Assembly: GCA_028280505.1 (NCBI GenBank)
Contig: JANQLO010000048.1
Location: forward strand, 1-64,000
From: Chromatiales bacterium
GTDB lineage: Bacteria; Pseudomonadota; Gammaproteobacteria; Chromatiales; Chromatiaceae
DNA: 64,000 nucleotides
Reading direction: 5' to 3'
The translations under genes were made by a program, and so were the position numbers. The stretch's first letter is position 1. The number at the start of each line of letters is the position of its first letter. Under the pieces are notes generated by a model, which saw nothing but the letters and a program-made list of their open reading frames with translations, was not told the origin of the DNA and searched no databases. Of this stretch, positions 1-64,000 are shown piece after piece.

Positions 1-130
<130 letters not shown>

Positions 131-173
131 TCAGTCGTTCAACAAAACCGTCGCCACCTGACGCCGGCAATAA

Positions 174-249
174 TGGAGCCCAGGAGCAGATTTGAACTGC
201 CGACCTCACCCTTACCAAGGGTGTGCTCTACCAACTGAGCTACCTGGGC
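174..249 (-). tRNA. tRNA-Thr (GGT)
   Basis: The reverse strand gives a complete cloverleaf. The acceptor is GCCCAGG pairing with CCTGGGC, the anticodon loop is TTGGTAA with anticodon GGT, the T-loop is TTCAAAT, the discriminator base is T and CCA is encoded. It is the tRNA nearest tuf, as in the tufB operon. Confidence 0.97.
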
Positions 250-301
250 AAACATCCCGTCGTTTCGCGGTCGGCGCTAGAGCAGCCAAAGACCACGATG
301 C

Positions 302-375
<74 letters not shown>

Positions 376-468
376 ATCATTTACATAGGCGCCGCCAGCT
401 CACCTCAACCCGAACCGGCACGCCACATCCACATCGAACCCGATACCGGCCCCCATCCGCCCGCTCGA

Positions 469-667
469 GCGCTGGAGGAAAAATTCTGCTTTTGGTGGAG
501 GGGGAAGGATTACTCCACGCCTGCGGCGTTCCGCCCTCCGGGCCGCTGCGCTATGCGCAGCGTTCTTCGGCGCTCACGCGCCTCCGTCAAACCTCTTGTC
601 GGTTCTCATCCTCCCCCGCCCAAGGCGCTGGAGGAAAAATTCTGCTTTTGGTGGAGGGGGGAGGATT
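469..667 (-). repeat. rtT-like duplication of the tRNA-Tyr 3' end and trailer
   Basis: Positions 625-667 and 469-511 are direct copies, 42 of 43 identical, offset by 156 nt. The copied unit is the last 19 nt of tRNA-Tyr (649-667, T-loop AAT through CCA) plus 24 nt of trailer. The single mismatch is at 505/661, inside the T-stem copy. Similarity stops abruptly at the T-loop. In the E. coli tyrT operon a 178-bp repeat also begins with the last 19 bp of the tRNA. The second copy lacks the rest of the cloverleaf, so it is not a second tRNA. Confidence 0.85.
512..624 (-). ncRNA. Candidate structured RNA spacer between tRNA-Tyr 3'-end copies
   Basis: This GC-rich spacer folds into successive hairpins. 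Stems, given in plus coordinates, are 517-521/525-529, 533-536/540-543, 545-551/555-561, 569-573/578-582 and 590-593/601-604. The same series occurs in the spacer next to tRNA-Gln (11018-11134), with changed but still paired bases. It would be transcribed as part of the tRNA-tuf precursor. Whether it accumulates as a separate RNA cannot be told from sequence. Confidence 0.5.
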
Positions 668-733
668 CGAACCTCCGAAGGCTGAGCCGTCAGATTTACA
701 GTCTGATCCCTTTGACCGCTCGGGAACCCCTCC
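649..733 (-). tRNA. tRNA-Tyr (GTA)
   Basis: The reverse strand begins GGAGGGGTTCCCGAGCGG and ends with CCTCCACCA. The anticodon loop is CTGTAAA with anticodon GTA. The 85-nt length and long variable arm fit a class II tRNA-Tyr, and CCA is encoded. It is the first gene of the tRNA-tuf array seen here. The upstream 200 nt must hold its promoter, but no convincing minus-strand -10 box was found. Confidence 0.97.
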
Positions 734-929
734 AAAAAAGAGGCGGTATTCTGTGGGAACGGGATTTTGCTGTCAACTATGGGCCAAGACTTTGATGTCG
801 AAGTGCCATCAAAACCTTACGGAGGCTGTGCTAGCATCGCCGGCTTTCGGGTTGGCGGTCAATAATCTGCAGACATCGCCGCTAATCCCCGCAACGGACT
901 CCCCAAAAAAAACCAGGTAGCCTGAAAAG

Positions 930-2267
930 ATGAAAATTACTGTATTCGGTAGCGGTTACGTTGGCCTGGTAACCGGTGCTTGTCTCGCCGAGGTCGGCAA
1001 TAAAGTGATGTGCGTAGACGTCGATCCAGCAAAAATCGATTTGCTGAACAGCGGTAGCGTGCCCATCTATGAGCCGGGCTTGAGCGATATGGTCAAACGT
1101 AACCACGAGGCCGGCCGCCTGATGTTCACCACGGATGCCCAGAAAGGGGTCGATTTCGGCAAGGTCCAGTTCATCGCCGTCGGCACCCCTCCGGATGAGG
1201 ACGGCTCGGCCGATCTGCAATACGTGCTGGCGGTAGCGGAGTCGATCGCAGAGCACATGACGGCTTTCAAAGTCGTCGTCGACAAATCGACCGTACCGGT
1301 CGGCACCGGCGACAAAGTGACGGCCCGAATCCGCGAGACACTGGCCAAACGTGGCGTGGATATCGATTTCGATGTGGTGTCCAATCCCGAATTCCTCAAG
1401 GAAGGAGCTGCAATCGGGGATTTCATGAAACCCGATCGCATCGTGGTCGGCACCGAGAACCCCCGTTCGATTGAGGTCATGCGGGAACTCTACGCCCCGT
1501 TCAACCGTAATCACGAGCGTGTGCTGTTTATGGACATTCGCTCCGCAGAACTGACGAAATATGCTGCCAACGCCATGTTGGCGACAAAAATCAGCTTCAT
1601 GAACGAACTCTCCAACCTGGCCGAGATCCTTGATGCGGATATCGAAAAGGTACGTATCGGCATCGGTTCCGATCCGCGCATCGGTTTTCAATTCATTTAT
1701 CCCGGCTGTGGTTATGGCGGCTCCTGTTTTCCCAAAGACGTGCAGGCACTTGAAAAAACCGCACTGGGGGTCGGCTATGAACCAGAACTCCTACATGCAG
1801 TCGAGACGGTTAATAATCGCCAGAAAGAACTGTTGTTCAGCAAAATCAGCCGTTACTTCGATGGCGATCTGGCCGGCAGGACCATTGCACTCTGGGGCTT
1901 GGCCTTCAAGCCCAATACCGATGACATGCGCGCCGCTTCGAGCCGGACCTTAATGGAGTCTTTGTGGGATGCCGGCGCAAGGGTGAAAGCCTTCGACCCA
2001 ATCGCCCACGAGGAAGCCCGGCGTATCTATGGAGAGCGTAAAGAACTCGAAATCTGTGCCAACACCAGCGACACCTTAGAAGGTGCGGACGTGTTGGCAG
2101 TGGTAACCGAGTGGATCGAGTTCAGGAGCCCGGATTTCGAGGAAATCAAAGAAAAACTCACGCACCCGGCCGTATTCGATGGCCGCAATATCTACGACCC
2201 AAAAGCCGTTACCAACGCAGGCCTGACCCTTTACAGCATTGGCCGGCGGCCCTGTCATCCGGCGTGA
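930..2267 (+). CDS. ugd: UDP-glucose 6-dehydrogenase
   Basis: The predicted 445-residue cytoplasmic enzyme oxidises UDP-glucose to UDP-glucuronate with NAD+, supplying uronic acid precursors for surface polysaccharides. The N-terminal Rossmann motif GSGYVG is at residues 8-13. The active-site segment [14 protein letters not shown] carries the catalytic cysteine at about residue 266. A C-terminal NAD/UDP-binding domain with [14 protein letters not shown] follows. Length matches the UDP-glucose/GDP-mannose dehydrogenase family. It stands alone, with a hairpin terminator just after it, and no other polysaccharide gene is adjacent. GDP-mannose dehydrogenase is a less likely alternative. Confidence 0.95.
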
Positions 2268-2276
2268 TCACGCCCC

Positions 2277-2307
2277 GGTTTCGCCCCCTGCCGATAGGGG
2301 CGAAACC
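2277..2307 (+). terminator. Hairpin terminator after ugd
   Basis: GGTTTCGCCCC (2277-2287) pairs perfectly with GGGGCGAAACC (2297-2307) around a 9-nt loop, 10 nt after the ugd stop. The following T-run is short (ATTTTG), so termination may be partial. Confidence 0.7.
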
Positions 2308-2351
2308 ACATTTTGCAACCCACAAACGACATAATCCTTATCATTAAAAAA

Positions 2352-2506
2352 ATATTGCCGGACGACCGGCGATATAGCATGCTTGTCCAAAATTAACGAA
2401 TCACTCTAAAAAATCCCCATCGGATCAAGACTTAACCTGTATCAGGAAAGTCTTAAGACAACAATAACCGAGGAGGGATAACCCACCTGCCGCAGTATCG
2501 CGGGTG
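2352..2506 (+). promoter_or_regulatory. Leader region with inverted repeats before the envelope cluster
   Basis: Three inverted repeats occupy the gap before the LolA-like gene. ATATTGCCGG/CCGGCGATAT (2352-2361/2366-2375) has a 4-nt loop. AAGACTT/AAGTCTT (2427-2433/2448-2454) has a 14-nt loop. A weaker hairpin at 2484-2506 is followed by a T-rich tract to 2524. The first could be a protein-binding operator, and the last two could act in transcript attenuation. No known riboswitch core was recognised. Confidence 0.4.
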
Positions 2507-2553
2507 CCATTTTCGTCTTTTTTTGATCGCTGATTGTGAAGAGGAACACGACT

Positions 2554-3513
2554 ATGCGTTATCCCGTTCGGGCTGGCGTTGCCGCCGTCGCGCTGGCATT
2601 GACCGCCTCATTGTCCGCCGCTGCGGGCGTATCCAAGGATTTGGCCTACCCGACTGACGGCAATCTCACCGCCGAACAGATCATCGAGCAGACCTATTTC
2701 GTCAATCATTTCTACGCCTTTGACAATTACGCCATCACGAAGAAAGGCCGCGATATCACCGTGTTGGTGATCAAGAGCCGCGACAAAAAGCCAACCACCA
2801 ACACGCTTGAACGCTATCTCAACAACATTTACGACGACGGGGTAATCAAGGCTCAGGATCTCGCGATTTTCAGGTCGGGCAAACTCAAAGGCACCGGCAT
2901 GCTGATCACCGACTACGAAGACGACACCAAAAGCCAGTCTTACATGATTTGGTTACCGGCATTGCGCAAGATTCGGCGGTTCGCCGAACCGGCGCACGAC
3001 GATGCCTGGGGAGGCTCCGACTTCACCTTTGGTGATGTCACACTGCGCAAACCCTTCCACGAGAACCACGAACTGCTGGGCAAGGAGACCTTTAACGACT
3101 GCCTCGGATTCATAGAGTTCGGACAAGGCGAACACACCCGTTTCACCAAAAACCTACCAACCGCTGGTTCGTGCGACCACAAAGGCAAAGAGGTCTACAA
3201 GGTCAAAAGCGCAACCAAGTTCGAAAACTGGTGGTACGACGAGCGGGTGTCATACATCGACACCAGGACCTTCGCCGACTACCGCACCGAATACTTCAAA
3301 AACGGCGAGGCAATCAAAGTGATTGATCGCGACTGGGTATCGTTGGGTGCGTCGGACGATCCACGCGCCGTCGGCTGGGGATACTGGTACGGCAAGACCT
3401 TGGCTACCGGCAACCAGACCTGGGCCTACATCCCGGCCAAGGTCAATGCGGTCAACGCCACCTACAAAAAGGATTGGTGGTCGGAAAAAACACTACGCAA
3501 GATCAAACGCTGA
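2554..3513 (+). CDS. LolA-like outer membrane lipoprotein-sorting family protein
   Basis: The start chosen is ATG 2554, with GAGGA 8 nt upstream, rather than GTG 2536. It gives a 319-residue protein beginning MRYPVRAGVAAVALALTASL, a signal peptide, so the mature protein should be periplasmic. The mature part resembles the large 'outer membrane lipoprotein-sorting protein' (LolA-like) family, with the segment SQSYMIWLPALRKIRRFAEP. Such proteins commonly neighbour DUF1302 barrels and MMPL-type RND proteins, as here. The likely role is carrying or sensing a lipid or hydrophobic cargo in the periplasm. The substrate is unknown, and it is not the housekeeping LolA. Confidence 0.75.
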   Translation: MRYPVRAGVAAVALALTASLSAAAGVSKDLAYPTDGNLTAEQIIEQTYFVNHFYAFDNYAITKKGRDITVLVIKSRDKKPTTNTLERYLNNIYDDGVIKAQDLAIFRSGKLKGTGMLITDYEDDTKSQSYMIWLPALRKIRRFAEPAHDDAWGGSDFTFGDVTLRKPFHENHELLGKETFNDCLGFIEFGQGEHTRFTKNLPTAGSCDHKGKEVYKVKSATKFENWWYDERVSYIDTRTFADYRTEYFKNGEAIKVIDRDWVSLGASDDPRAVGWGYWYGKTLATGNQTWAYIPAKVNAVNATYKKDWWSEKTLRKIKR

Positions 3514-3538
3514 TCGCTCAAGGGAATTACATAACGTA

Positions 3539-3557
3539 GTCGGGGTTCAGCCCCGAC
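3539..3557 (+). other. Intercistronic hairpin
   Basis: GTCGGGG (3539-3545) pairs with CCCCGAC (3551-3557) around TTCAG, between the LolA-like gene and the DUF1302 gene. There is no T-tract, so it is more likely an mRNA-stabilising or processing hairpin than a terminator. Confidence 0.5.
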
Positions 3558-3594
3558 ACACCAAACACGCGCCTCGCGCGTTGGGAGTCTAGAC

Positions 3595-5673
3595 ATGTTT
3601 AGCAAGTTACTGTTGAGGACGGCGGTCGCCGCCTCATTGGTCGCGCCTACCTGCGCCCTGGCCGAACTGGAAATCTCAGCGGAACTCAAAAACGAAACGG
3701 CCATCTTCGCCAAGTCCGGTCAGCTTACCGGCCAAGCACAGACCACGCTCGACGAACGCGACAACTCGAATGGCGATCTGATGAAGTTCGAGAATTCGGC
3801 GCGGATATTCATCAACGGCGAGATCGGCGAAGAAAGCAGCTGGCACGCCGAATTGCGTCCCGTCTGGAATCCAGCAGCCGAAACCGCCGATTACGAATGG
3901 CACCGCAACTACACGCAAAACGACTACCTGCGCGAACTCTACTGGGATACCGGCTTCATGGACTGGGATCTTCGTCTCGGTAAGCAGCAGATCGTATGGG
4001 GCACGGCCGACGGCATCAAGCTACTGGATATCATCAACCCGACCGACTTCAGCGAACTCAATCAGAACGCCTTCGAAGACTCGCGCATCCCGATCTGGAT
4101 GATCAACGCCGAAAGCAATGTCGGGGAGCGTGGAAACGTTCAACTGATTATCTCGCAAGCTGAAACCAATAAAGTGCCCGGACTTTGGACCGTCGAGGAT
4201 GGAGACACCCGTAACGCATTAACCGGAAACGACCAGATTAAAGGGCAAGACAGAGGCCACCCGTTCATCCTTAACGGCGTTGACGTAATCACCGGCGGCG
4301 TAAACGGATTCTTCAACATCGGGGCGGCATTCGGACCGGTTACAAACACTTTCGCGGGCGGCGCTTTCACTACCGTGGCAAACAACGGGCAGCTCGGCAC
4401 AGTCGATGGCTTCGTCAGTACACCTCTGACATCCCAGTCCGCACTCGCCCAGGCCGCCTGCGGAGGAGTTGGAGCGGCGGATGGCGCCGCCTGTCTCGAG
4501 CGGTTCACGGAATCGACCAACCAAAACATCACCAACCTGATTGACGTGACGATCGATGGCGGGGGCAACGGTACCGGCTGGAATGTTGCAGATCCCAATT
4601 CAGCATGGGAACACTTCCCGAACGCTAGCTTCTTTACGTTCAATTCAATGGTCGGTATGAACACGCGCTACGAGCGGGCATACGATGATGATGAGATTCC
4701 TTCGGCCGCCAATTTCGGCGGACGGTTCAGAAGCTATCTCGACAATGGATTGAACTATAGCGTCAACTACTTCTATGGCTATGACGCCAATCCACATGTC
4801 AACGTGCACTGGGAGAACGACCGCGGCGAGCGCCTCTTCGTCGACGAGGTCGTCACTGCACCGGCAGGGAGTGGCGCCAACCCGATCGGAACACGCGATA
4901 TCAAGACCCTGCAAATCAGGAACGCCGCCGGGACCGAGTATTACGGTGCGGACACCGGAGGCGTTGGTGCAACGGGGTTGACCGAAGTCGGGGGGGGCGG
5001 TGTAACCAATGGAGGCGTCGCCACACTCGTATTCGTGGAAGACCGCAATCGCATCCACAACCTCGGCACCTCGTTCGACTATGCGACAGAAGCCGGCGAC
5101 ATCCCGTTGGTCATCCGTGGTGAATTTCTGTATCAGAAGGACGTGATGCAGCCCGTGATCGACCGTGGTGCACTCGCAGACGGCAACCTCGTCAAGGCGC
5201 TAAAGAGCGAAGAACACGACTTCTTCAAATATGTAATCGGCGTTGACGCGACCGTGCTGACCAACCTGTTGATCAGCGGGCAGTTCATCCAATTCCGCAA
5301 CCTCGACTTCCAAGACGACAAATGTACCTACATTACCCAAGCCGGCAACAGCGCAAGCTGTGCTCGCTACACCGGCGACCCGGCAGTCATGAGCGTCACC
5401 AATGGTTTGAAGAAGGGGTATGAGAACAAAGAGTTCTACTCGCTGTTTTTGTCCAAGCCATTTGGTGAGAACCAGCTCGGTCGCGTGAACAACATCATCA
5501 TCTACGAAGAGGGCGGCGGCTACTGGAACCGACTGGATGCGGAATATTCCGTATCCGACGAACTGATCATATCCGGCGAGATCAATTTCTACTTCGGTGA
5601 CGACGAGACCCTGTTCGGTCAATTCGAGAACTCGTCGAACGTCCAGATCGGCCTGAAATACATCATCGAATAA
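3595..5673 (+). CDS. DUF1302 family outer membrane protein
   Basis: The 692-residue product has a signal peptide (MFSKLLLRTAVAASLVAPTC, cut near ALA-E) and an aromatic, glycine- and asparagine-rich body ending in FENSSNVQIGLKYIIE, consistent with an outer-membrane beta-barrel. The segment LGKQQIVWGTADGIKLLDII is typical of DUF1302 proteins. A GGGAG ribosome site lies before ATG 3595. It is flanked by the LolA-like protein and an MMPL-type RND protein. The three may move a hydrophobic molecule between the inner membrane and the outer membrane. The barrel would be the outer-membrane end of that path. The cargo is not inferable. Confidence 0.78.
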   Translation: MFSKLLLRTAVAASLVAPTCALAELEISAELKNETAIFAKSGQLTGQAQTTLDERDNSNGDLMKFENSARIFINGEIGEESSWHAELRPVWNPAAETADYEWHRNYTQNDYLRELYWDTGFMDWDLRLGKQQIVWGTADGIKLLDIINPTDFSELNQNAFEDSRIPIWMINAESNVGERGNVQLIISQAETNKVPGLWTVEDGDTRNALTGNDQIKGQDRGHPFILNGVDVITGGVNGFFNIGAAFGPVTNTFAGGAFTTVANNGQLGTVDGFVSTPLTSQSALAQAACGGVGAADGAACLERFTESTNQNITNLIDVTIDGGGNGTGWNVADPNSAWEHFPNASFFTFNSMVGMNTRYERAYDDDEIPSAANFGGRFRSYLDNGLNYSVNYFYGYDANPHVNVHWENDRGERLFVDEVVTAPAGSGANPIGTRDIKTLQIRNAAGTEYYGADTGGVGATGLTEVGGGGVTNGGVATLVFVEDRNRIHNLGTSFDYATEAGDIPLVIRGEFLYQKDVMQPVIDRGALADGNLVKALKSEEHDFFKYVIGVDATVLTNLLISGQFIQFRNLDFQDDKCTYITQAGNSASCARYTGDPAVMSVTNGLKKGYENKEFYSLFLSKPFGENQLGRVNNIIIYEEGGGYWNRLDAEYSVSDELIISGEINFYFGDDETLFGQFENSSNVQIGLKYIIE

Positions 5674-5695
5674 TGAGCGACCAAGCCGGCCCGAC

Positions 5696-5733
5696 AAAAC
5701 GGCGTCGGCGCCAATGCCGAACGCCGTTTTTTT
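5696..5733 (+). terminator. Rho-independent terminator after the DUF1302 gene
   Basis: AAAACGGCGT (5696-5705) pairs with ACGCCGTTTT (5721-5730) and runs into a T-tract to 5733. It lies only 32 nt before the start of the MMPL gene, so it could reduce rather than abolish read-through into that gene. Confidence 0.85.
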
Positions 5734-5764
5734 ACACCCATCCCTAAGGCAGAAGGGACAAAAA

Positions 5765-8530
5765 ATGAAAACCAAAGAGAACGCATGGGCCAATGCCTAT
5801 GCCGACTTTGTACTCCGCTATCGCTGGGTAATCGTCACCTTGCTGGTTGCGGCAACCATCGTCGCCGCATTACAGATCCACAAGTTGGATATCCGGAACG
5901 ATCCCGACACACTGCTTCCACCGAGCAACCGCTACGTCGCAACAAACCTCTATGCCGAACATAACTTCGGCATGGGCAACCTCATGGTGTTCGCCCTCAA
6001 AGTAAAGGAAGGCGATATCTGGCAACCGTGGTTCATCAACAAGATCCAGAAAATTCACAACGAACTGGTTGCCCTGCCGCATTCACGCGAAGCCAACTTC
6101 ATCGATATCGCCGCGCAGAAGATCAAATACATGGGCGCCGACGAAAACGGCCTGGTATTCAAACGCCTGATCCCGACCGAGGGCATCAGCGACGACCCCG
6201 ATATTGCGAAAGAGCAACTCGCCTTTCTACGCGAAGGGGTCAAAAACAACCCTGTCATGGCACCCATGCTGGTTTCCATGTGGGACGCCGATGGAAATCG
6301 CTGCGCCTACGAGGATTACAACAAAGACCACTGCATCGCAAAAGCGGCATATGTCATCGCGGATTACACCGATGACGTGAAGGAGACGTACCTGCCCTGG
6401 GTACGGGAAGTTCGTTCGATGATGGACGAATACGCACAGGATGAGCGCATCGAGTTACTGGTCGCCGGTGAACCCTATTTCCTGGCGTGGATGCTGGCCG
6501 ATCTGGTGAACAAATGGTGGCTGTTTGCGATTTCGCTGGTCATTGTCATCGTCGTGCTTTGGATGGAATTTCGCACCTGGCGAGGCGCATTGTTTCCATT
6601 GATCGGTGTCGGCATGACCATCGTGATGACACTGGGCCTGATGGGCTTCACCCAATTCAAGCTCACCACCATGATGGTGCTCACCCCCATGCTGCTACTG
6701 GCCATCGGTATCGGTCACTCGGTACAGATCACCCGGCGCTTTCTACTGGAGCATGCGAGATCCGGCGACTGCACGTTGTCCGCGCGTGAATCCATTCGTC
6801 ACACCATCATCCCGGCAACGCTCTCGATCATCACCGACATGGTGGGCTTTGCAACATTGGCAGCGGTCGACATCTCCTTTTACAAAGCGTATGCCTACTT
6901 CGGCATGTTCGGCATGCTGACCCTGTTGTTAACCACCACCACGTTGATACCACTGCTCCTTACTGCATTCCCACCCTCACAGGAATCCTGCCAGCAAATG
7001 AAAAGTCATGGCTGGGAGACGGGTGTCGGCGGATTCCTGACTCGGCTGATCACGGGCCCGGGCAAATGGATACCGGTCGCAGCGGTGATTTTGGTCATGG
7101 TCGGCTCGGTCTATTTTACCAATCTGATGAACTGGAAGGGCGACCCGGCAGCCGAAGTCAAACTGGTGGAAGAAAACGACATCATGCCGGGCGTCGAAAA
7201 GGGCATCAATTACGCCCGCGCGGCATTCAAAGGCTCGTCGGACACATGGAAGGATTTGGTTCAACTCAACGAAATCATGCCCGGCGTTATCTCGGTAGCG
7301 ATACCGATACGAGGCAAACAGCCCAATCTCGTCGAGTGCCTCGACACCTATTATCCCGATGACATCTACGACATCGAAGACCCGATCGAAAAAGCACAGG
7401 CCTGCGACAAATACAAGAAGGAACTCGCCTGCTGGGACAGCGAGGCCTGTGGACCGCAGGGCGTGTTCAACGACGTCGACCTGCACACCGATCTGGAGAA
7501 GATGGAAAACTGGATGCGGGCCCATGAGTTCATCGGCTACACCGGTTCCTATACTCAGTACATTCGTTTGGTGAACATGTTGCTGGCCGCAGAACCGGGC
7601 GAACAACCGAACCTCAAAGATCTCACGGTACCGAACAAAGACTACCTGTTAGCCATCGATCCGGACGACGATCGCAGCCCGAACGAGATCGTACAAATGT
7701 ACAACGGCCTACTGGAGGCCATGACCTCGGCCGGTGACATGGACTCTTTTGTCGACACCGAAAGCTGGAACGAAGGCGTCGTGCTCGGGTTCATCAACAC
7801 CATGCACCCCGTCGAGACCCACGAGGTTACGATGGACATCCAGCAATACATCGAGGATCACAAAAACGAACCCGGATTCTCCAAAGTCCACTTCGGCCTG
7901 CGCAATGCCGATACTTCCGGCGATACCAACGAAATGTCGACCGAAGGCCCCGACTATGTACGACCCGGCATCGGCGGCTTCCTCGGAGCGACCGAGGCAA
8001 CCCGCGAGGTCGCGATGGAGAACTGGTTGATCGGCCCGCTACAAACCGCCTTGGCGATCTTCATCATTGCGGCACTGATGTTCCGATCGGTGCTGGTCTC
8101 GGCACTGCTGACCTTAACCTTATTCATCACCTTGTTTGCCCAATACGGCCTGGGGGGTTATTTCACATCGGTCGAAAACTGGTCGGGCAATCTCGCCTTC
8201 CACTTGCTGGTGACGTTGTCCATCGCCATGGGCTTGGGAGTCGACTATGGGATCTACATGATCTCGCGTCTGCGTGAAGAAATGCAGAACACCGGCAACA
8301 ATTGGGTGGAGGCACTGCGCAATACACAAAACACCACGGGCTCGGCAGTCATCGTATCGATCATCGTATTGTTGGGTAGCTTCATCCCGCTGGCCGGCAC
8401 CACACTAGCCAATACCTGGGGATTAAGCGTCTACATCGGCTGGGCCCTGATCATCGACGTATTCACAGCATTGATGCTGCTACCGCTAATGATCAAGTGG
8501 TTCAAGCCAAAGTATGTGTTCCAGCGCTAA
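5765..8530 (+). CDS. MMPL-type RND superfamily transporter
   Basis: The start is set at ATG 5765, preceded by AGAAGGGA; an upstream in-frame ATG at 5714 falls inside the terminator hairpin. The 921-residue inner-membrane protein shows the duplicated RND layout. There is a first transmembrane helix near residue 20, a periplasmic loop, and a block of helices around residues 240-420 with GIGHSVQITRRFLLE. A second large loop and a second helical block around residues 765-915 with AMGLGVDYGIYMISRLREE follow. This matches the MMPL/HpnN-like exporters, which use proton motive force to move lipids or other hydrophobic molecules. It completes the cluster with the LolA-like and DUF1302 proteins. The substrate is unknown. 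Confidence 0.82.
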   Translation: MKTKENAWANAYADFVLRYRWVIVTLLVAATIVAALQIHKLDIRNDPDTLLPPSNRYVATNLYAEHNFGMGNLMVFALKVKEGDIWQPWFINKIQKIHNELVALPHSREANFIDIAAQKIKYMGADENGLVFKRLIPTEGISDDPDIAKEQLAFLREGVKNNPVMAPMLVSMWDADGNRCAYEDYNKDHCIAKAAYVIADYTDDVKETYLPWVREVRSMMDEYAQDERIELLVAGEPYFLAWMLADLVNKWWLFAISLVIVIVVLWMEFRTWRGALFPLIGVGMTIVMTLGLMGFTQFKLTTMMVLTPMLLLAIGIGHSVQITRRFLLEHARSGDCTLSARESIRHTIIPATLSIITDMVGFATLAAVDISFYKAYAYFGMFGMLTLLLTTTTLIPLLLTAFPPSQESCQQMKSHGWETGVGGFLTRLITGPGKWIPVAAVILVMVGSVYFTNLMNWKGDPAAEVKLVEENDIMPGVEKGINYARAAFKGSSDTWKDLVQLNEIMPGVISVAIPIRGKQPNLVECLDTYYPDDIYDIEDPIEKAQACDKYKKELACWDSEACGPQGVFNDVDLHTDLEKMENWMRAHEFIGYTGSYTQYIRLVNMLLAAEPGEQPNLKDLTVPNKDYLLAIDPDDDRSPNEIVQMYNGLLEAMTSAGDMDSFVDTESWNEGVVLGFINTMHPVETHEVTMDIQQYIEDHKNEPGFSKVHFGLRNADTSGDTNEMSTEGPDYVRPGIGGFLGATEATREVAMENWLIGPLQTALAIFIIAALMFRSVLVSALLTLTLFITLFAQYGLGGYFTSVENWSGNLAFHLLVTLSIAMGLGVDYGIYMISRLREEMQNTGNNWVEALRNTQNTTGSAVIVSIIVLLGSFIPLAGTTLANTWGLSVYIGWALIIDVFTALMLLPLMIKWFKPKYVFQR

Positions 8531-8555
8531 TACAAACGACGGTTCAGGCGGACGA

Positions 8556-9134
8556 TCAGGTAGCGGCATGTAATACGTTCATCGCCTTTTGCATCTCGCC
8601 GCCCTGGATGAGATCCCAGTATCGCAGCGCTTCATCTATGCCGGCCTCGACTGCAAGGTGTTCTTGCTTGCCCGGTCGCGACAACACATAACCCACGACT
8701 GCGTCTTTATGCCCCGGATGTCCGATACCGATTCGTAATCGCGGAAAATCCTTGGTTCCCAACGCGTTGCAAATATCGCGAAGACCATTATGTCCACCAT
8801 GCCCCCCGCCTTTTTTTAGCCGCATCATGCCTGGTGCCAAATCGAGTTCATCATAAACCACGAGCAACGCAGACGCCGGAATACGGTAAAAATTGCACAA
8901 GGCCGCCACTGAACGACCACTATGGTTCATATAGGTCATCGGTTTTAGCAACCAAAACTCGCCCTGCGCGGTTCGCATCCGCGCCAATTCGCCCGAGAAC
9001 TTGTTCTCGGCTCGCAGCACGACACCGTTTTCGCGCGCCAACTGATCGACAAACCAAAAACCCGCGTTATGCCGCGTTGCTTCATACTTGGGTCCCGGAT
9101 TACCCAAACCGACAACGCATTGAATCGCTGACAC
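8556..9134 (-). CDS. pth: Peptidyl-tRNA hydrolase
   Basis: This cytoplasmic enzyme cleaves the ester bond of peptidyl-tRNA released from stalled ribosomes. The product shows VVGLGNPGPKYEATRHNAGF (catalytic His), a middle motif PMTYMNHSG, and YDELDLAPG plus GGGHGGHNGL, all diagnostic. The start is placed at GTG 9134: an upstream ATG at 9149 lies inside the Shine-Dalgarno GAGGAGG, which is 6 nt from the GTG. That gives 192 residues, normal for the family. It follows rplY and prs in the usual order. The commonly adjacent ychF is absent; an unrelated convergent gene ends 25 nt away. Confidence 0.96.
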   Translation of the reverse strand: MSAIQCVVGLGNPGPKYEATRHNAGFWFVDQLARENGVVLRAENKFSGELARMRTAQGEFWLLKPMTYMNHSGRSVAALCNFYRIPASALLVVYDELDLAPGMMRLKKGGGHGGHNGLRDICNALGTKDFPRLRIGIGHPGHKDAVVGYVLSRPGKQEHLAVEAGIDEALRYWDLIQGGEMQKAMNVLHAAT

Positions 9135-9205
9135 CCTTGCCCTCCTCAACGAAAAACGGCGGCACCAGGCCGCCGTTCTCGATCACTTGCAATGGATAAG
9201 CCCAA

Positions 9206-9832
9206 TCATTCCTCGCCGGCTTCTTCCTCATCGGCCTCCGCACCACCACCACGGGGTGTATGAATCGAAACGACCGCGGTATCGTGCTCGGCGATGTCGC
9301 CATGGCTCAATGCCAACAACGTCACCCCTTCCGGCAACTTCAGTTCCGACAGATGAATGATCTCGCCGACATTCATGGCGCCCATGTCCACCTCGATGAA
9401 CTCGGGCAGATCCTTGGCCGCGCAGATCACCTCGACGTCGGTAACGGTATGCGATATCTGGCCACCGGCCTTGACGCCGGGCGAAGTGCTTTCATTGATG
9501 AAGTGCAGCGGCACGTGCATTTTGATCCGATCGCTGTCGGCAACACGTAGCAGGTCCATATGAGTCACAAAAGGCTTGGCCGGATGGCGTTGCAAATCCT
9601 TCAACACGACCTTCTGCGCCTTGCCGTCGATTTTCACAGTCAGTATGTGAGAATAGAAGGCTTCGTGATCCAGATGCTGGATCAGCTCATTGTGTTTGGT
9701 AGCGAACATCTGCGGATCTTTGCCTCCGCCATAGATGATGCCCGGTACCATCCCCTGACGACGCAGGCGGCGGCTCGCACCCTTCCCCTGATCGTCACGG
9801 GACACGGCATCGATTTCGAAATTCTCTTGCAT
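9206..9832 (-). CDS. rplY: Ribosomal protein L25 / general stress protein Ctc
   Basis: The protein binds 5S rRNA in the large ribosomal subunit. From ATG 9832 it has 208 residues. An N-terminal L25 domain comes first ([18 protein letters not shown]). A C-terminal Ctc-type beta domain follows ([19 protein letters not shown]), and the tail is acidic ([10 protein letters not shown]). It is therefore the long two-domain form, not the short E. coli form. In-frame codons upstream to 10039 have no family similarity and were excluded. It lies between prs and pth on the same strand and is probably cotranscribed. Confidence 0.95.
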
Positions 9833-9923
9833 GTCTCGTCTCTCTATAACGTTTAAAAAACACGTTTGACGCCCGCGACCAGGCCGAACAAACGTTATAC
9901 CCTTGGAGCTGGGCTCCTTAACG

Positions 9924-10877
9924 TCAGTCCACAAAGAGCGAACTGACCGATTCCTCATTATTGATCCGACGGATCGACTCGGCCAACAGACCGGCAATCG
10001 ACAACTGACGGATCTTGCTGCAATTGGCCGCCTCCTCACGCAGCGGGATGGTCGACGTTACCACCAACTCGTCCAGACTGGACGATTCGATATTGGTCAC
10101 CGCCGGACCCGACAACACCGCATGCGTACAGTAGGCGACAACCTTCGCCGCACCATGTTCCTTCAAAGCACCGGCCGCTTTGCACAACGTACCGGCCGTA
10201 TCGACCAGATCGTCGACCAGCACGCAGGAGCGACCCTCGACATCACCGATGATATTCATCACCTGTGCGACGTTCGTTTTCGGCCGTCGCTTGTCGATAA
10301 TCGCAAGATCCGCATCATCCAAGCGCTTGGCCAACGCCCGCGCCCGAACCACACCGCCGACATCCGGCGACACCACCATCAGATCCGGATACTTCTGGCG
10401 CCAGATATCGCCCAACAAGATCGGCGATGCATACACATTGTCGACCGGGATATCGAAGAATCCCTGGATCTGGTCTGCATGCAGATCCATGGTCAACACG
10501 CGGTCGGCTCCAGCCGTACCGATCATCTTCGCCGCCAGGCGAGCGGTTATCGGTACGCGTGCCGAGCGCGGCCGGCGATCCTGACGCGCATAACCGAAAT
10601 ACGGAATAACCGCGGTCACCCGGCGCACCGACGACCAACGCAGCGCATCGATCATCACCAACAACTCCATCAGATTGTCATTGGTCGGCTCGCAGGTCGG
10701 CTGCACCACGAACACATCGCGCCCGCGAACGTTCTCCTGGATCTCGACCATCGACTCGCCGTCGCTGAACTGGCCAACAGCGGCCTTGCCCAGTCGGATG
10801 TCGAGATAACTGGCGATATCCGCGGACAACTGCGGATTGGCGTTACCCGAAAAAACCATCATGCCGCTGGTGGACAC
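9924..10877 (-). CDS. prs: Ribose-phosphate pyrophosphokinase
   Basis: The enzyme makes phosphoribosyl pyrophosphate from ribose 5-phosphate and ATP, feeding purine, pyrimidine, histidine, tryptophan and NAD synthesis. The 317-residue product has the ATP-loop segment [19 protein letters not shown], the motif [16 protein letters not shown], and the PRPP-binding loop [13 protein letters not shown]. The start is GTG 10877, with GGGAG 6 nt upstream; an ATG five codons later is less well placed. It lies downstream of tRNA-Gln and the associated repeat, as in many gammaproteobacteria where tRNA-Gln is between ispE and prs. Confidence 0.97.
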
Positions 10878-10976
10878 TAGAGGCTCCCGTTATCTACGGC
10901 GAAAAAAAGCGGCCTTTCGGCAACCTTCCCAACAACAAACTCGCCCGCAAGCGAGCGATCGTAACAATTTATCTAT

Positions 10977-11175
10977 CCGCTTCGCGGCCATCCAAATATG
11001 GCTGGGGCGGTAGGATTACTCGGGCTTCGCCCTCGCCCTTCGGGCCGCCGCGCCGAGCGCGACGTTCTTGGCGCTTCGCGCCTGCGTCGAACCTTTCGGT
11101 TCGCCTCCTACGCCAATCACCTTTCGGTGCATGACCGCTTCGCGGCCATCCAAATATGGCTGGGGCGGTAGGATT
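10977..11175 (-). repeat. rtT-like duplication of the tRNA-Gln 3' end and trailer
   Basis: Positions 11135-11175 and 10977-11017 are identical over 41 nt, offset by 158 nt. The unit is the last 19 nt of tRNA-Gln (11157-11175, AATCCTACCGCCCCAGCCA on the tRNA strand) plus 22 nt of trailer. The breakpoint is the same T-loop position as in the tRNA-Tyr repeat. The distal copy has no D-arm or anticodon arm, so it is not a tRNA gene. Confidence 0.87.
11018..11134 (-). ncRNA. Candidate structured RNA spacer between tRNA-Gln 3'-end copies
   Basis: Hairpins in plus coordinates are 11022-11025/11029-11032, 11035-11038/11042-11045, 11047-11053/11057-11063, 11070-11074/11078-11082 and 11089-11093/11098-11102. 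Order and spacing match the tRNA-Tyr spacer. In the third stem a T-A pair at the Tyr locus is C-G here, and another pair becomes G-U only if the minus strand is the RNA. The first stem differs in sequence but remains paired. This supports a conserved RNA fold in the tRNA sense. Confidence 0.5.
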
Positions 11176-11232
11176 CGAACCTACGAGTGCCGGAGTCAAA
11201 GTCCGGTGCCTTAACCGCTTGGCCACGCCCCA
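11157..11232 (-). tRNA. tRNA-Gln (TTG)
   Basis: The reverse strand reads TGGGGCGTGGCCAAGCGG at the 5' end and CGCCCCAGCCA at the 3' end. The anticodon stem CCGGA/TCCGG encloses CTTTGAC with anticodon TTG. The U1-A72 acceptor pair and encoded CCA are typical of gammaproteobacterial tRNA-Gln. It lies between ispE and prs. Confidence 0.97.
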
Positions 11233-11244
11233 AAAAACACTGTT

Positions 11245-12087
11245 TCATCCGCCGTGCAAAACATCGAGCAGCGGCGACCGATTCATCCCCTTAACCACCC
11301 AAGCATTACCCGGCGGCTGTTGCGAAAGCAGACTTTCCGCCTCCTCTCGCCCGTTACAGGGGGCAAAAATACAAGCCCCGGTGCCGGTTAGCTGTGCATC
11401 CGCGCGCGCTAAAAGCCAATCGAACGCATGCGCAACCTCGGGATAACGCTCGCGGACCACCGCGAGGCAGTCATTACCCCGCTCCCCGGCGAGAAAGTCG
11501 CGTATTGTGATTCTGCGAGAATTCCTTGTCAATTCCGGTTCTTGGAACACTTTCCCGGTATCGACTTTGGCCAATGGGGCCAGCAGAAAATAATAGGGGG
11601 CCGGCGGTTCACAATCGCTGAATTCGTCGCCGACACCTTCGGCCCAGGCCGCATGACCATGAATAAAAATCGGCACGTCGGCCCCAAGCTGTCGCCCCAG
11701 GTCGCCCAATTCCGATTCATTCAATCCGCAACCCCACAAACGATTGAGCGCGATGAGAGTGGTCGCGGCATCGGAGCTGCCGCCGCCAAGACCGCCCCCC
11801 ATGGGAATCCGCTTATCCAGACGAATATCGACGCCCATGCCAAGCCCGGTAACACCTTGCAACAATCGGGCGGCCCGAACCGTGAGATCGTCATCAGGCG
11901 AAACGCCGTCCAGCGTCCCGACCCGACATACCTTGCCGTCCGAGCGAACATCGAAAGCAAGATAATCACACAGATCGATGAACTGGAAGACGGTTTGCAG
12001 CAAATGATAACCGTCGGTCCGCCGACCGACGATCCGCAACATCAAATTCAGCTTGGCCGGCGCCGGCCAAGCCGGTAGGTCGATCAT
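11245..12087 (-). CDS. ispE: 4-diphosphocytidyl-2-C-methyl-D-erythritol kinase
   Basis: A GHMP-family kinase that phosphorylates CDP-methylerythritol in the non-mevalonate isoprenoid pathway. The 280-residue product begins with WPAPAKLNLMLRIVGRRTDG and carries the ATP-binding loop PMGGGLGGGSSDAATTLIAL. Length and motifs are normal. Its start overlaps the stop of the upstream TPR lipoprotein by 4 bp, so the two are translationally coupled. In related bacteria lolB often lies between these two genes; it is missing here. Confidence 0.96.
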   Translation of the reverse strand: MIDLPAWPAPAKLNLMLRIVGRRTDGYHLLQTVFQFIDLCDYLAFDVRSDGKVCRVGTLDGVSPDDDLTVRAARLLQGVTGLGMGVDIRLDKRIPMGGGLGGGSSDAATTLIALNRLWGCGLNESELGDLGRQLGADVPIFIHGHAAWAEGVGDEFSDCEPPAPYYFLLAPLAKVDTGKVFQEPELTRNSRRITIRDFLAGERGNDCLAVVRERYPEVAHAFDWLLARADAQLTGTGACIFAPCNGREEAESLLSQQPPGNAWVVKGMNRSPLLDVLHGG

Positions 12088-13820
12088 TCGACGTCGACCT
12101 GCAGGCGTTCAATCACCGCCTGGATCTTGTCGCTGCCGGGCGTGTGCAACAAAGCCTCACGCCATACCGCGCGGGCATCGTCTTGTTGACCGCTGACCCA
12201 CAACACCTCGCCAAGATGAGCCGCAATCTCGTCGTCTTGAGTCAAGGCAAGTGCCTTGCGTAAATACTTGGCCGCGCCGGCCAAATCGCCTTGACGGTAG
12301 AGCACCCACCCCATGCTGTCGAGGATCGCCGGACTGTCCGGCTTCAGCTTCAATGCCCGGGCGATATAGGTCAGGGCCTCATCCAGACGTTCGTTGCGAT
12401 CGGCCAGCGTGTAGCCCAGCGCATTCAGCGAGTCGGCGTGATCGGGGTCCTGGTCAAGGATCTCCCTGAGTTCACGCTCCATGCCCGCAAAATCGTCGAG
12501 TTCGAAAAAATAAAGCGCCCGGTTGTATCGCAGGTCGTGATTATCGGGAAAAGCATCGATTGCAGCCTGATAAAGCGCCAATGCCTCATTACGTTCGCCA
12601 TGCTGCTGAACCAAATGGGTCTCGCTAATGTAGAGATCGGCAGCACGTCCCGGGTTGGCGATACGGGCCTCGCGGAGCTTTTCTCTCGCTTCGTTTAACC
12701 GTCCGGTTCTGCCGTATATCCGAGCGAGACGCATGGTTGCGTCGATCTTCAACTCGCCTCTGCTGACCGTACGGTAAAGGCCGATCGCCAGTTCGTCGTT
12801 ACCGTCGCTCTCCTCGATTTGCGCGAGATAGTAACTGGCTTCATCACGACGCTCCCGGGTGCCGCGTAAGGCCTGCCACAACGGACGGGCCTCCCCCCAT
12901 TGCTCTTGTTGGGTAGCGAGCATCGCGAAGCCGAAAGTGATTTCCTGGTCGTCGGGCGCCAGCGCGTGCAGCGCACGGAACTGCTCTAACGCCCGCGGAT
13001 AATCGCCGGCATCCACCAGCTGGCGCGAGTAGGTGGTCCGCAACAACACGCTGTCCGGATAACGCGCGACACTGTCATCGAGCAAGGCCAAGGCTTCGTC
13101 ACGCCGGTTCTGCGCCGATAGCACGCGCGAAAGCAGCACCCTGGCGCGTTCCCAAGTCGGCTCTTGCTCGATTACCTTACGCAAGCGAGTTTCGGCCTGA
13201 TCGAAACGACGATGCGCGGTTTCCAGCACGGCAACGGCGTAGAGCGCCCGCACATCACTCGGATGGCGTTCGTAAAGCCCCCTTAGCAACTGCTCGGCAC
13301 CGGCGTGATCGCGTTCTGCACTCAGCGCACTGGCCGCCTGGAGAAAACCATCGGTACCACGGGCATTGGCTATCTTGACCAGGGCATCGAGCTGCCGGCC
13401 GGCGTCGCCGGGCTGCTCATTGCGCAGGAAGAGCACGGCGGCAAGCTGACGCGCAGTCATGTCGTTCGGGGCCAATTCGACCCAGCGCCGTACCGCGGCC
13501 AATCCCGACTGGTAGTCCTTGAGATGTAAGGCGATCCGCGTGGCGCGCTCAGCGGCATAGGCATCACGTGCCAGGATGGCCGCATGCTGATAATGCGTCT
13601 GCGCCAGCCTCAGTTCGCCGCGATGGGCAGCGATCTCGCCGACCAGATAGCTGTACACCAGATCCTCATCGAGCTCACGCCGCAGCGTTTCCGGCTCGGG
13701 GAACGGCAACGCCACCGCCTGTTCGGCGCCTGCTGCGTCCTGCGCTTTCTGCTTGTTGGTTTGACAGCCCTGGGTGGCAAGCAGTAGCACCACGACCAGA
13801 CCGTACGTCAGCTTTTTCAC
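12084..13820 (-). CDS. Tetratricopeptide-repeat lipoprotein
   Basis: The 578-residue product starts (GTG 13820) with MKKLTYGLVVVLLLATQGC, a lipoprotein signal with lipobox ATQGC, so it is likely membrane anchored in the periplasm. The rest is almost entirely helical repeats of TPR type, for example ALNALGYTLADRNERLDEAL and ILDSMGWVLYRQGDLAGAAK near the C-terminus. The TPR superhelix is a protein-interaction scaffold; the partners are unknown. TPR proteins in this position, upstream of lolB/ispE and divergent from hemA, are common in gammaproteobacteria. No clear Shine-Dalgarno is seen. Confidence 0.85.
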   Translation of the reverse strand: MKKLTYGLVVVLLLATQGCQTNKQKAQDAAGAEQAVALPFPEPETLRRELDEDLVYSYLVGEIAAHRGELRLAQTHYQHAAILARDAYAAERATRIALHLKDYQSGLAAVRRWVELAPNDMTARQLAAVLFLRNEQPGDAGRQLDALVKIANARGTDGFLQAASALSAERDHAGAEQLLRGLYERHPSDVRALYAVAVLETAHRRFDQAETRLRKVIEQEPTWERARVLLSRVLSAQNRRDEALALLDDSVARYPDSVLLRTTYSRQLVDAGDYPRALEQFRALHALAPDDQEITFGFAMLATQQEQWGEARPLWQALRGTRERRDEASYYLAQIEESDGNDELAIGLYRTVSRGELKIDATMRLARIYGRTGRLNEAREKLREARIANPGRAADLYISETHLVQQHGERNEALALYQAAIDAFPDNHDLRYNRALYFFELDDFAGMERELREILDQDPDHADSLNALGYTLADRNERLDEALTYIARALKLKPDSPAILDSMGWVLYRQGDLAGAAKYLRKALALTQDDEIAAHLGEVLWVSGQQDDARAVWREALLHTPGSDKIQAVIERLQVDVE

Positions 13821-13961
13821 AATAATTAAGAGAGTAACGGATCGGCAGCCTCACGCAAATCATCGGCCGTTTGGGGCAGTCCCTGAAATCGCACCGCGGA
13901 CTTGCATTCAACCCTTTGATATCACAAAATTTATAACCCAGATTAGCGCGACCTCGGCAAT

Positions 13962-15233
13962 ATGACGCTGCTTGCCATCGGACTCAACCACACGACCGCG
14001 CCGGTCAATATCCGCGAACGCATCACGTTCGGACCGGATATCGTGGTCGCCGCCCTGCGCGGCCTGACCGACATCCAGGGCGTGCACGAGGCGGTCATTC
14101 TCTCGACCTGCAATCGCACCGAGCTGTACTGTCATGCCGATCTCGACGCCCAAGAGTTGACCCGCGATTGGCTTGCCGGGTTCCATGGCCTCGCCGTCGA
14201 AGACATCGCGCCCTATCTTTATGTCCACCGGGAACGCGAGGTAATCAAACACCTGCTTTCGGTGTCCTGTGGACTCGATTCGCTGGTACTGGGCGAACCG
14301 CAGATTCTCGGTCAGGTTAAAAGCGCATTCCAAATTTCCAAAGACGCTGGCCGGGTAGGAAAAATGCTCACCCGGCTGTTTCAACACGCCTTTTCCACCG
14401 CCAAGCAGGTACGCACCGATACCGCAATCGGCGACAGCCCGGTATCCGTCGCCTTTGCAGCGGTGAGTCTGGCGCGGCAGATATTCGCCGACCTCTCACA
14501 ACAGACCGCGATGTTGATCGGTGCCGGCGAAACCATCGAACTTGCCGCCCGCCATCTGGCGCAAAACGGTGTTGGACGTATCATCGTCGCCAATCGGACG
14601 ATTGCTCGAGCGCAGGAGCTGGCGCAACAGTTCAATGCCTATGCGATCAGCCTCACCGAGATCCCCGCTCACCTGGCCGAGGCTGATATCGTCATCGCCT
14701 CGACCGCCAGTCCGGTGCCCATTCTCGGCAAGGGCACGGTCGAAAGCGCGTTGAAAAAACGTCGCCACCAACCGATTTTCATGGTCGACATCGCCGTGCC
14801 ACGCGATATCGAGGCCGAAGTTTCCGATCTCGAAGACATTTATCTCTACACCGTCGACGACCTGGACGAGGTTATCCAAGGGAACCTGCGCTCACGCCAA
14901 GAGGCCGCCGAGCAGGCTGGCGAGATCATTCAGTTCCAGGTCGAAGAGTTTCTCGCCTGGATGCGCTCGCTCGACGCAGTCGGCCTCATCCAGGGCTACC
15001 GCCAGCAGGCCGGAGAAATCCGCGACCAAGTGCTGAACAAGGCCGTCCGCATGCTCGAGGCCGGCAAGCCGCCTGAAGAGGCACTCAACTATCTCGCCCA
15101 GACATTGACCAACAAACTGCTTCACACCCCCAGCGCGCAGATGCGCGAGGCCAGCAGCAACGGCCAGCACGAACTGCTCGAAGCGGCCGACGCGCTTTTC
15201 CAGCTCGGCCACCGTAAGCGCAGCAAACATTAG
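13962..15233 (+). CDS. hemA: Glutamyl-tRNA reductase
   Basis: The first enzyme of the C5 tetrapyrrole pathway reduces glutamyl-tRNA to glutamate-1-semialdehyde with NADPH, feeding haem, sirohaem and cobalamin. The 423-residue product starts MTLLAIGLNHTTAPVNIRER and has the catalytic cysteine in ILSTCNRTELYC near residue 50. SCGLDSLVLGEPQILGQVK, a Rossmann domain (MLIGAGETIELAARHL) and a helical dimerisation tail follow. A possible promoter, TTGATA-17-CAGATT (13916-13944), lies 17 nt before the start but is weak. It is divergent from the TPR lipoprotein and followed by prfA. Confidence 0.97.
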   Translation: MTLLAIGLNHTTAPVNIRERITFGPDIVVAALRGLTDIQGVHEAVILSTCNRTELYCHADLDAQELTRDWLAGFHGLAVEDIAPYLYVHREREVIKHLLSVSCGLDSLVLGEPQILGQVKSAFQISKDAGRVGKMLTRLFQHAFSTAKQVRTDTAIGDSPVSVAFAAVSLARQIFADLSQQTAMLIGAGETIELAARHLAQNGVGRIIVANRTIARAQELAQQFNAYAISLTEIPAHLAEADIVIASTASPVPILGKGTVESALKKRRHQPIFMVDIAVPRDIEAEVSDLEDIYLYTVDDLDEVIQGNLRSRQEAAEQAGEIIQFQVEEFLAWMRSLDAVGLIQGYRQQAGEIRDQVLNKAVRMLEAGKPPEEALNYLAQTLTNKLLHTPSAQMREASSNGQHELLEAADALFQLGHRKRSKH

Positions 15234-15316
15234 CGTCCCTTCGCACAGGCCGGCATCTACAGGCTCGGCATCTATGTTTATCCTTAAAATGATCCGGCAT
15301 CGCCGGCGCACGACCG

Positions 15317-16396
15317 ATGAAAACCAGCATCCGCAACAAACTCGAACACATCAGCGAACGCTATCAGGAAATCACCGCTCTGCTGGCCGATCCCGACATC
15401 CAGGCCGACGCCAACCGCTTTCGTGAGCTCAGCCGCGAATATGCGCAAGTCGAACCGGTCAGCATCTGCTACCAACGTTATGTCGACGCCGAGACCGAAC
15501 TACGGCAGGCCGAGGAAATGCTGGCCGACCCCGAGATGGCCGAACTCGCCGCCGATGCCCGCGACGAGGCGCAACATCTAATCGACGAACTGGCGCCCGA
15601 ACTACGACATCTGCTACTCCCGCAGGATCCTAACGACCAGCGCAATGTTTATCTCGAGGTACGCGCGGGCACCGGCGGGGCCGAAGCCGCGCTATTCGCC
15701 GGTGACCTGCTGCGGATGTATCTGCGCTATGCCGAGCAACACCGTTGGAAGACCGAGATGGTCAACACCAGTGACGGCGAGCACGGCGGGTACAAAGAGG
15801 TTGTCATCAGAGTCATCGGCCAGGGTGTGTATTCACGCCTCAAATTCGAATCCGGCGCCCACAGAGTGCAACGCGTACCCGAAACCGAATCCCAAGGACG
15901 CATCCACACCTCGGCCTGCACGGTTGCCATCCTGCCGGAGGCCGAGGCGGTCGACGAATTCGATATCAACCCGAACGATCTGCGGATCGATACCTTTCGC
16001 TCGTCCGGTGCCGGCGGTCAGCATGTCAACACCACGGATTCGGCGGTGCGCATCACGCACTTGCCGAGCGGCGTCGTGGTCGAATGCCAGGACGAACGTT
16101 CACAACACAAAAACAAGGCGCGTGCGATGTCGCTGCTTCAGGCCCGGTTACTCGCCGCGGCCCAGGCCAGCGCGGCTGCCAGCCGCGCCGAGGACCGTCG
16201 CCTGCAGGTCGGCAGCGGCGACCGTTCCGAGCGCATCCGTACCTACAACTTTCCGCAGAACCGCGTCACCGACCACCGGATCAACCTGACCTTGTACAAA
16301 CTCGACGAGGTCATGCAGGGCGGGCTCGACCAGGTAATCGATCCACTCCATCACGAGCATCAAGCCGAACAGCTGGCCACCCTGGGCGACGAATGA
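15317..16396 (+). CDS. prfA: Peptide chain release factor 1
   Basis: The factor recognises UAA and UAG stop codons and triggers peptide release. The 359-residue product has the catalytic loop [20 protein letters not shown] with the GGQ motif, preceded by the codon-recognition domain around [20 protein letters not shown]. Length matches the family. It overlaps prmC by 4 bp (ATGA), the enzyme that methylates the glutamine of the GGQ motif, so factor and modifier are made together. Confidence 0.97.
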
Positions 16397-17256
16397 GCCC
16401 CACACCGGACATTCGCACGCTGCTCGAAAGGGCGCGAACGGATCTCGCTTCACGGAGTGACGCACCGTTATTGGATGCCCAAGTACTGCTGGCACATACC
16501 CTCGGTCGAGAACTCAGCTGGCTTTATGCCCATCCCGAATACCACCCGGATACCGCGCAATGCAACGATTTCGACAACTTGGTGGCAAGGCGGCGCGACG
16601 GCGAACCGGTCGCGCATTTGACCGGCCGACGCGAATTCTGGTCGCTACCGCTGGCGGTCGACGCCAGCACTCTGGTGCCACGACCAGAGACCGAGCACCT
16701 CGTCGAGGCCGTCTTGGCGCTCGAACTGCCGAACGATGCCAAAGTGCTGGACCTCGGCTGCGGCAGCGGCGCCATCGCCCTGGCTCTCGCCTGCGAACGC
16801 CCCATGTGGATGGTCACCGCTACGGATCGTTCGACTATGGCGCTCAATCTCGCACGCCGAAACGCCGAAACGCTGGATCTGGCGCACATTCGATTCATCG
16901 CAGGCTGTTGGTACGAACCCTTGCCACCCGATGAACGCTTTGATCTTATCGTCAGCAATCCGCCCTATATCGCCACGACCGACCCACACCTCGAACAAAG
17001 CGATCTCCGTTTCGAACCCCGCAGCGCACTTGTTTCCGGCGAAGACGGTCTCGACGACATTCGAATCATCATCGATGGTGCATCGGCCCATTTGGCGCCG
17101 GATGGCTGGCTGTGGCTGGAGCACGGCTATGACCAAGGCGAACAGGTTGCCGAATTGTTACAGCGCGCCGGCTACGATTGCACTTCCTATCGGCGCGACC
17201 TGGCCGGCCATGTACGCTGCACCGGCGGTCGCGGACCAGATTTGTCCGACGTCTAA
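16393..17256 (+). CDS. prmC: Release factor glutamine methyltransferase
   Basis: The enzyme transfers a methyl group from S-adenosylmethionine to the GGQ glutamine of release factors RF1 and RF2. The start is ATG 16393, overlapping the prfA stop; the longer upstream open frame lies inside prfA and was rejected. The 287-residue product has a helical N-terminal factor-binding domain, the SAM motif [16 protein letters not shown], and the catalytic motif SNPPYIA. All are typical for PrmC. Confidence 0.96.
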
Positions 17257-17310
17257 ACTCCGGGTTAACCCCCTTGACCCGCGTGGGCTTTTGGGCCCAG
17301 CATTAGCGCC

Positions 17311-17721
17311 ATGGACGATCTGGCCGAAGACCTCATCAAGGAACGCGAGATCTCGTTCTGCACGCTACACCCCGATCCCGACCAGGCGGGGTCGGCAGCC
17401 GCGTTGTTGCTCGAACTCGACGGCGTTCACCGCGTCGAGGTGATCGACGCAGGTACCCTGCAGATCCGCTATCATCTGCTGGTGATCTGTCTCATCGACA
17501 TCGAAGAGATGTTGGAACACAACGGCTTTCACATCGACAACGGCCTGATGAACAAGGTCCGTCGCGCCCTTTTCCACTACACCGAAGAAACCCAGCGCGC
17601 CAACCTCGGTTGCGCACGCGGCGAGGCCAACTGTACCCAGAAGGTCTTCGTCAATCGCTATCGCAACCGTGAGCACGGCTGCCAGGACGATCGTCCCGAG
17701 CATTGGCGACGCTATCTCTGA
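17311..17721 (+). CDS. Small conserved-looking protein with C-terminal cysteines, unknown function
   Basis: No family was recognised in this 136-residue protein. It has no signal peptide or membrane segment. The middle part (GVHRVEVIDAGTLQIRYHLL) could form a small ferredoxin-like alpha/beta fold. The C-terminal third contains three cysteines in the pattern C-x6-C-x15-C (GCARGEANCTQKVFV then HGCQDD), close to many basic and aromatic residues, which could bind a metal. It lies between prmC and moeB on the same strand. Codon use looks like that of its neighbours, so it is probably a real gene. Confidence 0.65.
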   Translation: MDDLAEDLIKEREISFCTLHPDPDQAGSAAALLLELDGVHRVEVIDAGTLQIRYHLLVICLIDIEEMLEHNGFHIDNGLMNKVRRALFHYTEETQRANLGCARGEANCTQKVFVNRYRNREHGCQDDRPEHWRRYL

Positions 17722-17800
17722 TCGTCGGCCTTAACCCGACTGTTTGCATCAGCGCCTCCCGCCCGGGAAAATCGACGACCGCTCTTGTCTGCTCGACTGA

Positions 17801-18544
17801 ATGATGGATGACGAAGACCTGCTGCGTTACAGCCGCCAAATCATGCTGCCGGAGATCGGCATCGAGGGACAGCAACGGCTGCGCGATGCGAGAGTCCTGA
17901 TCGTCGGGCTCGGCGGGCTGGGTTCACCGGCCGCGATGTATTTGGCGACGGCCGGCGTGGGCACGCTGGAACTGGTCGACCACGATCAAGTCGATCTCAG
18001 CAATCTGCAACGCCAGATCCTGCATACCGGCGAGCGCATCGGCGAAGCCAAAACCTCATCGGCAGCCAAGACGCTCACGTCGCTCAACCCCGAAGTCAAC
18101 CTTATCCTGGTCGATCGACATCTGGACGGTGATGCATTGACCAACGCCGTTGCGGCAGCGGACCTGGTACTCGATTGCAGCGACAACTTCGACACCCGCT
18201 TCGCGATCAATCTGGCTTGCCAACAATCGTGCACCCCGCTGGTATCCGGTGCCGCAATCCGCTGGGACGGCCAGGTCGCGGTGTTCGACCCGCGAAGCGA
18301 CGGCCCGTGCTACCGGTGTCTCTATCCCGAAGACGGCGAAGAGGACCTGCGTTGCAGCGAAAACGGCGTGGTTGCACCCTTGGTCGGCATCATCGGCGCC
18401 ATGCAGGCATTGGAAGCCATCAAACTACTGTGCCGCACGGGCGAAACGCTCAGTGGCCGCCTACTGGTGTTTGACGCCTTACGTATGCAATGGCGCGAAC
18501 TGCGTCTACGGCACGACCCGGCCTGCCCGGTTTGTGGCGCATGA
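17801..18544 (+). CDS. moeB: MoeB/ThiF family adenylyltransferase
   Basis: The enzyme activates the C-terminal glycine of a ubiquitin-like sulfur carrier (MoaD or ThiS) by adenylation, for molybdopterin or thiamine synthesis. The 247-residue product opens with LLRYSRQIMLPEIGIEGQQR and has the nucleotide loop VLIVGLGGLGSPAAMYLATA. The zinc site is CYRC near residue 170 and CPVC at the C-terminus. The order of motifs and lack of a rhodanese domain fit MoeB. ThiF cannot be excluded because no moa or thi gene is adjacent. A second ATG follows at 17804. Confidence 0.88.
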   Translation: MMDDEDLLRYSRQIMLPEIGIEGQQRLRDARVLIVGLGGLGSPAAMYLATAGVGTLELVDHDQVDLSNLQRQILHTGERIGEAKTSSAAKTLTSLNPEVNLILVDRHLDGDALTNAVAAADLVLDCSDNFDTRFAINLACQQSCTPLVSGAAIRWDGQVAVFDPRSDGPCYRCLYPEDGEEDLRCSENGVVAPLVGIIGAMQALEAIKLLCRTGETLSGRLLVFDALRMQWRELRLRHDPACPVCGA

Positions 18545-19110
18545 TTCTATACATCCATGGCTTCAGCAGCTGCGGTTGGGGGCACAAGTCACTGCAATTA
18601 AGATACTTTTTCGGCACCTCACAGGTTATTGCGCCCGATCTGCCGTTCACTCCCGATGCCGCAATTCGACATCTGCAAAACCTGCTGCACCGCTATCCGG
18701 TGAAGGCGCTCATAGGGGCCTCACTCGGCGGCTTTTATGCCGCGCACCTCAACACCATGCGATCGCTCCCCAGCGTGCTGATCAACCCGGTCGTTCACCC
18801 GGGCAGACTGCAAGTCGAATTCGCCGGTACACACCGACGTTGGTGCGACAATATGTTTTTCGAAGTCGATACCGCGTATTTGGATGCGCTGAACGCAATG
18901 CAACGCAAGCAGCTCCGCGACAACGAACACTATCTGGTCTTGCTGCAACAAGGAGACGAGGTTCTCGATTACCGCCAGGCCGAGGCTTTCTACAGTCACC
19001 ACCACATCGTGTCGCTGCCGGGTGGGGACCACCGCTTCAGCGACATCGGTAATCAACTGCCGTTGATCGCCGATTGGCTGCGGCGAAAAGGCGCTCTGCC
19101 CTCCGAATAG
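18541..19110 (+). CDS. yqiA: YqiA-type alpha/beta-hydrolase esterase
   Basis: The start is ATG 18541, overlapping the moeB stop by 4 bp. The 189-residue protein starts MILYIHGFSSCGWGHKSLQL, has the nucleophile elbow GASLGGFYA and a late GGDHRF histidine, and includes NPVVHPG. This is the compact YqiA/YcfP esterase family. Its members are cytoplasmic carboxylesterases acting on short acyl esters; the physiological substrate is unknown. It is coupled to moeB and followed after 13 nt by a methyltransferase gene. Confidence 0.85.
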   Translation: MILYIHGFSSCGWGHKSLQLRYFFGTSQVIAPDLPFTPDAAIRHLQNLLHRYPVKALIGASLGGFYAAHLNTMRSLPSVLINPVVHPGRLQVEFAGTHRRWCDNMFFEVDTAYLDALNAMQRKQLRDNEHYLVLLQQGDEVLDYRQAEAFYSHHHIVSLPGGDHRFSDIGNQLPLIADWLRRKGALPSE

Positions 19111-19123
19111 ACGACAAACATCC

Positions 19124-19726
19124 ATGCCCAAAAAAACCAAACCACCGCTGGATCTGGAACGCCTGCGTCAGGACATCGTGTTCGATGCCGAATTGCTCGG
19201 CCATCGACTGAACTTCCACACCACCTGGGGGCTATTCTCACCCAAGGCAATCGACGACGGTACCCAACTGCTCCTCAATCACCTGGAAGTCCGCCCGGAT
19301 GATCACGCGCTCGACCTGGGTTGCGGCTATGGCCCGCTGGGATTGGCCATCGCATGTGCCGCACCCCGAGGCGGTTGCCTCATGGTCGACAAGGACTTCG
19401 TCGCGGTCGACTACGCCAATGCCAATGCGAAACGCAATCACATCGGCAATGCCAAAGCGATGCTCAGCGACGGCCTGAACCAGGTCGACACCGGACCATT
19501 CACTCTCGCCGTCACCAATCTGCCCGCCAAGACCAGCAAGGAGCACTACTACCTGTTCTTTCACGATATCCGCGAAAACCTGGTGCCGGGCGGCCGCTTC
19601 TACGTCGTCGTCATCACCGGACTTCGCGAGTTCATCGCCCGCGCCTTCGTGGAGGTATTCGGCAATCACCGCAAAATCAAACAGGGCCGTCAGTACACCG
19701 TTGCCATGGCGGAACGTTCAAAATGA
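19124..19726 (+). CDS. RsmC-like class I SAM-dependent methyltransferase
   Basis: The 200-residue protein resembles the C-terminal catalytic half of 16S rRNA guanine-N2 methyltransferases such as RsmC. FHTTWGLFSPKAIDDGTQLL is followed by the SAM motif ALDLGCGYGPLGLAIACA and VDKDFVAVDYA. However, the position normally occupied by NPP(F/Y) reads TNLPAKTSKE, so the canonical Asn-Pro-Pro catalytic motif is missing. It may methylate a different substrate or have altered chemistry. The N-terminal non-catalytic domain of RsmC is absent. No target can be named. Confidence 0.75.
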   Translation: MPKKTKPPLDLERLRQDIVFDAELLGHRLNFHTTWGLFSPKAIDDGTQLLLNHLEVRPDDHALDLGCGYGPLGLAIACAAPRGGCLMVDKDFVAVDYANANAKRNHIGNAKAMLSDGLNQVDTGPFTLAVTNLPAKTSKEHYYLFFHDIRENLVPGGRFYVVVITGLREFIARAFVEVFGNHRKIKQGRQYTVAMAERSK

Positions 19727-19908
19727 TGCCTTCACGTAGAACGATCGATCGAGTAACCACACTCGATTCCTGAAAATACCCTTATTCAGCACCACGGGAA
19801 TGATTCGCCCCTGAAAACGTCACACAATGGTAAAGTCGAACCGAGAACAACAGTGCCCGAACCAACCGACCGGGACTACTGCTACCTGTATCAAGGGGTT
19901 GCACCTCG

Positions 19909-20946
19909 ATGAACGTCGGTAACGACCAGCCGGACTGCGATGCCGCCGCCGAATATCTTCGGATGGCGGTGCCTTTGATGGCCAAACACAATGTACCGGC
20001 AACACCACAAAACTACGCGACCTGGTATACCTACGTCAGCGGTGAGATTCCCGAACTCAACGCCGAAATCGACCGCCTGATCCAGGAATGCCGAAGCTTC
20101 TCCGCAGCAACCAATGTCCAGCTTTATCGTCAGTTCGTCGCCGACCAGGATCTGAATCAGATTGACGAGGTTCGCACAGGGCTCAACCAGATCCTGATCG
20201 ATGTCGGTAACTCGCTCGACAGAGCCGGCAACGACGCAAACGCCTACCAAGACACGCTCGGCAGTCTGGCAACCCAGGCCACGCAACAAGACGACCTCAG
20301 CGGCATACGCTCTCTTTTGACCACGCTGATCAAAGAGACGCGCACCATGCAGACCATGACGCAAGGCATGCATGCGCAATTCGAATCCAAAACACGGGAA
20401 GTCGAAGCACTGCAACAGGAACTGCAACTCGAACGCAAACGCGCGATCACCGACCCACTAACCGGTCTGTACAACCGACTCGCCCTGATCGATAAACTCA
20501 ATGCCGTCATCGCCGAGATGGCCGACGGCAGTGGTCCGCCGTCCTTGATCATGGTCGATATCGACGACTTTAAAAACATCAACGACAAGCACGGCCATTT
20601 GATCGGCGACCGGGTGATCCGTTTCGTCGCCCAAGTACTGGAAAAAAACATCAAGGGCAGAGACTGCGCCGCACGCTATGGCGGGGAAGAGTTCACCGTA
20701 CTGCTGCCGCAAACGCCCGTCGCCGGTGCGCGTTCCGTTGCCGAGGCCATCCGCAAGGCCGTGGCGCATGCACAACTGGTACGTGCGGACAACAAGGAAT
20801 CGCTGGGGCAGATCACCGTATCAGCCGGCGTAGCGACCTATCGCCGCGGCGAAGACGTCATAGAATTCATCGACCGTGCCGACCAGGCGATGTATCGTTC
20901 GAAACACAGTGGGCGCAATCAAGTCAGCATCGCACACGACCTCTGA
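19909..20946 (+). CDS. Diguanylate cyclase (GGDEF domain)
   Basis: The 345-residue protein makes cyclic di-GMP from two GTP. The N-terminal 170 residues are helical with no membrane segment; a coiled coil (about 145-175) leads into the GGDEF domain starting at ITDPLTGLYNRLALIDKL. The active site is RYGGEEFTVLLPQT and the substrate region MVDIDDFKNINDKHGH is intact, so the enzyme should be active. The usual RxxD inhibitory site five residues upstream reads KGRD, so feedback inhibition may be weakened. It is soluble and stands alone, convergent with the FemAB-type gene. The input signal is unknown. Confidence 0.92.
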   Translation: MNVGNDQPDCDAAAEYLRMAVPLMAKHNVPATPQNYATWYTYVSGEIPELNAEIDRLIQECRSFSAATNVQLYRQFVADQDLNQIDEVRTGLNQILIDVGNSLDRAGNDANAYQDTLGSLATQATQQDDLSGIRSLLTTLIKETRTMQTMTQGMHAQFESKTREVEALQQELQLERKRAITDPLTGLYNRLALIDKLNAVIAEMADGSGPPSLIMVDIDDFKNINDKHGHLIGDRVIRFVAQVLEKNIKGRDCAARYGGEEFTVLLPQTPVAGARSVAEAIRKAVAHAQLVRADNKESLGQITVSAGVATYRRGEDVIEFIDRADQAMYRSKHSGRNQVSIAHDL

Positions 20947-20958
20947 CGCCGGTAGAGA

Positions 20959-21996
20959 TTACGCCAAGCCGCGCGCCAACCAAGGACCGATGGCCCGGCT
21001 CACACCAACCGGCAGACGTTTCCAGGCATTGATGAACAGACGGTATTTCGGATTGTTCGGATTGAGATCCGGCATCTCTTTCGCTTTCACCAAATGGTAT
21101 TCGTAGCTCAGCGGCTCGGGCTCGAAACCCCAGTGTTTCTTGAACCGATACGACCCGGTATCGATCTTGCTGCGGCCAAAATCGAACAAGCGATAACCGC
21201 GTTCTACCGCGCGACGCATGACCTCCCAATACATGAAGTCGTTGGCTGCTAGATTGCGCGCAGCGGAGATACCGCCGCCGTAAAAAGGCAATACCTGGTC
21301 CCGGAAATAATAATTCATCACGGACGCAACGACCTGACCTTCGTGGCGTACGGTGACGATGTCGACATCGTCACCGAACTCGGCGCGTATCGCCCGGAAA
21401 TGCGATTTCGGAAAAACGGGCGTGCCCAGATTACGTACGCTCTCGGAATAGGCCTGATAGAGATTGTCGATACCATCGTCCAGTTCACCGACCAGACCGG
21501 CCTTGATTCCCTTGCGCACCATCGCCCGTTGTTTGCGCGGAATGGCACTGAGATTGGCGTCATGATCCTCGCTGATCGCCTTTTTGAAGGTCACATACAA
21601 ACCGTCCTTACGCAACCAGTCGCTGCGCACCGGCCGTTCGTTGCGTAGCTCCAGATGATCGACACCACGTTCGGCAGCCAAGGCCATGGCCCGCGTCTCC
21701 AAGGCCTCGCGCGAAACCTCATCGTCTGCGAGTACGCCGCCATACACGCAAAAAGGCACCGAGATCAGTGCATGACCGAACAACAAATGCTTGATCTCGC
21801 CGAGCGGCAGTACACCGCACAAACGTCCACCACATTCGGCCAACAAATAATGCCCGGGATAGCGGTAAGTGGACTCGATCAGCCGCTTCCAGCCATAACG
21901 ATGGAAAAAGCTGCCCTGCGGATGCGCCAGAACATAATCGTCCCACATTTGCGCATCGTTCTCGGACGCGGTACGAATCTGGATTTGGTCAGTCAC
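20959..21996 (-). CDS. FemAB family protein of the XrtA/PEP-CTERM type
   Basis: The 345-residue GNAT-fold protein closely resembles the FemAB-like family linked to exosortase A/PEP-CTERM systems. Key segments are HPQGSFFHRYGWKRLIESTY, AIPRKQRAMVRKGIKAGL and FPKSHFRAIRAEFGDDVDIV, and then FDFGRSKIDTGSYRFKKHWG. Relatives transfer an aminoacyl group, probably onto an envelope polymer. The start is GTG 21996. No exosortase, prsK/prsR or glycosyltransferase gene is nearby, so the gene is detached from its usual locus. It is on the same strand as gatCAB, 111 nt downstream of gatB. Confidence 0.85.
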   Translation of the reverse strand: MTDQIQIRTASENDAQMWDDYVLAHPQGSFFHRYGWKRLIESTYRYPGHYLLAECGGRLCGVLPLGEIKHLLFGHALISVPFCVYGGVLADDEVSREALETRAMALAAERGVDHLELRNERPVRSDWLRKDGLYVTFKKAISEDHDANLSAIPRKQRAMVRKGIKAGLVGELDDGIDNLYQAYSESVRNLGTPVFPKSHFRAIRAEFGDDVDIVTVRHEGQVVASVMNYYFRDQVLPFYGGGISAARNLAANDFMYWEVMRRAVERGYRLFDFGRSKIDTGSYRFKKHWGFEPEPLSYEYHLVKAKEMPDLNPNNPKYRLFINAWKRLPVGVSRAIGPWLARGLA

Positions 21997-22107
21997 ACAA
22001 GACCCCGGACGATGTTTACAAAGGATCGGCCGCCACTCGAACGAGCTACCCCGCTGACGGGCGTTAAGGTACTCACGACTCCGCCATCGGCCGCGACAGA
22101 TTACCCT

Positions 22108-23550
22108 TTAGCTGAGTTTTTTGCGTAACAGTTCGTTGACCTGTTGCGGATTGGCCTTGCCCTGCGACTGCTTCATGATCTGGCCGACGAAAAAGCCGAT
22201 CATCTTGGGCTGCTTGGCCGGATCGGCATTGCGATAATTCTCGACCTGCACCGGATTGGCCGCAAGCACGGCATCGACCAGGGCCTCGATCGCACCGGTA
22301 TCGGTGATCTGTTTCAGCCCTTTGGCCGCGATTACCGCATCGGCACTGCCCTCACCGGCCCACATCGCGGCGAAGACCTCTTTGCCGATCTTGCCGGAAA
22401 TGGTGTTGTCGTGAATGCGTGCGACCAATTGCCCGAATGCCTCGGCATCGACCGGGCTGGCATCGATATCGATACCGTCGCGGTTCAGCGCCGCGGCCAA
22501 CTCACCCATGACCCAGTTGGCCGCGAGCTTGGCGTCACCGCCGATCTCGGCGACAGCCTCGAAATAGTCGGCCAACGGGCGGCTGGCGGTCAATACATCG
22601 GCGTCGTAGGTCGACAGACCATAGTCACTCTGAAAACGTGCCAGACGTGCATCCGGCAGTTCGGGCATCGTGGCCATCACGTCGGCGATAAAGGCCTCGT
22701 CGATTTCCAACGGCAGCAGATCGGGATCGGGAAAATAGCGATAATCGTTGGCCTCTTCCTTCGTCCGCATGGAACGGGTCTCGTCCTTGGCCGCATCGTA
22801 CAAACGGGTCTCCTGCACCACTTTGCCGCCATCCTCGATGACCTCGATCTGACGTTCGATTTCGAAATTGATTGCCTTCTCCAGAAAACGGAAGGAATTG
22901 ATGTTTTTCAACTCGGCACGGGTACCGAACTCGGCCTGGCCCTTCGGACGAATCGACACGTTGGCATCTACACGGAAAGAGCCTTCCTGCATATTACCGT
23001 CGCAGATGCCGATATAGGTTACGATCTGATGGATCTTCTTGGCATAAGCGACCGCCTCCTTGGCGGAGCGCATATCGGGCTCGGAGACGATCTCGAGCAA
23101 AGGCGTACCGGCACGATTCAGATCGATCCCGGTCATGCCATGGAAATCTTCGTGCAGCGATTTGCCCGCATCTTCTTCCAGATGCGCGCGGGTCACGCCG
23201 ATGGTCTTGACATCACCGTCGTCCAGCACGATCTCGACAGAGCCCTCACCGACCACCGGCAGCTCGTATTGGCTGATCTGATAACCCTTGGGCAGGTCGG
23301 GATAGAAGTAATTTTTGCGTGCGAACACCGAACGTTCGGCGACCCGCGCATCGATCGCCTTGCCGAAACGCACCGCCATACGTACGGCATCGCGGTTCAG
23401 CACCGGCAAGACACCCGGCATACCGAGATCGATCAAGGCCGCCTGCGTATTGGGCTCGGCGCCGAAGGCCGTCGAAGAACCGGAAAAGATCTTCGATTTG
23501 GTCGCGAGCTGGGTATGAATCTCAAGCCCGATTACGGTTTCCCATTGCAT
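22108..23550 (-). CDS. gatB: Asp/Glu-tRNA amidotransferase subunit B
   Basis: The subunit binds tRNA and phosphorylates the misacylated Asp-tRNA(Asn) or Glu-tRNA(Gln) so that ammonia from GatA can convert it. The 480-residue product starts [20 protein letters not shown], includes [20 protein letters not shown], and ends in the YqeY-like tail with [15 protein letters not shown]. All are typical. It is the last gene of the gatC-gatA-gatB operon. A 478-residue open frame on the opposite strand (22144-23580) is an antisense shadow. Confidence 0.97.
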
Positions 23551-23614
23551 GGTTTACTAATCCAAGAATCAGTTCGTTGATCGTTCTGCCGTGCAAAACA
23601 CGCTACACATCTAC

Positions 23615-25066
23615 TCAGAATCCACCGGGATTCTGTCGATGCCAATCGGTGGCGAGCTGCAACCGATGCGCCGCATTCAGCAATCGTGCTTCATCGAAGT
23701 AATTGCCGATCAATTGCAGACCGACCGGCATACCCGCGCTCATCGGGGCCGGGATCGACACCCCGGGCAGGCCGGCCAGGTTGACCGCGATGGTGTAGAT
23801 ATCGGACAAGTACATCGCCACCGGGTCGTCGGCTTTGGCACCGAGCCGAAAAGCGGTATCCGGTGCGGTCGGTCCGGCAATGAGATCGCATTGCTCGAAA
23901 GCGCGGCGGAAATCATCGGCGATAAGCTGCCGCACCTTCTGTGCCTTCAAATAATAGGCATCGTAGTAACCGGCCGACAGCGCATAGGTACCAATCATGA
24001 TTCGCCGCTGCACCTCGGCGCCGAAGCCCTCGGAACGCGATCGCTTGTAGAGGTCTTCCAGATCCTTCGGATCTTCGCACCGATGGCCATAACGCACACC
24101 GTCGAAACGTGCGAGATTGGATGAACATTCGGCAGGCGCGACCACATAATACGCCGGAACCGATAGGCCCGCGTTAGGCAGACTAATCTCGACCAGAGTG
24201 GCGCCGAGACGCTCGTACTCACTCAACGCTGTCTGGACCGAGGTGGCAACCCCGGCGTCCAGGCCGTCACCCATGAATTCCTTGACCACACCGATGCGCA
24301 AACCACGAATATCGTTGCCGAGCGCACCGACATAGTCATCGACCGGCCGATCGGCACTGGTCGAATCACGCTCGTCGAAACCCGCCATGGCGGACAACAT
24401 GATTGCCGCGTCCTCGGCGCTGCGAGTCATGGGCCCGGCCTGATCGAGTGACGACGCAAAGGCCACCATGCCCCAGCGCGAACACCGCCCATAGGTCGGT
24501 TTGAGGCCGGTAACGCCACTCAATGCCGCCGGCTGGCGGATCGAACCGCCGGTATCGGTGCCGGTCGCCGCGGCGCACAGGCGGGCGGCGACCGCGGCGG
24601 CGGAACCGCCGGATGAGCCGCCGGGCACGGTTTCGGTATCCCAGGGATTACGCACCGGCCCGTAATAGCTGGTCTCGTTCGACGAGCCCATCGCGAACTC
24701 GTCCATATTGGTCTTACCCAACATCACGGCACCGGCCTGCTGCAATCGCTCGACCACGCTTGCGTCGTAGGGCGAGATGAAATTCTCCAGCATGCGTGAA
24801 CCGCAGCTGGTCCGCACGCCTTGGGTGCAGAAAATGTCTTTATGCGCGATGGGTATACCGGTCAGCGGACCGGCATCGCCGGCAGCGATTTTCCGATCCG
24901 CTTCGTCGGCCTGTGCCAGCGCCCGTTCTTCAGTCACGCTGATGAAGGCATTGAGCCGGTCATCGAAGCGCCCAATGCGCTGCAGCATGTGGCGCGTCAA
25001 CTCGGCACTGGAGATTTCGCGCTGTTGCAAGGCCAGCGACAATTCGGCAATCGTCTTGTAATGCAT
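23615..25066 (-). CDS. gatA: Asp/Glu-tRNA amidotransferase subunit A
   Basis: The amidase subunit releases ammonia from glutamine for the transamidation carried out with GatB. The 483-residue product has the amidase-signature catalytic lysine in [12 protein letters not shown] and the serine pair in [17 protein letters not shown] and [12 protein letters not shown]. This is the Lys-cisSer-Ser triad. Length is standard. It lies between gatC (48 nt) and gatB (64 nt). Confidence 0.97.
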
Positions 25067-25114
25067 GATGGTCCTACTCCGTCGTCGGCATGGCTTGCTT
25101 CTCGATGACGACCC

Positions 25115-25402
25115 TCACTCGATCACCTTGGGTACCAGATAAAGGCCATTTTCGACCGCCGGGCCACCTGCCTGATACCGGTCACGATTGTCCTGCTCGG
25201 TTACGGCATCGTCGCGCAACCGCTGCACGACCTCCAAAGGATGCGCCATGGGTGTTACCCCGCTGGTATCGACGGCGTCCATTTGGGCCACCAAATCGAG
25301 GATACTCGACAGCTCGCGACCGAGCGCCTCGGCCTTATCCGAAGGCATGTCGAGACGGGCGAGATGGGCAATCTTCGCAACATCGTCACTGGAGAGAGAC
25401 AT
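25115..25402 (-). CDS. gatC: Asp/Glu-tRNA amidotransferase subunit C
   Basis: This small subunit wraps around GatA and stabilises the GatCAB complex. The 95-residue product, [20 protein letters not shown], ends in [20 protein letters not shown], matching GatC throughout. It is first in the gatCAB operon and divergent from mreB, 218 nt away. Confidence 0.95.
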
Positions 25403-25488
25403 TGATTTCCATGTTCAATAAAGCCTAACGAGGCGGCGAAATTAACATATCTGGGCATGCTGCCGAAACAAACTGCGAACCGGCGCGC

Positions 25489-25517
25489 TTGCCGAACTGT
25501 GGGGCCGTTGTTAGATT
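25489..25517 (+). promoter_or_regulatory. Candidate sigma-70 promoter of the mreB operon
   Basis: TTGCCG (25489-25494), a 17-nt spacer and TAGATT (25512-25517) lie about 100 nt upstream of mreB in the gap divergent from gatC. The match is moderate and untested. Confidence 0.45.
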
Positions 25518-25620
25518 ACGGCCCTTTCCGGCCATGGGTGCCGGACACACTGCGTAACCTAAACGCCGAGGCCCCTACATGTAATGAGAGGCTGCCCGGC
25601 CGACCAGCGGATGTCACTGA

Positions 25621-26670
<1,050 letters not shown>

Positions 26671-26774
26671 GGACGACCTGCGCCGACGCCGGGACAGACG
26701 CCGGCGATCATCGGTTCGGCGCCGACGCGCCGGACCGGACCCGGCGTCAACCCGCACGAACGGAGAACAGCACC

Positions 26775-27692
26775 ATCAAGCCGATTTTTGCACAGGGCCC
26801 GTCGCAAACCACCCGCCTGGTGGTCGCCGTTCTGCTGTCTGTCATCCTGTTGGTACTCGACCACCGTTTCCATCATCTGGAGCAATTGCGCAGCACCCTG
26901 GCCTTCGTTACCTATCCTTTGCACTATCTCGCCGATCTGCCGTTCACCACATCGCGCTGGGTGGAGGAAACCACCAGCAGCCGCGCACAGCTGTTGCACG
27001 ACAATCGCGAACTCCGCTCGCAGAATCTGCGCCTGCTTGCCGAATTACAGAAGTACGAGTCGCTCCAGGCCGAAAACCTGCGCCTGCGCGATCTGCTCGA
27101 TTCCTCGTTCAAGGTCGGCGACCGCGTATTGGTCGCCGAATTATCCTCGGTCGACCTCGATCCCTACAAGCAACAGGTGATCATCAACAAAGGGGCCGCA
27201 TCGGGAGCCTTCATGGGTCAGCCGGTACTGGACGCACACGCCGTGATGGGCCAGGTGATCAACGTGACGCCCTTCTCGTCGACGGTCCTGCTGATCACCG
27301 ACACCAGCCATGCACTGCCGGTGCAGGTGTTGCGCAACGGCTTGCGCACCATCGCCGTCGGTACGGGCCGTATCGACGAACTCGACTTGCCCTATCTGCC
27401 GACCAACTCGGATATCGTGGAAGGCGACCTGCTCGTCACATCGGGCCTTGGCGGTAAATTCCCGCCCGGCTATCCGGTCGCGACCGTCACCCGAGTCGAC
27501 CGTTCGCCCGGCGCGCCGTTCTCCAGCGTACAGGCCGAACCTCGCGCGCACCTCGACCGCAGCCGCGAGGTGCTTCTGGTATGGACCGTCCCGAACCAGC
27601 TTCCATCGGCGCTCGGTGATGGCGATGAGACACCGGCGGACGAGCCGGTCACGCCACCACAAACAGAAGATCAGACGGAAACCGAGCTATGA
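26775..27692 (+). CDS. mreC: Rod shape-determining protein MreC, probable ATC start
   Basis: This bitopic inner-membrane protein links MreB to PBP2 and RodA. The first conventional in-frame start is GTG 26820. The 15 codons before it read KPIFAQGPSQTTRLV, the conserved MreC N-terminus (E. coli MKPIFSRGPSLQIRL). The codon at the methionine position is ATC (26775-26777), preceded by GGAG about 9 nt upstream, with no ATG, GTG or TTG in reach. ATC is therefore the probable initiator, giving 305 residues. A transmembrane helix near residues 16-32, a coiled coil at about 70-105 and the beta domains follow. The C-terminus is acidic and proline-rich. Confidence 0.9.
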   Translation: MKPIFAQGPSQTTRLVVAVLLSVILLVLDHRFHHLEQLRSTLAFVTYPLHYLADLPFTTSRWVEETTSSRAQLLHDNRELRSQNLRLLAELQKYESLQAENLRLRDLLDSSFKVGDRVLVAELSSVDLDPYKQQVIINKGAASGAFMGQPVLDAHAVMGQVINVTPFSSTVLLITDTSHALPVQVLRNGLRTIAVGTGRIDELDLPYLPTNSDIVEGDLLVTSGLGGKFPPGYPVATVTRVDRSPGAPFSSVQAEPRAHLDRSREVLLVWTVPNQLPSALGDGDETPADEPVTPPQTEDQTETEL

Positions 27693-28174
27693 GCGGCGGC
27701 AGTCCTGGCCGTCTGGTGATCATTTCCACCTTGTGCATCGCCATGCTGTTGATGATCCTGCCAATGCCGGAATGGGCGCGCCCATTCCGGCCGCAATGGG
27801 TCACCCTGGTGTTGATCTATTGGGTGATCGCCTTGCCGCACAGGGTTGGCGTCGGCAGCGGCTTTATCACCGGCATCGTACTCGACGTGCTGACCGGTTC
27901 ACTACTCGGCCAGCACGCACTGGGACTATCGGTCGTCGCTTTCGCCGCCATTCAGCTACACCGGCGGATTCGGGTTTTTCCGTTTTGGCAGCAATCGCTG
28001 GGCATATTGATACTCCTGTTGGTGCAGCATCTGCTGTCACTGTGGGTAATCGGCGCAACCCGCGGCACTGCGCCCGGCCTGCTGTATTGGGCCGTACCCT
28101 TCATCGGCGCCTTGTTGTGGCCGTGGATATTTGTCACGCTGCGCAAGGTCCGTCGCCACTTCAAAATGGCATAA
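27689..28174 (+). CDS. mreD: Rod shape-determining protein MreD
   Basis: This polytopic inner-membrane partner of MreC belongs to the elongasome. The 161-residue product has about five hydrophobic helices and the segment PHRVGVGSGFITGIVLDVLT GLL-like region typical of MreD (with LDVLTGSLLGQHALGLS). It overlaps mreC by 4 bp (ATGA). Basic residues at the C-terminus (LRKVRRHFKMA) suggest a cytoplasmic end. Confidence 0.95.
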   Translation: MSGGSPGRLVIISTLCIAMLLMILPMPEWARPFRPQWVTLVLIYWVIALPHRVGVGSGFITGIVLDVLTGSLLGQHALGLSVVAFAAIQLHRRIRVFPFWQQSLGILILLLVQHLLSLWVIGATRGTAPGLLYWAVPFIGALLWPWIFVTLRKVRRHFKMA

Positions 28175-28199
28175 ACCCGCAACAAGGTCCGCCCGAGGC

Positions 28200-30035
28200 A
28201 TGCAGCTCAAAGACACCATTCGGGAAAGTCAGGCCTTCCTAAGCCGCACCATCGTTGCCGGCTTTCTGGTGCTGATCGCCGTCGCCCTGCTGAGCTGGCG
28301 CATGATGCAACTGCAGATCATCAATCACGAACACTTCACCACGCTATCGCAGGAAAATCGGGTCAAAGTATTGCCTTTGCCACCGACCCGAGGGCTGATC
28401 TACGACCGAAAGGGCGTACTGCTGGCACAAAACCGGCCGGCGTACAGCCTGGAAATCACGCCCGAGCAAGTCGACGACGTCGATCAAACGCTGAACGACC
28501 TGTCAAGCATCATCGCGATCGGCGAAGAGGACCTGGAACGTTTTTGGCAATTGCGCAAGCGCAAACGACGCTTCGACAGCGTACCGATCCGGGTCAACCT
28601 GAGTCCGGACGAGGCCGCGCAGTTCGCGGTCCACCGGCATCGTTTCCCCGGCGTCGACATCAAGACACAGTTGCTGCGGCACTACCCGCATGACGTCAAA
28701 ACCACTCACGTGCTCGGCTACGTCGGTCGCGTCAGCCAACGCGATATGGAGCAAATCGACGTCTCCAATTACGCCGGCACCAGCCATATCGGTAAGAACG
28801 GTGTAGAAAAGACCTACGAATCGGCCCTGCACGGCGAGGTCGGGCTTGAGCAGGTCGAGGTCAACGCCACCGGCCGTCGTGTGCGTACCCTGGCGCAAAC
28901 GCCGCCAAAGCCCGGCGTCGACCTCCATCTGCACCTGGATATCGCGCTACAGGAAGTCGCGATGCGTGCCTTTGGCGAACACAACGGTGCAGCCGTCGCA
29001 ATCAACCCAAAAAATGGCGGCATACTGGCGTTCGTCAGCCAACCGGGATACGACCCCAATTTATTCGTTGAGGGCATCAGCAGCAAACGCTATGCCGAGC
29101 TGCAACAAAACGACAACCGCCCCCTGTACAACCGCGCATTGCGCGGCCAATACCCACCCGGTTCGACGGTCAAACCTTTCGTCGGTCTGGCGGGTCTCGA
29201 ACGCCGCATCATCAATTACGACACCAGCGTCTACTGTCCCGGCTTTTACCAGCTTCCCGGCAACACTCACCGTTACCGCGATTGGAAGAAAACCGGCCAC
29301 GGCCCTATGGACCTGAACGCCTCGATCGTGCAGTCATGCGACGTTTTCTTTTACAAACTCGCACACGACCTGGGTGTCGACCAGCTCAACGAATACCTGG
29401 CGCATTTCGGCTTCGGTAGTCGCACCGGGATCGACCTGACCGGCGAATCCGCCGGGCTGCTGCCGTCGCGCGATTGGAAGCGCCGCGCCCGGCGGCAACC
29501 TTGGTATCCGGGCGAAACCCTGATCATGGGGATCGGCCAAGGCTATTACCTATCGACACCCCTGCAGCTCGCTGCAGCCACCGCAGCCATTGCGAACAAC
29601 GGCACCTTTTACACCCCGCGCGTCGTCGACTATCTGCGCTCGCGCGACTCCGGCGAGATCAACCCCATCCCCCCGCGGGTACATACGATACCGATCGAGC
29701 AGCAACAAAACTGGGACGATGTACGCGACGCCATGGTCGATGTCGTCGAGGGTCCGCGCGGTACGGCCAAACGAATCCGTACCGAGCAGTACCGGATTGC
29801 CGGCAAAACCGGCACCGCACAGGTATTCACGGTCGCACAAGACGAGGAATACGACGAAGATGCGATCGACAAAAAACTGCGTGACCATGCTTTGTTCGTT
29901 GCCTACGCACCAATCGAAGATCCGCAGATCGCAATTGCGATAATCGTAGAAAACGGCGGGCACGGCAGCTCCGTCGCTGCACCGATCGCACGCGAAATCA
30001 TGGACGCCTACCTTCTGCCGGACGACGACACATGA
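28200..30035 (+). CDS. mrdA: Penicillin-binding protein 2 (elongation transpeptidase)
   Basis: The enzyme cross-links peptidoglycan during side-wall growth, together with RodA. The start is ATG 28200; an in-frame start at 28131 would lie inside mreD. The 611-residue product has one N-terminal membrane helix (residues 15-37) and the pedestal domain ([20 protein letters not shown]). In the transpeptidase domain the serine motif is STVK, the second is SCD in [12 protein letters not shown], and the third is KTGTAQ. All catalytic motifs are intact. It overlaps rodA by 4 bp. Confidence 0.97.
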
Positions 30036-31171
30036 GTTATTCGCCGCGCCAGCTGGGCGATCTGACCCCAAGTAATCCGAACCGGCGACAGGGACTGTTG
30101 GCGGTCTTTCACATCGACCTTCCGTTGCTTGCCGGCCTGTTGTTGTTGTGTGGCTACGGCCTGATCATTTTGTATTCGGCCTCGGGCGAGAATCTCGACC
30201 AACTCGAACGCCAAGCTATCCGGCTTACCCTGGCCTTCGTGGTGATGCTGGCGGTCGCACAGATCAATCCGATCACCTTGTGGCGCTGGAGTCCCTGGCT
30301 GTACATCGTCGGTCTGGCGATGTTGGTCGCGGTATTGGTGTTCGGCGAGATCGGCAAAGGCGCGCAGCGATGGCTCGATCTCGGCTTCATCCGCTTCCAG
30401 CCTTCTGAAATGGTCAAGCTCGCAGTCCCATTGATGATCGCCTGGTACCTAGCCGAGGCGCGACTCCCTCCCAACTGGCGACGCCTGACCATGGCCGCAA
30501 TCATGATCATCGTACCGGTGTTGTTGATCGCCAAGCAACCCGACCTCGGTACCGCATTACTGGTTGCCAGTGCCGGGGTATTCGTGTTGTTTCTCGCCGG
30601 CATCAGCTGGCGCCTGATCGGCGGCCTGTTCGTCGCCGGCGCGGCGGCGGCACCCGTCGTTTGGTATCTGATGCGCGACTACCAACGACAGCGCGTACTG
30701 ACCTTTCTCGATCCGGAGAATGACCCACTGGGCGCCGGCTATCACATCATTCAATCGAAAATCGCCATCGGCTCCGGCGGTCTGTACGGCAAGGGCTGGC
30801 TGAACGGCACCCAGTCACAACTCGACTTTTTGCCCGAGCGGCACACCGATTTCATCTTCGCCGTGTTATCGGAAGAATTCGGACTCGTCGGCGTACTGGT
30901 ACTGCTCGCACTGTACTTATTCATCATCGGTCGCGGACTCTACATCGCGACCCGTGCACAAGACACTTTTACCCGACTCCTGGCGGGTGCATTAACCCTG
31001 GTATTTTTCGTCTATCTGTTCGTAAATACCGGCATGGTGACCGGCCTGCTCCCGGTCGTCGGCGTACCCCTGCCACTGGTCAGCTACGGCGGCACCTCGC
31101 TGGTGACCCTGATGGCGGGCTTCGGTATGCTGATGTCCATTCACACACACCGCAGATTGCTGCCGACCTGA
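30032..31171 (+). CDS. rodA: Peptidoglycan glycosyltransferase RodA
   Basis: This SEDS-family membrane glycosyltransferase polymerises lipid II in the elongasome with PBP2. The 379-residue product has about ten membrane helices, the SEDS segments [20 protein letters not shown] and [19 protein letters not shown] (with the catalytic-loop acidic residue), and [16 protein letters not shown] near the end. It is coupled to mrdA (ATGA) and its stop overlaps the mltB start. Confidence 0.97.
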
Positions 31172-32178
31172 TGAAGTATCTAAGCACGCTATTGATCTCC
31201 CTGTTGTTGGCGACTGTTGCCGGAAACGCCTGGTCGAAACCCCCCGACCAGCTACGCGAGGAATTCATCGACCGGATGGTCACGAAACACGGCTTTGCCA
31301 GAGACGACGTGAGGCGAACGCTTTACCAGGCGCATCTGCAAAGACCGATCCTGGAGGCCATCTCACGCCCTGCCGAAAAACGCCTGAACTGGAGCCAATA
31401 CCGCAACATTTTCGTGACACCGTCACGCATCGACGGTGGCGTCGCCTTCTGGCGCCGACATGCCGACGTGTTGCGCCGCGCCGAGGAGCGCTACGGCGTA
31501 CCGGCACATATCATCGTCGCCATACTCGGCGTCGAGACGCGTTATGGCGCACATACCGGCAACCACAAGGTGCTCGACGCCCTGCATACCCTGGGTTTTC
31601 ATTATCCGCGACGTGGCAAATTCTTCCGTGAGCAGCTCAGCCATTTCCTGCGTTTCGCGCGCGAGGAAAACATCCCCGCAACGGTGCCGACAGGCTCATA
31701 TGCCGGCGCCATGGGCATGCCGCAATTCATGCCCGACAGCTTCCGCATCTACGCGGTCGATTTCGACGGCGACGGTCGGCGCGACATCTGGCAAAACCCG
31801 GCCGACGTCATCGGCAGCGTCGCCAACTATTTCGTCGAAAAAGGCAAGTGGAAAAGAGGTGGTGCCGTCACCAGTCCGGCAAAAGGCGTCACGACCGAAC
31901 ACCAGCGCTTTATCGACGCCGGCGCCAAACCGAGCCTAGCCGCCGAAAAACTGCGTGCCGCCGGTATCGTCTCGGATGTTTTGAACAACACCGACGGCAA
32001 GGCCGCACTGATCGATTTCGAAACCCATGACGGCAAAGAATATTGGGTGGGCCTAGACAATTTTTACGCCATCATGCGCTACAACCCGCGCACCAAATAC
32101 GCCATGGCGGTCTATCAGCTCAGCGAGGCAATCCGCGAGCGCTACCAGCAGGTCGCAACGGCGCAGAGTGCCGGCTGA
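31171..32178 (+). CDS. mltB: Lytic murein transglycosylase B
   Basis: The enzyme cleaves the MurNAc-GlcNAc bond in peptidoglycan, forming 1,6-anhydro ends. The 335-residue product has a signal peptide ([20 protein letters not shown]) without a lipobox cysteine, so it is probably soluble in the periplasm. The catalytic glutamate lies in AILGVETRYGAHTGN, and SYAGAMGMPQFMPDSFRIYA and FDGDGRRDIW are characteristic of the family. Its ATG overlaps the rodA stop by one base, placing it in the elongasome operon. Confidence 0.95.
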   Translation: MKYLSTLLISLLLATVAGNAWSKPPDQLREEFIDRMVTKHGFARDDVRRTLYQAHLQRPILEAISRPAEKRLNWSQYRNIFVTPSRIDGGVAFWRRHADVLRRAEERYGVPAHIIVAILGVETRYGAHTGNHKVLDALHTLGFHYPRRGKFFREQLSHFLRFAREENIPATVPTGSYAGAMGMPQFMPDSFRIYAVDFDGDGRRDIWQNPADVIGSVANYFVEKGKWKRGGAVTSPAKGVTTEHQRFIDAGAKPSLAAEKLRAAGIVSDVLNNTDGKAALIDFETHDGKEYWVGLDNFYAIMRYNPRTKYAMAVYQLSEAIRERYQQVATAQSAG

Positions 32179-32184
32179 CAAGCG

Positions 32185-33024
32185 ATGCGGCGGCGTCACC
32201 CACTCAACGCTCGACTGGCCCTTCTGTTGCCATTCGGCTTGGCGCTGACCCTACTCAGCGGTTGCGGCACCCGCGTTGCAGTAGAGCGTGACGGGCCGGG
32301 AAGCCGCGACGTCAGTCAAGTACCGGATGCGGTGCCTCGGGTCGAACCCATCAGCCGCGGCGGCAATCCGGAAAGCTATGTGGTCTTCGGTAAGCGCTAT
32401 TATCCGATGAAGACCAGCCTGGGTTATGTGGAGCGCGGTATCGCATCCTGGTACGGCAGCAAATTTCACGGCCGCAAGACCTCCAACGGCGAAGTCTACG
32501 ATATGTACCGCATGACGGCGGCACACAAGACGCTACCGCTGCCGACCTTTGTCAAAGTCACCAATCTGGAGAACGGTCGTCAGGTGGTCCTGCGTGTCAA
32601 CGACCGCGGCCCTTTCCACAGCAACCGCATCATCGACCTGTCCTATGCTGCGGCATCGCGTATCGGCATGCTCGGCAAGGGCACGGCCCTGGTCGAGGTG
32701 AGGGCCATCGACCCGCGCGCACCGCAACCCCGCATCGCCCGGACAACGCCGACACAGGCGGTGCAACCGCCACGACGGCCTGCCGCCCAAGCCACTCCCG
32801 CACCACGCATTTTCTTGCAAGCCGGGGCGTTCAGCAGCAACTTCAACGCCGAACGTCTGCGTAGCCGGCTCGAAAACGGGTTATCGCGCAGCGTCCGTAT
32901 TGCCGCCAGCGGCACGGTCCATCGGGTGCAGGTCGGCCCGCTGGCCTCGGTCGAGATCGCCGATCAAGTCGCCGCAGAGCTTGCCGGCCTTGGTGTCGCC
33001 GAGCCGCTGGTCGTAATCGACTGA
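32185..33024 (+). CDS. rlpA: RlpA family lytic transglycosylase with SPOR domain
   Basis: This outer-membrane lipoprotein cleaves or binds denuded glycan strands. The lipobox is LLSGC near residue 27. The double-psi beta-barrel domain begins VERGIASWYGSKFHGRKTSN, with catalytic residues in the following YRMTAAHKTLPLPT and RVNDRGPF. A proline-rich linker (about residues 178-208) leads to a C-terminal SPOR domain (IFLQAGAFSSNFNAERLRSR), which targets septal glycan. It is last in the mre-rod operon before an intergenic repeat element. Confidence 0.95.
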   Translation: MRRRHPLNARLALLLPFGLALTLLSGCGTRVAVERDGPGSRDVSQVPDAVPRVEPISRGGNPESYVVFGKRYYPMKTSLGYVERGIASWYGSKFHGRKTSNGEVYDMYRMTAAHKTLPLPTFVKVTNLENGRQVVLRVNDRGPFHSNRIIDLSYAAASRIGMLGKGTALVEVRAIDPRAPQPRIARTTPTQAVQPPRRPAAQATPAPRIFLQAGAFSSNFNAERLRSRLENGLSRSVRIAASGTVHRVQVGPLASVEIADQVAAELAGLGVAEPLVVID

Positions 33025-33046
33025 CGACAATCCGCCCCGGCGGCTG

Positions 33047-33223
33047 GCGTCCCGTCCGGTTGATTCGCACGCTTTCGGAGTCCGGGAAACGTCGCGACAA
33101 GGCGTGGCCCGCAGGTAATATTCAATGCTATTGCCAAGAGCGACGGCCATTGCCGGCGAACCGCGCCTTGCCAACAGCCTTGGCTGACACGTTGAAGTGA
33201 TGTGAATTAACCGGACAGGACAC
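33047..33223. mobile_element. MITE-like element, copy 1 (177 bp, 23-bp terminal inverted repeats)
   Basis: The left end 33047-33069 (GCGTCCCGTCCGGTTGATTC...) is an inverted copy of the right end 33201-33223 (...ATTAACCGGACAGGACAC), with 19 of 23 positions identical and all differences transitions. The same ends bound the element at 40172-40543. An internal CCGGCGAA-CGCG-C-TG block is also shared. No transposase is encoded. No clear target duplication is visible. The remaining sequence to dacA (33224-33343) shows nothing further except its ribosome site. Confidence 0.75.
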
Positions 33224-33343
33224 TAGAATGCCGCGTTAAAACAGTAAACCGTGAACCATTCGGCAGCTCCGACACACCAATACAGCATCGAAAACCTTAT
33301 CCTTCAACGTTTTTTGAGCTGTTGTCTCTAGGAAAGTCGTACC

Positions 33344-34480
33344 GTGCACAAGATCATTTCCGCCATTGCCCTTGTTTCAACCCTCGCCTCCGCCACGGCA
33401 TCGGCCGTCGTACCGGCACCGGCGCCGCCGTCGGTCGCTGCGACCGGTTATCTGCTGGTCGACATGGACAGCGACACGGTGTTGGCGGCACGCGATGCCG
33501 ATCAACGGCTCGAACCGGCCAGTCTGACCAAAATCATGACCGCGCACATCGTGTTCCGCGAGATACGTGACGGCTCGGTAAAGCTGACCGACCAGGTCCT
33601 GGTCAGCGAAAAAGCATGGCGCACGCCCGGCTCGCGGATGTTCATCGAGGTCAACAAACGGGTATCGGTCGAAGACCTGCTCAAAGGCCTGATCATCCAG
33701 TCCGGTAACGACGCCAGCGTCGCGCTGGCCGAGCATGTCGCCGGTAGCGAGGATGCCTTCGTCAATCTGATGAATCAGCATGCGCAGCGCCTGGGGATGA
33801 AAGGCACCCACTTCGTCAATGCCACCGGCTTGCCGCACGAGAACCACTACACCACGCCGGAGGACATCGCACGGGTCGCCGAAGCCACCATCCGCGAATT
33901 TCCCGACTTCTACGAACTATATTCGGTAAAAGAGTTCACCTTCAACGATATCCGCCAGCACAACCGCAACACCTTGTTATGGCGCGACGATTCGGTCGAC
34001 GGCGTCAAGACCGGGCACACCGAGGCCGCGGGCTACTGCCTCGTCTCCTCGGCCAAACGCGACAACATGCGGCTGATCTCGGTGGTGATGGGCACCAAGA
34101 GCGAAAACGCCCGCGCCAAGGAAAGCCAATCGCTACTCAACTACGGTTTTCGCTTTTTCGAGACACACCGGCTCTACGGAGCCGGCGATCGCCTGACCCG
34201 AACCCGTGTCTGGCTGGGCGAAAACGAGCAGGTCTCGCTCGGGTTGGCGGCGGATCTGCACGTCACCATCCCACGCCAACACTATGACAAGCTGGATGCA
34301 CGGACCGAGATTCGACCTCAGTTGCGTGCACCGCTCGATCAGGGCCAAACGGTCGGCGAGGTCGTGGTGGAACTGGACGGCGAGGTGATCGCGCGCGAAC
34401 CGCTGGTCGCATTGGAAGCCGTTGCCGAAGGTGGTATCTGGCGCACCGTGGTCGATAATGTGCTGATGCTGCTGGAGTGA
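33344..34480 (+). CDS. dacA: D-alanyl-D-alanine carboxypeptidase (PBP5 family)
   Basis: The enzyme trims the terminal D-alanine from pentapeptide stems and so limits cross-linking. The start is GTG 33344 with AGGAAAG upstream. The 378-residue product has a signal peptide (residues 1-21). The catalytic motifs are ASLTK near residue 62, SGN in IIQSGNDASVALAEH, and KTG in VDGVKTGHTEAAGYC. It ends in a beta-rich domain and an amphipathic tail (GIWRTVVDNVLMLLE) for membrane attachment. It probably has its own promoter beyond the MITE-like element. Confidence 0.96.
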   Translation: MHKIISAIALVSTLASATASAVVPAPAPPSVAATGYLLVDMDSDTVLAARDADQRLEPASLTKIMTAHIVFREIRDGSVKLTDQVLVSEKAWRTPGSRMFIEVNKRVSVEDLLKGLIIQSGNDASVALAEHVAGSEDAFVNLMNQHAQRLGMKGTHFVNATGLPHENHYTTPEDIARVAEATIREFPDFYELYSVKEFTFNDIRQHNRNTLLWRDDSVDGVKTGHTEAAGYCLVSSAKRDNMRLISVVMGTKSENARAKESQSLLNYGFRFFETHRLYGAGDRLTRTRVWLGENEQVSLGLAADLHVTIPRQHYDKLDARTEIRPQLRAPLDQGQTVGEVVVELDGEVIAREPLVALEAVAEGGIWRTVVDNVLMLLE

Positions 34481-34484
34481 TTTC

Positions 34485-35366
34485 TTGAGCGATACCCTAC
34501 TGGCCTACTTGAACGGCGAATACCTGCCGCGCGCGGAGGCCCGACTGCCGATCACCGACCGCGGTTTGTTGTTCGGCGACAGTGTATATGAGGTTGTCCC
34601 GGCCTATGGCGGCATACCCTTTCGTGTATCCCATCACCTCGAGCGCCTCGATCGCAGCCTGAACGCCATACGGATGCGGAACCCACTCAGCCACGCGCAA
34701 TGGCGGACCGTGTTCGAACGCCTGACCGCACAATCACCCGGGCAAGACCAGTCCATCTATCTTCAGGTCACGCGCGGTGCCTATCCGACCCGTAGCCATG
34801 TCATTCCGAACGAGGTGAAGTCCAATGTATTGGCCTTTATCAGCCTCAAGCGACCACGCGACGAGGCATCGGTGCAACGCGGCATTCGGGCAATCACACT
34901 GGACGACATCCGCTGGCACCGCTGCGATATCAAGGCCACCGCATTACTGGCGAACGTACTGGCACGCGCCCAGGCCCGCGACGAAGGCGCCGACGAGGCG
35001 ATCCTGATCCGCGACGGTGCGGCCATGGAAGGCACTGCGAGCAATCTTTTTATCGTCAACGACAGTCTGCTGATCACGCCCCCGGACAGCGATGAACTCC
35101 TGTCCGGCATTACCCGCGACCTGGTGCTGGAACTGGCGCGCGAGTCCAGCATACCCTACGCGCAGGCGAGTATCGCTCTATCCGATCTCGAAACGGCCGA
35201 CGAGATCTGGTTGACCAGTTCGACCCGCGAGGTCGCCGCGGTGGTCGAACTCAACGGCCGACCGGTCGGCGACGGCCGACCCGGCGCGCTGTGGCACCAC
35301 ATGGACGCGCTGTTTCAGGCCTGCAAGGCCCGCCTGCGGGCCGGTGGAGATTGCCATGTCGAATGA
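34485..35366 (+). CDS. dat: D-amino acid aminotransferase (class IV PLP enzyme)
   Basis: The predicted 293-residue PLP enzyme interconverts D-alanine and D-glutamate with their keto acids. The start is TTG 34485, with GGAG inside the end of dacA, so translation is probably coupled. Fold-type IV motifs are clear: ITDRGLLFGDSVYEVV, the catalytic lysine in DIKATALLANVLARAQA, EGTASNLFIV and WLTSSTREVA. Its place after dacA fits D-amino acid metabolism. A branched-chain aminotransferase or aminodeoxychorismate lyase is a less likely alternative. Confidence 0.87.
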   Translation: MSDTLLAYLNGEYLPRAEARLPITDRGLLFGDSVYEVVPAYGGIPFRVSHHLERLDRSLNAIRMRNPLSHAQWRTVFERLTAQSPGQDQSIYLQVTRGAYPTRSHVIPNEVKSNVLAFISLKRPRDEASVQRGIRAITLDDIRWHRCDIKATALLANVLARAQARDEGADEAILIRDGAAMEGTASNLFIVNDSLLITPPDSDELLSGITRDLVLELARESSIPYAQASIALSDLETADEIWLTSSTREVAAVVELNGRPVGDGRPGALWHHMDALFQACKARLRAGGDCHVE

Positions 35367-35625
35367 TCAAGCCGAGGGTTTCCAATTTCCCTGCGATTTC
35401 GAAATCAAGGCGATGGGCCTCGACGACGGCAACTTCCATGAGGTGGTCATCGAAATCATCCGCCGCCACAGCGCCGACATCCGCGTCGACAGCCTGCGCC
35501 AACGCGCCAGCCGCGGCGGCAAATACGTCTCGGTCAGCATCGTCATCGAGGCCCAAAGCCGCGAGCAGTTGGATGCGATCTATGACGATCTCACCGCCCA
35601 TGACAGGGTATTGATGCGCCTTTAG
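35356..35625 (+). CDS. ybeD: YbeD/DUF493 family protein
   Basis: The start is ATG 35356, preceded by GGAG, and the gene overlaps dat by 11 nt. The 89-residue protein has [20 protein letters not shown] and ends in the typical ...[11 protein letters not shown]. YbeD proteins adopt a small ACT-like alpha/beta fold, and their role is unsettled. The dacA-ybeD-lipB order is the same as in E. coli, with dat inserted here. Confidence 0.92.
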
Positions 35626-35677
35626 CGCGGATTCGTCACCCAATGGACGCCCGCCCATTTACACCGCAACCACGTAC

Positions 35678-36310
35678 ATGTCGGCACCAACGCTGATCGT
35701 CCGCCGCCTCGGCCTGCGCCCCTACGAAGCCACTTGGCAGGCAATGCGCGCCTTCACCGACGAACGCGGACCGGATACGACATCCGAACTATGGATCGTT
35801 GAGCATCCGCCGGTGTTCACCCAGGGACAGGCCGGCAAGGCCGAACACCTGTTGGCGCCGGGCGATATCCCGGTGGTGCAAACCGACCGCGGCGGACAAG
35901 TGACCTACCACGGTCCCGGCCAACTCGTGATCTATTTATTGATCGCGCTGCGCGAGGCCGGTATCGGCATTCGCCGTCTGGTTACGCTGATGGAACAATC
36001 GATCATCGCACTACTTGCAGAACACGGCATTGAAGCCGAAGCCAGAGCCGATGCACCGGGCGTCTACGTCGACGGCAAAAAGATCGCATCGCTCGGACTG
36101 CGCGTCAGAAGAGGCTGCACTTACCACGGCTTGGCATTGAATGTCAGCAACGACCTCACGCCTTTTGCACTCATCAATCCCTGCGGATACGCCGGTCTCG
36201 AGGTCACCAGCATGGCACAGCTCGGCATCGACGATGGCATCGACACCTCGGGAACGGCGCTGGCTGATCTTCTGGCCGATGCATTGGGATACGCGCTGAG
36301 CACCGAATGA
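35678..36310 (+). CDS. lipB: Octanoyl-ACP:protein octanoyltransferase
   Basis: The enzyme transfers octanoate from acyl carrier protein to lipoyl domains, the first step of lipoate attachment. The 210-residue product has [20 protein letters not shown], the catalytic lysine in [20 protein letters not shown], and the catalytic cysteine in [14 protein letters not shown]. lipA is not the next gene, unlike in E. coli. The 337-nt gap that follows holds only a possible small minus-strand gene. Confidence 0.95.
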
Positions 36311-36313
36311 TCA

Positions 36314-36520
36314 TCAAGCGCTCCGCTTATCAACCATTTCCTCCGACAACAATAGCGTTTGTTCACCATCGTCGGGCAAGGATTCGAAACGACGGACAAC
36401 AGTCTCCTGCAACAAAGGCGGCGCGCCGATCAGGCTTTTTCCTCCGGATGCCGCATTGATCAGGACACGTCCGCGATCGACCCGACCGCGAACGCGACGC
36501 AGCAGACCTTTCGTCTTCAC
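36314..36520 (-). CDS. Possible small basic protein, unknown function
   Basis: From GTG 36520, with GAGGA at a good distance upstream, the frame encodes 68 residues: a basic start (VKTKGLLRRVRGRVDRGRVL), then a segment rich in Glu and Leu (QETVVRRFESLPDDGEQTLL). It converges on lipB with 3 nt between stops and diverges from asnO. Upstream in-frame ATGs (36535, 36583) are alternatives. No family is recognised. The ribosome site and balanced composition argue for a gene, but no homolog could be checked. Confidence 0.35.
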   Translation of the reverse strand: MKTKGLLRRVRGRVDRGRVLINAASGGKSLIGAPPLLQETVVRRFESLPDDGEQTLLLSEEMVDKRSA

Positions 36521-36647
36521 GCATTTTCCTCGCATGCCGCCAAACGCACCAAACAAGAGCCCCACCATAGTGCATGGCTGCATTTGAAGTCCTCACATCA
36601 ATTGTTTAGGCTTTGAACGATTACCAGCAGTAAAGCGACACTCACTT

Positions 36648-38420
36648 ATGTGTGGCATTTGCGGTGACATCCGCTTCGACGACACACCGCCGTCACTGAA
36701 TGCGGTAGCCGATATGAACCGCGTGCTGTTCCCGCGCGGCCCCGACGGGAGCGGGGTTTTCCAGTCCCGACATCTCGCTGTCGGCCACCAGCGCCTGAAA
36801 ATCCTCGATCTGAGCGAACACGCCCAGCAGCCGATGATCGACAACGCTCTGGGCCTGGGCATTGTATTCAATGGCTGTATATACAACTTTCGCGACCTGC
36901 GGGTACAGCTTCGCGGAATGGGTTATCAATTCTTTTCGGATGGCGACACCGAGGTAATCCTCAAGGCCTACGACGCCTGGGGTATCGACTGCGTCGATCA
37001 TTTTCTCGGGATGTTCGCGTTCGCCATTTGGGAACGCGACTCGGGACGGGTGGTCTTGGCGCGGGATCGCCTCGGCATCAAACCGTTGTATTACACCGAG
37101 ACCGACAACGGCCTGCGTTTCGCATCGACGCTGCCGGCCTTGCTGGCCACCGACGGCATCGATACCGATATCGACCCGGTCGCCTTGCATCACTACATGA
37201 GCTTTCATGCCGTAGTGCCGGCACCGCATACCATCATCCGGGGCATACGCAAGCTGCCACCGGCGACCGTACGTATTATCGAACGTGACGGCCGCAGCCG
37301 CGACCATCGCTACTGGCGCCTGCATTATGGTCAGCGCCCCGAAGAACGGGACCTCAGCTACGAGGATTGGCAGGAGATTACGCTTGACGCACTGCGCACC
37401 GCGGTCGAACGCCGTTTGGTTGCCGATGTGCCGGTCGGCGTGTTGCTATCCGGCGGTCTCGATTCCAGCCTGATCGTCGGCCTGCTCGCCGAGCAGGGGC
37501 AGCGCGGCCTGAATACATTTTCGGTCGGCTTCGAGTCGGTCGATGAAGAAAAAGGCGACGAGTTCGAATACTCCGACATTATCGCCCGTCACTTCGCGAC
37601 CGACCATCACCAGATCCGGGTCGACTCGACGACGCTGCTGCCGGCACTCAAACACTGCATCGACGCGATGAGCGAACCGATGGTGAGCCACGACGTCATC
37701 GGCTTCTACCTGCTGTCACAACGCGTCGCCGAGTACGTCAAAGTGGTGCAAAGCGGACAGGGCGCCGATGAGGTGTTTGCCGGCTACCACTGGTATCCAC
37801 CCTTACTCGACAGCGCCAAGCCGGTCGATGACTATGCCAAGGTGTTTTTCGATCGCGACCATACCGAGTACACCGATGCGATCAGACCGGAGTACGTTTC
37901 CGACGACTTCAGCCGAACATTTGTCGACAACCACTTCGAGACGCCCGGAGCACAACGGGCGATCGACAAGGCCCTACGCCTCGATACCCAGATCATGCTG
38001 GTCGATGACCCGGTCAAGCGGGTCGATAACATGACCATGGCCTGGGGCCTGGAAGCACGCGTACCCTTTCTCGACCACGAACTGGTCGAACTCGCCGCGC
38101 GCATCCCGGCCGAATTCAAAACCGCATCGGACGGTAAGGGCGTGCTCAAGGAAGCCGCACGCTCGGTCATACCCGAGGCGGTGATCGATCGGCCAAAAGG
38201 CTATTTCCCCGTACCGGCGTTGAAGTATCTCGATGGCGAATATCTGGCCTTCGTACAAGACGTCCTGGCCGAACCGGCAGCCCGTGAACGAGGCCTGTTC
38301 CGAGAGGACTATGTCGCCCATCTGATGCGTGAACCGAAGGAACACATCACACCATTACGCGGCTCCAAGGTTTGGCAGATCGCGCTCCTGGAACTCTGGC
38401 TCCAACAACATGGAATTTAG
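36648..38420 (+). CDS. asnO: N-acetylglutaminylglutamine amidotransferase (asparagine synthase-like)
   Basis: The 590-residue enzyme is predicted to amidate N-acetylglutaminylglutamine to the osmoprotectant NAGGN. Processing of MCGICGDIRF exposes the nucleophile Cys2 of a class II glutaminase domain (residues 1-200). The ATP-pyrophosphatase domain follows with LLSGGLDSSLIVGLLAEQG. The gene is followed after 9 nt by a GNAT/ATP-grasp ligase and then an M42-type peptidase, the full NAGGN gene set. That context separates it from housekeeping asnB and from PEP-CTERM amidotransferases. Confidence 0.9.
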   Translation: MCGICGDIRFDDTPPSLNAVADMNRVLFPRGPDGSGVFQSRHLAVGHQRLKILDLSEHAQQPMIDNALGLGIVFNGCIYNFRDLRVQLRGMGYQFFSDGDTEVILKAYDAWGIDCVDHFLGMFAFAIWERDSGRVVLARDRLGIKPLYYTETDNGLRFASTLPALLATDGIDTDIDPVALHHYMSFHAVVPAPHTIIRGIRKLPPATVRIIERDGRSRDHRYWRLHYGQRPEERDLSYEDWQEITLDALRTAVERRLVADVPVGVLLSGGLDSSLIVGLLAEQGQRGLNTFSVGFESVDEEKGDEFEYSDIIARHFATDHHQIRVDSTTLLPALKHCIDAMSEPMVSHDVIGFYLLSQRVAEYVKVVQSGQGADEVFAGYHWYPPLLDSAKPVDDYAKVFFDRDHTEYTDAIRPEYVSDDFSRTFVDNHFETPGAQRAIDKALRLDTQIMLVDDPVKRVDNMTMAWGLEARVPFLDHELVELAARIPAEFKTASDGKGVLKEAARSVIPEAVIDRPKGYFPVPALKYLDGEYLAFVQDVLAEPAARERGLFREDYVAHLMREPKEHITPLRGSKVWQIALLELWLQQHGI

Positions 38421-38429
38421 ACCGAGCCT

Positions 38430-40172
38430 ATGAACAAAGAACAACGCTACCGCACACGCCTGGCCCGCAGTCGCTCTCTCAGCGTGTTGGGCAACAACGA
38501 AGCCCAGACACCGAACAATACGCCGAGCATGAAAGAGAACGCGATCGTCGATTGCGGATGGGGACGCCTGATCTTCGCTCAGACCTTCCGCGACAATCGC
38601 AAACTGGCCGATGCCCTCCTCGCCGAAACCCCCGGCAAGCGAGACATCGCCTTTTACGTCAGCGACCCGCACGTGCTGCTGGCACTGGAACCTCACAATC
38701 TGTTCCTCGACCCTTCGCATACGTACCGACTTTGGCTCGACCGTTACAAGGCCCCGCACCTGAGACCACGCGGCTTTACGATACGCCTGATGAACAGTCA
38801 CGACGATGCGCAGTTGCTGCACCGTGTCTATCTATCACGTCAGATGATCCCACCGCCGGTCGAGTTCATATGGTCGAATCGCACCTCGCGGACGGTACAG
38901 TTTTTCGTCGCCGCCGATACCCATACCGATGAAATCATCGGAGCCGCCACGGGTATCGATCACGTCGAAGCCTTCCACGATCCGGAAAAAGGTGCCAGCC
39001 TCTGGGCCCTCGCGGTCGATCCTCAGGCACGCCATCCCGGGGTCGGTCAGGCACTCGTTCGCCACATGGCCGAATACTTCATTGCGCGTGGACGCGATTA
39101 TCTCGACCTATCGGTATTCCACGACAACCGCGAGGCAATTCGACTCTACGAGCGACTCAAGTTCAAACGCATCAACGTGTTTACGGTGAAAAACAAAAAC
39201 TCCTTCAACGAGCCGCTGTTTATCGGTGAACAACCCCAGGAAAAACTCAACCCCTACGCCAAGATCATCGTGCGCGAGGCCCAACGGCGCGGCATCAGTG
39301 TCGATGTATTGGACGCCGAAGCCGGTTTCTTCGAATTATCGCTGGGCGGTCGCACCATCGCCTGCCGCGAATCCCTAAGTGAACTCACTACCTCGATCGC
39401 AATGAGTCGCTGCGACGACAAAGCAGTCACCCATCGCATTCTCAAACACGCCAAATTACGCGTACCGGCACAGATGACCGTAACCGAGATTGCGCAGGCA
39501 GAAGGCTTTCTCGACCAATTCCACAGCATCGTGGTCAAACCGGCACGAGGCGAGCAAGGCGTCGGCATCAGTGTCGATGTCCGCGACTACCCGACGCTGC
39601 ATAAGGCCATCGATGACGCACGGAAGTACTGCGATGTGGTGCTGCTCGAAGAATATGTCCAGGGGGCCGACCTGAGAATCATCGTGATCAATGGCGAGGT
39701 GGTGGCGGCCGCGACCCGCCGGCCTCCGCGGATACAAGGCACCGGCCAAGCCTCGATACGCGAACTCATCGAGAAACAGAGCCGGCGACGCGAGGCCGCG
39801 ACCGACGGCGAGAGCAGCATACCGGTCGACGGCGAGACCGAACGTTGTGTGCAGGACGCCGGCTACAAACTCGACGATACACTGCCCTACGGTGAATATC
39901 TGACCGTACGCAAAACCGCCAATCTGCATACCGGCGGAACCATCCATGACGTCACCGCCAAGCTCCATCCAACCCTGACGAAGGCCGCGATCGATGCTGC
40001 CGTAGCGATCAATATCCCGGTCACCGGACTGGATTTCATCGTCCCCGACCCAGGCAAGGAAGATTACGCGATTATCGAAGCCAACGAACGTCCGGGATTG
40101 GCCAATCATGAACCGCAACCGACCGCTGAACGCTTTATCGACCTGCTGTTCCCGAACACCGTAGGTCATTAG
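38430..40172 (+). CDS. ngg: N-acetylglutaminylglutamine synthetase (GNAT plus ATP-grasp fusion)
   Basis: The 580-residue protein joins two activities needed to make N-acetylglutaminylglutamine. A GNAT acetyltransferase domain lies at about residues 110-250 (LWALAVDPQARHPGVGQALV). A C-terminal ATP-grasp ligase lies at about 290-575 (VKPARGEQGVGISVDVRDYP, LLEEYVQGADLRIIVINGEV, IIEANERPGL). This architecture is specific to the NAGGN pathway. The stop codon coincides with the first base of a MITE-like element, so the element abuts the gene without changing the frame. Confidence 0.9.
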   Translation: MNKEQRYRTRLARSRSLSVLGNNEAQTPNNTPSMKENAIVDCGWGRLIFAQTFRDNRKLADALLAETPGKRDIAFYVSDPHVLLALEPHNLFLDPSHTYRLWLDRYKAPHLRPRGFTIRLMNSHDDAQLLHRVYLSRQMIPPPVEFIWSNRTSRTVQFFVAADTHTDEIIGAATGIDHVEAFHDPEKGASLWALAVDPQARHPGVGQALVRHMAEYFIARGRDYLDLSVFHDNREAIRLYERLKFKRINVFTVKNKNSFNEPLFIGEQPQEKLNPYAKIIVREAQRRGISVDVLDAEAGFFELSLGGRTIACRESLSELTTSIAMSRCDDKAVTHRILKHAKLRVPAQMTVTEIAQAEGFLDQFHSIVVKPARGEQGVGISVDVRDYPTLHKAIDDARKYCDVVLLEEYVQGADLRIIVINGEVVAAATRRPPRIQGTGQASIRELIEKQSRRREAATDGESSIPVDGETERCVQDAGYKLDDTLPYGEYLTVRKTANLHTGGTIHDVTAKLHPTLTKAAIDAAVAINIPVTGLDFIVPDPGKEDYAIIEANERPGLANHEPQPTAERFIDLLFPNTVGH

Positions 40173-40543
40173 TGTCCTGTCGGGTTAACTCGCACCGCTT
40201 TTCGCATACCGACCACGGGAAACACCGTTACGGCGTTGCACCCCCTGGCAATATGTCGAATATTACCGGCGAAACGCGGCCTGTTGCGACGTTCCCCTTA
40301 GCCCGCCTATTGCACGAAGGCGGAGCCGGTATGCTTGAGAAGATCCGAGTGATCAAACATTCGCACATCGATTTACTCTCAATGGCGCGGATACCCTTTG
40401 TCCTATTCGGTTTTGTGGAAGAGCCGACGTCGCATCTCGGGCGATCACCCGACCCGCTTAGCCGGCTCTCCCACAAAATCCGAATCCTTCGTGCAATAGG
40501 CGGGTTAGGCTCTGCAATCATGCGAATCAACCGGGCAGGACAC
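40172..40543. mobile_element. MITE-like element, copy 2 (372 bp) carrying a nested inverted-repeat unit
   Basis: The left end 40172-40194 (GTGTCCTGTCGGGTTAACTC...) and right end 40521-40543 (...ATCAACCGGGCAGGACAC) are inverted copies, 19 of 23 identical, and match the ends of the copy at 33047-33223. The left arm and an internal CCGGCGAAACGCGGCCTG block also resemble copy 1. A second inverted-repeat unit (40302-40504) accounts for the greater length. No protein is encoded. It fills the gap between ngg and the M42 peptidase gene. Confidence 0.78.
40302..40504. repeat. Nested inverted-repeat unit inside MITE-like copy 2
   Basis: CCCGCCTATTGCACGAAGG (40302-40320) has a perfect 19-nt inverted partner at 40486-40504. 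Within it 40405-40426 (ATTCGGTTTTGTGGAAGAGC...) pairs with 40463-40485 with one mismatch and one indel, forming a long hairpin next to the right arm. This may be an independent element inserted in the outer one. Confidence 0.7.
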
Positions 40544-40548
40544 GAGTT

Positions 40549-41658
40549 ATGAAAACCATAGCGATCGACCAAACCTACGTGCAGGACGTTCTGTTCCGCC
40601 TACTGAACACACCCAGCCCGAGCGGCTACACCGACCGTGCCGTGCATCTGGTTGCCGACGAACTGGAAAAGCTGAGCGTACCTACGGAACTCACCCGACG
40701 AGGCGCCATTCGCGCAACACTCAAAGGCGAGCGCAGCAGCCCCGATCGCGCCATCGTGGCACATATCGACACCCTGGGAGCGATGGTCAAAGGCCTTAAG
40801 ACCAACGGTCGCGCCGAACTCGTACCGATTGGTCACTGGAATGCACGCTTCGCCGAGGGCGCGCGGGTCACATTATTCACCGACATGAGTTCGCATCGCG
40901 GCACCATCCTTCCGCTGAAGGCCTCCGGACACACCTTCGCCGACGCAGTCGACAAACAACCTTCCGAATGGGCAAACGTTGAACTGCGGATCGATGAGCC
41001 ATGCGACTCTCGCGACGATCTGATGCGCCTTGGGGTGCATATCGGTGATTTTATCGCCATCGACCCCCAACCCGAGGTGATGGAAAACGGCTATATCGTA
41101 TCGCGTCATCTCGACGACAAGGCTGGCGCCGCCGTACTACTGGGCGCCATCAAGGCGATTGTCGAAAACGATGTCGTTCTACCGGTCGACTGCCATCCTT
41201 TGTTCACCATCTCCGAGGAGGTCGGCTCCGGCGCGTCCGCCGCGTTACATCAGGATGTCGCCGAGATGCTCACGCTGGACAATGGCACGACTGCCCCGGG
41301 ACAAAACTCGAGCGAATTCGGCGTCACCATTTGCATGGCGGACATGAGCGGGCCGTTCGACTACCATCTCACGCACTACATGATCCGTTTGTGCCAAGAG
41401 TTTCAGATACCCTATCAACGCGACGTGTTCCGCTACTACCGCTCGGACAGCGCCGCAGCGGTCGAGGCCGGCGCCGATCTGCGAACGGCACTGGCGACCT
41501 TCGGCGTCGATGCCTCGCATGGTTGGGAGCGGATTCATTGGAATGCATTGGAATCACTCACCCGCCTGGTTACTGTCTACATGCAGTCACCGCCGTTGTT
41601 CTTGCGCGATCATGAAGACATGGGCCCGCGCACCGGATTCCCGATGTTACCGGGCTAA
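40549..41658 (+). CDS. NAGGN-associated M42 family peptidase
   Basis: The 369-residue metallopeptidase belongs to the M42 aminopeptidase-like family usually encoded with NAGGN synthesis genes, where it may hydrolyse or recycle the dipeptide. Predicted metal ligands lie in IVAHIDTLGAMVKG, HLDDKAGAAVLLGAIKA, TISEEVGSGASAA and LDNGTTAPGQ. The ribosome site AGGA (40537-40540) lies inside the terminal repeat of the upstream MITE-like element. The stop codon overlaps the stop of the convergent cfa gene (41655-41658). Confidence 0.88.
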   Translation: MKTIAIDQTYVQDVLFRLLNTPSPSGYTDRAVHLVADELEKLSVPTELTRRGAIRATLKGERSSPDRAIVAHIDTLGAMVKGLKTNGRAELVPIGHWNARFAEGARVTLFTDMSSHRGTILPLKASGHTFADAVDKQPSEWANVELRIDEPCDSRDDLMRLGVHIGDFIAIDPQPEVMENGYIVSRHLDDKAGAAVLLGAIKAIVENDVVLPVDCHPLFTISEEVGSGASAALHQDVAEMLTLDNGTTAPGQNSSEFGVTICMADMSGPFDYHLTHYMIRLCQEFQIPYQRDVFRYYRSDSAAAVEAGADLRTALATFGVDASHGWERIHWNALESLTRLVTVYMQSPPLFLRDHEDMGPRTGFPMLPG

Positions 41659-42896
41659 TTGAGTTTCAAACGGGCAGGCTTTTGCAGCAGACACTGCACC
41701 ACGTCGATATGACGGGCGCGGAAGCCTGCCTCGCAGAACACCAGATAGTACTGCCATAGGCGTCGAAAGCGTTCGTCGTAGCCATTGTCTTCAAGCCAAT
41801 CTTCACAACGATTGAAGGCACGATACCAATGCCCCAACGTCGCCGCATAATCCTGCCCGAAGCCGTCCATTGCCCCCAGCGTCAAACCGACCTCGGCGCC
41901 GATTTGTCGCAAATGGGTTTTGGTCGGCAACATACCGCCAGGAAAGATATGGGTCTGAATGAAACCACCGGGCGTCGACGCATAGCGTTCGAAACGATCT
42001 TCGGCAATCGTGATCACCTGCAACCCGGCACGCCCACCGGGCTTGAGACAACGCGCCAGGGTTTCGAAGTATCCCAGCCAGTATTCTTGACCAACCGCCT
42101 CGAACATCTCAATCGACGCGATATGGTCGACCCGGATATCCACATCGCGATAATCGCGCAAGACGAACGTCACACGGTCTTGCAAACCGGCCTCGCGAAT
42201 ATGCTGCTGCGCATAGGCCAACTGCTCAGCCGACAGCGTAATGCCGGTCACTCGCGCACCACGCCGGGCGGCGTATTCGGCAAACCCGCCCCAGCCGCAA
42301 CCAATCTCGAGGATATGTTCACCCGGCTGGGGATCGATGAGTTCGAATAGATGTTGATACTTGCGTGTCTGGCCCTCGGTCAAGGTGCTACCTTGATCGA
42401 ACAGCGCTGACGAATAGGTCATGCTGTTGTCGAGCCATTGCGCATAAAAATCGTTACCCAGATCGTAATGCGCAGAAATGTTGCGTCGGCTGCCGTTGCG
42501 AGTATTACGATTCATACGGTGTCGCAAACTGACCAGCGCCTGCGCAAGACCACTTCGGGCATCGCTTCCGGCATAGGCATCCAGATTCAAAGCCAACAAC
42601 TCGAGCAATGCCGCCGGTTCGGGCGAATCCCAATCTTGGGCGATGAAGGCTTCCCCGAAGCCGAGATCGCCACGCCAAAACAGACGGCGCAGTAATGCCG
42701 CCGGTCGGCGGATGTCGATTTCGCCGCTCGGGCCCGGCTCACTACCCTGCAGCAGAAAAGGCTTGCTACGACCGATCCTGACTCGCAGGCTGCCACGGCG
42801 CAGCCGGGCCAGATGATCGACCAATCGACGATGATGCCAGGGCATCGCGGCAATCGCCGGGAGTTGGAGTGCCAGAGAAGCGCTTTCGGAACGCAT
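41655..42896 (-). CDS. cfa: Cyclopropane-fatty-acyl-phospholipid synthase family methyltransferase
   Basis: The 413-residue enzyme transfers a methylene or methyl group from S-adenosylmethionine to unsaturated phospholipid acyl chains. It has an N-terminal lipid-binding domain, then NISAHYDLGNDFYAQWLDNS and the SAM motif EHILEIGCGWGGFAEYAARR. FEAVGQEYWLGYF and a typical C-terminus (YYLVFCEAGFRARHIDVVQC) follow. It is third in an operon after a flavoprotein and a DUF1365 protein. That grouping suggests a fatty-acid modification other than plain cyclopropanation, possibly like the Rhodobacter Ufa furan fatty acid enzymes. Confidence 0.88.
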   Translation of the reverse strand: MRSESASLALQLPAIAAMPWHHRRLVDHLARLRRGSLRVRIGRSKPFLLQGSEPGPSGEIDIRRPAALLRRLFWRGDLGFGEAFIAQDWDSPEPAALLELLALNLDAYAGSDARSGLAQALVSLRHRMNRNTRNGSRRNISAHYDLGNDFYAQWLDNSMTYSSALFDQGSTLTEGQTRKYQHLFELIDPQPGEHILEIGCGWGGFAEYAARRGARVTGITLSAEQLAYAQQHIREAGLQDRVTFVLRDYRDVDIRVDHIASIEMFEAVGQEYWLGYFETLARCLKPGGRAGLQVITIAEDRFERYASTPGGFIQTHIFPGGMLPTKTHLRQIGAEVGLTLGAMDGFGQDYAATLGHWYRAFNRCEDWLEDNGYDERFRRLWQYYLVFCEAGFRARHIDVVQCLLQKPARLKLN

Positions 42897-42897
42897 A

Positions 42898-43671
42898 TCA
42901 ACTCACCTCATCGAGTGGCGGCGCCGGCTTGCGATGGAAACGGGCGCCTTTTAACCAGATTTTCAAGGCCTGCCAGTGGATGGCAGACAAGACTTTCAAT
43001 GTCTGAACGGGGACGCGCAGAACCTCGCGCAAAAGCTCACTACTGCGAAACGGCCGACGCCTTCCGGTCTGGGTCGCCACCAGCATCAGACGATTTTTTT
43101 GGAATTCGCGAATGACCACACATAATTTGTCGCCGGGCCGCGACAAGCGAAACTCGTACGCGGCATCCATATCGATGAAGGGCGACACATGGAAATCCTT
43201 GAGATGACGTTGACGCAGTGGCCAACCTGCATCGGTCACATCCGACTTGAGTAGATAACAATGACGCTCACCGAAAGTGTTGCGTACCTCGGCAATCACC
43301 GCGGCGGGCTCACCTTCCGGTGTTTCGCAGAACCAAAGGCTGAGCGGATTGAACCCCCAGCCGAAAACACGCGGCATACACAACAGTCGGATTTTTAGAT
43401 GTTTGCCGTCTATCCCGGCCTCTTCAAGTACCTGCTCTGCCCAGCCGCGCAAATCCCGTGTCCCGTGCGGTAAGTGATCGGCATCGTAAAAACTGATGAC
43501 ATTGAAACGATTGCGTGAAAACAACGCGGTCGACGCGGCGACACCGTCGATCGCATCGATATCGAAGAGCAAACTGAACACACGGTAACGAAAACGGTAG
43601 CAAGCGGTGCTGAAACGTTGGTGCATCACTTCGGCGCGATACAACGCGGCCATGTCGGAAGTCACGCTCAT
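42898..43671 (-). CDS. DUF1365 family protein
   Basis: The 257-residue protein matches DUF1365 throughout (YRAEVMHQRFSTACYRFRYR, PRVFGWGFNPLSLWFCETPE, KDFHVSPFIDMDAAYEFRLS). Function is unproven; members nearly always occur with a flavin amine-oxidase-like protein and a cfa-type methyltransferase, as here, so a part in modifying membrane acyl chains is likely. It overlaps the upstream flavoprotein by 4 bp and is separated from cfa by one base. Confidence 0.9.
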   Translation of the reverse strand: MSVTSDMAALYRAEVMHQRFSTACYRFRYRVFSLLFDIDAIDGVAASTALFSRNRFNVISFYDADHLPHGTRDLRGWAEQVLEEAGIDGKHLKIRLLCMPRVFGWGFNPLSLWFCETPEGEPAAVIAEVRNTFGERHCYLLKSDVTDAGWPLRQRHLKDFHVSPFIDMDAAYEFRLSRPGDKLCVVIREFQKNRLMLVATQTGRRRPFRSSELLREVLRVPVQTLKVLSAIHWQALKIWLKGARFHRKPAPPLDEVS

Positions 43672-45014
43672 GCCGCTTGTCCGACCAACTGAGGTACCAG
43701 CGTTAGCTCCCGCGACGCATTCATCTGTTCGGCCCAGGGCACGGCAGCCCCCAGGGCCTGTGCGACTTCGACACCCGACCGCATACCGTCCTCATGAAAA
43801 CCATAACCGGTCCAGGCCCCGGCGAACCAGACCCGACGACGCCCCTGAATCCGATGAAGCTGCTTTTGCGCAGTCAGCGCATCCAGACCAAAGACCGGGT
43901 GCTGGTACTCGTATTCTGCGATGACGCTATCGGCAGACGGTTCTCGCAACGGATTGAGGCTCACGAAGTAGTTGTTCGATGTCGCCAAGCGCTGCAAGGA
44001 ATTCATCCAGTACGTGACACTGACGGCGGACGACGAGTCGACGTGAGATTCGCTCAGGTAATTCCATGACGACCACACACGCCGCTCGATGGGCATCAAT
44101 GCCGGATCACGATGCAGCAACACCCGGTTGGCCTGGTAGGGTATGGCACCGAGCAACGCACGCTCATTGGGTGACGGGTCGGTCAGGATACGCAGCGCCT
44201 GATCACTGTGACAGGCCAGTACCGCAGTATCGAATTCCACCCGAGAACCGTCGGCCAGCATGAGGTCGACCACGTCGTCACGTCGCCGCAGGCCGGTCAC
44301 CGCCGTTCCGCTACGCACCCGATGACCGAGGTCATCGATCAGGCGATTCACATAGCGACTGGCCCCACCGTCGACGGTCAACCACTGCGGGCGGTCGCGC
44401 AACTGTATCAGACCGTGGTTGGCAAAAAAACGCAGAAAGCTGATCGCGGGAAAATGCCCTATCTCACCACGCGGACAAGACCAGATCGCCGCAGCCATCG
44501 GGTAGAGATAGGTTTCGCGAAATGTCTTGTCCAAGCCACCACGATCCAGGAATTCGTCAAGGGAAAGGTCTGCTGACGGCGGTGCGTGTGATGCCTTTTG
44601 CGCTAGGCGGTTGAACCGCAAAATGCTGAGCAACACCCCCCAGAAACTCGTCCGAAGAATATTGCGCCTTTGGCCGAAAAGTCCGTTTAGATCACTGCCG
44701 GCATATTCCATGCGTCCCCCGTCGAACGAAGCAGAGAAGGACATATCGGTGGGACAAGCCTCGATGCCGAGATGCTCGAACAGCGAACTCAGCAAGGGGT
44801 AATTGGGACGATTGAACACCATAAAACCGGTATCAATCCGGAGTGCTCCCCATTCGTCCTCGACCAGTGCGGTGTTGGTATGGCCGCCGCATCTTTGATC
44901 AGCTTCGAACAATGTCACCTCGGCATGGTTTCGTAACAACCAGGCTGTTATTGCGCCGCTCACCCCACTGCCAACAACGGCCACTCGTCTGTTTTTGTTC
45001 ACATAGGTATCCAA
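43668..45014 (-). CDS. FAD-dependent amine oxidase-like protein
   Basis: The 448-residue flavoprotein has an N-terminal dinucleotide motif VAVVGSGVSGAITAWLLR, the amine-oxidase segment GGHTNTALV, and a C-terminal FAD segment VWFAGAWTGYGFHEDGMRSG. It heads an operon with DUF1365 and cfa genes. In this context it may oxidise or desaturate methylated fatty acyl chains. The start is uncertain: TTG 45014 is the outermost, GTG 45002 is possible, and neither has a good ribosome site. It is divergent from the GPx gene over a short AT-rich gap. Confidence 0.87.
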   Translation of the reverse strand: MDTYVNKNRRVAVVGSGVSGAITAWLLRNHAEVTLFEADQRCGGHTNTALVEDEWGALRIDTGFMVFNRPNYPLLSSLFEHLGIEACPTDMSFSASFDGGRMEYAGSDLNGLFGQRRNILRTSFWGVLLSILRFNRLAQKASHAPPSADLSLDEFLDRGGLDKTFRETYLYPMAAAIWSCPRGEIGHFPAISFLRFFANHGLIQLRDRPQWLTVDGGASRYVNRLIDDLGHRVRSGTAVTGLRRRDDVVDLMLADGSRVEFDTAVLACHSDQALRILTDPSPNERALLGAIPYQANRVLLHRDPALMPIERRVWSSWNYLSESHVDSSSAVSVTYWMNSLQRLATSNNYFVSLNPLREPSADSVIAEYEYQHPVFGLDALTAQKQLHRIQGRRRVWFAGAWTGYGFHEDGMRSGVEVAQALGAAVPWAEQMNASRELTLVPQLVGQAA

Positions 45015-45029
45015 TAAGTAGGTGTTTTA

Positions 45030-45058
45030 TTGCAAATAAACTCTACGATTGCTATACA
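45030..45058 (+). promoter_or_regulatory. Sigma-70 promoter of the GPx-DUF3429-merR operon, overlapping a divergent promoter
   Basis: TTGCAA (45030-45035), a 17-nt spacer and TATACA (45053-45058) lie 40 nt before the GPx start. On the opposite strand, TTGTTT and TAGAGT are separated by 19 nt across the same region, the long spacing of MerR-controlled promoters. The regulator could be the MerR protein encoded three genes away. Confidence 0.6.
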
Positions 45059-45097
45059 TAATCTAAACAATGCGAACAAAAAAACAAGGTATACCAC

Positions 45098-45661
45098 ATG
45101 AAACCAGTACATTTATCGGTCAAAGTATTGACAATACTTGGTTTTTTTGGATTCGGATCGGCAAATGCGAGTAGCGATACGCCGACGGGACACCTGCTCG
45201 ACCACGACGTTCGCCTGCTGGGTAGCGACCAAACGGTCAATCTCAAAGAGGCTTACGCAGGTAAGGTGGTTTTGATCGTTAACACTGCTAGTAAGTGCGC
45301 ATTTACTAACCAATACGAAGGTCTGGAAGCGCTATATGACCGTTACAAAGACCGGGGCTTGGTCGTACTCGGCTTCCCGTCCAACGACTTCGGCGGACAA
45401 GAACCGGGCACAGAAAAGCAGATCCAGAAGTTCTGCCGCCTGACTTATAGTGTTGAATTTCCGATGTTCGCCAAGACAAATGTCGCCAAAGGCAGCGCCG
45501 CCCCCCTGTTCAGCGGCTTGGCTGAGGCCTCCGGTCGCTACCCCAAGTGGAACTTTCATAAATATCTGATCGATCGTGACGGGCGCATGGTCGACAACTT
45601 TCTCAGCTGGACCAAACCACAGGATAATGCCGTCGTCGATGCGATCGAGGCGGTTCTGTGA
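45098..45661 (+). CDS. Periplasmic glutathione peroxidase-like protein
   Basis: The 187-residue protein has a signal peptide (MKPVHLSVKVLTILGFFGFG...ANA) followed by a thioredoxin-fold peroxidase. The reactive cysteine is in NTASKCAFTNQYEGLEAL, the catalytic glutamine in GFPSNDFGGQEPGT, and the tryptophan in YPKWNFHKYLIDRDG. It should reduce peroxides, including lipid peroxides, probably with thioredoxin-like donors. Export is less common for this family. It is first in an operon with DUF3429 and merR, divergent from the lipid-modification genes. Confidence 0.92.
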   Translation: MKPVHLSVKVLTILGFFGFGSANASSDTPTGHLLDHDVRLLGSDQTVNLKEAYAGKVVLIVNTASKCAFTNQYEGLEALYDRYKDRGLVVLGFPSNDFGGQEPGTEKQIQKFCRLTYSVEFPMFAKTNVAKGSAAPLFSGLAEASGRYPKWNFHKYLIDRDGRMVDNFLSWTKPQDNAVVDAIEAVL

Positions 45662-46110
45662 ATGACCCGGAGGTCGAGCGGCGATGGCAACGAGAACGTT
45701 ATTGGCTCGGGCATGCCGGACTGATTCCTTTTCTACTGTGCGTAGCAATCCTGCTTACCGTTTCGGATCCGGCATGGCGCACGATGGCGATCGACCTGCT
45801 GCGCTACTACTCCGCAGTCATTGCCGGTTTCCTGGGTGCGGTCCATTGGGGCGCGGCCGCCGATCCGCGCGACGCATTGCGGCACGCCCGTCTGCGTTGG
45901 GGGATCATGCCCGCGCTGCTCGCATGGACGTTATTGATCCTGCCACCGGAGTATGCGTTCGTCGGCTTCGCCGCATTGTTTACCTTGATTCTCGGCGTCG
46001 ATCGTTACCTGTTGCCGATTCTCGACGACGCCTACCGCGCGCTGAGGCTGAGACTATCGATCATCGTGATCGTCAGCTTGGTCGCAGCGGCAGTGGCCCC
46101 ACCGGCATGA
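45658..46110 (+). CDS. DUF3429 family membrane protein
   Basis: The 150-residue protein starts at GTG 45658, overlapping the GPx stop (GTGA). It has about four to five hydrophobic helices and the segment YYSAVIAGFLGAVHWGAA, characteristic of DUF3429. The biochemical function is unknown. In many proteobacteria it is found with photolyase, cfa and related light- or singlet-oxygen-response genes, as here. Confidence 0.87.
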   Translation: MNDPEVERRWQRERYWLGHAGLIPFLLCVAILLTVSDPAWRTMAIDLLRYYSAVIAGFLGAVHWGAAADPRDALRHARLRWGIMPALLAWTLLILPPEYAFVGFAALFTLILGVDRYLLPILDDAYRALRLRLSIIVIVSLVAAAVAPPA

Positions 46111-46156
46111 ACAAACGACAGGCACCGCGCCATCGACAACGAAGAGGCATAACGAC

Positions 46157-47131
46157 ATGACACTCGCAACAAATGAGGCCAATGGCGCTTACCGCATCGG
46201 TGCGGTCGCCCGTCTTACCGGCATTTCACCGGACACGCTGCGTATCTGGGAACGGCGCTACGACATCGTCGAACCCGAGCGCACTCCCAAAGGCGGACGC
46301 CTGTACAGCCAGCAGGATGTCACCCGCCTGACCATGATCAAGACCCTGGTCGATCAAGGTCATGCCATCAGTACCGTAGCCAACTTGTCGGTGGAAGAAC
46401 TCAACCGTCGCCTGAATATGGCGCAACCGAGCAATCTGCCAACGCCGGGTACCGGGCAACATGAGGTCTGCGTCATCGGTCAAGCGATCTCCGTGCGTGC
46501 CTGCAATACCGAAAACCTGCCCGACGGACTGGAGCTCGCGGGGGCCTATACCGACCTCGGCGCGTTCCTCGAGGACGAAACCGAGTGCGACACCTTGGTG
46601 ATCGAACTGCCATTCCTGGATCGCGAGATCGCACGCAACCTGAATTCGACCGAACTGCGTAAACGCGCCCAGCGGATCATCGTGATTTACGCCTTCAGCC
46701 CAGCGAACATCGTCAGTCAGTTGCAACGCTATGGCCTACAAACCCTGCGTGCGCCCGTCGCGCTCGATCACATCTGGCAACATTGTCAGCTCAACCAAAC
46801 CCGGCAGGTCGATTGGCGCCCACCGGATTGGGATCCTCGGGTGGCGAGCGACGAGCCTATACCGCCAACCCGGTTCAGTAACGAACAGCTGGTCTATCTG
46901 TCCGGCGTAACCACCACGCTGGAATGCGAATGCCCGCATCACATGGCCAATATCATCGAACAGCTCGCTGCATTCGAGGAATACAGTGCACGCTGCGAAG
47001 TGGCGAGTAGCCAAGACGCCGCATTACACGGCTACCTGCATCAAATGACGGCACGGGCACGCTGGCTCATGGAAGTGGCTTTGGAACGGTTGGCCGAGGT
47101 CGAGAACATACAGCTTTCAGACAATAGCTGA
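46157..47131 (+). CDS. MerR family transcriptional regulator with C-terminal CECPHH domain
   Basis: The 324-residue protein starts with a MerR helix-turn-helix (YRIGAVARLTGISPDTLRIW then ERRYDIVEPERTPKGGRLYS). Residues about 95-210 look like an alpha/beta domain. The C-terminal part contains TTLECECPHHMANIIEQLAA and FEEYSARCEVASSQDAALHG. The placement and family resemble the LitR/CarH light regulators of photolyase clusters, but no cobalamin-binding His motif (ExxHxxG-like) is present. The Cys-Glu-Cys-Pro-His-His motif could bind metal or sense redox state. It probably controls the neighbouring divergent promoters. Confidence 0.85.
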   Translation: MTLATNEANGAYRIGAVARLTGISPDTLRIWERRYDIVEPERTPKGGRLYSQQDVTRLTMIKTLVDQGHAISTVANLSVEELNRRLNMAQPSNLPTPGTGQHEVCVIGQAISVRACNTENLPDGLELAGAYTDLGAFLEDETECDTLVIELPFLDREIARNLNSTELRKRAQRIIVIYAFSPANIVSQLQRYGLQTLRAPVALDHIWQHCQLNQTRQVDWRPPDWDPRVASDEPIPPTRFSNEQLVYLSGVTTTLECECPHHMANIIEQLAAFEEYSARCEVASSQDAALHGYLHQMTARARWLMEVALERLAEVENIQLSDNS

Positions 47132-47370
47132 CCGTCAGCCACAACCGACATTCCCAATCGACCCGGTTTAAGAACAGAATCGATCAAGAACGGTGCTGCC
47201 CGGCCGCTACGCAGCATGCCCGACGGAAAACGGCGAATGTCGTCATAGTCACAACACAGACCTCGAAAGCCGTCTATAACTATTCGGGCAACCCGACACA
47301 TTCCATCGACACCACAGGACGGTGTGGTGTTTCGGGATCACCGGCAAGGCATCGGCAACAGGAATTTCGG

Positions 47371-47577
47371 ATGACGACCAAATCAGCTCCGGGCTCAGCG
47401 TTCGGCTACCCCGAACCAAGCGCAAGTACGCATTACCATGGCGACCTGCGCAAAGGCGCCTATCTGCGCCGGCGTGCAGACTACCAGTTACAAGCGCAAT
47501 CGACGCCCACCGGGCAGGCCGGAGAAACCGACGAACTGCGGCAAGCGCAGGCAGCCGAACCGATCCAGGCCCGCTGA
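47371..47577 (+). CDS. Possible small protein, unknown function
   Basis: ATG 47371 has AGGAA 6 nt upstream and opens a 68-residue frame with a basic middle (GDLRKGAYLRRRADYQLQAQ) and a polar tail. It stops 5 nt before the convergent phrB stop. No family is recognised. The 239 nt between merR and this frame show no other gene or clear terminator. The ribosome site is the main support. Confidence 0.4.
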   Translation: MTTKSAPGSAFGYPEPSASTHYHGDLRKGAYLRRRADYQLQAQSTPTGQAGETDELRQAQAAEPIQAR

Positions 47578-47582
47578 GCCAA

Positions 47583-48983
47583 CTACTTGACGCTGCCCCA
47601 GGCTTCGAGGGCACGTAGACGACTGGCCTTGAGGTCGACCAGCGGCGTCGGGTAATCGCGTCCCAGCTTCAGCCTCGCTGTCGCAAGCACATCTGCCGGT
47701 GCAGTCCAGGGCTGATGTATCCATTTCGTTGGCAAACGGGCCAACTCCGGCACCCAACGGCGGACGTAATCACCTTCCACGTCGAACTTCTGTCCTTGGG
47801 TCACCGGATTGAACACTCTGAAATAAGGTGCCGCATCGGCACCACAGCCCGCGGTCCATTGCCAACCCAGGGTGTTATTGGCGAGATCGGCGTCGACCAA
47901 AGTATCCCAGAACCACCGCGCACCGGCCTGCCAGGGCAGCAGTAGATTCTTGGTCAAAAAGGACGCCACCACCATTCGCACCCGATTGTGCATCCAACCG
48001 GTCGCCCATAGCTGACGCATGCCGGCATCGATCAATGGAATACCGGTCTTACCTCGCTGCCAGGCAGCAAGCGCCGCCGGGTCGTCGCGCCACGGAAAAT
48101 CGTCGAAGCGATTGTCGAGGGGCGTATCCGCGGTCTGTGGAAAATGAAACAACAAATGGTGGGCGAACTCACGCCAACCTAATTCACGCAAAAAAGCACC
48201 GGCGTCCGCCTTGACACCCTGGCACGCATACACAAGCTCGCGTGGACCGAGTTGGCCAAAATGCAAATAAGGTGATAAACGCGAAACCTCATCGCGATCC
48301 GGTCGATCCCGTCCATCGCCGTAATGGCGCAAACCGCCGGCCACGAAATCGTCAAGACGGGCTTCTGCACCGCCCCGGGTCGCCGTCCAAGCGGCATGCA
48401 TACCCTGATCCCAAGGCAATTTGGGTAATAGACCAAGCGCTTCCAGGCGTACGCCACCGAGACCGCGCCCCGATCGCCAAGACACTGACGGCACCCCGCT
48501 CGGTGCGCTCGGCAGCCCTTGGGCGAGCAGCTTCTTCCAGAAAGGGGTGAAAACCCGCAAGGGGCCACCCGCGTTTTTCTGTATCTCCCAGGGCTCGAAC
48601 AACAATGCGGCATTCGCGCTTTCGGCATGAATGCCGTGAGCGCGCAGCGCCTCCTTGACCTCGCTGTCACGCGCGATAATGGCTGGCTCGTACAGCCGAT
48701 TCCAATAGACGGCATCGGCACCCGTCCGCTCGATCAATTCAAAAAGCGTTTTCCGGCTGGCGCCCGTGCGCAACAGCAAGCGGCCGTCGAGTTGTCGATC
48801 GAGATCGGCCAACGCATGGTGCAACCACCAGTTCGACGCCGCACCCGGTTGCCAGGGCAACGCTTCGTCCAGCGCATGAATGTAGACCGGCAGAATCCGC
48901 TCATACCGCGCAGCCGCGATAGCCAAGGCCGGATTGTCGTTCAGTCTCAGATCGCGCCGGAACCAGACGATGGCCGTTGACAC
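47583..48983 (-). CDS. phrB: Deoxyribodipyrimidine photolyase
   Basis: This class I CPD photolyase uses blue light to split cyclobutane pyrimidine dimers. The 466-residue product has an N-terminal antenna domain starting STAIVWFRRDLRLNDNPALA and the FAD domain with YLHFGQLGPRELVYACQG and ELGWREFAHHLLFHFPQT. NRVRMVVASFLTKNLLLPWQ and NTLGWQWTAGCGADAAPYFR follow. The conserved tryptophan and FAD contacts appear intact. It lies next to a GST gene and convergent to the GPx-merR operon, completing a photo-oxidative stress region. Confidence 0.96.
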   Translation of the reverse strand: MSTAIVWFRRDLRLNDNPALAIAAARYERILPVYIHALDEALPWQPGAASNWWLHHALADLDRQLDGRLLLRTGASRKTLFELIERTGADAVYWNRLYEPAIIARDSEVKEALRAHGIHAESANAALLFEPWEIQKNAGGPLRVFTPFWKKLLAQGLPSAPSGVPSVSWRSGRGLGGVRLEALGLLPKLPWDQGMHAAWTATRGGAEARLDDFVAGGLRHYGDGRDRPDRDEVSRLSPYLHFGQLGPRELVYACQGVKADAGAFLRELGWREFAHHLLFHFPQTADTPLDNRFDDFPWRDDPAALAAWQRGKTGIPLIDAGMRQLWATGWMHNRVRMVVASFLTKNLLLPWQAGARWFWDTLVDADLANNTLGWQWTAGCGADAAPYFRVFNPVTQGQKFDVEGDYVRRWVPELARLPTKWIHQPWTAPADVLATARLKLGRDYPTPLVDLKASRLRALEAWGSVK

Positions 48984-48989
48984 AGGCCG

Positions 48990-49595
48990 TCAACGAGTCG
49001 GCGGCTGAGTCGCAAGCATCGAGGGACGGGCAGAAAAGGCGGCGTGCCAATCCGCCAGATGCGGCCGTTCGGCTCGCCACTCGCCGACCGCACCGCGCAA
49101 ATCCAAATACGAAAGCGCGACAGCCAGGGTAATGGTGCCGAGATCGACCCGATCTCCGAGCACGTCGGTTTGCTGTTCCAATTGATCGAGCGAACGCGTG
49201 ATGGCGCGTCGCTTGAGATCCAGCCACCAGTCCCAACTCAGCGCTTGCGGCCGCTTCCGGCACTCGACAAAAATCAACACGGCACAATCCAGGATGCCAT
49301 CACCGAGCGCTTGCTCTCGCAGCACAGTCCAACGCATGTCGTCATTCGGAATCATGCGTTGGCCGGCATGCATCTGGTCGAGGTATTCGCAAATCACCGG
49401 GCTGTCGTACAGCACTTGATCGTCGTCGGTCACCAAGGTTGGAACCATCGACAACGGATTCTGGCCGGTCAGCGCCGACGGCTCCGACCAACCGTCTATG
49501 GTTTCGATCTCGACCCGATCGTCGAGCCCGGTCTCGTGTAACAGCACGGTCACCTTGCGAACGAATGGCGAGGTATGGGAATGGCGTAGCAGCAC
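48990..49595 (-). CDS. Glutathione S-transferase family protein
   Basis: The 201-residue product starts at GTG 49595 with GGAGG 6 nt upstream. The N-terminal thioredoxin-like domain reads LLRHSHTSPFVRKVTVLLHE, with NPLSMVPTLV and the glutathione-contact motif LYDSPVICEYLD. A helical C-terminal domain follows. The substrate is unknown; conjugation or reduction of oxidised lipids is plausible from the position 6 nt upstream of phrB. Confidence 0.9.
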   Translation of the reverse strand: MLLRHSHTSPFVRKVTVLLHETGLDDRVEIETIDGWSEPSALTGQNPLSMVPTLVTDDDQVLYDSPVICEYLDQMHAGQRMIPNDDMRWTVLREQALGDGILDCAVLIFVECRKRPQALSWDWWLDLKRRAITRSLDQLEQQTDVLGDRVDLGTITLAVALSYLDLRGAVGEWRAERPHLADWHAAFSARPSMLATQPPTR

Positions 49596-49678
49596 GGCGA
49601 ACCTCCGATGGCGAATCAGCCCGGATTATCGACCAGCCACAAGCGAAAACCCAGCCCACAACGGGCCGGGTGACATGA

Positions 49679-51070
49679 TCAGGCGGCAGCGTCGCCGGTG
49701 ATGATATGCGCCGGCAGGTCCGACCCCTGATGCCGTTCATCATTGATCAGCAGATCTTTCTTGAAGCGCTCTTCATCGACCGTCGCGCCCAAAAACTCGG
49801 CCACCGAACGCATATCCACCTCGGCGTTCTCCAGACAGCAGGTCGCACCCGGCGATGGGGTCATGTTGAAAATCGCGCCAACCCCGGTGTCGATTTTCGC
49901 CTCGCCCATCATCAACTTACGGTGATCCTTGTCGATCAACTGCGGTCGGATGCCGCCGACATGGTGGGCAAACTTGAGATCGCGATACTTCAGATCGGGC
50001 ACGATCTTGCGCGCATCTTTCAGGAACAAACGACGTCGCAGAATCGGAATCTCGAACAGAAAATTCTTGAACATGTAATTGCGAATGTCGGTAACCTTGA
50101 GCAGGTCGTACAACACGTTCCAGACCTTTCGGTCGAAGCGGAACACCCGCATGAAGTCCTTCAGCGTTTCCCAGTTGTAGCGTTCAAGTACCGGCAAAAC
50201 CAGAGCGGTCGGCCCCCAACGGGTCTTGCCCGGCACCATGACGTCCGGATCGCCGTGGATCGCGGCAAACGGCAGCTTATCGTTCTGAACCGTATATACC
50301 TTGCCATGCAGTACCTGCGGCGTGAAATAGTAGCTGCCTGCCACCGGCAAGACCGAATAATGATGGCCATAGCCAAGGTCGTGAGCCAGCTTCAGGCTGT
50401 GCCCGCCGGCACACACGACGATTGAGCGTGCCTGATAGGTGGTATCACGGGTTTCGATCGTGAATAGCTCGCCTCGCATCCGAATGTGCTCGACTCTACT
50501 GTTGTAATGAACGTCGATTTCCCTGTCTTCGCAGCGCTGCGCCTGACGTACGAACGAACGAGCCAGAGCCTCGAAATTGACCGCGGTGTATTCGTCTTCC
50601 GAGCCGAGGGCGATGATTTCGTCCGGGCGCAGACTGCCTTTGGAGTACGCAACGACAGGCTCGATACGAGCAATATCCTTGGCTTCCAGCAGTTTAAGGC
50701 GCGGATAATGCGGCGATAACATTTCGAAACGCTCGCGCAATTGCTGGCACTCACGCGTGCCAACGCCGAGCACCATCTTCGGGAACTTGAAAATCAGATG
50801 ATCGATATCGGGTTGAGCAACCGCGTAGTTTTCGACCATACGCGCAGCACGTTGGACCTTTAGCGCCTTTTCCAGACTGTAATTGGTCTCGATGTCGCCA
50901 CAGTGCAGCGTCTGGCTGTTATTGCTGTGCAGCGAGTTCACGCGTGCCGGCGCGGCATACTTCTCCAGCATGCCGACGTGTTTGATATCGGTGTACTTGG
51001 ATGTCAGGTACAACAGCGCCGACCCGGTAACCCCACCGCCGACGATAAGCAAATCATAAACCTGGCTCAT
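49679..51070 (-). CDS. mqo: Malate:quinone oxidoreductase, epsilonproteobacterial type
   Basis: The predicted membrane-associated flavoenzyme oxidises malate to oxaloacetate and passes electrons to quinone. The 463-residue product has the FAD motif YDLLIVGGGVTGSALLYLTS, then SNNSQTLHCGDIETNYSLEK, LPVAGSYYF, KLPFAAIHGDPDVMVPGKTR and NMTPSPGATCCLENA. These segments match the Helicobacter/Campylobacter-type enzyme better than the longer E. coli type. The gene stands alone. Other FAD-dependent 2-hydroxyacid oxidases are an alternative. Confidence 0.83.
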   Translation of the reverse strand: MSQVYDLLIVGGGVTGSALLYLTSKYTDIKHVGMLEKYAAPARVNSLHSNNSQTLHCGDIETNYSLEKALKVQRAARMVENYAVAQPDIDHLIFKFPKMVLGVGTRECQQLRERFEMLSPHYPRLKLLEAKDIARIEPVVAYSKGSLRPDEIIALGSEDEYTAVNFEALARSFVRQAQRCEDREIDVHYNSRVEHIRMRGELFTIETRDTTYQARSIVVCAGGHSLKLAHDLGYGHHYSVLPVAGSYYFTPQVLHGKVYTVQNDKLPFAAIHGDPDVMVPGKTRWGPTALVLPVLERYNWETLKDFMRVFRFDRKVWNVLYDLLKVTDIRNYMFKNFLFEIPILRRRLFLKDARKIVPDLKYRDLKFAHHVGGIRPQLIDKDHRKLMMGEAKIDTGVGAIFNMTPSPGATCCLENAEVDMRSVAEFLGATVDEERFKKDLLINDERHQGSDLPAHIITGDAAA

Positions 51071-51194
51071 AACAACAACCTCTAAACACTTATGTCGGCG
51101 GAGATTACCGGTTAGGACACCGGCTCGCTAATGAGTTTTTTGACTCCTCGTCATTGATGCATTTGACGCATGGCGGCGAATCTTTAAAATTATA

Positions 51195-51222
51195 TTGACA
51201 ATTTAGTAATTACTTATATACT
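51195..51222 (+). promoter_or_regulatory. Strong sigma-70 promoter of the sulfur globule protein gene
   Basis: A perfect -35 box TTGACA (51195-51200), a 16-nt spacer and TATACT (51217-51222) lie in an AT-rich stretch about 105 nt before the start of the gene at 51329. It is the best consensus promoter in the window. Confidence 0.85.
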
Positions 51223-51328
51223 GCTCGATCAACGGCATGCAGTACCGCCGGCCGCTCCCCACAAGCGGCAACACGATATACCGGAACGACATCCGATCCG
51301 GTGAAAAAAACAATTTGGAGACAAAGAC

Positions 51329-51676
51329 ATGAAAAAAATCATCGTACTGGCTGCCGTTCTCGCGACCGCTCAGGCTTCGGCTTGGTGGGGCAACGGCTAT
51401 AACAATGCCTATAACAACGGTTACGGCACCGGCAACGGTTGGGGCAATGGCGTCATGGATGGCGTTGGTGACGCTGCCGGCGAAGGTACCTTCAGCATGA
51501 ATTTCTCCGGCAAGGCCCGCACCAACATGCGTGGCTACGGTAACGGCTACGGTGCCGGTGACGGCTGGGGCCGCGGCTACAACTACCAGGCGCCCTACTA
51601 TGGCTACGCACCCTACGGCTACGCGCCTTATGCACCGGTCGCTCCGGTTGCACCGCAGGAACCCGCTGCCGAGTGA
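51329..51676 (+). CDS. sgp: Sulfur globule protein-like secreted protein
   Basis: The 115-residue product has a signal peptide ([18 protein letters not shown]) and a low-complexity mature part rich in Gly, Asn, Tyr and Trp ([20 protein letters not shown], later [19 protein letters not shown]). A middle segment [20 protein letters not shown] resembles that of Sgp proteins, which coat periplasmic sulfur globules in Allochromatium and related sulfur oxidisers. GGAG lies 9 nt before the start. A consensus promoter and a strong terminator flank the gene, fitting an abundant structural protein. The assignment rests on composition and motif resemblance. Confidence 0.8.
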
Positions 51677-51697
51677 TACCGCTTAGGTGCTTCTTCG

Positions 51698-51726
51698 AAA
51701 CCCCGCGCCTCGTCGCGGGGTTTTTT
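51698..51726 (+). terminator. Rho-independent terminator after the sulfur globule protein gene
   Basis: AAACCCCGCG (51698-51707) pairs with CGCGGGGTTT (51714-51723) around a 6-nt loop and ends in six T residues. It lies 21 nt after the stop codon. Confidence 0.93.
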
Positions 51727-51794
51727 GTGCACGCCCGATCGCTACTGTCCTACACTGGACGCTTCGGAGTTCAGTTTGCCAAGGAGCTTTCTCG

Positions 51795-52487
51795 ATGACA
51801 CGCCTTCTCGTCCCCGTGATGCTGTTGCTGTTGACCGCGCCATTGGCAGCCCATCAGGACGTATTACCGTATAACCGAATCAGCCTGAACGAATCGGCGA
51901 TGATCGAGATCGACAACGACCTGCTGGTCGTGATGCTGTTCGCCCAGGCGGAGGGACGCAACGCCACACAACCGGCTGACGAGGTAAATCGCCAGATCGA
52001 CTGGGCAATCAATCTGGTCAAAAGCCATCCCGAGATCAAAATCCAGACGATGGACTACAACACGCAGCCGGTATACAGCAAAAACAACATCCGCGGCTGG
52101 CGAGTGAACCAGTCGCTACGTCTCGAGAGCCGCGACAGCCGTCTACTGGGTGATTTGATCGGTCGACTGCAGGAACAGTTGCAGGTGCAATCGATCAATT
52201 ATCAGATCTCGGACGAACAGCGCCGCAAATATCTCGACAGCCTGACCGCCGAGGCACTGGAAAACTTCAGAGCACGTGCCGAACACATTACGAAGGCACT
52301 CGGGCGCAGCGGTTTTCGCATCGTGCAGTTACACATCAACGACGGTCAAAACCGACCCATGCCGATGGCCCGTGGCATAATGCTGGAATCCAAGGCCGAT
52401 ATGGCCATCGCCCCGGCCCGGATCGAGGCGGGAACTCAACAGATGACGATTTCGGTCAACGGGGAAATCGAACTCAACGAACCCTGA
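51795..52487 (+). CDS. SIMPL (DUF541) domain periplasmic protein
   Basis: The start is ATG 51795, with AAGGAG 8 nt upstream; an in-frame start at 51687 would lie in the preceding terminator. The 230-residue protein has a signal peptide (MTRLLVPVMLLLLTAPLAAH). The SIMPL domain includes NNIRGWRVNQSLRLESRDSR and a middle helix ENFRARAEHITKALGRSGFR. It ends ISVNGEIELNEP. The family is periplasmic and linked loosely to oxidative stress resistance; its biochemical role is not established. Confidence 0.87.
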   Translation: MTRLLVPVMLLLLTAPLAAHQDVLPYNRISLNESAMIEIDNDLLVVMLFAQAEGRNATQPADEVNRQIDWAINLVKSHPEIKIQTMDYNTQPVYSKNNIRGWRVNQSLRLESRDSRLLGDLIGRLQEQLQVQSINYQISDEQRRKYLDSLTAEALENFRARAEHITKALGRSGFRIVQLHINDGQNRPMPMARGIMLESKADMAIAPARIEAGTQQMTISVNGEIELNEP

Positions 52488-52504
52488 GAAAAACCGCATG
52501 TCGA

Positions 52505-53188
52505 TCAGTTCATTGCCTGAAGGTCCTTCAAACGACTGATCTGCGAAGCGATTTGCTGCAAACGCTCGCCGGCAGCCGGCGGCGGATCGACACAATCGGC
52601 CAAGCAACGCTCAGCGTCGGCATACAAGGCGTTCAACTGCGTCAGATCGAACAACTGCAAGGTGGCAGCGAGTGCCGGTTCGGATTCCGACAACAGACTG
52701 GGCGCCAATTCGCCCGGTCCGATGGTGCTCTCGGGATGGAGCAAATCGGCTACCAGCGGTTGCTCGAGCAATGCGAAATGCACCTCGCGCGCCGCATGCT
52801 CCTGTTCCAGCTCATCCAGGGCCTGAGGGTCACCGGCGGCCCCGCGCTCGACGTTGCGCATGATCACCGCCAAAAGGTCTCGAATCGCACGCTGATTGCC
52901 CGACTGATCATCGGCCAGGCCGGCCGACTGCTCATAGAGGCGATCCAGTTGTTCTTTGAGGGCGAGAATCACATCGCTTTCCTCGTTCGGTTTGAGATCG
53001 ACGGCGCGTTGGACCGTGTTTCGCAAAGCATCGATGAAACCGAGTAGTTCCTCATGGTCGAGTCGCTGCATCTCAAGCAAGCGCTCGTCGTTATGCGCCT
53101 CGGCATGATCGGCGAACAACGGATTATCGAGCTTGCGTCGGTGATGCCGCTCGTGGCGGCCGGGAAACTGGCTGAAAGAGATAGTCAC
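52505..53188 (-). CDS. Helical acidic protein, unknown function
   Basis: No family was recognised. The 227-residue protein (GTG 53188) is acidic and almost wholly helical, with a His/Arg-rich start (GRHERHHRRKLDNPLF) and coiled-coil-like stretches (DVILALKEQLDRLYEQSAGL). It has no signal peptide and no membrane segment. It converges on the SIMPL gene with 17 nt between stops. Codon use is like that of its neighbours, and the frame is long and open, so it is probably expressed. Confidence 0.65.
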   Translation of the reverse strand: MTISFSQFPGRHERHHRRKLDNPLFADHAEAHNDERLLEMQRLDHEELLGFIDALRNTVQRAVDLKPNEESDVILALKEQLDRLYEQSAGLADDQSGNQRAIRDLLAVIMRNVERGAAGDPQALDELEQEHAAREVHFALLEQPLVADLLHPESTIGPGELAPSLLSESEPALAATLQLFDLTQLNALYADAERCLADCVDPPPAAGERLQQIASQISRLKDLQAMN

Positions 53189-53341
53189 GGGACTGGCTTT
53201 ACCAAATCTGTCGAAACGTTATAAATCAACACACTCGGGACGGGCAACTGATCTCCGGATAACACACCCGACTCGGAACTCGTCGACATAAGGCCTCACC
53301 GTCCGGATGTTCGTCAAACGAACCTGGCAACACGTCAGCAA

Positions 53342-53388
53342 GCGATCGACCCCGCGGTAGTCATCTTCTCCTCCGCGGCGTCGATCGC
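53342..53388. other. Long imperfect palindrome in a divergent gap
   Basis: GCGATCGAC-C-CCGCGG (53342-53357) pairs with CCGCGG-C-GTCGATCGC (53373-53388) around a 15-nt loop, giving 15 base pairs with one C-C mismatch. There is no T-tract on either side. It lies between two divergent genes of unknown regulation and could be an operator, an mRNA leader hairpin or a small repeat. Confidence 0.6.
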
Positions 53389-53480
53389 ATGCTGCTCGGC
53401 CGACACCAGGCTATCAACCCGATGCCACAACGGTTATCTCGTATAATGACGGTCCTTGAACAGCCGGACGGCAGGCACCG

Positions 53481-54743
53481 ATGCGCGTCACATTGCACGG
53501 AATCTTGCTGCTCTGGACGCTCTTTGGTGCTGCGACGGCCGAATACCTCGTAACGACACCGGCCGGGGACGAGATCCCGGTGAATATCTATCCCGCAGAC
53601 GGCGATACCCTGATCCTTTGGCTACCATCCGAGTTTGGCATCGGCGAACGGCGGATAGCCCTGGGCACGGCGCTCGGCGATGTCGGACTCGAGGTCTGGG
53701 CGCCTGATCTACACGCCGCGTGGTTCCTTCCTGCCGGACGCTACAGTCTCAACGACATCGATCCCCAAATCGTCCAAATCCTGCTCGATGAAGCAATCCG
53801 CGTATCCGGCAAACGCGTGGTACTGATGGCGACGGGGCGAACCGTAGCATTGGCGCTACGTGGCGCACGTCAATGGCAACAACGTGCCGTGAATAGCCGT
53901 TCGCTGATTGGCCTACTGGCATTCAGCCCCCGTTTATTCGCTCGTACGCCGCAGGGTGGCGATCGTGCCGAGTATCTGCCAATCGCGAGTGCCAGCAATC
54001 TACCGATTTACATTCTCCAGCCACAAGACTCGAGCGGCATCTGGCGCATCGGCGAAGATTTCCGTCAACTCGAAAAGGGCGGCAGCCCGGTATTCCTGCA
54101 TCGTCTGCCGGGCGTATCCGACGGCTTTTTCGGACGCGCCGAATACACCGAGACCGAAGCGGCCATGACAAATCGTTTACCGGGGATGTTGCGGGCGGCG
54201 ATCGGACAACTGGACGAATTCGACGGCGCCCCCACCGAGATCGCACCAATCGCGGTGGAAGACCAAGCCCCGGAATCTTCCGGCGGGGATGCGCTTTTGC
54301 GCCCTTACCCCGAACCGCGCCCGGCACCACCGCTCCTACTGACACGACTTAACGGCGAGCGTGCTGATCTGGCGGATTTAGGCGGCCGCGTGGTACTGCT
54401 GAACTTCTGGGCCACCTGGTGCCCGCCTTGTGTCGAGGAGATCCCGTCGCTGCAAAGCCTGTATGAACAACTGCGGCCTGAGGGGTTGGAGATCCTGGCG
54501 GTCGATGTCGGGGAATCTGCCGAAACCGTCAAAACCTTTCTGGCCGACAAGCCCGTCACTTTTCCGGTACTGCTCGATCCCGAGGGCCGGGCCCTACGCC
54601 GGTGGGGCGTATACGCTTTTCCGACTACGCTGGTACTCGACCGTGATCACCACATCCGCTACGCAGTATTCGGCGCCTTCGATTGGAGTAGCGAAGAGGT
54701 AATCGAGACGCTAACGCCGTTACTGAAAGCCACACCGCGGTAA
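53481..54743 (+). CDS. Periplasmic hydrolase-like domain fused to a TlpA-type thioredoxin domain
   Basis: The 420-residue protein has a signal peptide (MRVTLHGILLLWTLFGAATA). Residues about 20-250 resemble a degenerate alpha/beta-hydrolase fold (VVLMATGRTVALALRGARQW, LPIYILQPQDSSGIWRIG) with no obvious Ser nucleophile motif. A proline-rich linker (about 265-285) leads to a TlpA/ResA-like thioredoxin domain with active site FWATWCPPCVEEIP and the cis-proline region YAFPTTLVLDRDHHIRYAV. The thioredoxin half should reduce disulfides in the periplasm. The target is unknown. Confidence 0.82.
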   Translation: MRVTLHGILLLWTLFGAATAEYLVTTPAGDEIPVNIYPADGDTLILWLPSEFGIGERRIALGTALGDVGLEVWAPDLHAAWFLPAGRYSLNDIDPQIVQILLDEAIRVSGKRVVLMATGRTVALALRGARQWQQRAVNSRSLIGLLAFSPRLFARTPQGGDRAEYLPIASASNLPIYILQPQDSSGIWRIGEDFRQLEKGGSPVFLHRLPGVSDGFFGRAEYTETEAAMTNRLPGMLRAAIGQLDEFDGAPTEIAPIAVEDQAPESSGGDALLRPYPEPRPAPPLLLTRLNGERADLADLGGRVVLLNFWATWCPPCVEEIPSLQSLYEQLRPEGLEILAVDVGESAETVKTFLADKPVTFPVLLDPEGRALRRWGVYAFPTTLVLDRDHHIRYAVFGAFDWSSEEVIETLTPLLKATPR

Positions 54744-54825
54744 CCGTAATCCTCGGCCTGAGTAACGACGAACGCGACCGCCCGACAAACCGCACCGCCT
54801 TCCGACTCCAGTCCGGCAGGCGCGT

Positions 54826-55221
54826 TTAATCGAACCGCGGCACGGGATTTTCGCGATACCACGTCAACCCCTCGTCATCGGTCACCCAGATCTGGTGATC
54901 GACGGTATGGCGCACCACTTGCCGATCGGTCAGCACATAATCGATGGCCACCGACTGGGTCCAACGGGTCTCGTCAACCTTGGACAAGGGAATGGACACG
55001 TCGTAGGCCGTCACCCGTATGTTTTCCAGGTCTTGTTGTATCTTCGGCGGGTTCTGTGGATCGATCTTGCGGAAAAAATACATTTTCTCCAACGCCCCCC
55101 ACCGCACCACATCCTCGAAGGTCTTGACCTTCGCTTCGAGCTGCGCGGGCATCTCGCGCTCGGGGAGCATTTTACAAGCGGAGAGGGCCACCAACAGGCT
55201 GAGAACTAGCAGGATACGCAT
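54826..55221 (-). CDS. Small lipoprotein, unknown function
   Basis: The 131-residue product has a lipoprotein signal (MRILLVLSLLVALSACKMLP, lipobox LSAC with cysteine 16). The mature domain includes VVRWGALEKMYFFRKIDPQN and TRWTQSVAIDYVLTDRQVVR. This looks like a compact NTF2- or cystatin-like fold, but no family was recognised with confidence. It lies between two plus-strand genes. Confidence 0.7.
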   Translation of the reverse strand: MRILLVLSLLVALSACKMLPEREMPAQLEAKVKTFEDVVRWGALEKMYFFRKIDPQNPPKIQQDLENIRVTAYDVSIPLSKVDETRWTQSVAIDYVLTDRQVVRHTVDHQIWVTDDEGLTWYRENPVPRFD

Positions 55222-55381
55222 GAAAGAGACACCGACCTAATCGACGGCAATATCTTAACCCGCCAGGACTCGAAAAGCGGACCGGCATTTTCTGCATCGT
55301 GACAGCAATCCGTCGACAAGGCCTTGGATGCCATTACCCATGGTGCTGCTATGATGGCGCCCCGAATTCCTGGAGTAACCC

Positions 55382-56605
55382 ATGTCGGTAGTCGAAGACG
55401 CCCCGGACGATGTCGTCCCAAATGAAGATGGCCTGCTGCGCGAGGTGCGTCACGCGGACACCACGATAACTCTGCTCGGCACGGCACATGTCTCACGCAC
55501 CAGCGCCGAGCAAGTCGCGCGCGAGTTGGACAGTAAAGCCTATCAGGCGGTGGCGATCGAGCTTTGCCCGAGCCGTTTCGACGCGCTGAACAACCCCGAC
55601 GCGCTGGCCGACCTGGATCTGATGCAGGTGGTCCGCCAAGGCAAGGCGTCGATGGTCATGGCCAACCTGGCGATGGCCGCCTATCAGCAACGCCTGGGCG
55701 ACCAACTCGGCATCGAGCCCGGTGCCGAAATGCGCATGGCCGTCGAGCAGGCCAAGGTACACGACCTACCGGTGGTGCTAATCGACCGCGAGATCGGCAC
55801 GACACTCAAACGTACCGCTCACGGTCTGAGTTGGTGGCGCCGTACGGCATTATTCAGCGGCCTGGTGGGCAGTCTGCTGTCGAAAGAAGAGGTCAGCGAG
55901 GAAGACATCGAGCATCTCAAGGAAGGCGACGTCTTGGAGACCACCTTTGCCGAGTTCGCGCATGACCGCCAGGACCTGTATCAGCCGCTGATCGCCGAAC
56001 GCGATCAGTACATGGCGGCCAAGCTGCGCGAAGCGGCGGAAGCGCACCCCGGACGTCCCATCTTGGCGGTGGTGGGGGCCGGACATCTCAAGGGTATCGC
56101 GGCGCAGTTCGACGATCCCCAGCCGGCTGCCGCAGTCATCGCGAAATTGGACACCATACCGCCCAAATCACGTTGGCCGCGCTTTATCCCCTGGGTGATC
56201 GCCGGCCTGATTCTGTTCGGTTTCTACCTGGGTTTCTCGCGCAACCCTGACCTGGGCTGGCAGCTGGTGCGAGACTGGGTGCTGATTAACGGCGGTCTTT
56301 CGGCGCTCGGTGCCCTGATCGCGACCGCGCACCCACTGACCGTGGTGACCGCTTTTCTCGCTGCGCCCCTGACCTCGCTGAACCCGACCATAGGTGCGGG
56401 TATGGTCACCGCGGCGGCGGAGCTCTGGTTGCGCAAACCCCGGGTCAGCGACTTCGGCCGACTGCGCGAAGACACCAAGGCCTTGCGGGGCTGGTGGCGT
56501 AACCGCGTGTCACGCACCTTGCTGGTCTTTCTGTTCAGCACCATAGGTTCGGCGATCGGAACCTATGTCGCCGGTTTCCTGATCTATGACCGGCTTAACG
56601 CTTAA
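55382..56605 (+). CDS. TraB family protein (TIGR00261 type)
   Basis: The 407-residue protein has an N-terminal TraB/GumN-like domain, TITLLGTAHVSRTSAEQVAR with VAIELCPSRFDAL, and the conserved histidine segment LAVVGAGHLKGIAAQF. About four membrane helices follow in the C-terminal third (IPWVIAGLILFGFYLGFS, TLLVFLFSTIGSAIGTYVA). Relatives include PrgY, which degrades or sequesters a peptide pheromone in enterococci, and archaeal homologues. In proteobacteria the role is unknown; a membrane metalloprotease-like activity is inferred. Confidence 0.87.
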   Translation: MSVVEDAPDDVVPNEDGLLREVRHADTTITLLGTAHVSRTSAEQVARELDSKAYQAVAIELCPSRFDALNNPDALADLDLMQVVRQGKASMVMANLAMAAYQQRLGDQLGIEPGAEMRMAVEQAKVHDLPVVLIDREIGTTLKRTAHGLSWWRRTALFSGLVGSLLSKEEVSEEDIEHLKEGDVLETTFAEFAHDRQDLYQPLIAERDQYMAAKLREAAEAHPGRPILAVVGAGHLKGIAAQFDDPQPAAAVIAKLDTIPPKSRWPRFIPWVIAGLILFGFYLGFSRNPDLGWQLVRDWVLINGGLSALGALIATAHPLTVVTAFLAAPLTSLNPTIGAGMVTAAAELWLRKPRVSDFGRLREDTKALRGWWRNRVSRTLLVFLFSTIGSAIGTYVAGFLIYDRLNA

Positions 56606-57032
56606 ACCAGAATGGTATTCCGAGCGATGACAAACAACATCGTCGAATCAGTTATTTAGCAAGGGGCCGGGATTTCCCCTAGGTAATTCCCCACCTATAC
56701 AGCCTGGGCTCAACCATTAGTCTTCCATTATGGCCAAGGCCATAAAAGCCGCCGACAGGTATCGGCGACGCCGGACCGCTTGGGGAACTCCGGGGAGTAA
56801 CGAGAGAGCGCCGCAATACGGCAATGGGCCAAGATAAGGTGCTTTCCCGTTGACTGTACTGCCATAGACCTGGGTACAGCCGAAGGTGGACTCTCCAAGG
56901 GCCGGCAACAACGGTACTTCCGTGGAGTTTTGGTTAATCCTCTCCGAAAAACTGTGCAGAACACGCCCCGCTTTCGCGGGGTTTGTTCTGTCTGGCCCAG
57001 TCATTTCCGCTCGGCGTTATTGATCCCTTCAC
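56606..57032. other. Gap between convergent genes, hairpin-rich, no convincing gene
   Basis: The gap lies between the TraB-type gene and the RND pump gene, which converge. It contains the near-perfect palindrome TTATGGCCAAGGCCATAA (56728-56745), a GCCGA/TCGGC hairpin just after it, and a terminator at 56958-56989. A 95-codon minus-strand frame (56717-57004) spans most of the gap and ends in VRRRRYLSAAFMALAIMED. It has no ribosome site and no recognised homology, and may be a decayed gene or a repeat. Confidence 0.4.
56958..56989 (-). terminator. Hairpin terminator between the convergent TraB-type and RND genes
   Basis: CCCCGC (56966-56971) and GCGGGG (56976-56981) form the inner stem around TTTC; AGAACA (56958-56963) and TGTTCT (56984-56989) extend it. 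On the plus strand TTTGTT follows the inner stem. It is nearest the RND gene and may serve both directions. The T-tract is weak. Confidence 0.55.
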
Positions 57033-60000
57033 TCAGGTCGCGTCACGGAGGCTATCGACCCGCTTGTACATGACACCGAAGTAAACCACGGGGATAACCA
57101 CCAGGGTCAGAATGGTCGATACGAACAGACCGAAGATCAGCGACACCGCAAGCCCCGAGAAAATCGGGTCGTCGAGGATGAAAAAGGCGCCGGCCATCGC
57201 TGCCAGGCCGGTCAACACGATGGGTTTCGCCCGCACCGCGGCCGAACGCACCACCGCACGATCGAAGGCCACACCGGCACGCACCTCTTGATTGATGAAA
57301 TCGACCAACAGGATCGAGTTACGCACAATGATCCCGGCGAGCGCGATCATGCCGATCATCGAAGTCGCGGTGAACTGCCCGGCACCGGTCAACCATTGCA
57401 TGATCGCATGCCCCGGCATGATGCCGATGATGGTCAGCGGAATCGGCGCCATGATGATCAACGGCACCAGATAGGAGCGGAACTGCGCCACCACCAGCAG
57501 GTAGATCAACAATAATCCGATCGAATAGGCGATACCCATGTCACGGAAGGTATCGTAGGTGATCTGCCATTCACCGTCCCACTTGATGCTGTAGTCGTAG
57601 GGGTTGAGCGGCTGAGACAGCATCCACTGTTCCGGCCCGCCTTCCTCTTTGAGACGCGCGGAGATCTCGAACAGGCCGTATAACGGGCTGTCGGTCTCAC
57701 CGGCCATGTCACCGGTAACATAGACCACCGGCAACAGATCCTTGTGGTGAATACTGAACTCACGCACCGCGGGTACCACGGTCGCGATTTCCGACAATGG
57801 CACCATCACACCCGATTGACTGCGTACCTTTAAACCCAAGACCTGAGACAGATCAGCACGATCGCTTTCGCTGTAGCGCACCCGAATGGGCACCGCGTAC
57901 TTGAAATGGTTGGCGTGAAGATAGCTCATGTCCTCGCCGCCGAGCGCGATGCCGAGCGCATCCACCACGGCACTTTGTGCCACCCCCAAACGTGCCGCCT
58001 TGGCCCGGTCGACCAATACCACGCCCTTCTCCGACGGATACTCGACCGAGTCATCGACATCGACGATGTCCGGCGTACTCTCGAAGGTCTCCCGCAACGC
58101 CTTGGCAACCGCGATCTGGCCCTCGTAATCCAGACCATAAACCTCGGCAACCAGCGGCGAGCGTACCGGCGGCCCGGGAGGAACCTCGACGATCTTGGCA
58201 TTGCCGCCAAGCCGCTTGGCGATTTCCTGTACCGGCTCACGCACGGCCAGCGCAATGTCATGACTCTTGCGATCGCGATCGCTGGCATCGACCAGATTGA
58301 CCTGGATATCGCCGACATTGGCACCTTCACGCAAGTAATACTGGCGCACCAGACCATTGAAGTTAATCGGGGCCGCGGTACCGGAGTACACCTGATAATC
58401 CGTCACCTCGGGCACGGTGGCGATATAGGTGCCGATTTCGTTCAACACCCGAGTGGTCCGTTCCAGACTGGTACCTTCGGGCATATCCAGCACGATCTGA
58501 AACTCCGACTTGTTGTCGAAGGGTAACATTTTCAGGATCACCGCCTTTCCGACCACCAGCAGGATCGACAGGGTAATCAGCGTGAGGATGCCGGCAAGCA
58601 GGAGCCAGCGATTACGATGCCCCTTCCCACCGAGCAGGAAGGGCGACATGACCCGGTCGAAAAATCGTTCCAACCCCGGACTGGTCTCGCTCTCGTGGGC
58701 ATGCCCCTCGAACTTGTGGACGACACGCCCCAGCATGCGATTGCTCATCCAAGGCGTGAAGACGAAGGCCACGATCAACGAGATCAACATACCCAGGGAG
58801 GCGTTGATCGGAATCGGGCTCATGTAAGGCCCCATCAGGCCGGAGACGAAGGCCATTGGCAGCAATGCCGCAATGACGGTGAAGGTGGCGAGTATGGTCG
58901 GTCCGCCGACCTCATCGACCGCCGCCGGAATGGCGTCGAGCAGACGCTTGGCACCCATCGACAAATGACGGTGGATATTCTCGACCACCACAATGGCATC
59001 ATCGACCAGGATACCGATCGAGAAGATCAGCGCAAACAGCGAAACACGATTCAACGTGAAGCCCCAGGCCCATGATGCGAACAAGGTCATCGCCAGCGTC
59101 ACCACGACAGCCGCACCGACGATCACCGCCTCGCGCCAACCAAGCGCCAACAACACCAGTAACACCACCGACGCCGTCGCAAATACCAGCTTGCTGATCA
59201 GCTTCTTGGCTTTGCTGTCGGCGGTGGCGCCATAGTTCCGGGTGACCTGCACCTCGACCCCATCGGGGATGTAGATACCGTCGAGTTGCTCGAAACGATC
59301 GATCACGCGATTGGCGATCTCGACCGCATTGGTACCCGGCTTTTTCGCCACCGCCAGCGTTACCGCCACGGCCTCACCCACGTCACGCAAGGCCGTGTCG
59401 CTGCTGGACGGACCAGCACCTGTCCAGACGTAGGTCGAAGGCGTATCGGGCCCACGGCGCACGGTCGCGACATCACGCAGGAAGATCGGCTTGCCATCAT
59501 GCAGTCCGACCACGAGCTCGCCGATCTCATCGGCATGGCTCAAGAAAACGCCGGCCTGCACCAGCAATTCGGTGTCATCGGCAAGGACGCGAATGTCGTC
59601 GCGGGTCACATTGGCCGCCTGTAACGCAACCCTCAAATCACGGGGATCCAAGCCGCGTGCGGCCAGTGCCTGCGGATCCAGCTCAACCGAGACCACATGG
59701 TCGGCCGAGCCGATGGTGTAAATGTCGCGGGTACCCGGTACACGCTTGAGTTCGGATTCCACCGCATGCGCCACCTGCCCCAGCTCGAACGCCCCGGTGT
59801 TTTGATTCGACGACCATAACGTCACGGTAACGATCGGCACATCGTCGATACCCTTCGGTTTGACGATGGGCGTACCGACACCGGCACCTGGCGGCAACCA
59901 GTCCTGGTTCGACATGATCTTACTGTACAAACGCACGATCGCATCGGTGCGATCCTCGCCGACCAAGTACTGTACGGTGAGCACCGCCATGCCGGGCATC

Positions 60001-60269
60001 GAGGTCGAATACACGTGTTCGATGCCGTCGATCTCATCCAGCACCTGCTCGGCCGGCGACGCCACCAAACTCTCGACCTCGCGCGCGGACGCCCCCGGAA
60101 AGGGAATGAACACATTGGCGAAGGTCACATTGATCTGCGGTTCTTCCTCGCGTGGCGTGACCAATACCGCGAATACACCCATCAGCAGACCAACCAAGGC
60201 CAGCAGCGGCGTGATCTGGGTGGACTGAAAACGCGCCGCGATCGAACCGGAAAAGCCCAGCTTATTCAT
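57033..60269 (-). CDS. RND efflux transporter permease
   Basis: The 1078-residue inner-membrane pump is of the AcrB/CusA class. The first helix (about 20-38) is followed by PREEEPQINVTFANVFIPFP and the porter domain. Helices in the first half include SLFALIFSIGILVDDAIVVV with the paired aspartates of the proton relay. The second half repeats this layout (TATSMIGMIALAGIIVRNSI). It uses proton motive force to expel substrates through an adaptor and an outer-membrane factor. Its start overlaps the adaptor gene by 8 bp. No TolC-type gene is in the window. The substrate is unknown. Confidence 0.93.
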   Translation of the reverse strand: MNKLGFSGSIAARFQSTQITPLLALVGLLMGVFAVLVTPREEEPQINVTFANVFIPFPGASAREVESLVASPAEQVLDEIDGIEHVYSTSMPGMAVLTVQYLVGEDRTDAIVRLYSKIMSNQDWLPPGAGVGTPIVKPKGIDDVPIVTVTLWSSNQNTGAFELGQVAHAVESELKRVPGTRDIYTIGSADHVVSVELDPQALAARGLDPRDLRVALQAANVTRDDIRVLADDTELLVQAGVFLSHADEIGELVVGLHDGKPIFLRDVATVRRGPDTPSTYVWTGAGPSSSDTALRDVGEAVAVTLAVAKKPGTNAVEIANRVIDRFEQLDGIYIPDGVEVQVTRNYGATADSKAKKLISKLVFATASVVLLVLLALGWREAVIVGAAVVVTLAMTLFASWAWGFTLNRVSLFALIFSIGILVDDAIVVVENIHRHLSMGAKRLLDAIPAAVDEVGGPTILATFTVIAALLPMAFVSGLMGPYMSPIPINASLGMLISLIVAFVFTPWMSNRMLGRVVHKFEGHAHESETSPGLERFFDRVMSPFLLGGKGHRNRWLLLAGILTLITLSILLVVGKAVILKMLPFDNKSEFQIVLDMPEGTSLERTTRVLNEIGTYIATVPEVTDYQVYSGTAAPINFNGLVRQYYLREGANVGDIQVNLVDASDRDRKSHDIALAVREPVQEIAKRLGGNAKIVEVPPGPPVRSPLVAEVYGLDYEGQIAVAKALRETFESTPDIVDVDDSVEYPSEKGVVLVDRAKAARLGVAQSAVVDALGIALGGEDMSYLHANHFKYAVPIRVRYSESDRADLSQVLGLKVRSQSGVMVPLSEIATVVPAVREFSIHHKDLLPVVYVTGDMAGETDSPLYGLFEISARLKEEGGPEQWMLSQPLNPYDYSIKWDGEWQITYDTFRDMGIAYSIGLLLIYLLVVAQFRSYLVPLIIMAPIPLTIIGIMPGHAIMQWLTGAGQFTATSMIGMIALAGIIVRNSILLVDFINQEVRAGVAFDRAVVRSAAVRAKPIVLTGLAAMAGAFFILDDPIFSGLAVSLIFGLFVSTILTLVVIPVVYFGVMYKRVDSLRDAT

Positions 60270-61326
60270 CGCTCACCTGCACTTTCCGTTGTGACTTGAG
60301 ACGAATACCGGCAGCCACCGGATCGACCGCGATCCGCTCGCCCGCGTCCACGCCGGACAAAACGCTTACATAATCGGGGCCGGCGGGCGAACCGAGCCGG
60401 ACATGGCGGAACAGCACACGACCGTTCTCGCCGACCACATAAATACCAACCACCTCGGAACGCAGCACCACGGCCGAAAGCGGCACAACCAACGTTTGCT
60501 GCTTACCGGACATGAAGCCGACCTTCACATACATGCCGGGAAATACGCCCTGCACACCGTCGGGCAGGCGCAGACGCACCTCGAAGGTATCGGAACGCGG
60601 GTCGGCAACCGGAAACACCGTGACATCCTCGGCCTCGATCCACTGACCGTTGACCTTGGCCTGAGCAGCACGCTGGGAACGAATCGAACCCACGAGATTC
60701 TGCGGGACATCGACCGAGATTCGCATGCTGTCCAACGAAAGACCCGACATCAGTTGTCGACCCGGCTGAGCTACCTCACCGACCTCGATAAGACGCTCGG
60801 TAACGATACCGTTGTACGGTGCCCGAACCTGCGTGTAATCCAGCTGTTGCCGGGCCTGTTCCAGCGCCGCCTCGGCGGCCTGTTCGGTCGCGACCGCCTG
60901 GTTGCGCGCAGCGGTCGCCTTGTCCATATCGGCCTTCGAGACCGCCTTTTTGGCGAACACACCGGCAATCCGGCGGTACTCCTTTTCGGCATCCTGGCGT
61001 TGTACGCTGGCGACTTCGAGGTTGGCCTCTGCCTGGCGTACCCCGGCCCGCTGTTCGCTGTCTTCCAGTACAACGATGACGTCGCCTTCACGTACGTAAT
61101 CGTCGACATCGAAATTGACCTCGACCGCCCGGCCGCCGGTCTGCGCCGAAACCGTGCTGCGACTTATCGCCTCGGCAACACCGTCCAGACGGTAGATACG
61201 TGGCAGTTCAGCGCTTGCCACGGCGACGGTCTCCAAAGGTCCATCTGTATCCTGGGCCAACAGAGGACCGGCCAGGAGCATGGCCGCGACCGCAATACCG
61301 GCCGTCTTCCGCAATACTGAGTTCAT
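60262..61326 (-). CDS. RND efflux periplasmic adaptor (membrane fusion protein)
   Basis: The 354-residue protein has a signal peptide (MNSVLRKTAGIAVAAMLLAG). A split lipoyl domain (FDVDDYVREGDVIVVLEDSE and TQVRAPYNGIVTERLIEVGE) flanks a helical hairpin of about residues 90-165. Beta-barrel and membrane-proximal domains follow. It bridges the RND pump to an outer-membrane channel. It is first in the pump operon; upstream lies an AT-rich region with an inverted repeat that may be an operator for the ArsR-type regulator encoded beyond zapE. Confidence 0.93.
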   Translation of the reverse strand: MNSVLRKTAGIAVAAMLLAGPLLAQDTDGPLETVAVASAELPRIYRLDGVAEAISRSTVSAQTGGRAVEVNFDVDDYVREGDVIVVLEDSEQRAGVRQAEANLEVASVQRQDAEKEYRRIAGVFAKKAVSKADMDKATAARNQAVATEQAAEAALEQARQQLDYTQVRAPYNGIVTERLIEVGEVAQPGRQLMSGLSLDSMRISVDVPQNLVGSIRSQRAAQAKVNGQWIEAEDVTVFPVADPRSDTFEVRLRLPDGVQGVFPGMYVKVGFMSGKQQTLVVPLSAVVLRSEVVGIYVVGENGRVLFRHVRLGSPAGPDYVSVLSGVDAGERIAVDPVAAGIRLKSQRKVQVSDE

Positions 61327-61360
61327 CGAATCCTTCCCAAGTAAATTAATACGTACTTAT

Positions 61361-61379
61361 ATAGATTATCTTTATCTAT
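61361..61379. promoter_or_regulatory. Candidate operator upstream of the RND pump operon
   Basis: ATAGAT (61361-61366) and ATCTAT (61374-61379) form an inverted repeat with a 7-nt centre, in an AT-rich stretch 35 nt before the adaptor start. Size and AT-richness fit an ArsR-family site. An AT-rich -10-like region overlaps it. Binding is inferred, not shown. Confidence 0.45.
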
Positions 61380-61448
61380 CATTCAAGCAGCTTGGGCAAA
61401 ATATGCGAAAGAATCCCAAACACGGGGGAATTATAGGAATCGGAGGCT

Positions 61449-62525
61449 TTATCCCAGATGAGGTCGGCCGAGAAAGGCCGGGGTCTGCATCTCGGTCAGA
61501 CGACTGATGGTCCGCTGGAATTCGAAAGCCAGGCGTTCGCCAATGTAAAGCTTGGTTACCGGTGCCTCGGCGCTCAGCACCAATTTGACCCGGCGATCAT
61601 AGAACTCATCGACCAAAAAGATGAAACGTCGCGTGCGGTCATCGCGCGAGCCGCCCATCACCGGGATGTCGGAGATGAATACCGTCTGGTGACATCGCGC
61701 CAACTCGATGTAGTCGTTCTGGCTGCGCGGCGGACCGCACAGGGCCTCGAAATCGAACCAAACCATATCCTCGGCAAGCAGTCGGAACGGCATAGCACGG
61801 CCATTGATGATCAAATCGCCCGGTCCGTCGGGTTCGGTGTTGGCCAAGCGCGCAAACTCTTCTTGCAGTTCCTTGGCGGTCGCCTCGTCAAGAGGCGTGT
61901 GATAAACCCGGGCCTGCTCCAGAATCATTTTGCGGTAATCCCGATCGCCGCCAAGCTCGATCACTTCGGTGTGCTGATTCAACAGATCGATCGCCGGTAA
62001 AAAACTGGCGCGCTGAATACCATCCCGATAGAGCTGATCGGGCATCACATTGGATGTCGTCAGCAATACGATACCCTGGGCAAACAAGGCACGCAGCAGG
62101 CCCGCAAGAATGACCGCATCGCCGATATCGACCACATGACATTCGTCCAGGCATATCACCCGCCAATTCCGCGCCATGCGTTCGGCGACCACGTCGAGCG
62201 GGTTGGCGGTACCCTTGATCGCGGTCAGCTCGCTGTGTACCAGTTGCATGAAACGATGGAAGTGAAACCGGGTCTTGCCGACGCCATGCAGATTGTCGTG
62301 GAAAAGATCCATCAGCCAGGTCTTGCCCCGTCCGACCCCGCCCCAGAGATACACGCCCTTCGGCACCGGCGCCGACCGCTGCAACCAGCGCTTTATCCCG
62401 GCCGGACGCGGCTGGACAACCTCATCCATCACGCGCTGAAAGGCCGCCAGCGCGCTCAGCTGGTGCGAATCGGCGCTCAATCCCTCGGCGCACAAACGGG
62501 CTTCATAAAGGGCGGTCAATGACAT
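61449..62525 (-). CDS. zapE: Cell division ATPase ZapE (AFG1-like)
   Basis: ZapE is an AAA-type ATPase that interacts with FtsZ, needed for division under low oxygen or heat in E. coli. The start is ATG 62525 (MSLTALYEARLCAEGLSADS); 16 upstream in-frame codons lack family similarity. The 358-residue product has Walker A WGGVGRGKTWLMDLF, Walker B VICLDECHVVDIGDA, and the C-terminal VDEFYDRRVKLVLSAEAPV. No good ribosome site is seen. It lies between the pump operon and the ArsR gene on the same strand. Confidence 0.94.
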   Translation of the reverse strand: MSLTALYEARLCAEGLSADSHQLSALAAFQRVMDEVVQPRPAGIKRWLQRSAPVPKGVYLWGGVGRGKTWLMDLFHDNLHGVGKTRFHFHRFMQLVHSELTAIKGTANPLDVVAERMARNWRVICLDECHVVDIGDAVILAGLLRALFAQGIVLLTTSNVMPDQLYRDGIQRASFLPAIDLLNQHTEVIELGGDRDYRKMILEQARVYHTPLDEATAKELQEEFARLANTEPDGPGDLIINGRAMPFRLLAEDMVWFDFEALCGPPRSQNDYIELARCHQTVFISDIPVMGGSRDDRTRRFIFLVDEFYDRRVKLVLSAEAPVTKLYIGERLAFEFQRTISRLTEMQTPAFLGRPHLG

Positions 62526-62609
62526 GGTGAACGTTCTATGCCGTGAGGGATAGGCGCCCCCTCGGCCTTGCATTGCTGCAATCAGCCGTAGCTGCCGCGC
62601 GGTACCGGC

Positions 62610-62948
62610 TCAGCTGCCCGGGTATCTATCGTCGAGATAGGCCGGACAAAGCACGGTGCGCATGGTACCGATCAACTCCAGGAGCTTGCCATTGCGAATC
62701 CGATAATAGATTCGATTGGCCTCCTTACGTGAGGTCACGATGTTTTTGTTACGCAGTTGCTCGAGGTGCTGCGAAATATTGCTCTGTGAGGTGCCCGTCT
62801 GTTCGACGATCTCGCCGACGGACAATTCACGATCGCCAAGCGTACACAAAATCTTCCAACGCAGCGGATGCGCCATGGCCTTGAGCGCATTCGCCGTCAT
62901 CGTCGGGTCCTCGTCTTCGGGCACCTGCGGGTCGGCGGGATCTACCAT
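62610..62948 (-). CDS. ArsR family regulator, YgaV/BigR/SqrR-like
   Basis: The 112-residue winged-helix repressor has the recognition region GEIVEQTGTSQSNISQHLEQ and the wing SRKEANRIYYRI. Two cysteines stand in HPLRWKILCTLGD (residue 35) and MRTVLCPAYLD (residue 101), 66 residues apart. This is the spacing and sequence context of the cysteine pair in SqrR, BigR and YgaV, which sense persulfides and related reactive sulfur by forming a polysulfide bridge. The metal-site residues of ArsR/SmtB are not evident. An acidic, proline-rich N-terminal extension precedes the domain; Met17 is an alternative start. Confidence 0.85.
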   Translation of the reverse strand: MVDPADPQVPEDEDPTMTANALKAMAHPLRWKILCTLGDRELSVGEIVEQTGTSQSNISQHLEQLRNKNIVTSRKEANRIYYRIRNGKLLELIGTMRTVLCPAYLDDRYPGS

Positions 62949-62965
62949 CTGCTACTCCTACAACG

Positions 62966-63832
62966 TCAGCCGGTGGCGCTGGACGCGTCTTGCGGCTCTG
63001 AAATCTTACGATAGCCACGCATGTTCTTGGCTATGCAAATAATGTCCTGGATCTCGTCCTCGGCATTGCGTACGGCGGTGCGGGAAAACAGGATCGGCAG
63101 CCGTTCGCCGTTTTTGGCAATGAATGCCGCATCGATATCACGCAAGGCACCGGTCCGGATCAACGCCTCCAACCAGGTGCCCATGAAGGCACCTGCCTGC
63201 TCCGGGCCCTCCTCCTCGAAAACATCGCCGATCGACATGCCGATCAGCTCATCCCGAGGATAACCGAGCATATCGCCGGCCGCTGGATTGACTTCACGAA
63301 TCACCCCTTCCGGTGACAACACCAATAGCGCCTCACCCATGTGGGTCAGGATGTTTTCCAGATACTGCTTCGCCTGATCGAGCTCTGCAGTACGCAGTGC
63401 GACCTGCTCTTCGAGCACCTGATTGAGTTCACGTTCCTTCTCGATCAGGCGGAAATAGGTGCTGATCTTATTGAGGAACTGGTTATCGTCGATCGGCTTG
63501 AGCAAATAATCCGCCGCGCCGACATCGTAGCCCTTGCGCTGAAATTCTTCTGTCTTGAACGCAGCGGTCAAGAAGATGATCGGAATATCGCGCGTCTTGC
63601 GCCGCAATTTGAGCATCTGCGCCGTTTCGAAACCGTCGACCTCGGGCATTTGCACGTCGAGGATGATCAGATCGATATCGGGTTGGGCCTGGGCGACCTC
63701 CAGGGCCTCGGGACCGCTGCGCGCTTCGAGGATCTCCACGTCCATATGCTCCTGCACCAACGCACGCAAGGTGAACAGATTATGTTCATTATCGTCGACG
63801 GCCAGCAGCTTGAAACCGGAATAGCGCTTCAT
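62966..63832 (-). CDS. Response regulator with PAS output domain
   Basis: The 288-residue protein has an N-terminal receiver domain with the phosphoacceptor aspartate in LIILDVQMPEVDGFETAQML, Thr in IIFLTAAF and Lys in YLLKPID. A coiled coil (about 130-160) leads to a PAS domain (NILTHMGEALLVLSPEGVIR, GEVNPAAGDMLGYPRDEL-type core). There is no HTH, GGDEF or kinase domain, so output is probably protein-protein interaction. The preceding gene ends 9 nt upstream and also has a receiver domain, suggesting one signalling operon. Confidence 0.9.
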   Translation of the reverse strand: MKRYSGFKLLAVDDNEHNLFTLRALVQEHMDVEILEARSGPEALEVAQAQPDIDLIILDVQMPEVDGFETAQMLKLRRKTRDIPIIFLTAAFKTEEFQRKGYDVGAADYLLKPIDDNQFLNKISTYFRLIEKERELNQVLEEQVALRTAELDQAKQYLENILTHMGEALLVLSPEGVIREVNPAAGDMLGYPRDELIGMSIGDVFEEEGPEQAGAFMGTWLEALIRTGALRDIDAAFIAKNGERLPILFSRTAVRNAEDEIQDIICIAKNMRGYRKISEPQDASSATG

Positions 63833-63840
63833 CGCATCTC

Positions 63841-64000
63841 TTACTCGGCAGATACCGGCAGGTGCCGGTTAAGCACTTCAGACAGCTCGTGCGCATCGAC
63901 CGGCATCGACACCACATCGTCGGCGCCCTGCCCTAAACATGCCTCGCGCGAATCCTCTCCGTCCGGAGGAATAAGACCGATCACAGCCGTACCGGTACCG
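63841..64000 (-). CDS. C-terminal end of a receiver-domain protein (window edge)
   Basis: The last 52 codons of a minus-strand gene are visible. They read as the end of a receiver domain: AVIGLIPPDGEDSREACLGQ, then GADDVVSMPVDAHELSEVLN and the end NRHLPVSAE. In place of the usual K-P pair the sequence is SMPVDAHEL, so the conserved lysine is replaced by methionine. It probably belongs to a hybrid histidine kinase whose partner is the REC-PAS protein 9 nt downstream. The rest lies outside the window. Confidence 0.7.
   Translation of the reverse strand, partial: GTGTAVIGLIPPDGEDSREACLGQGADDVVSMPVDAHELSEVLNRHLPVSAE

What the first reader, a model, noticed from the sequence alone, without database searches (positions are those of the whole stretch)
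505..624. Related structured spacers with compensatory changes at two tRNA loci
Spacers 512-624 and 11018-11134 align and form the same series of hairpins. In the stem 545-561 / 11047-11063 one pair changes T-A to C-G, and a second becomes G-U only when read in the tRNA sense. The first stem (517-529 versus 11022-11032) has different bases but still pairs. The roughly 115-nt unit flanked by 41-43-nt direct copies could be an insertion that duplicated its tRNA target, or a structured RNA kept by selection.
Basis: partly seen in the sequence, partly recalled or inferred. Interest (0 to 1): 0.75.

Follow-up and report, generated by a model that had tools for sequence, protein, structure and literature searches.

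The report
Hairpin module inserted beside tRNA genes
The two spacers are copies of a small four-hairpin RNA already catalogued as RtT RNA, and comparison across many bacteria suggests that it is a tiny insertion element that lands in the loops of extra, broken copies of tRNA genes and in other hairpin-forming DNA.

Summary
Both spacers match Rfam RtT RNA (RF00391): the Tyr copy at 52.7 bits (cut-off 45), the Gln copy at 38. Read in the tRNA sense, each is: tRNA, trailer, an arm complementary to the 3' part of that tRNA, then a four-hairpin core of 70-76 nt sitting exactly in a T-loop (TT[CT]GA^core^ATCC), then a copy of that tRNA's 3' end with CCA and trailer. E. coli tyrT/rttR has the same plan. 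The core covaries strongly.

Beyond the known family, a core-only model finds the module in 50 of 115 genomes of the window's class. Besides T-loops it sits in D-loops and anticodon loops of tRNA copies, before a copy of a 5S rRNA 3' end, and in dispersed palindromes: in one genome 18 interrupted against 136 uninterrupted copies. Ends are constant and the usual target is GA^A; where an intact target is at hand, nothing is duplicated. I conclude that RtT is a small non-autonomous insertion module, kept here in structured form beside tRNA genes. The enzyme that moves it is not identified. The window copies are new RtT copies; the insertion behaviour is the surprising part.

The parts
649..733 (-). 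tRNA-Tyr(GTA), host gene
   Evidence: ARAGORN; Rfam
625..660 (-). first copy of the direct repeat (tRNA-Tyr 3' end plus trailer)
   Evidence: exact match to 469-504
587..622 (-). left arm: complementary to the tRNA-Tyr 3' end (closing stem), a small T-arm-like hairpin, then GGTTTGA, the left target flank
   Evidence: sequence; RNA fold
511..586 (-). Tyr core module, 76 nt, four hairpins, ends in GGAGTA
493..510 (-). tail: copy of tRNA-Tyr 3' end from position 59 (ATCCTTCCCCCTCCACCA; one base differs from the gene)
469..504 (-). second copy of the direct repeat (tail end plus trailer)
493..630 (-). Rfam RF00391 RtT match, 52.7 bits, over the cut-off of 45
11157..11232 (-). tRNA-Gln(TTG), host gene
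   Evidence: ARAGORN
11135..11175 (-). first copy of the direct repeat (tRNA-Gln 3' end plus trailer)
   Evidence: exact match to 10977-11017
11087..11114 (-). left arm: complementary to the tRNA-Gln 3' end, GAACC-GAAA-GGTTC hairpin, GGTTCGA left target flank
   Evidence: RNA fold
11017..11086 (-). Gln core module, 70 nt, four hairpins, ends in CGAGTA
10999..11016 (-). tail: copy of tRNA-Gln 3' end from position 59 (ATCCTACCGCCCCAGCCA)
10977..11017 (-). second copy of the direct repeat (tail plus trailer)
10999..11126 (-). Rfam RF00391 RtT match, 38 bits, below the cut-off of 45

Best explanation
The RtT core is a small non-autonomous insertion module (about 60-80 nt, four consecutive hairpins: H1, H2, a GCCC-GNA-GGGY hairpin, H3, then GARTA or GARTCA). 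It inserts mostly at GA^A, often in loops of hairpin-forming sequence, and where the intact target is known it leaves no target duplication. At the two window loci it sits in the T-loop, after A58, of a partial tandem copy of tRNA-Tyr and of tRNA-Gln. The copy keeps the host's acceptor/T 3' strand with CCA and the trailer. The sequence left of the core pairs with that tail, so a transcript would fold as a closed, tRNA-end-like stem carrying a T-arm-like hairpin plus the four core hairpins. SHOWN: positions, constant ends, host-matched tail and arm, covariation, interrupted and uninterrupted target repeats in one genome. INFERRED: mobility in trans by an unidentified enzyme acting on single-stranded or extruded hairpin DNA; tolerance because the functional tRNA stays intact beside it; array growth by recombination between the direct repeats; transcription with the tRNA and release by tRNA-processing enzymes.
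For: Core inside tRNA copies beside an intact gene: L072 tRNA-Ser(tga) T-loop TTCAA^ATCC, where the left flank follows the host's TTCAA; L078 and L268 each carry two cores in one copy, D-loop and T-loop; anticodon loop in L008 (TTCGA^AATC) and L261 (CTTGA^AAACC). In L268 the pieces outside the cores are identical to the neighbouring gene. L230: a core behind a 5S rRNA gene, followed by a copy of its 3' end and terminator. In G393, 18 palindromic repeats with the core at GGA^ATCC against 136 uninterrupted. With the core-only model, 62 non-redundant sites: -2 G 44, -1 A 49, +1 A 56. Near-identical dispersed copies in G141, G000 and G393. Cores of one genome at tRNAs for different amino acids resemble each other more than with shuffled genome labels: 0.729 against 0.682, 0 of 2000. 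Host-matched tails: 122 of 172 at 90% identity or more; own host better than other hosts in 151 of 172; left arm in 143 of 172.
Against: No transposase or other mover identified; no presence/absence polymorphism within a species was tested. Orientation is nearly always tRNA-sense although TTCGAA is palindromic (190 of 192 within 300 nt of a tRNA agree with the nearest tRNA, and the other 2 have a host on their own strand), which a plain DNA-site insertion does not predict. Dispersed copies may have spread inside other repeats (MITE-like elements, palindromes) rather than by their own movement. The full GA^A holds for only 18 of 41 non-T-loop sites as the model places the ends. 43 of 62 sites have the same single base on both sides and 2 have two, so a one-base duplication is excluded only where the intact target is known.
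Confidence: 0.68

Rival explanations
1. RtT is a cis-acting or trans-acting structured RNA kept by selection: released from tRNA transcripts, it acts on tRNA maturation, termination or the stringent response, and its spread among tRNA loci is by duplication and gene conversion.
For: Strong covariation; nearly always tRNA sense; host-matched closing stem; tandem G-A mismatches, and G-U exceeding A-C mismatches 34 to 18, p 0.036; RtT homologues reported among expressed regulatory RNAs of Actinobacillus, and E. coli RtT linked to amino acid limitation (passages of PMC4986893).
Against: Cores also sit in D-loops, anticodon loops, before a 5S 3'-end copy, in MITE-like repeats and in 18 palindromes of one genome; presence varies within the genus: the tRNA-Tyr spacer of G001, G007 and G008 shows no core by eye, and the core HMM found none in those loci.
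Confidence: 0.2
2. The module is inserted at the RNA level: an RNA ligates or reverse-splices into GA^A of tRNA and 5S loops, is copied to DNA and recombines next to the parent gene, which would explain sense orientation, tandem partial copies and lack of target duplication.
For: Sense bias, loops of structured RNAs as targets, exact head-to-tail units (L259).
Against: No link to a reverse transcriptase or ligase was tested; insertions in palindromes and MITE-like repeats; one antisense candidate at a tRNA-Phe copy (L236).
Confidence: 0.12
3. A Y1 transposase of the REP-associated or IS200/IS605 type mobilises it (a PATE or REP type element).
For: Hairpins at the ends, no duplication, preferred left flank. 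Y1_Tnp in 36 of 42 core-positive and 8 of 20 core-negative genomes, p 0.0006; with two 'negatives' that RF00391 does call RtT (G045, G046) moved over, 37 of 44 against 7 of 18, p 0.0013.
Against: 6 of 42 positive genomes lack a match; genome size and kinship confound. In the two capped lists the closest pairs seen by eye are 0.75 kb (G089, a Y1 fragment at a contig start) and 2.9 kb (G108); no core was seen bounding a Y1 gene. No GTAG foot at the hairpin.
Confidence: 0.3
4. It is the residue of an integrase-type element that integrated at a tRNA 3' end and left att-like direct repeats.
For: Direct repeats of 36 and 41 nt contain the tRNA 3' end.
Against: The same core occurs without such repeats, in other loops and in palindromes.
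Confidence: 0.03

Closest known systems
RtT / rttR RNA of E. coli tyrT (Rfam RF00391)
   Same: Same core, GAGTA end, host-matched tail with CCA, left arm and tandem units; MG1655 shows by eye one unit between tyrT and tyrV and three behind tyrV. The window Tyr copy passes the Rfam cut-off.
   Different: Described as an RNA by-product of a tRNA operon; in the passages I read it is not described as an insertion in tRNA loops. The Gln copy scores below the cut-off.
REP / BIME palindromic repeats
   Same: Small dispersed hairpin repeats; a passage of PMC2965389 links rtT-like sequences to BIMEs.
   Different: Four different hairpins in fixed order, tRNA loops as frequent targets; no REP-type GTAG foot seen (the GTAG criterion is recalled).
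Yeast mitochondrial GC clusters
   Same: Tiny palindromic, TE-like modules that spread and merge (passages of PMC4478555).
   Different: Those are flanked by AG or ACT direct repeats; here no duplication where the intact target is known, and tRNA loops are a frequent site.
PATEs and other non-autonomous IS200/IS605 derivatives (recalled)
   Same: Hairpin-bearing, no target duplication, preferred flank on one side.
   Different: No cognate transposase or matching ends found here.

Membership tests
RtT RNA (RF00391) | score at or above the gathering cut-off of 45 bits | tested here: met
   Tyr copy 52.7 bits
RtT RNA (RF00391), Gln copy | score at or above the gathering cut-off of 45 bits | tested here: not met
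   38 bits, full length 1-130, E 5.8e-6 for the 401 bases searched. A relative by anatomy, not a formal member at the cut-off
RtT RNA | downstream of a tRNA, ends in a copy of its 3' end with CCA | tested here: met
   both copies
RtT RNA | released as an RNA from the tRNA transcript | not testable with these tools
   needs RNA data
MITE | terminal inverted repeats and target-site duplication of several bases | tested here: not met
   core ends are C... and ...GARTA; of 62 flank pairs 17 share no base, 43 one, 2 two, none more
PATE / IS200-IS605 derivative | ends shared with a Y1-transposase element in the same genome | tested here: inconclusive
   one Y1 gene in G000, no listed core on its contig C63; presence correlation confounded
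REP (RAYT-associated) | GTAG-type tetranucleotide at the hairpin foot (recalled) | tested here: not met
   H1 starts within 4 nt of the left junction in most of the 107 parsed cores; no such motif in the flank table
site-specific tRNA island | att direct repeat at every insertion | tested here: not met

The most novel reading that the evidence does not exclude
RtT is not primarily an RNA regulator but the visible, tRNA-linked part of an unrecognised class of mobile element: a 60-80 nt four-hairpin module that inserts scarlessly at GA^A in loops of structured RNA genes and in palindromes, perhaps by way of RNA or single-stranded hairpin DNA, and that drives tandem copying of tRNA gene halves.
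Probability: 0.35. Interest if true: 0.88.

Novelty: new variant of a known kind. Interest (0 to 1): 0.7.

Why it matters
If right, a family filed as a small RNA is a widespread insertion element that favours tRNA gene copies (50 of 115 genomes of the window's class with the core model). That would explain why RtT-like repeats turn up behind many different tRNA genes, in tandem, and inside other repeats. It gives a directly testable model for how tRNA genes gain partial copies and for how a hairpin-only module can spread. It also warns that covariation and RNA-family membership do not by themselves show an RNA function.

Tried and rejected
Phage-type att residue: rejected, because the core occurs without direct repeats and in other loops. 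REP foot motif: not seen. Y1 transposase as cognate: one Y1 gene in G000, no listed core on its contig; left open. Reading of L280 (G089), where a Y1 fragment lies 0.75 kb from a core: the ORF list shows only a short Y1-like piece at the contig start. First core model R1 took the RNAalifold structure with only 7 pairs and was not used for searches. The host range (Ser, Gln, Tyr most often) is not explained by the T-loop sequence alone: TTCGAAT occurs in other tRNAs too (recalled, not counted). The closing-stem match is weak in Ser copies: left arm better with own host in 57 of 73, against 47 of 50 for Gln and 18 of 18 for Tyr.

Literature: the searches listed no paper that I could see describing RtT as an insertion in tRNA loops; the library holds open-licence papers only, and the 1991 RtT paper is not held. 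Of papers I saw passages only: PMC7657543, PMC4986893, PMC2965389, PMC4710047 and PMC4478555.

Rows dropped and biases: of 180 downstream elements 172 entered (8 without a parsable junction, T-loop or tail window); of 232 places 202 entered the core-end parse and 107 the four-hairpin parse. One search was given 42 of the 50 positive genomes and only the 20 listed of its 65 negative ones; two of those 20 (G045, G046) do have an RF00391 match. Nearly all tRNA-linked loci were fetched through RF00391, whose model contains the T-loop flanks, so their T-loop share is biased. The flank table uses the core-only model but only loci held from its best-scoring matches or chosen by me; L238-L240 were left out for want of a recorded strand. 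The insertion loci named were read by eye.

Full report
WHAT IS THERE. In the tRNA (minus) sense the Tyr spacer reads: tRNA-Tyr 733-649, trailer, left arm and target flank 622-587, core 586-511, tail 510-493, trailer again. The Gln spacer reads: tRNA-Gln 11232-11157, trailer, 11114-11087, core 11086-11017, tail 11016-10999, trailer again. Exact direct repeats are 36 nt (469-504 and 625-660) and 41 nt (10977-11017 and 11135-11175). RNA folds give one topology for both: a closing stem of left arm with tail, a small T-arm-like hairpin, then four core hairpins; z -4.17 (0 of 200 shuffles as good) and z -2.57 (2 of 200).

WHAT IT IS CALLED. Rfam names the Tyr copy RtT RNA, RF00391, 52.7 bits over a cut-off of 45. 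The Gln copy is full length at 38 bits, below the cut-off. E. coli MG1655 carries rttR behind tyrV, and its sequence, read by eye, has the same anatomy: one unit between tyrT and tyrV and three after tyrV. The window pair are therefore a member and a near-member of a known kind. Passages that I read describe RtT as liberated from a tRNA operon transcript and linked to amino acid limitation (PMC4986893), with a covarying tandem G-A motif (PMC7657543), and rtT-like sequences as BIME-associated candidate attenuators (PMC2965389).

DISTRIBUTION. RF00391 at E 0.1 or better: 22 of 56 relatives, 12 over the cut-off. At E 0.001: 65 of 370 genomes of the class and 47 of 398 drawn from the phylum, of which 23 lie in the class and 24 outside it, those 24 all in one family. 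Only 8 candidates per genome were scored in the two large searches, so those are lower bounds. In the loci fetched by then, a core-only HMM finds 232 distinct places in 91 genomes or records: 180 downstream of the nearest tRNA on its strand, 24 upstream on its strand, 2 with the nearest tRNA on the other strand, and 26 with no tRNA within 700 nt. The two opposite cases have a host on their own strand: tRNA-Glu for L149, tRNA-Ser(cga) for L072. Within 300 nt of a tRNA, 190 of 192 agree with the nearest tRNA's strand. Nearest upstream hosts in the 172 measured: Ser 73, Gln 50, Tyr 18, Lys 12, Arg 12, tmRNA 2, Asp 2, and Val, Glu, Pro 1 each.

THE TAIL AND THE ARM BELONG TO THE HOST. For 172 downstream elements the tail is mostly identical or nearly so to the host's own 3' end (mean 0.879, median 1.000; 122 of 172 at 0.9 or more) against 0.617 for tails of other amino acids; own host is better in 151 of 172. 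The left arm matches the reverse complement of the host's 3' part better than that of other hosts in 143 of 172 (Tyr 18 of 18, Gln 47 of 50, Ser 57 of 73). So the outer parts are tRNA-derived and the core is the shared piece.

THE CORE IS AN INSERTION. In L072 a tRNA-Ser(tga) copy with its leader is interrupted between TTCAA and ATCC; the host T-loop here is TTCAA, and the left flank follows it, so this flank is target, not element. L078 holds two cores in one tRNA-Ser(gct) copy, in the D-loop and the T-loop. L268 holds two cores in one tRNA-Ser(tga) copy at GTCGA^AAGCAC and TTCGA^ATCCC; the piece before the first core and the piece between the cores are identical to the intact gene just downstream, with no base gained or lost at the D-loop junction. 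Anticodon-loop insertions: L008 in the window's own genome (TTCGA^AATC) and L261 (CTTGA^AAACC). Further D-loop cases by eye: L006, L051, L098, L154, L222, L262. In L230 a core follows a 5S rRNA gene (Rfam) and is itself followed by a copy of the 5S 3' end and terminator. L257 looks like one core nested in another behind a tRNA-Lys gene, and L259 shows exact head-to-tail units.

DISPERSED COPIES. A covariance model of the core alone (R2, from 28 cores; covariation 0.558 against 0.161 shuffled, 97.6% of cells paired, 0 of 500) matched all 28 genomes that I chose because they were positive and 50 of 115 genomes drawn from the class at E 1e-4. The latter is a lower bound: G045 and G046 have an RF00391 match but none with R2 at that threshold. 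The window's genome has 21 matches at E 0.05, six of them at contig ends as multicopy repeats would be. In G000, G141 and G245 dispersed copies lie inside MITE-like repeats with related terminal inverted repeats, CTAGCCCG...TTGCAC.AAG, and L283 of G225 shows a similar right end. In G393 the core interrupts a dispersed palindrome at GGA^ATCC: 18 interrupted copies (up to 3 mismatches) against 136 uninterrupted (76 forward, 60 reverse, up to 1 mismatch), the read-backwards control giving 0 in both. Five of the eight fetched interrupted loci were parsed by a strict pattern and show the same junctions; the other three were not parsed. These 18 may descend from few insertions copied with the palindrome.

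TARGET. At 62 non-redundant sites placed by the core-only model, position -2 is G in 44, -1 is A in 49 and +1 is A in 56. Outside T-loops the full GA^A holds in 18 of 41 as the model draws the ends; some misses are end-placement slips, others look like true variants. Comparing left end with right start, 17 of 62 share no base, 43 one, 2 two and none more. Where the intact target is at hand (tRNA loops, the G393 palindrome) both bases are already in the target, so nothing is duplicated. One base (A) is shared by both junctions, so the cut cannot be placed more finely.

SPREAD WITHIN GENOMES. Cores at tRNAs for different amino acids in one genome are more alike (0.729, 38 pairs) than after shuffling genome labels within amino acid (0.682, sd 0.009, 0 of 2000). 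This fits intragenomic spread, though shared base composition and gene conversion could contribute. In the same genus the tRNA-Tyr to tRNA-Gly spacer shows no core in G001, G007 and G008 by eye, and the core HMM found none in those loci; G001 keeps what looks like a relic of the left arm.

HOW IT MAY WORK. Shown: constant ends, preferred target, no duplication where testable, host-matched flanks, structure. Inferred: a trans-acting enzyme on single-stranded or cruciform hairpin DNA; survival because an intact tRNA stays beside the interrupted copy; array growth by recombination of the direct repeats; release of the RNA by tRNA-processing enzymes acting on the acceptor-like closing stem. The nearly strict tRNA-sense orientation is the strongest result against a plain DNA-site model, because TTCGAA reads the same on both strands; it favours either selection for the RNA or an RNA-level step. 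One antisense candidate exists (L236, behind tRNA-Phe). Mismatch counts lean weakly to RNA in the sense strand (G-U 34 against A-C 18, p 0.036), while G-U pairs are very rare overall (34 against 3483 Watson-Crick pairs), though the hairpin finder penalises them.

MOVER. Y1 transposase genes occur in 36 of 42 core-positive and 8 of 20 core-negative genomes (p 0.0006); with G045 and G046 counted as positive it is 37 of 44 against 7 of 18 (p 0.0013). Six positives have none, and the negatives tested are mostly small genomes. In the two capped lists, by eye, the closest Y1-core pairs are 0.75 kb in G089 (a Y1 fragment) and 2.9 kb in G108; no core was seen bounding a Y1 gene. This is a lead, not an answer.

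VERDICT. Observation confirmed. As an object, new copies of RtT. As biology, the evidence supports a small insertion module that favours loops of tRNA gene copies, with an RNA role neither shown nor excluded.

Noticed in passing
window 606-747(-): Sub-threshold Rfam match to sX4 sRNA (35.9 bits, cut-off 70) overlapping tRNA-Tyr and the start of the spacer.
   Followed up: no
G000:C33:67081-67152, about 3 kb past the window end (L250): A dispersed core copy inside a MITE-like repeat with inverted ends CTAGCCC...TTGCACGAAGG; related repeats with cores in G141, G245 and G225.
   Followed up: partly
L262, L078, L051, L154: In several D-loop insertions into tRNA-Ser copies the second base right of the core is C where the intact gene has G (for example AGGCGC becomes ACGCGC).
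   Followed up: no
G495 and G425: Two genomes outside the class have 35 and 40 core matches at E 0.05, the highest counts among the 28 genomes.
   Followed up: partly
L032, L050 and L048: RtT units behind a tmRNA gene (L032, L050); L048 ends in a similar tmRNA-like 3' end but no tmRNA was found in that locus.
   Followed up: partly
L163 (G001) behind tRNA-Tyr: A site without core keeps a relic GGAAGGGGCTGAGAACGAAAGG that resembles the left arm, suggesting loss.
   Followed up: no
hairpins of 191 cores: G-U pairs are nearly absent from the stems (34 against 3483 Watson-Crick pairs), unexpected for an RNA, while G-A mismatches are the commonest.
   Followed up: partly
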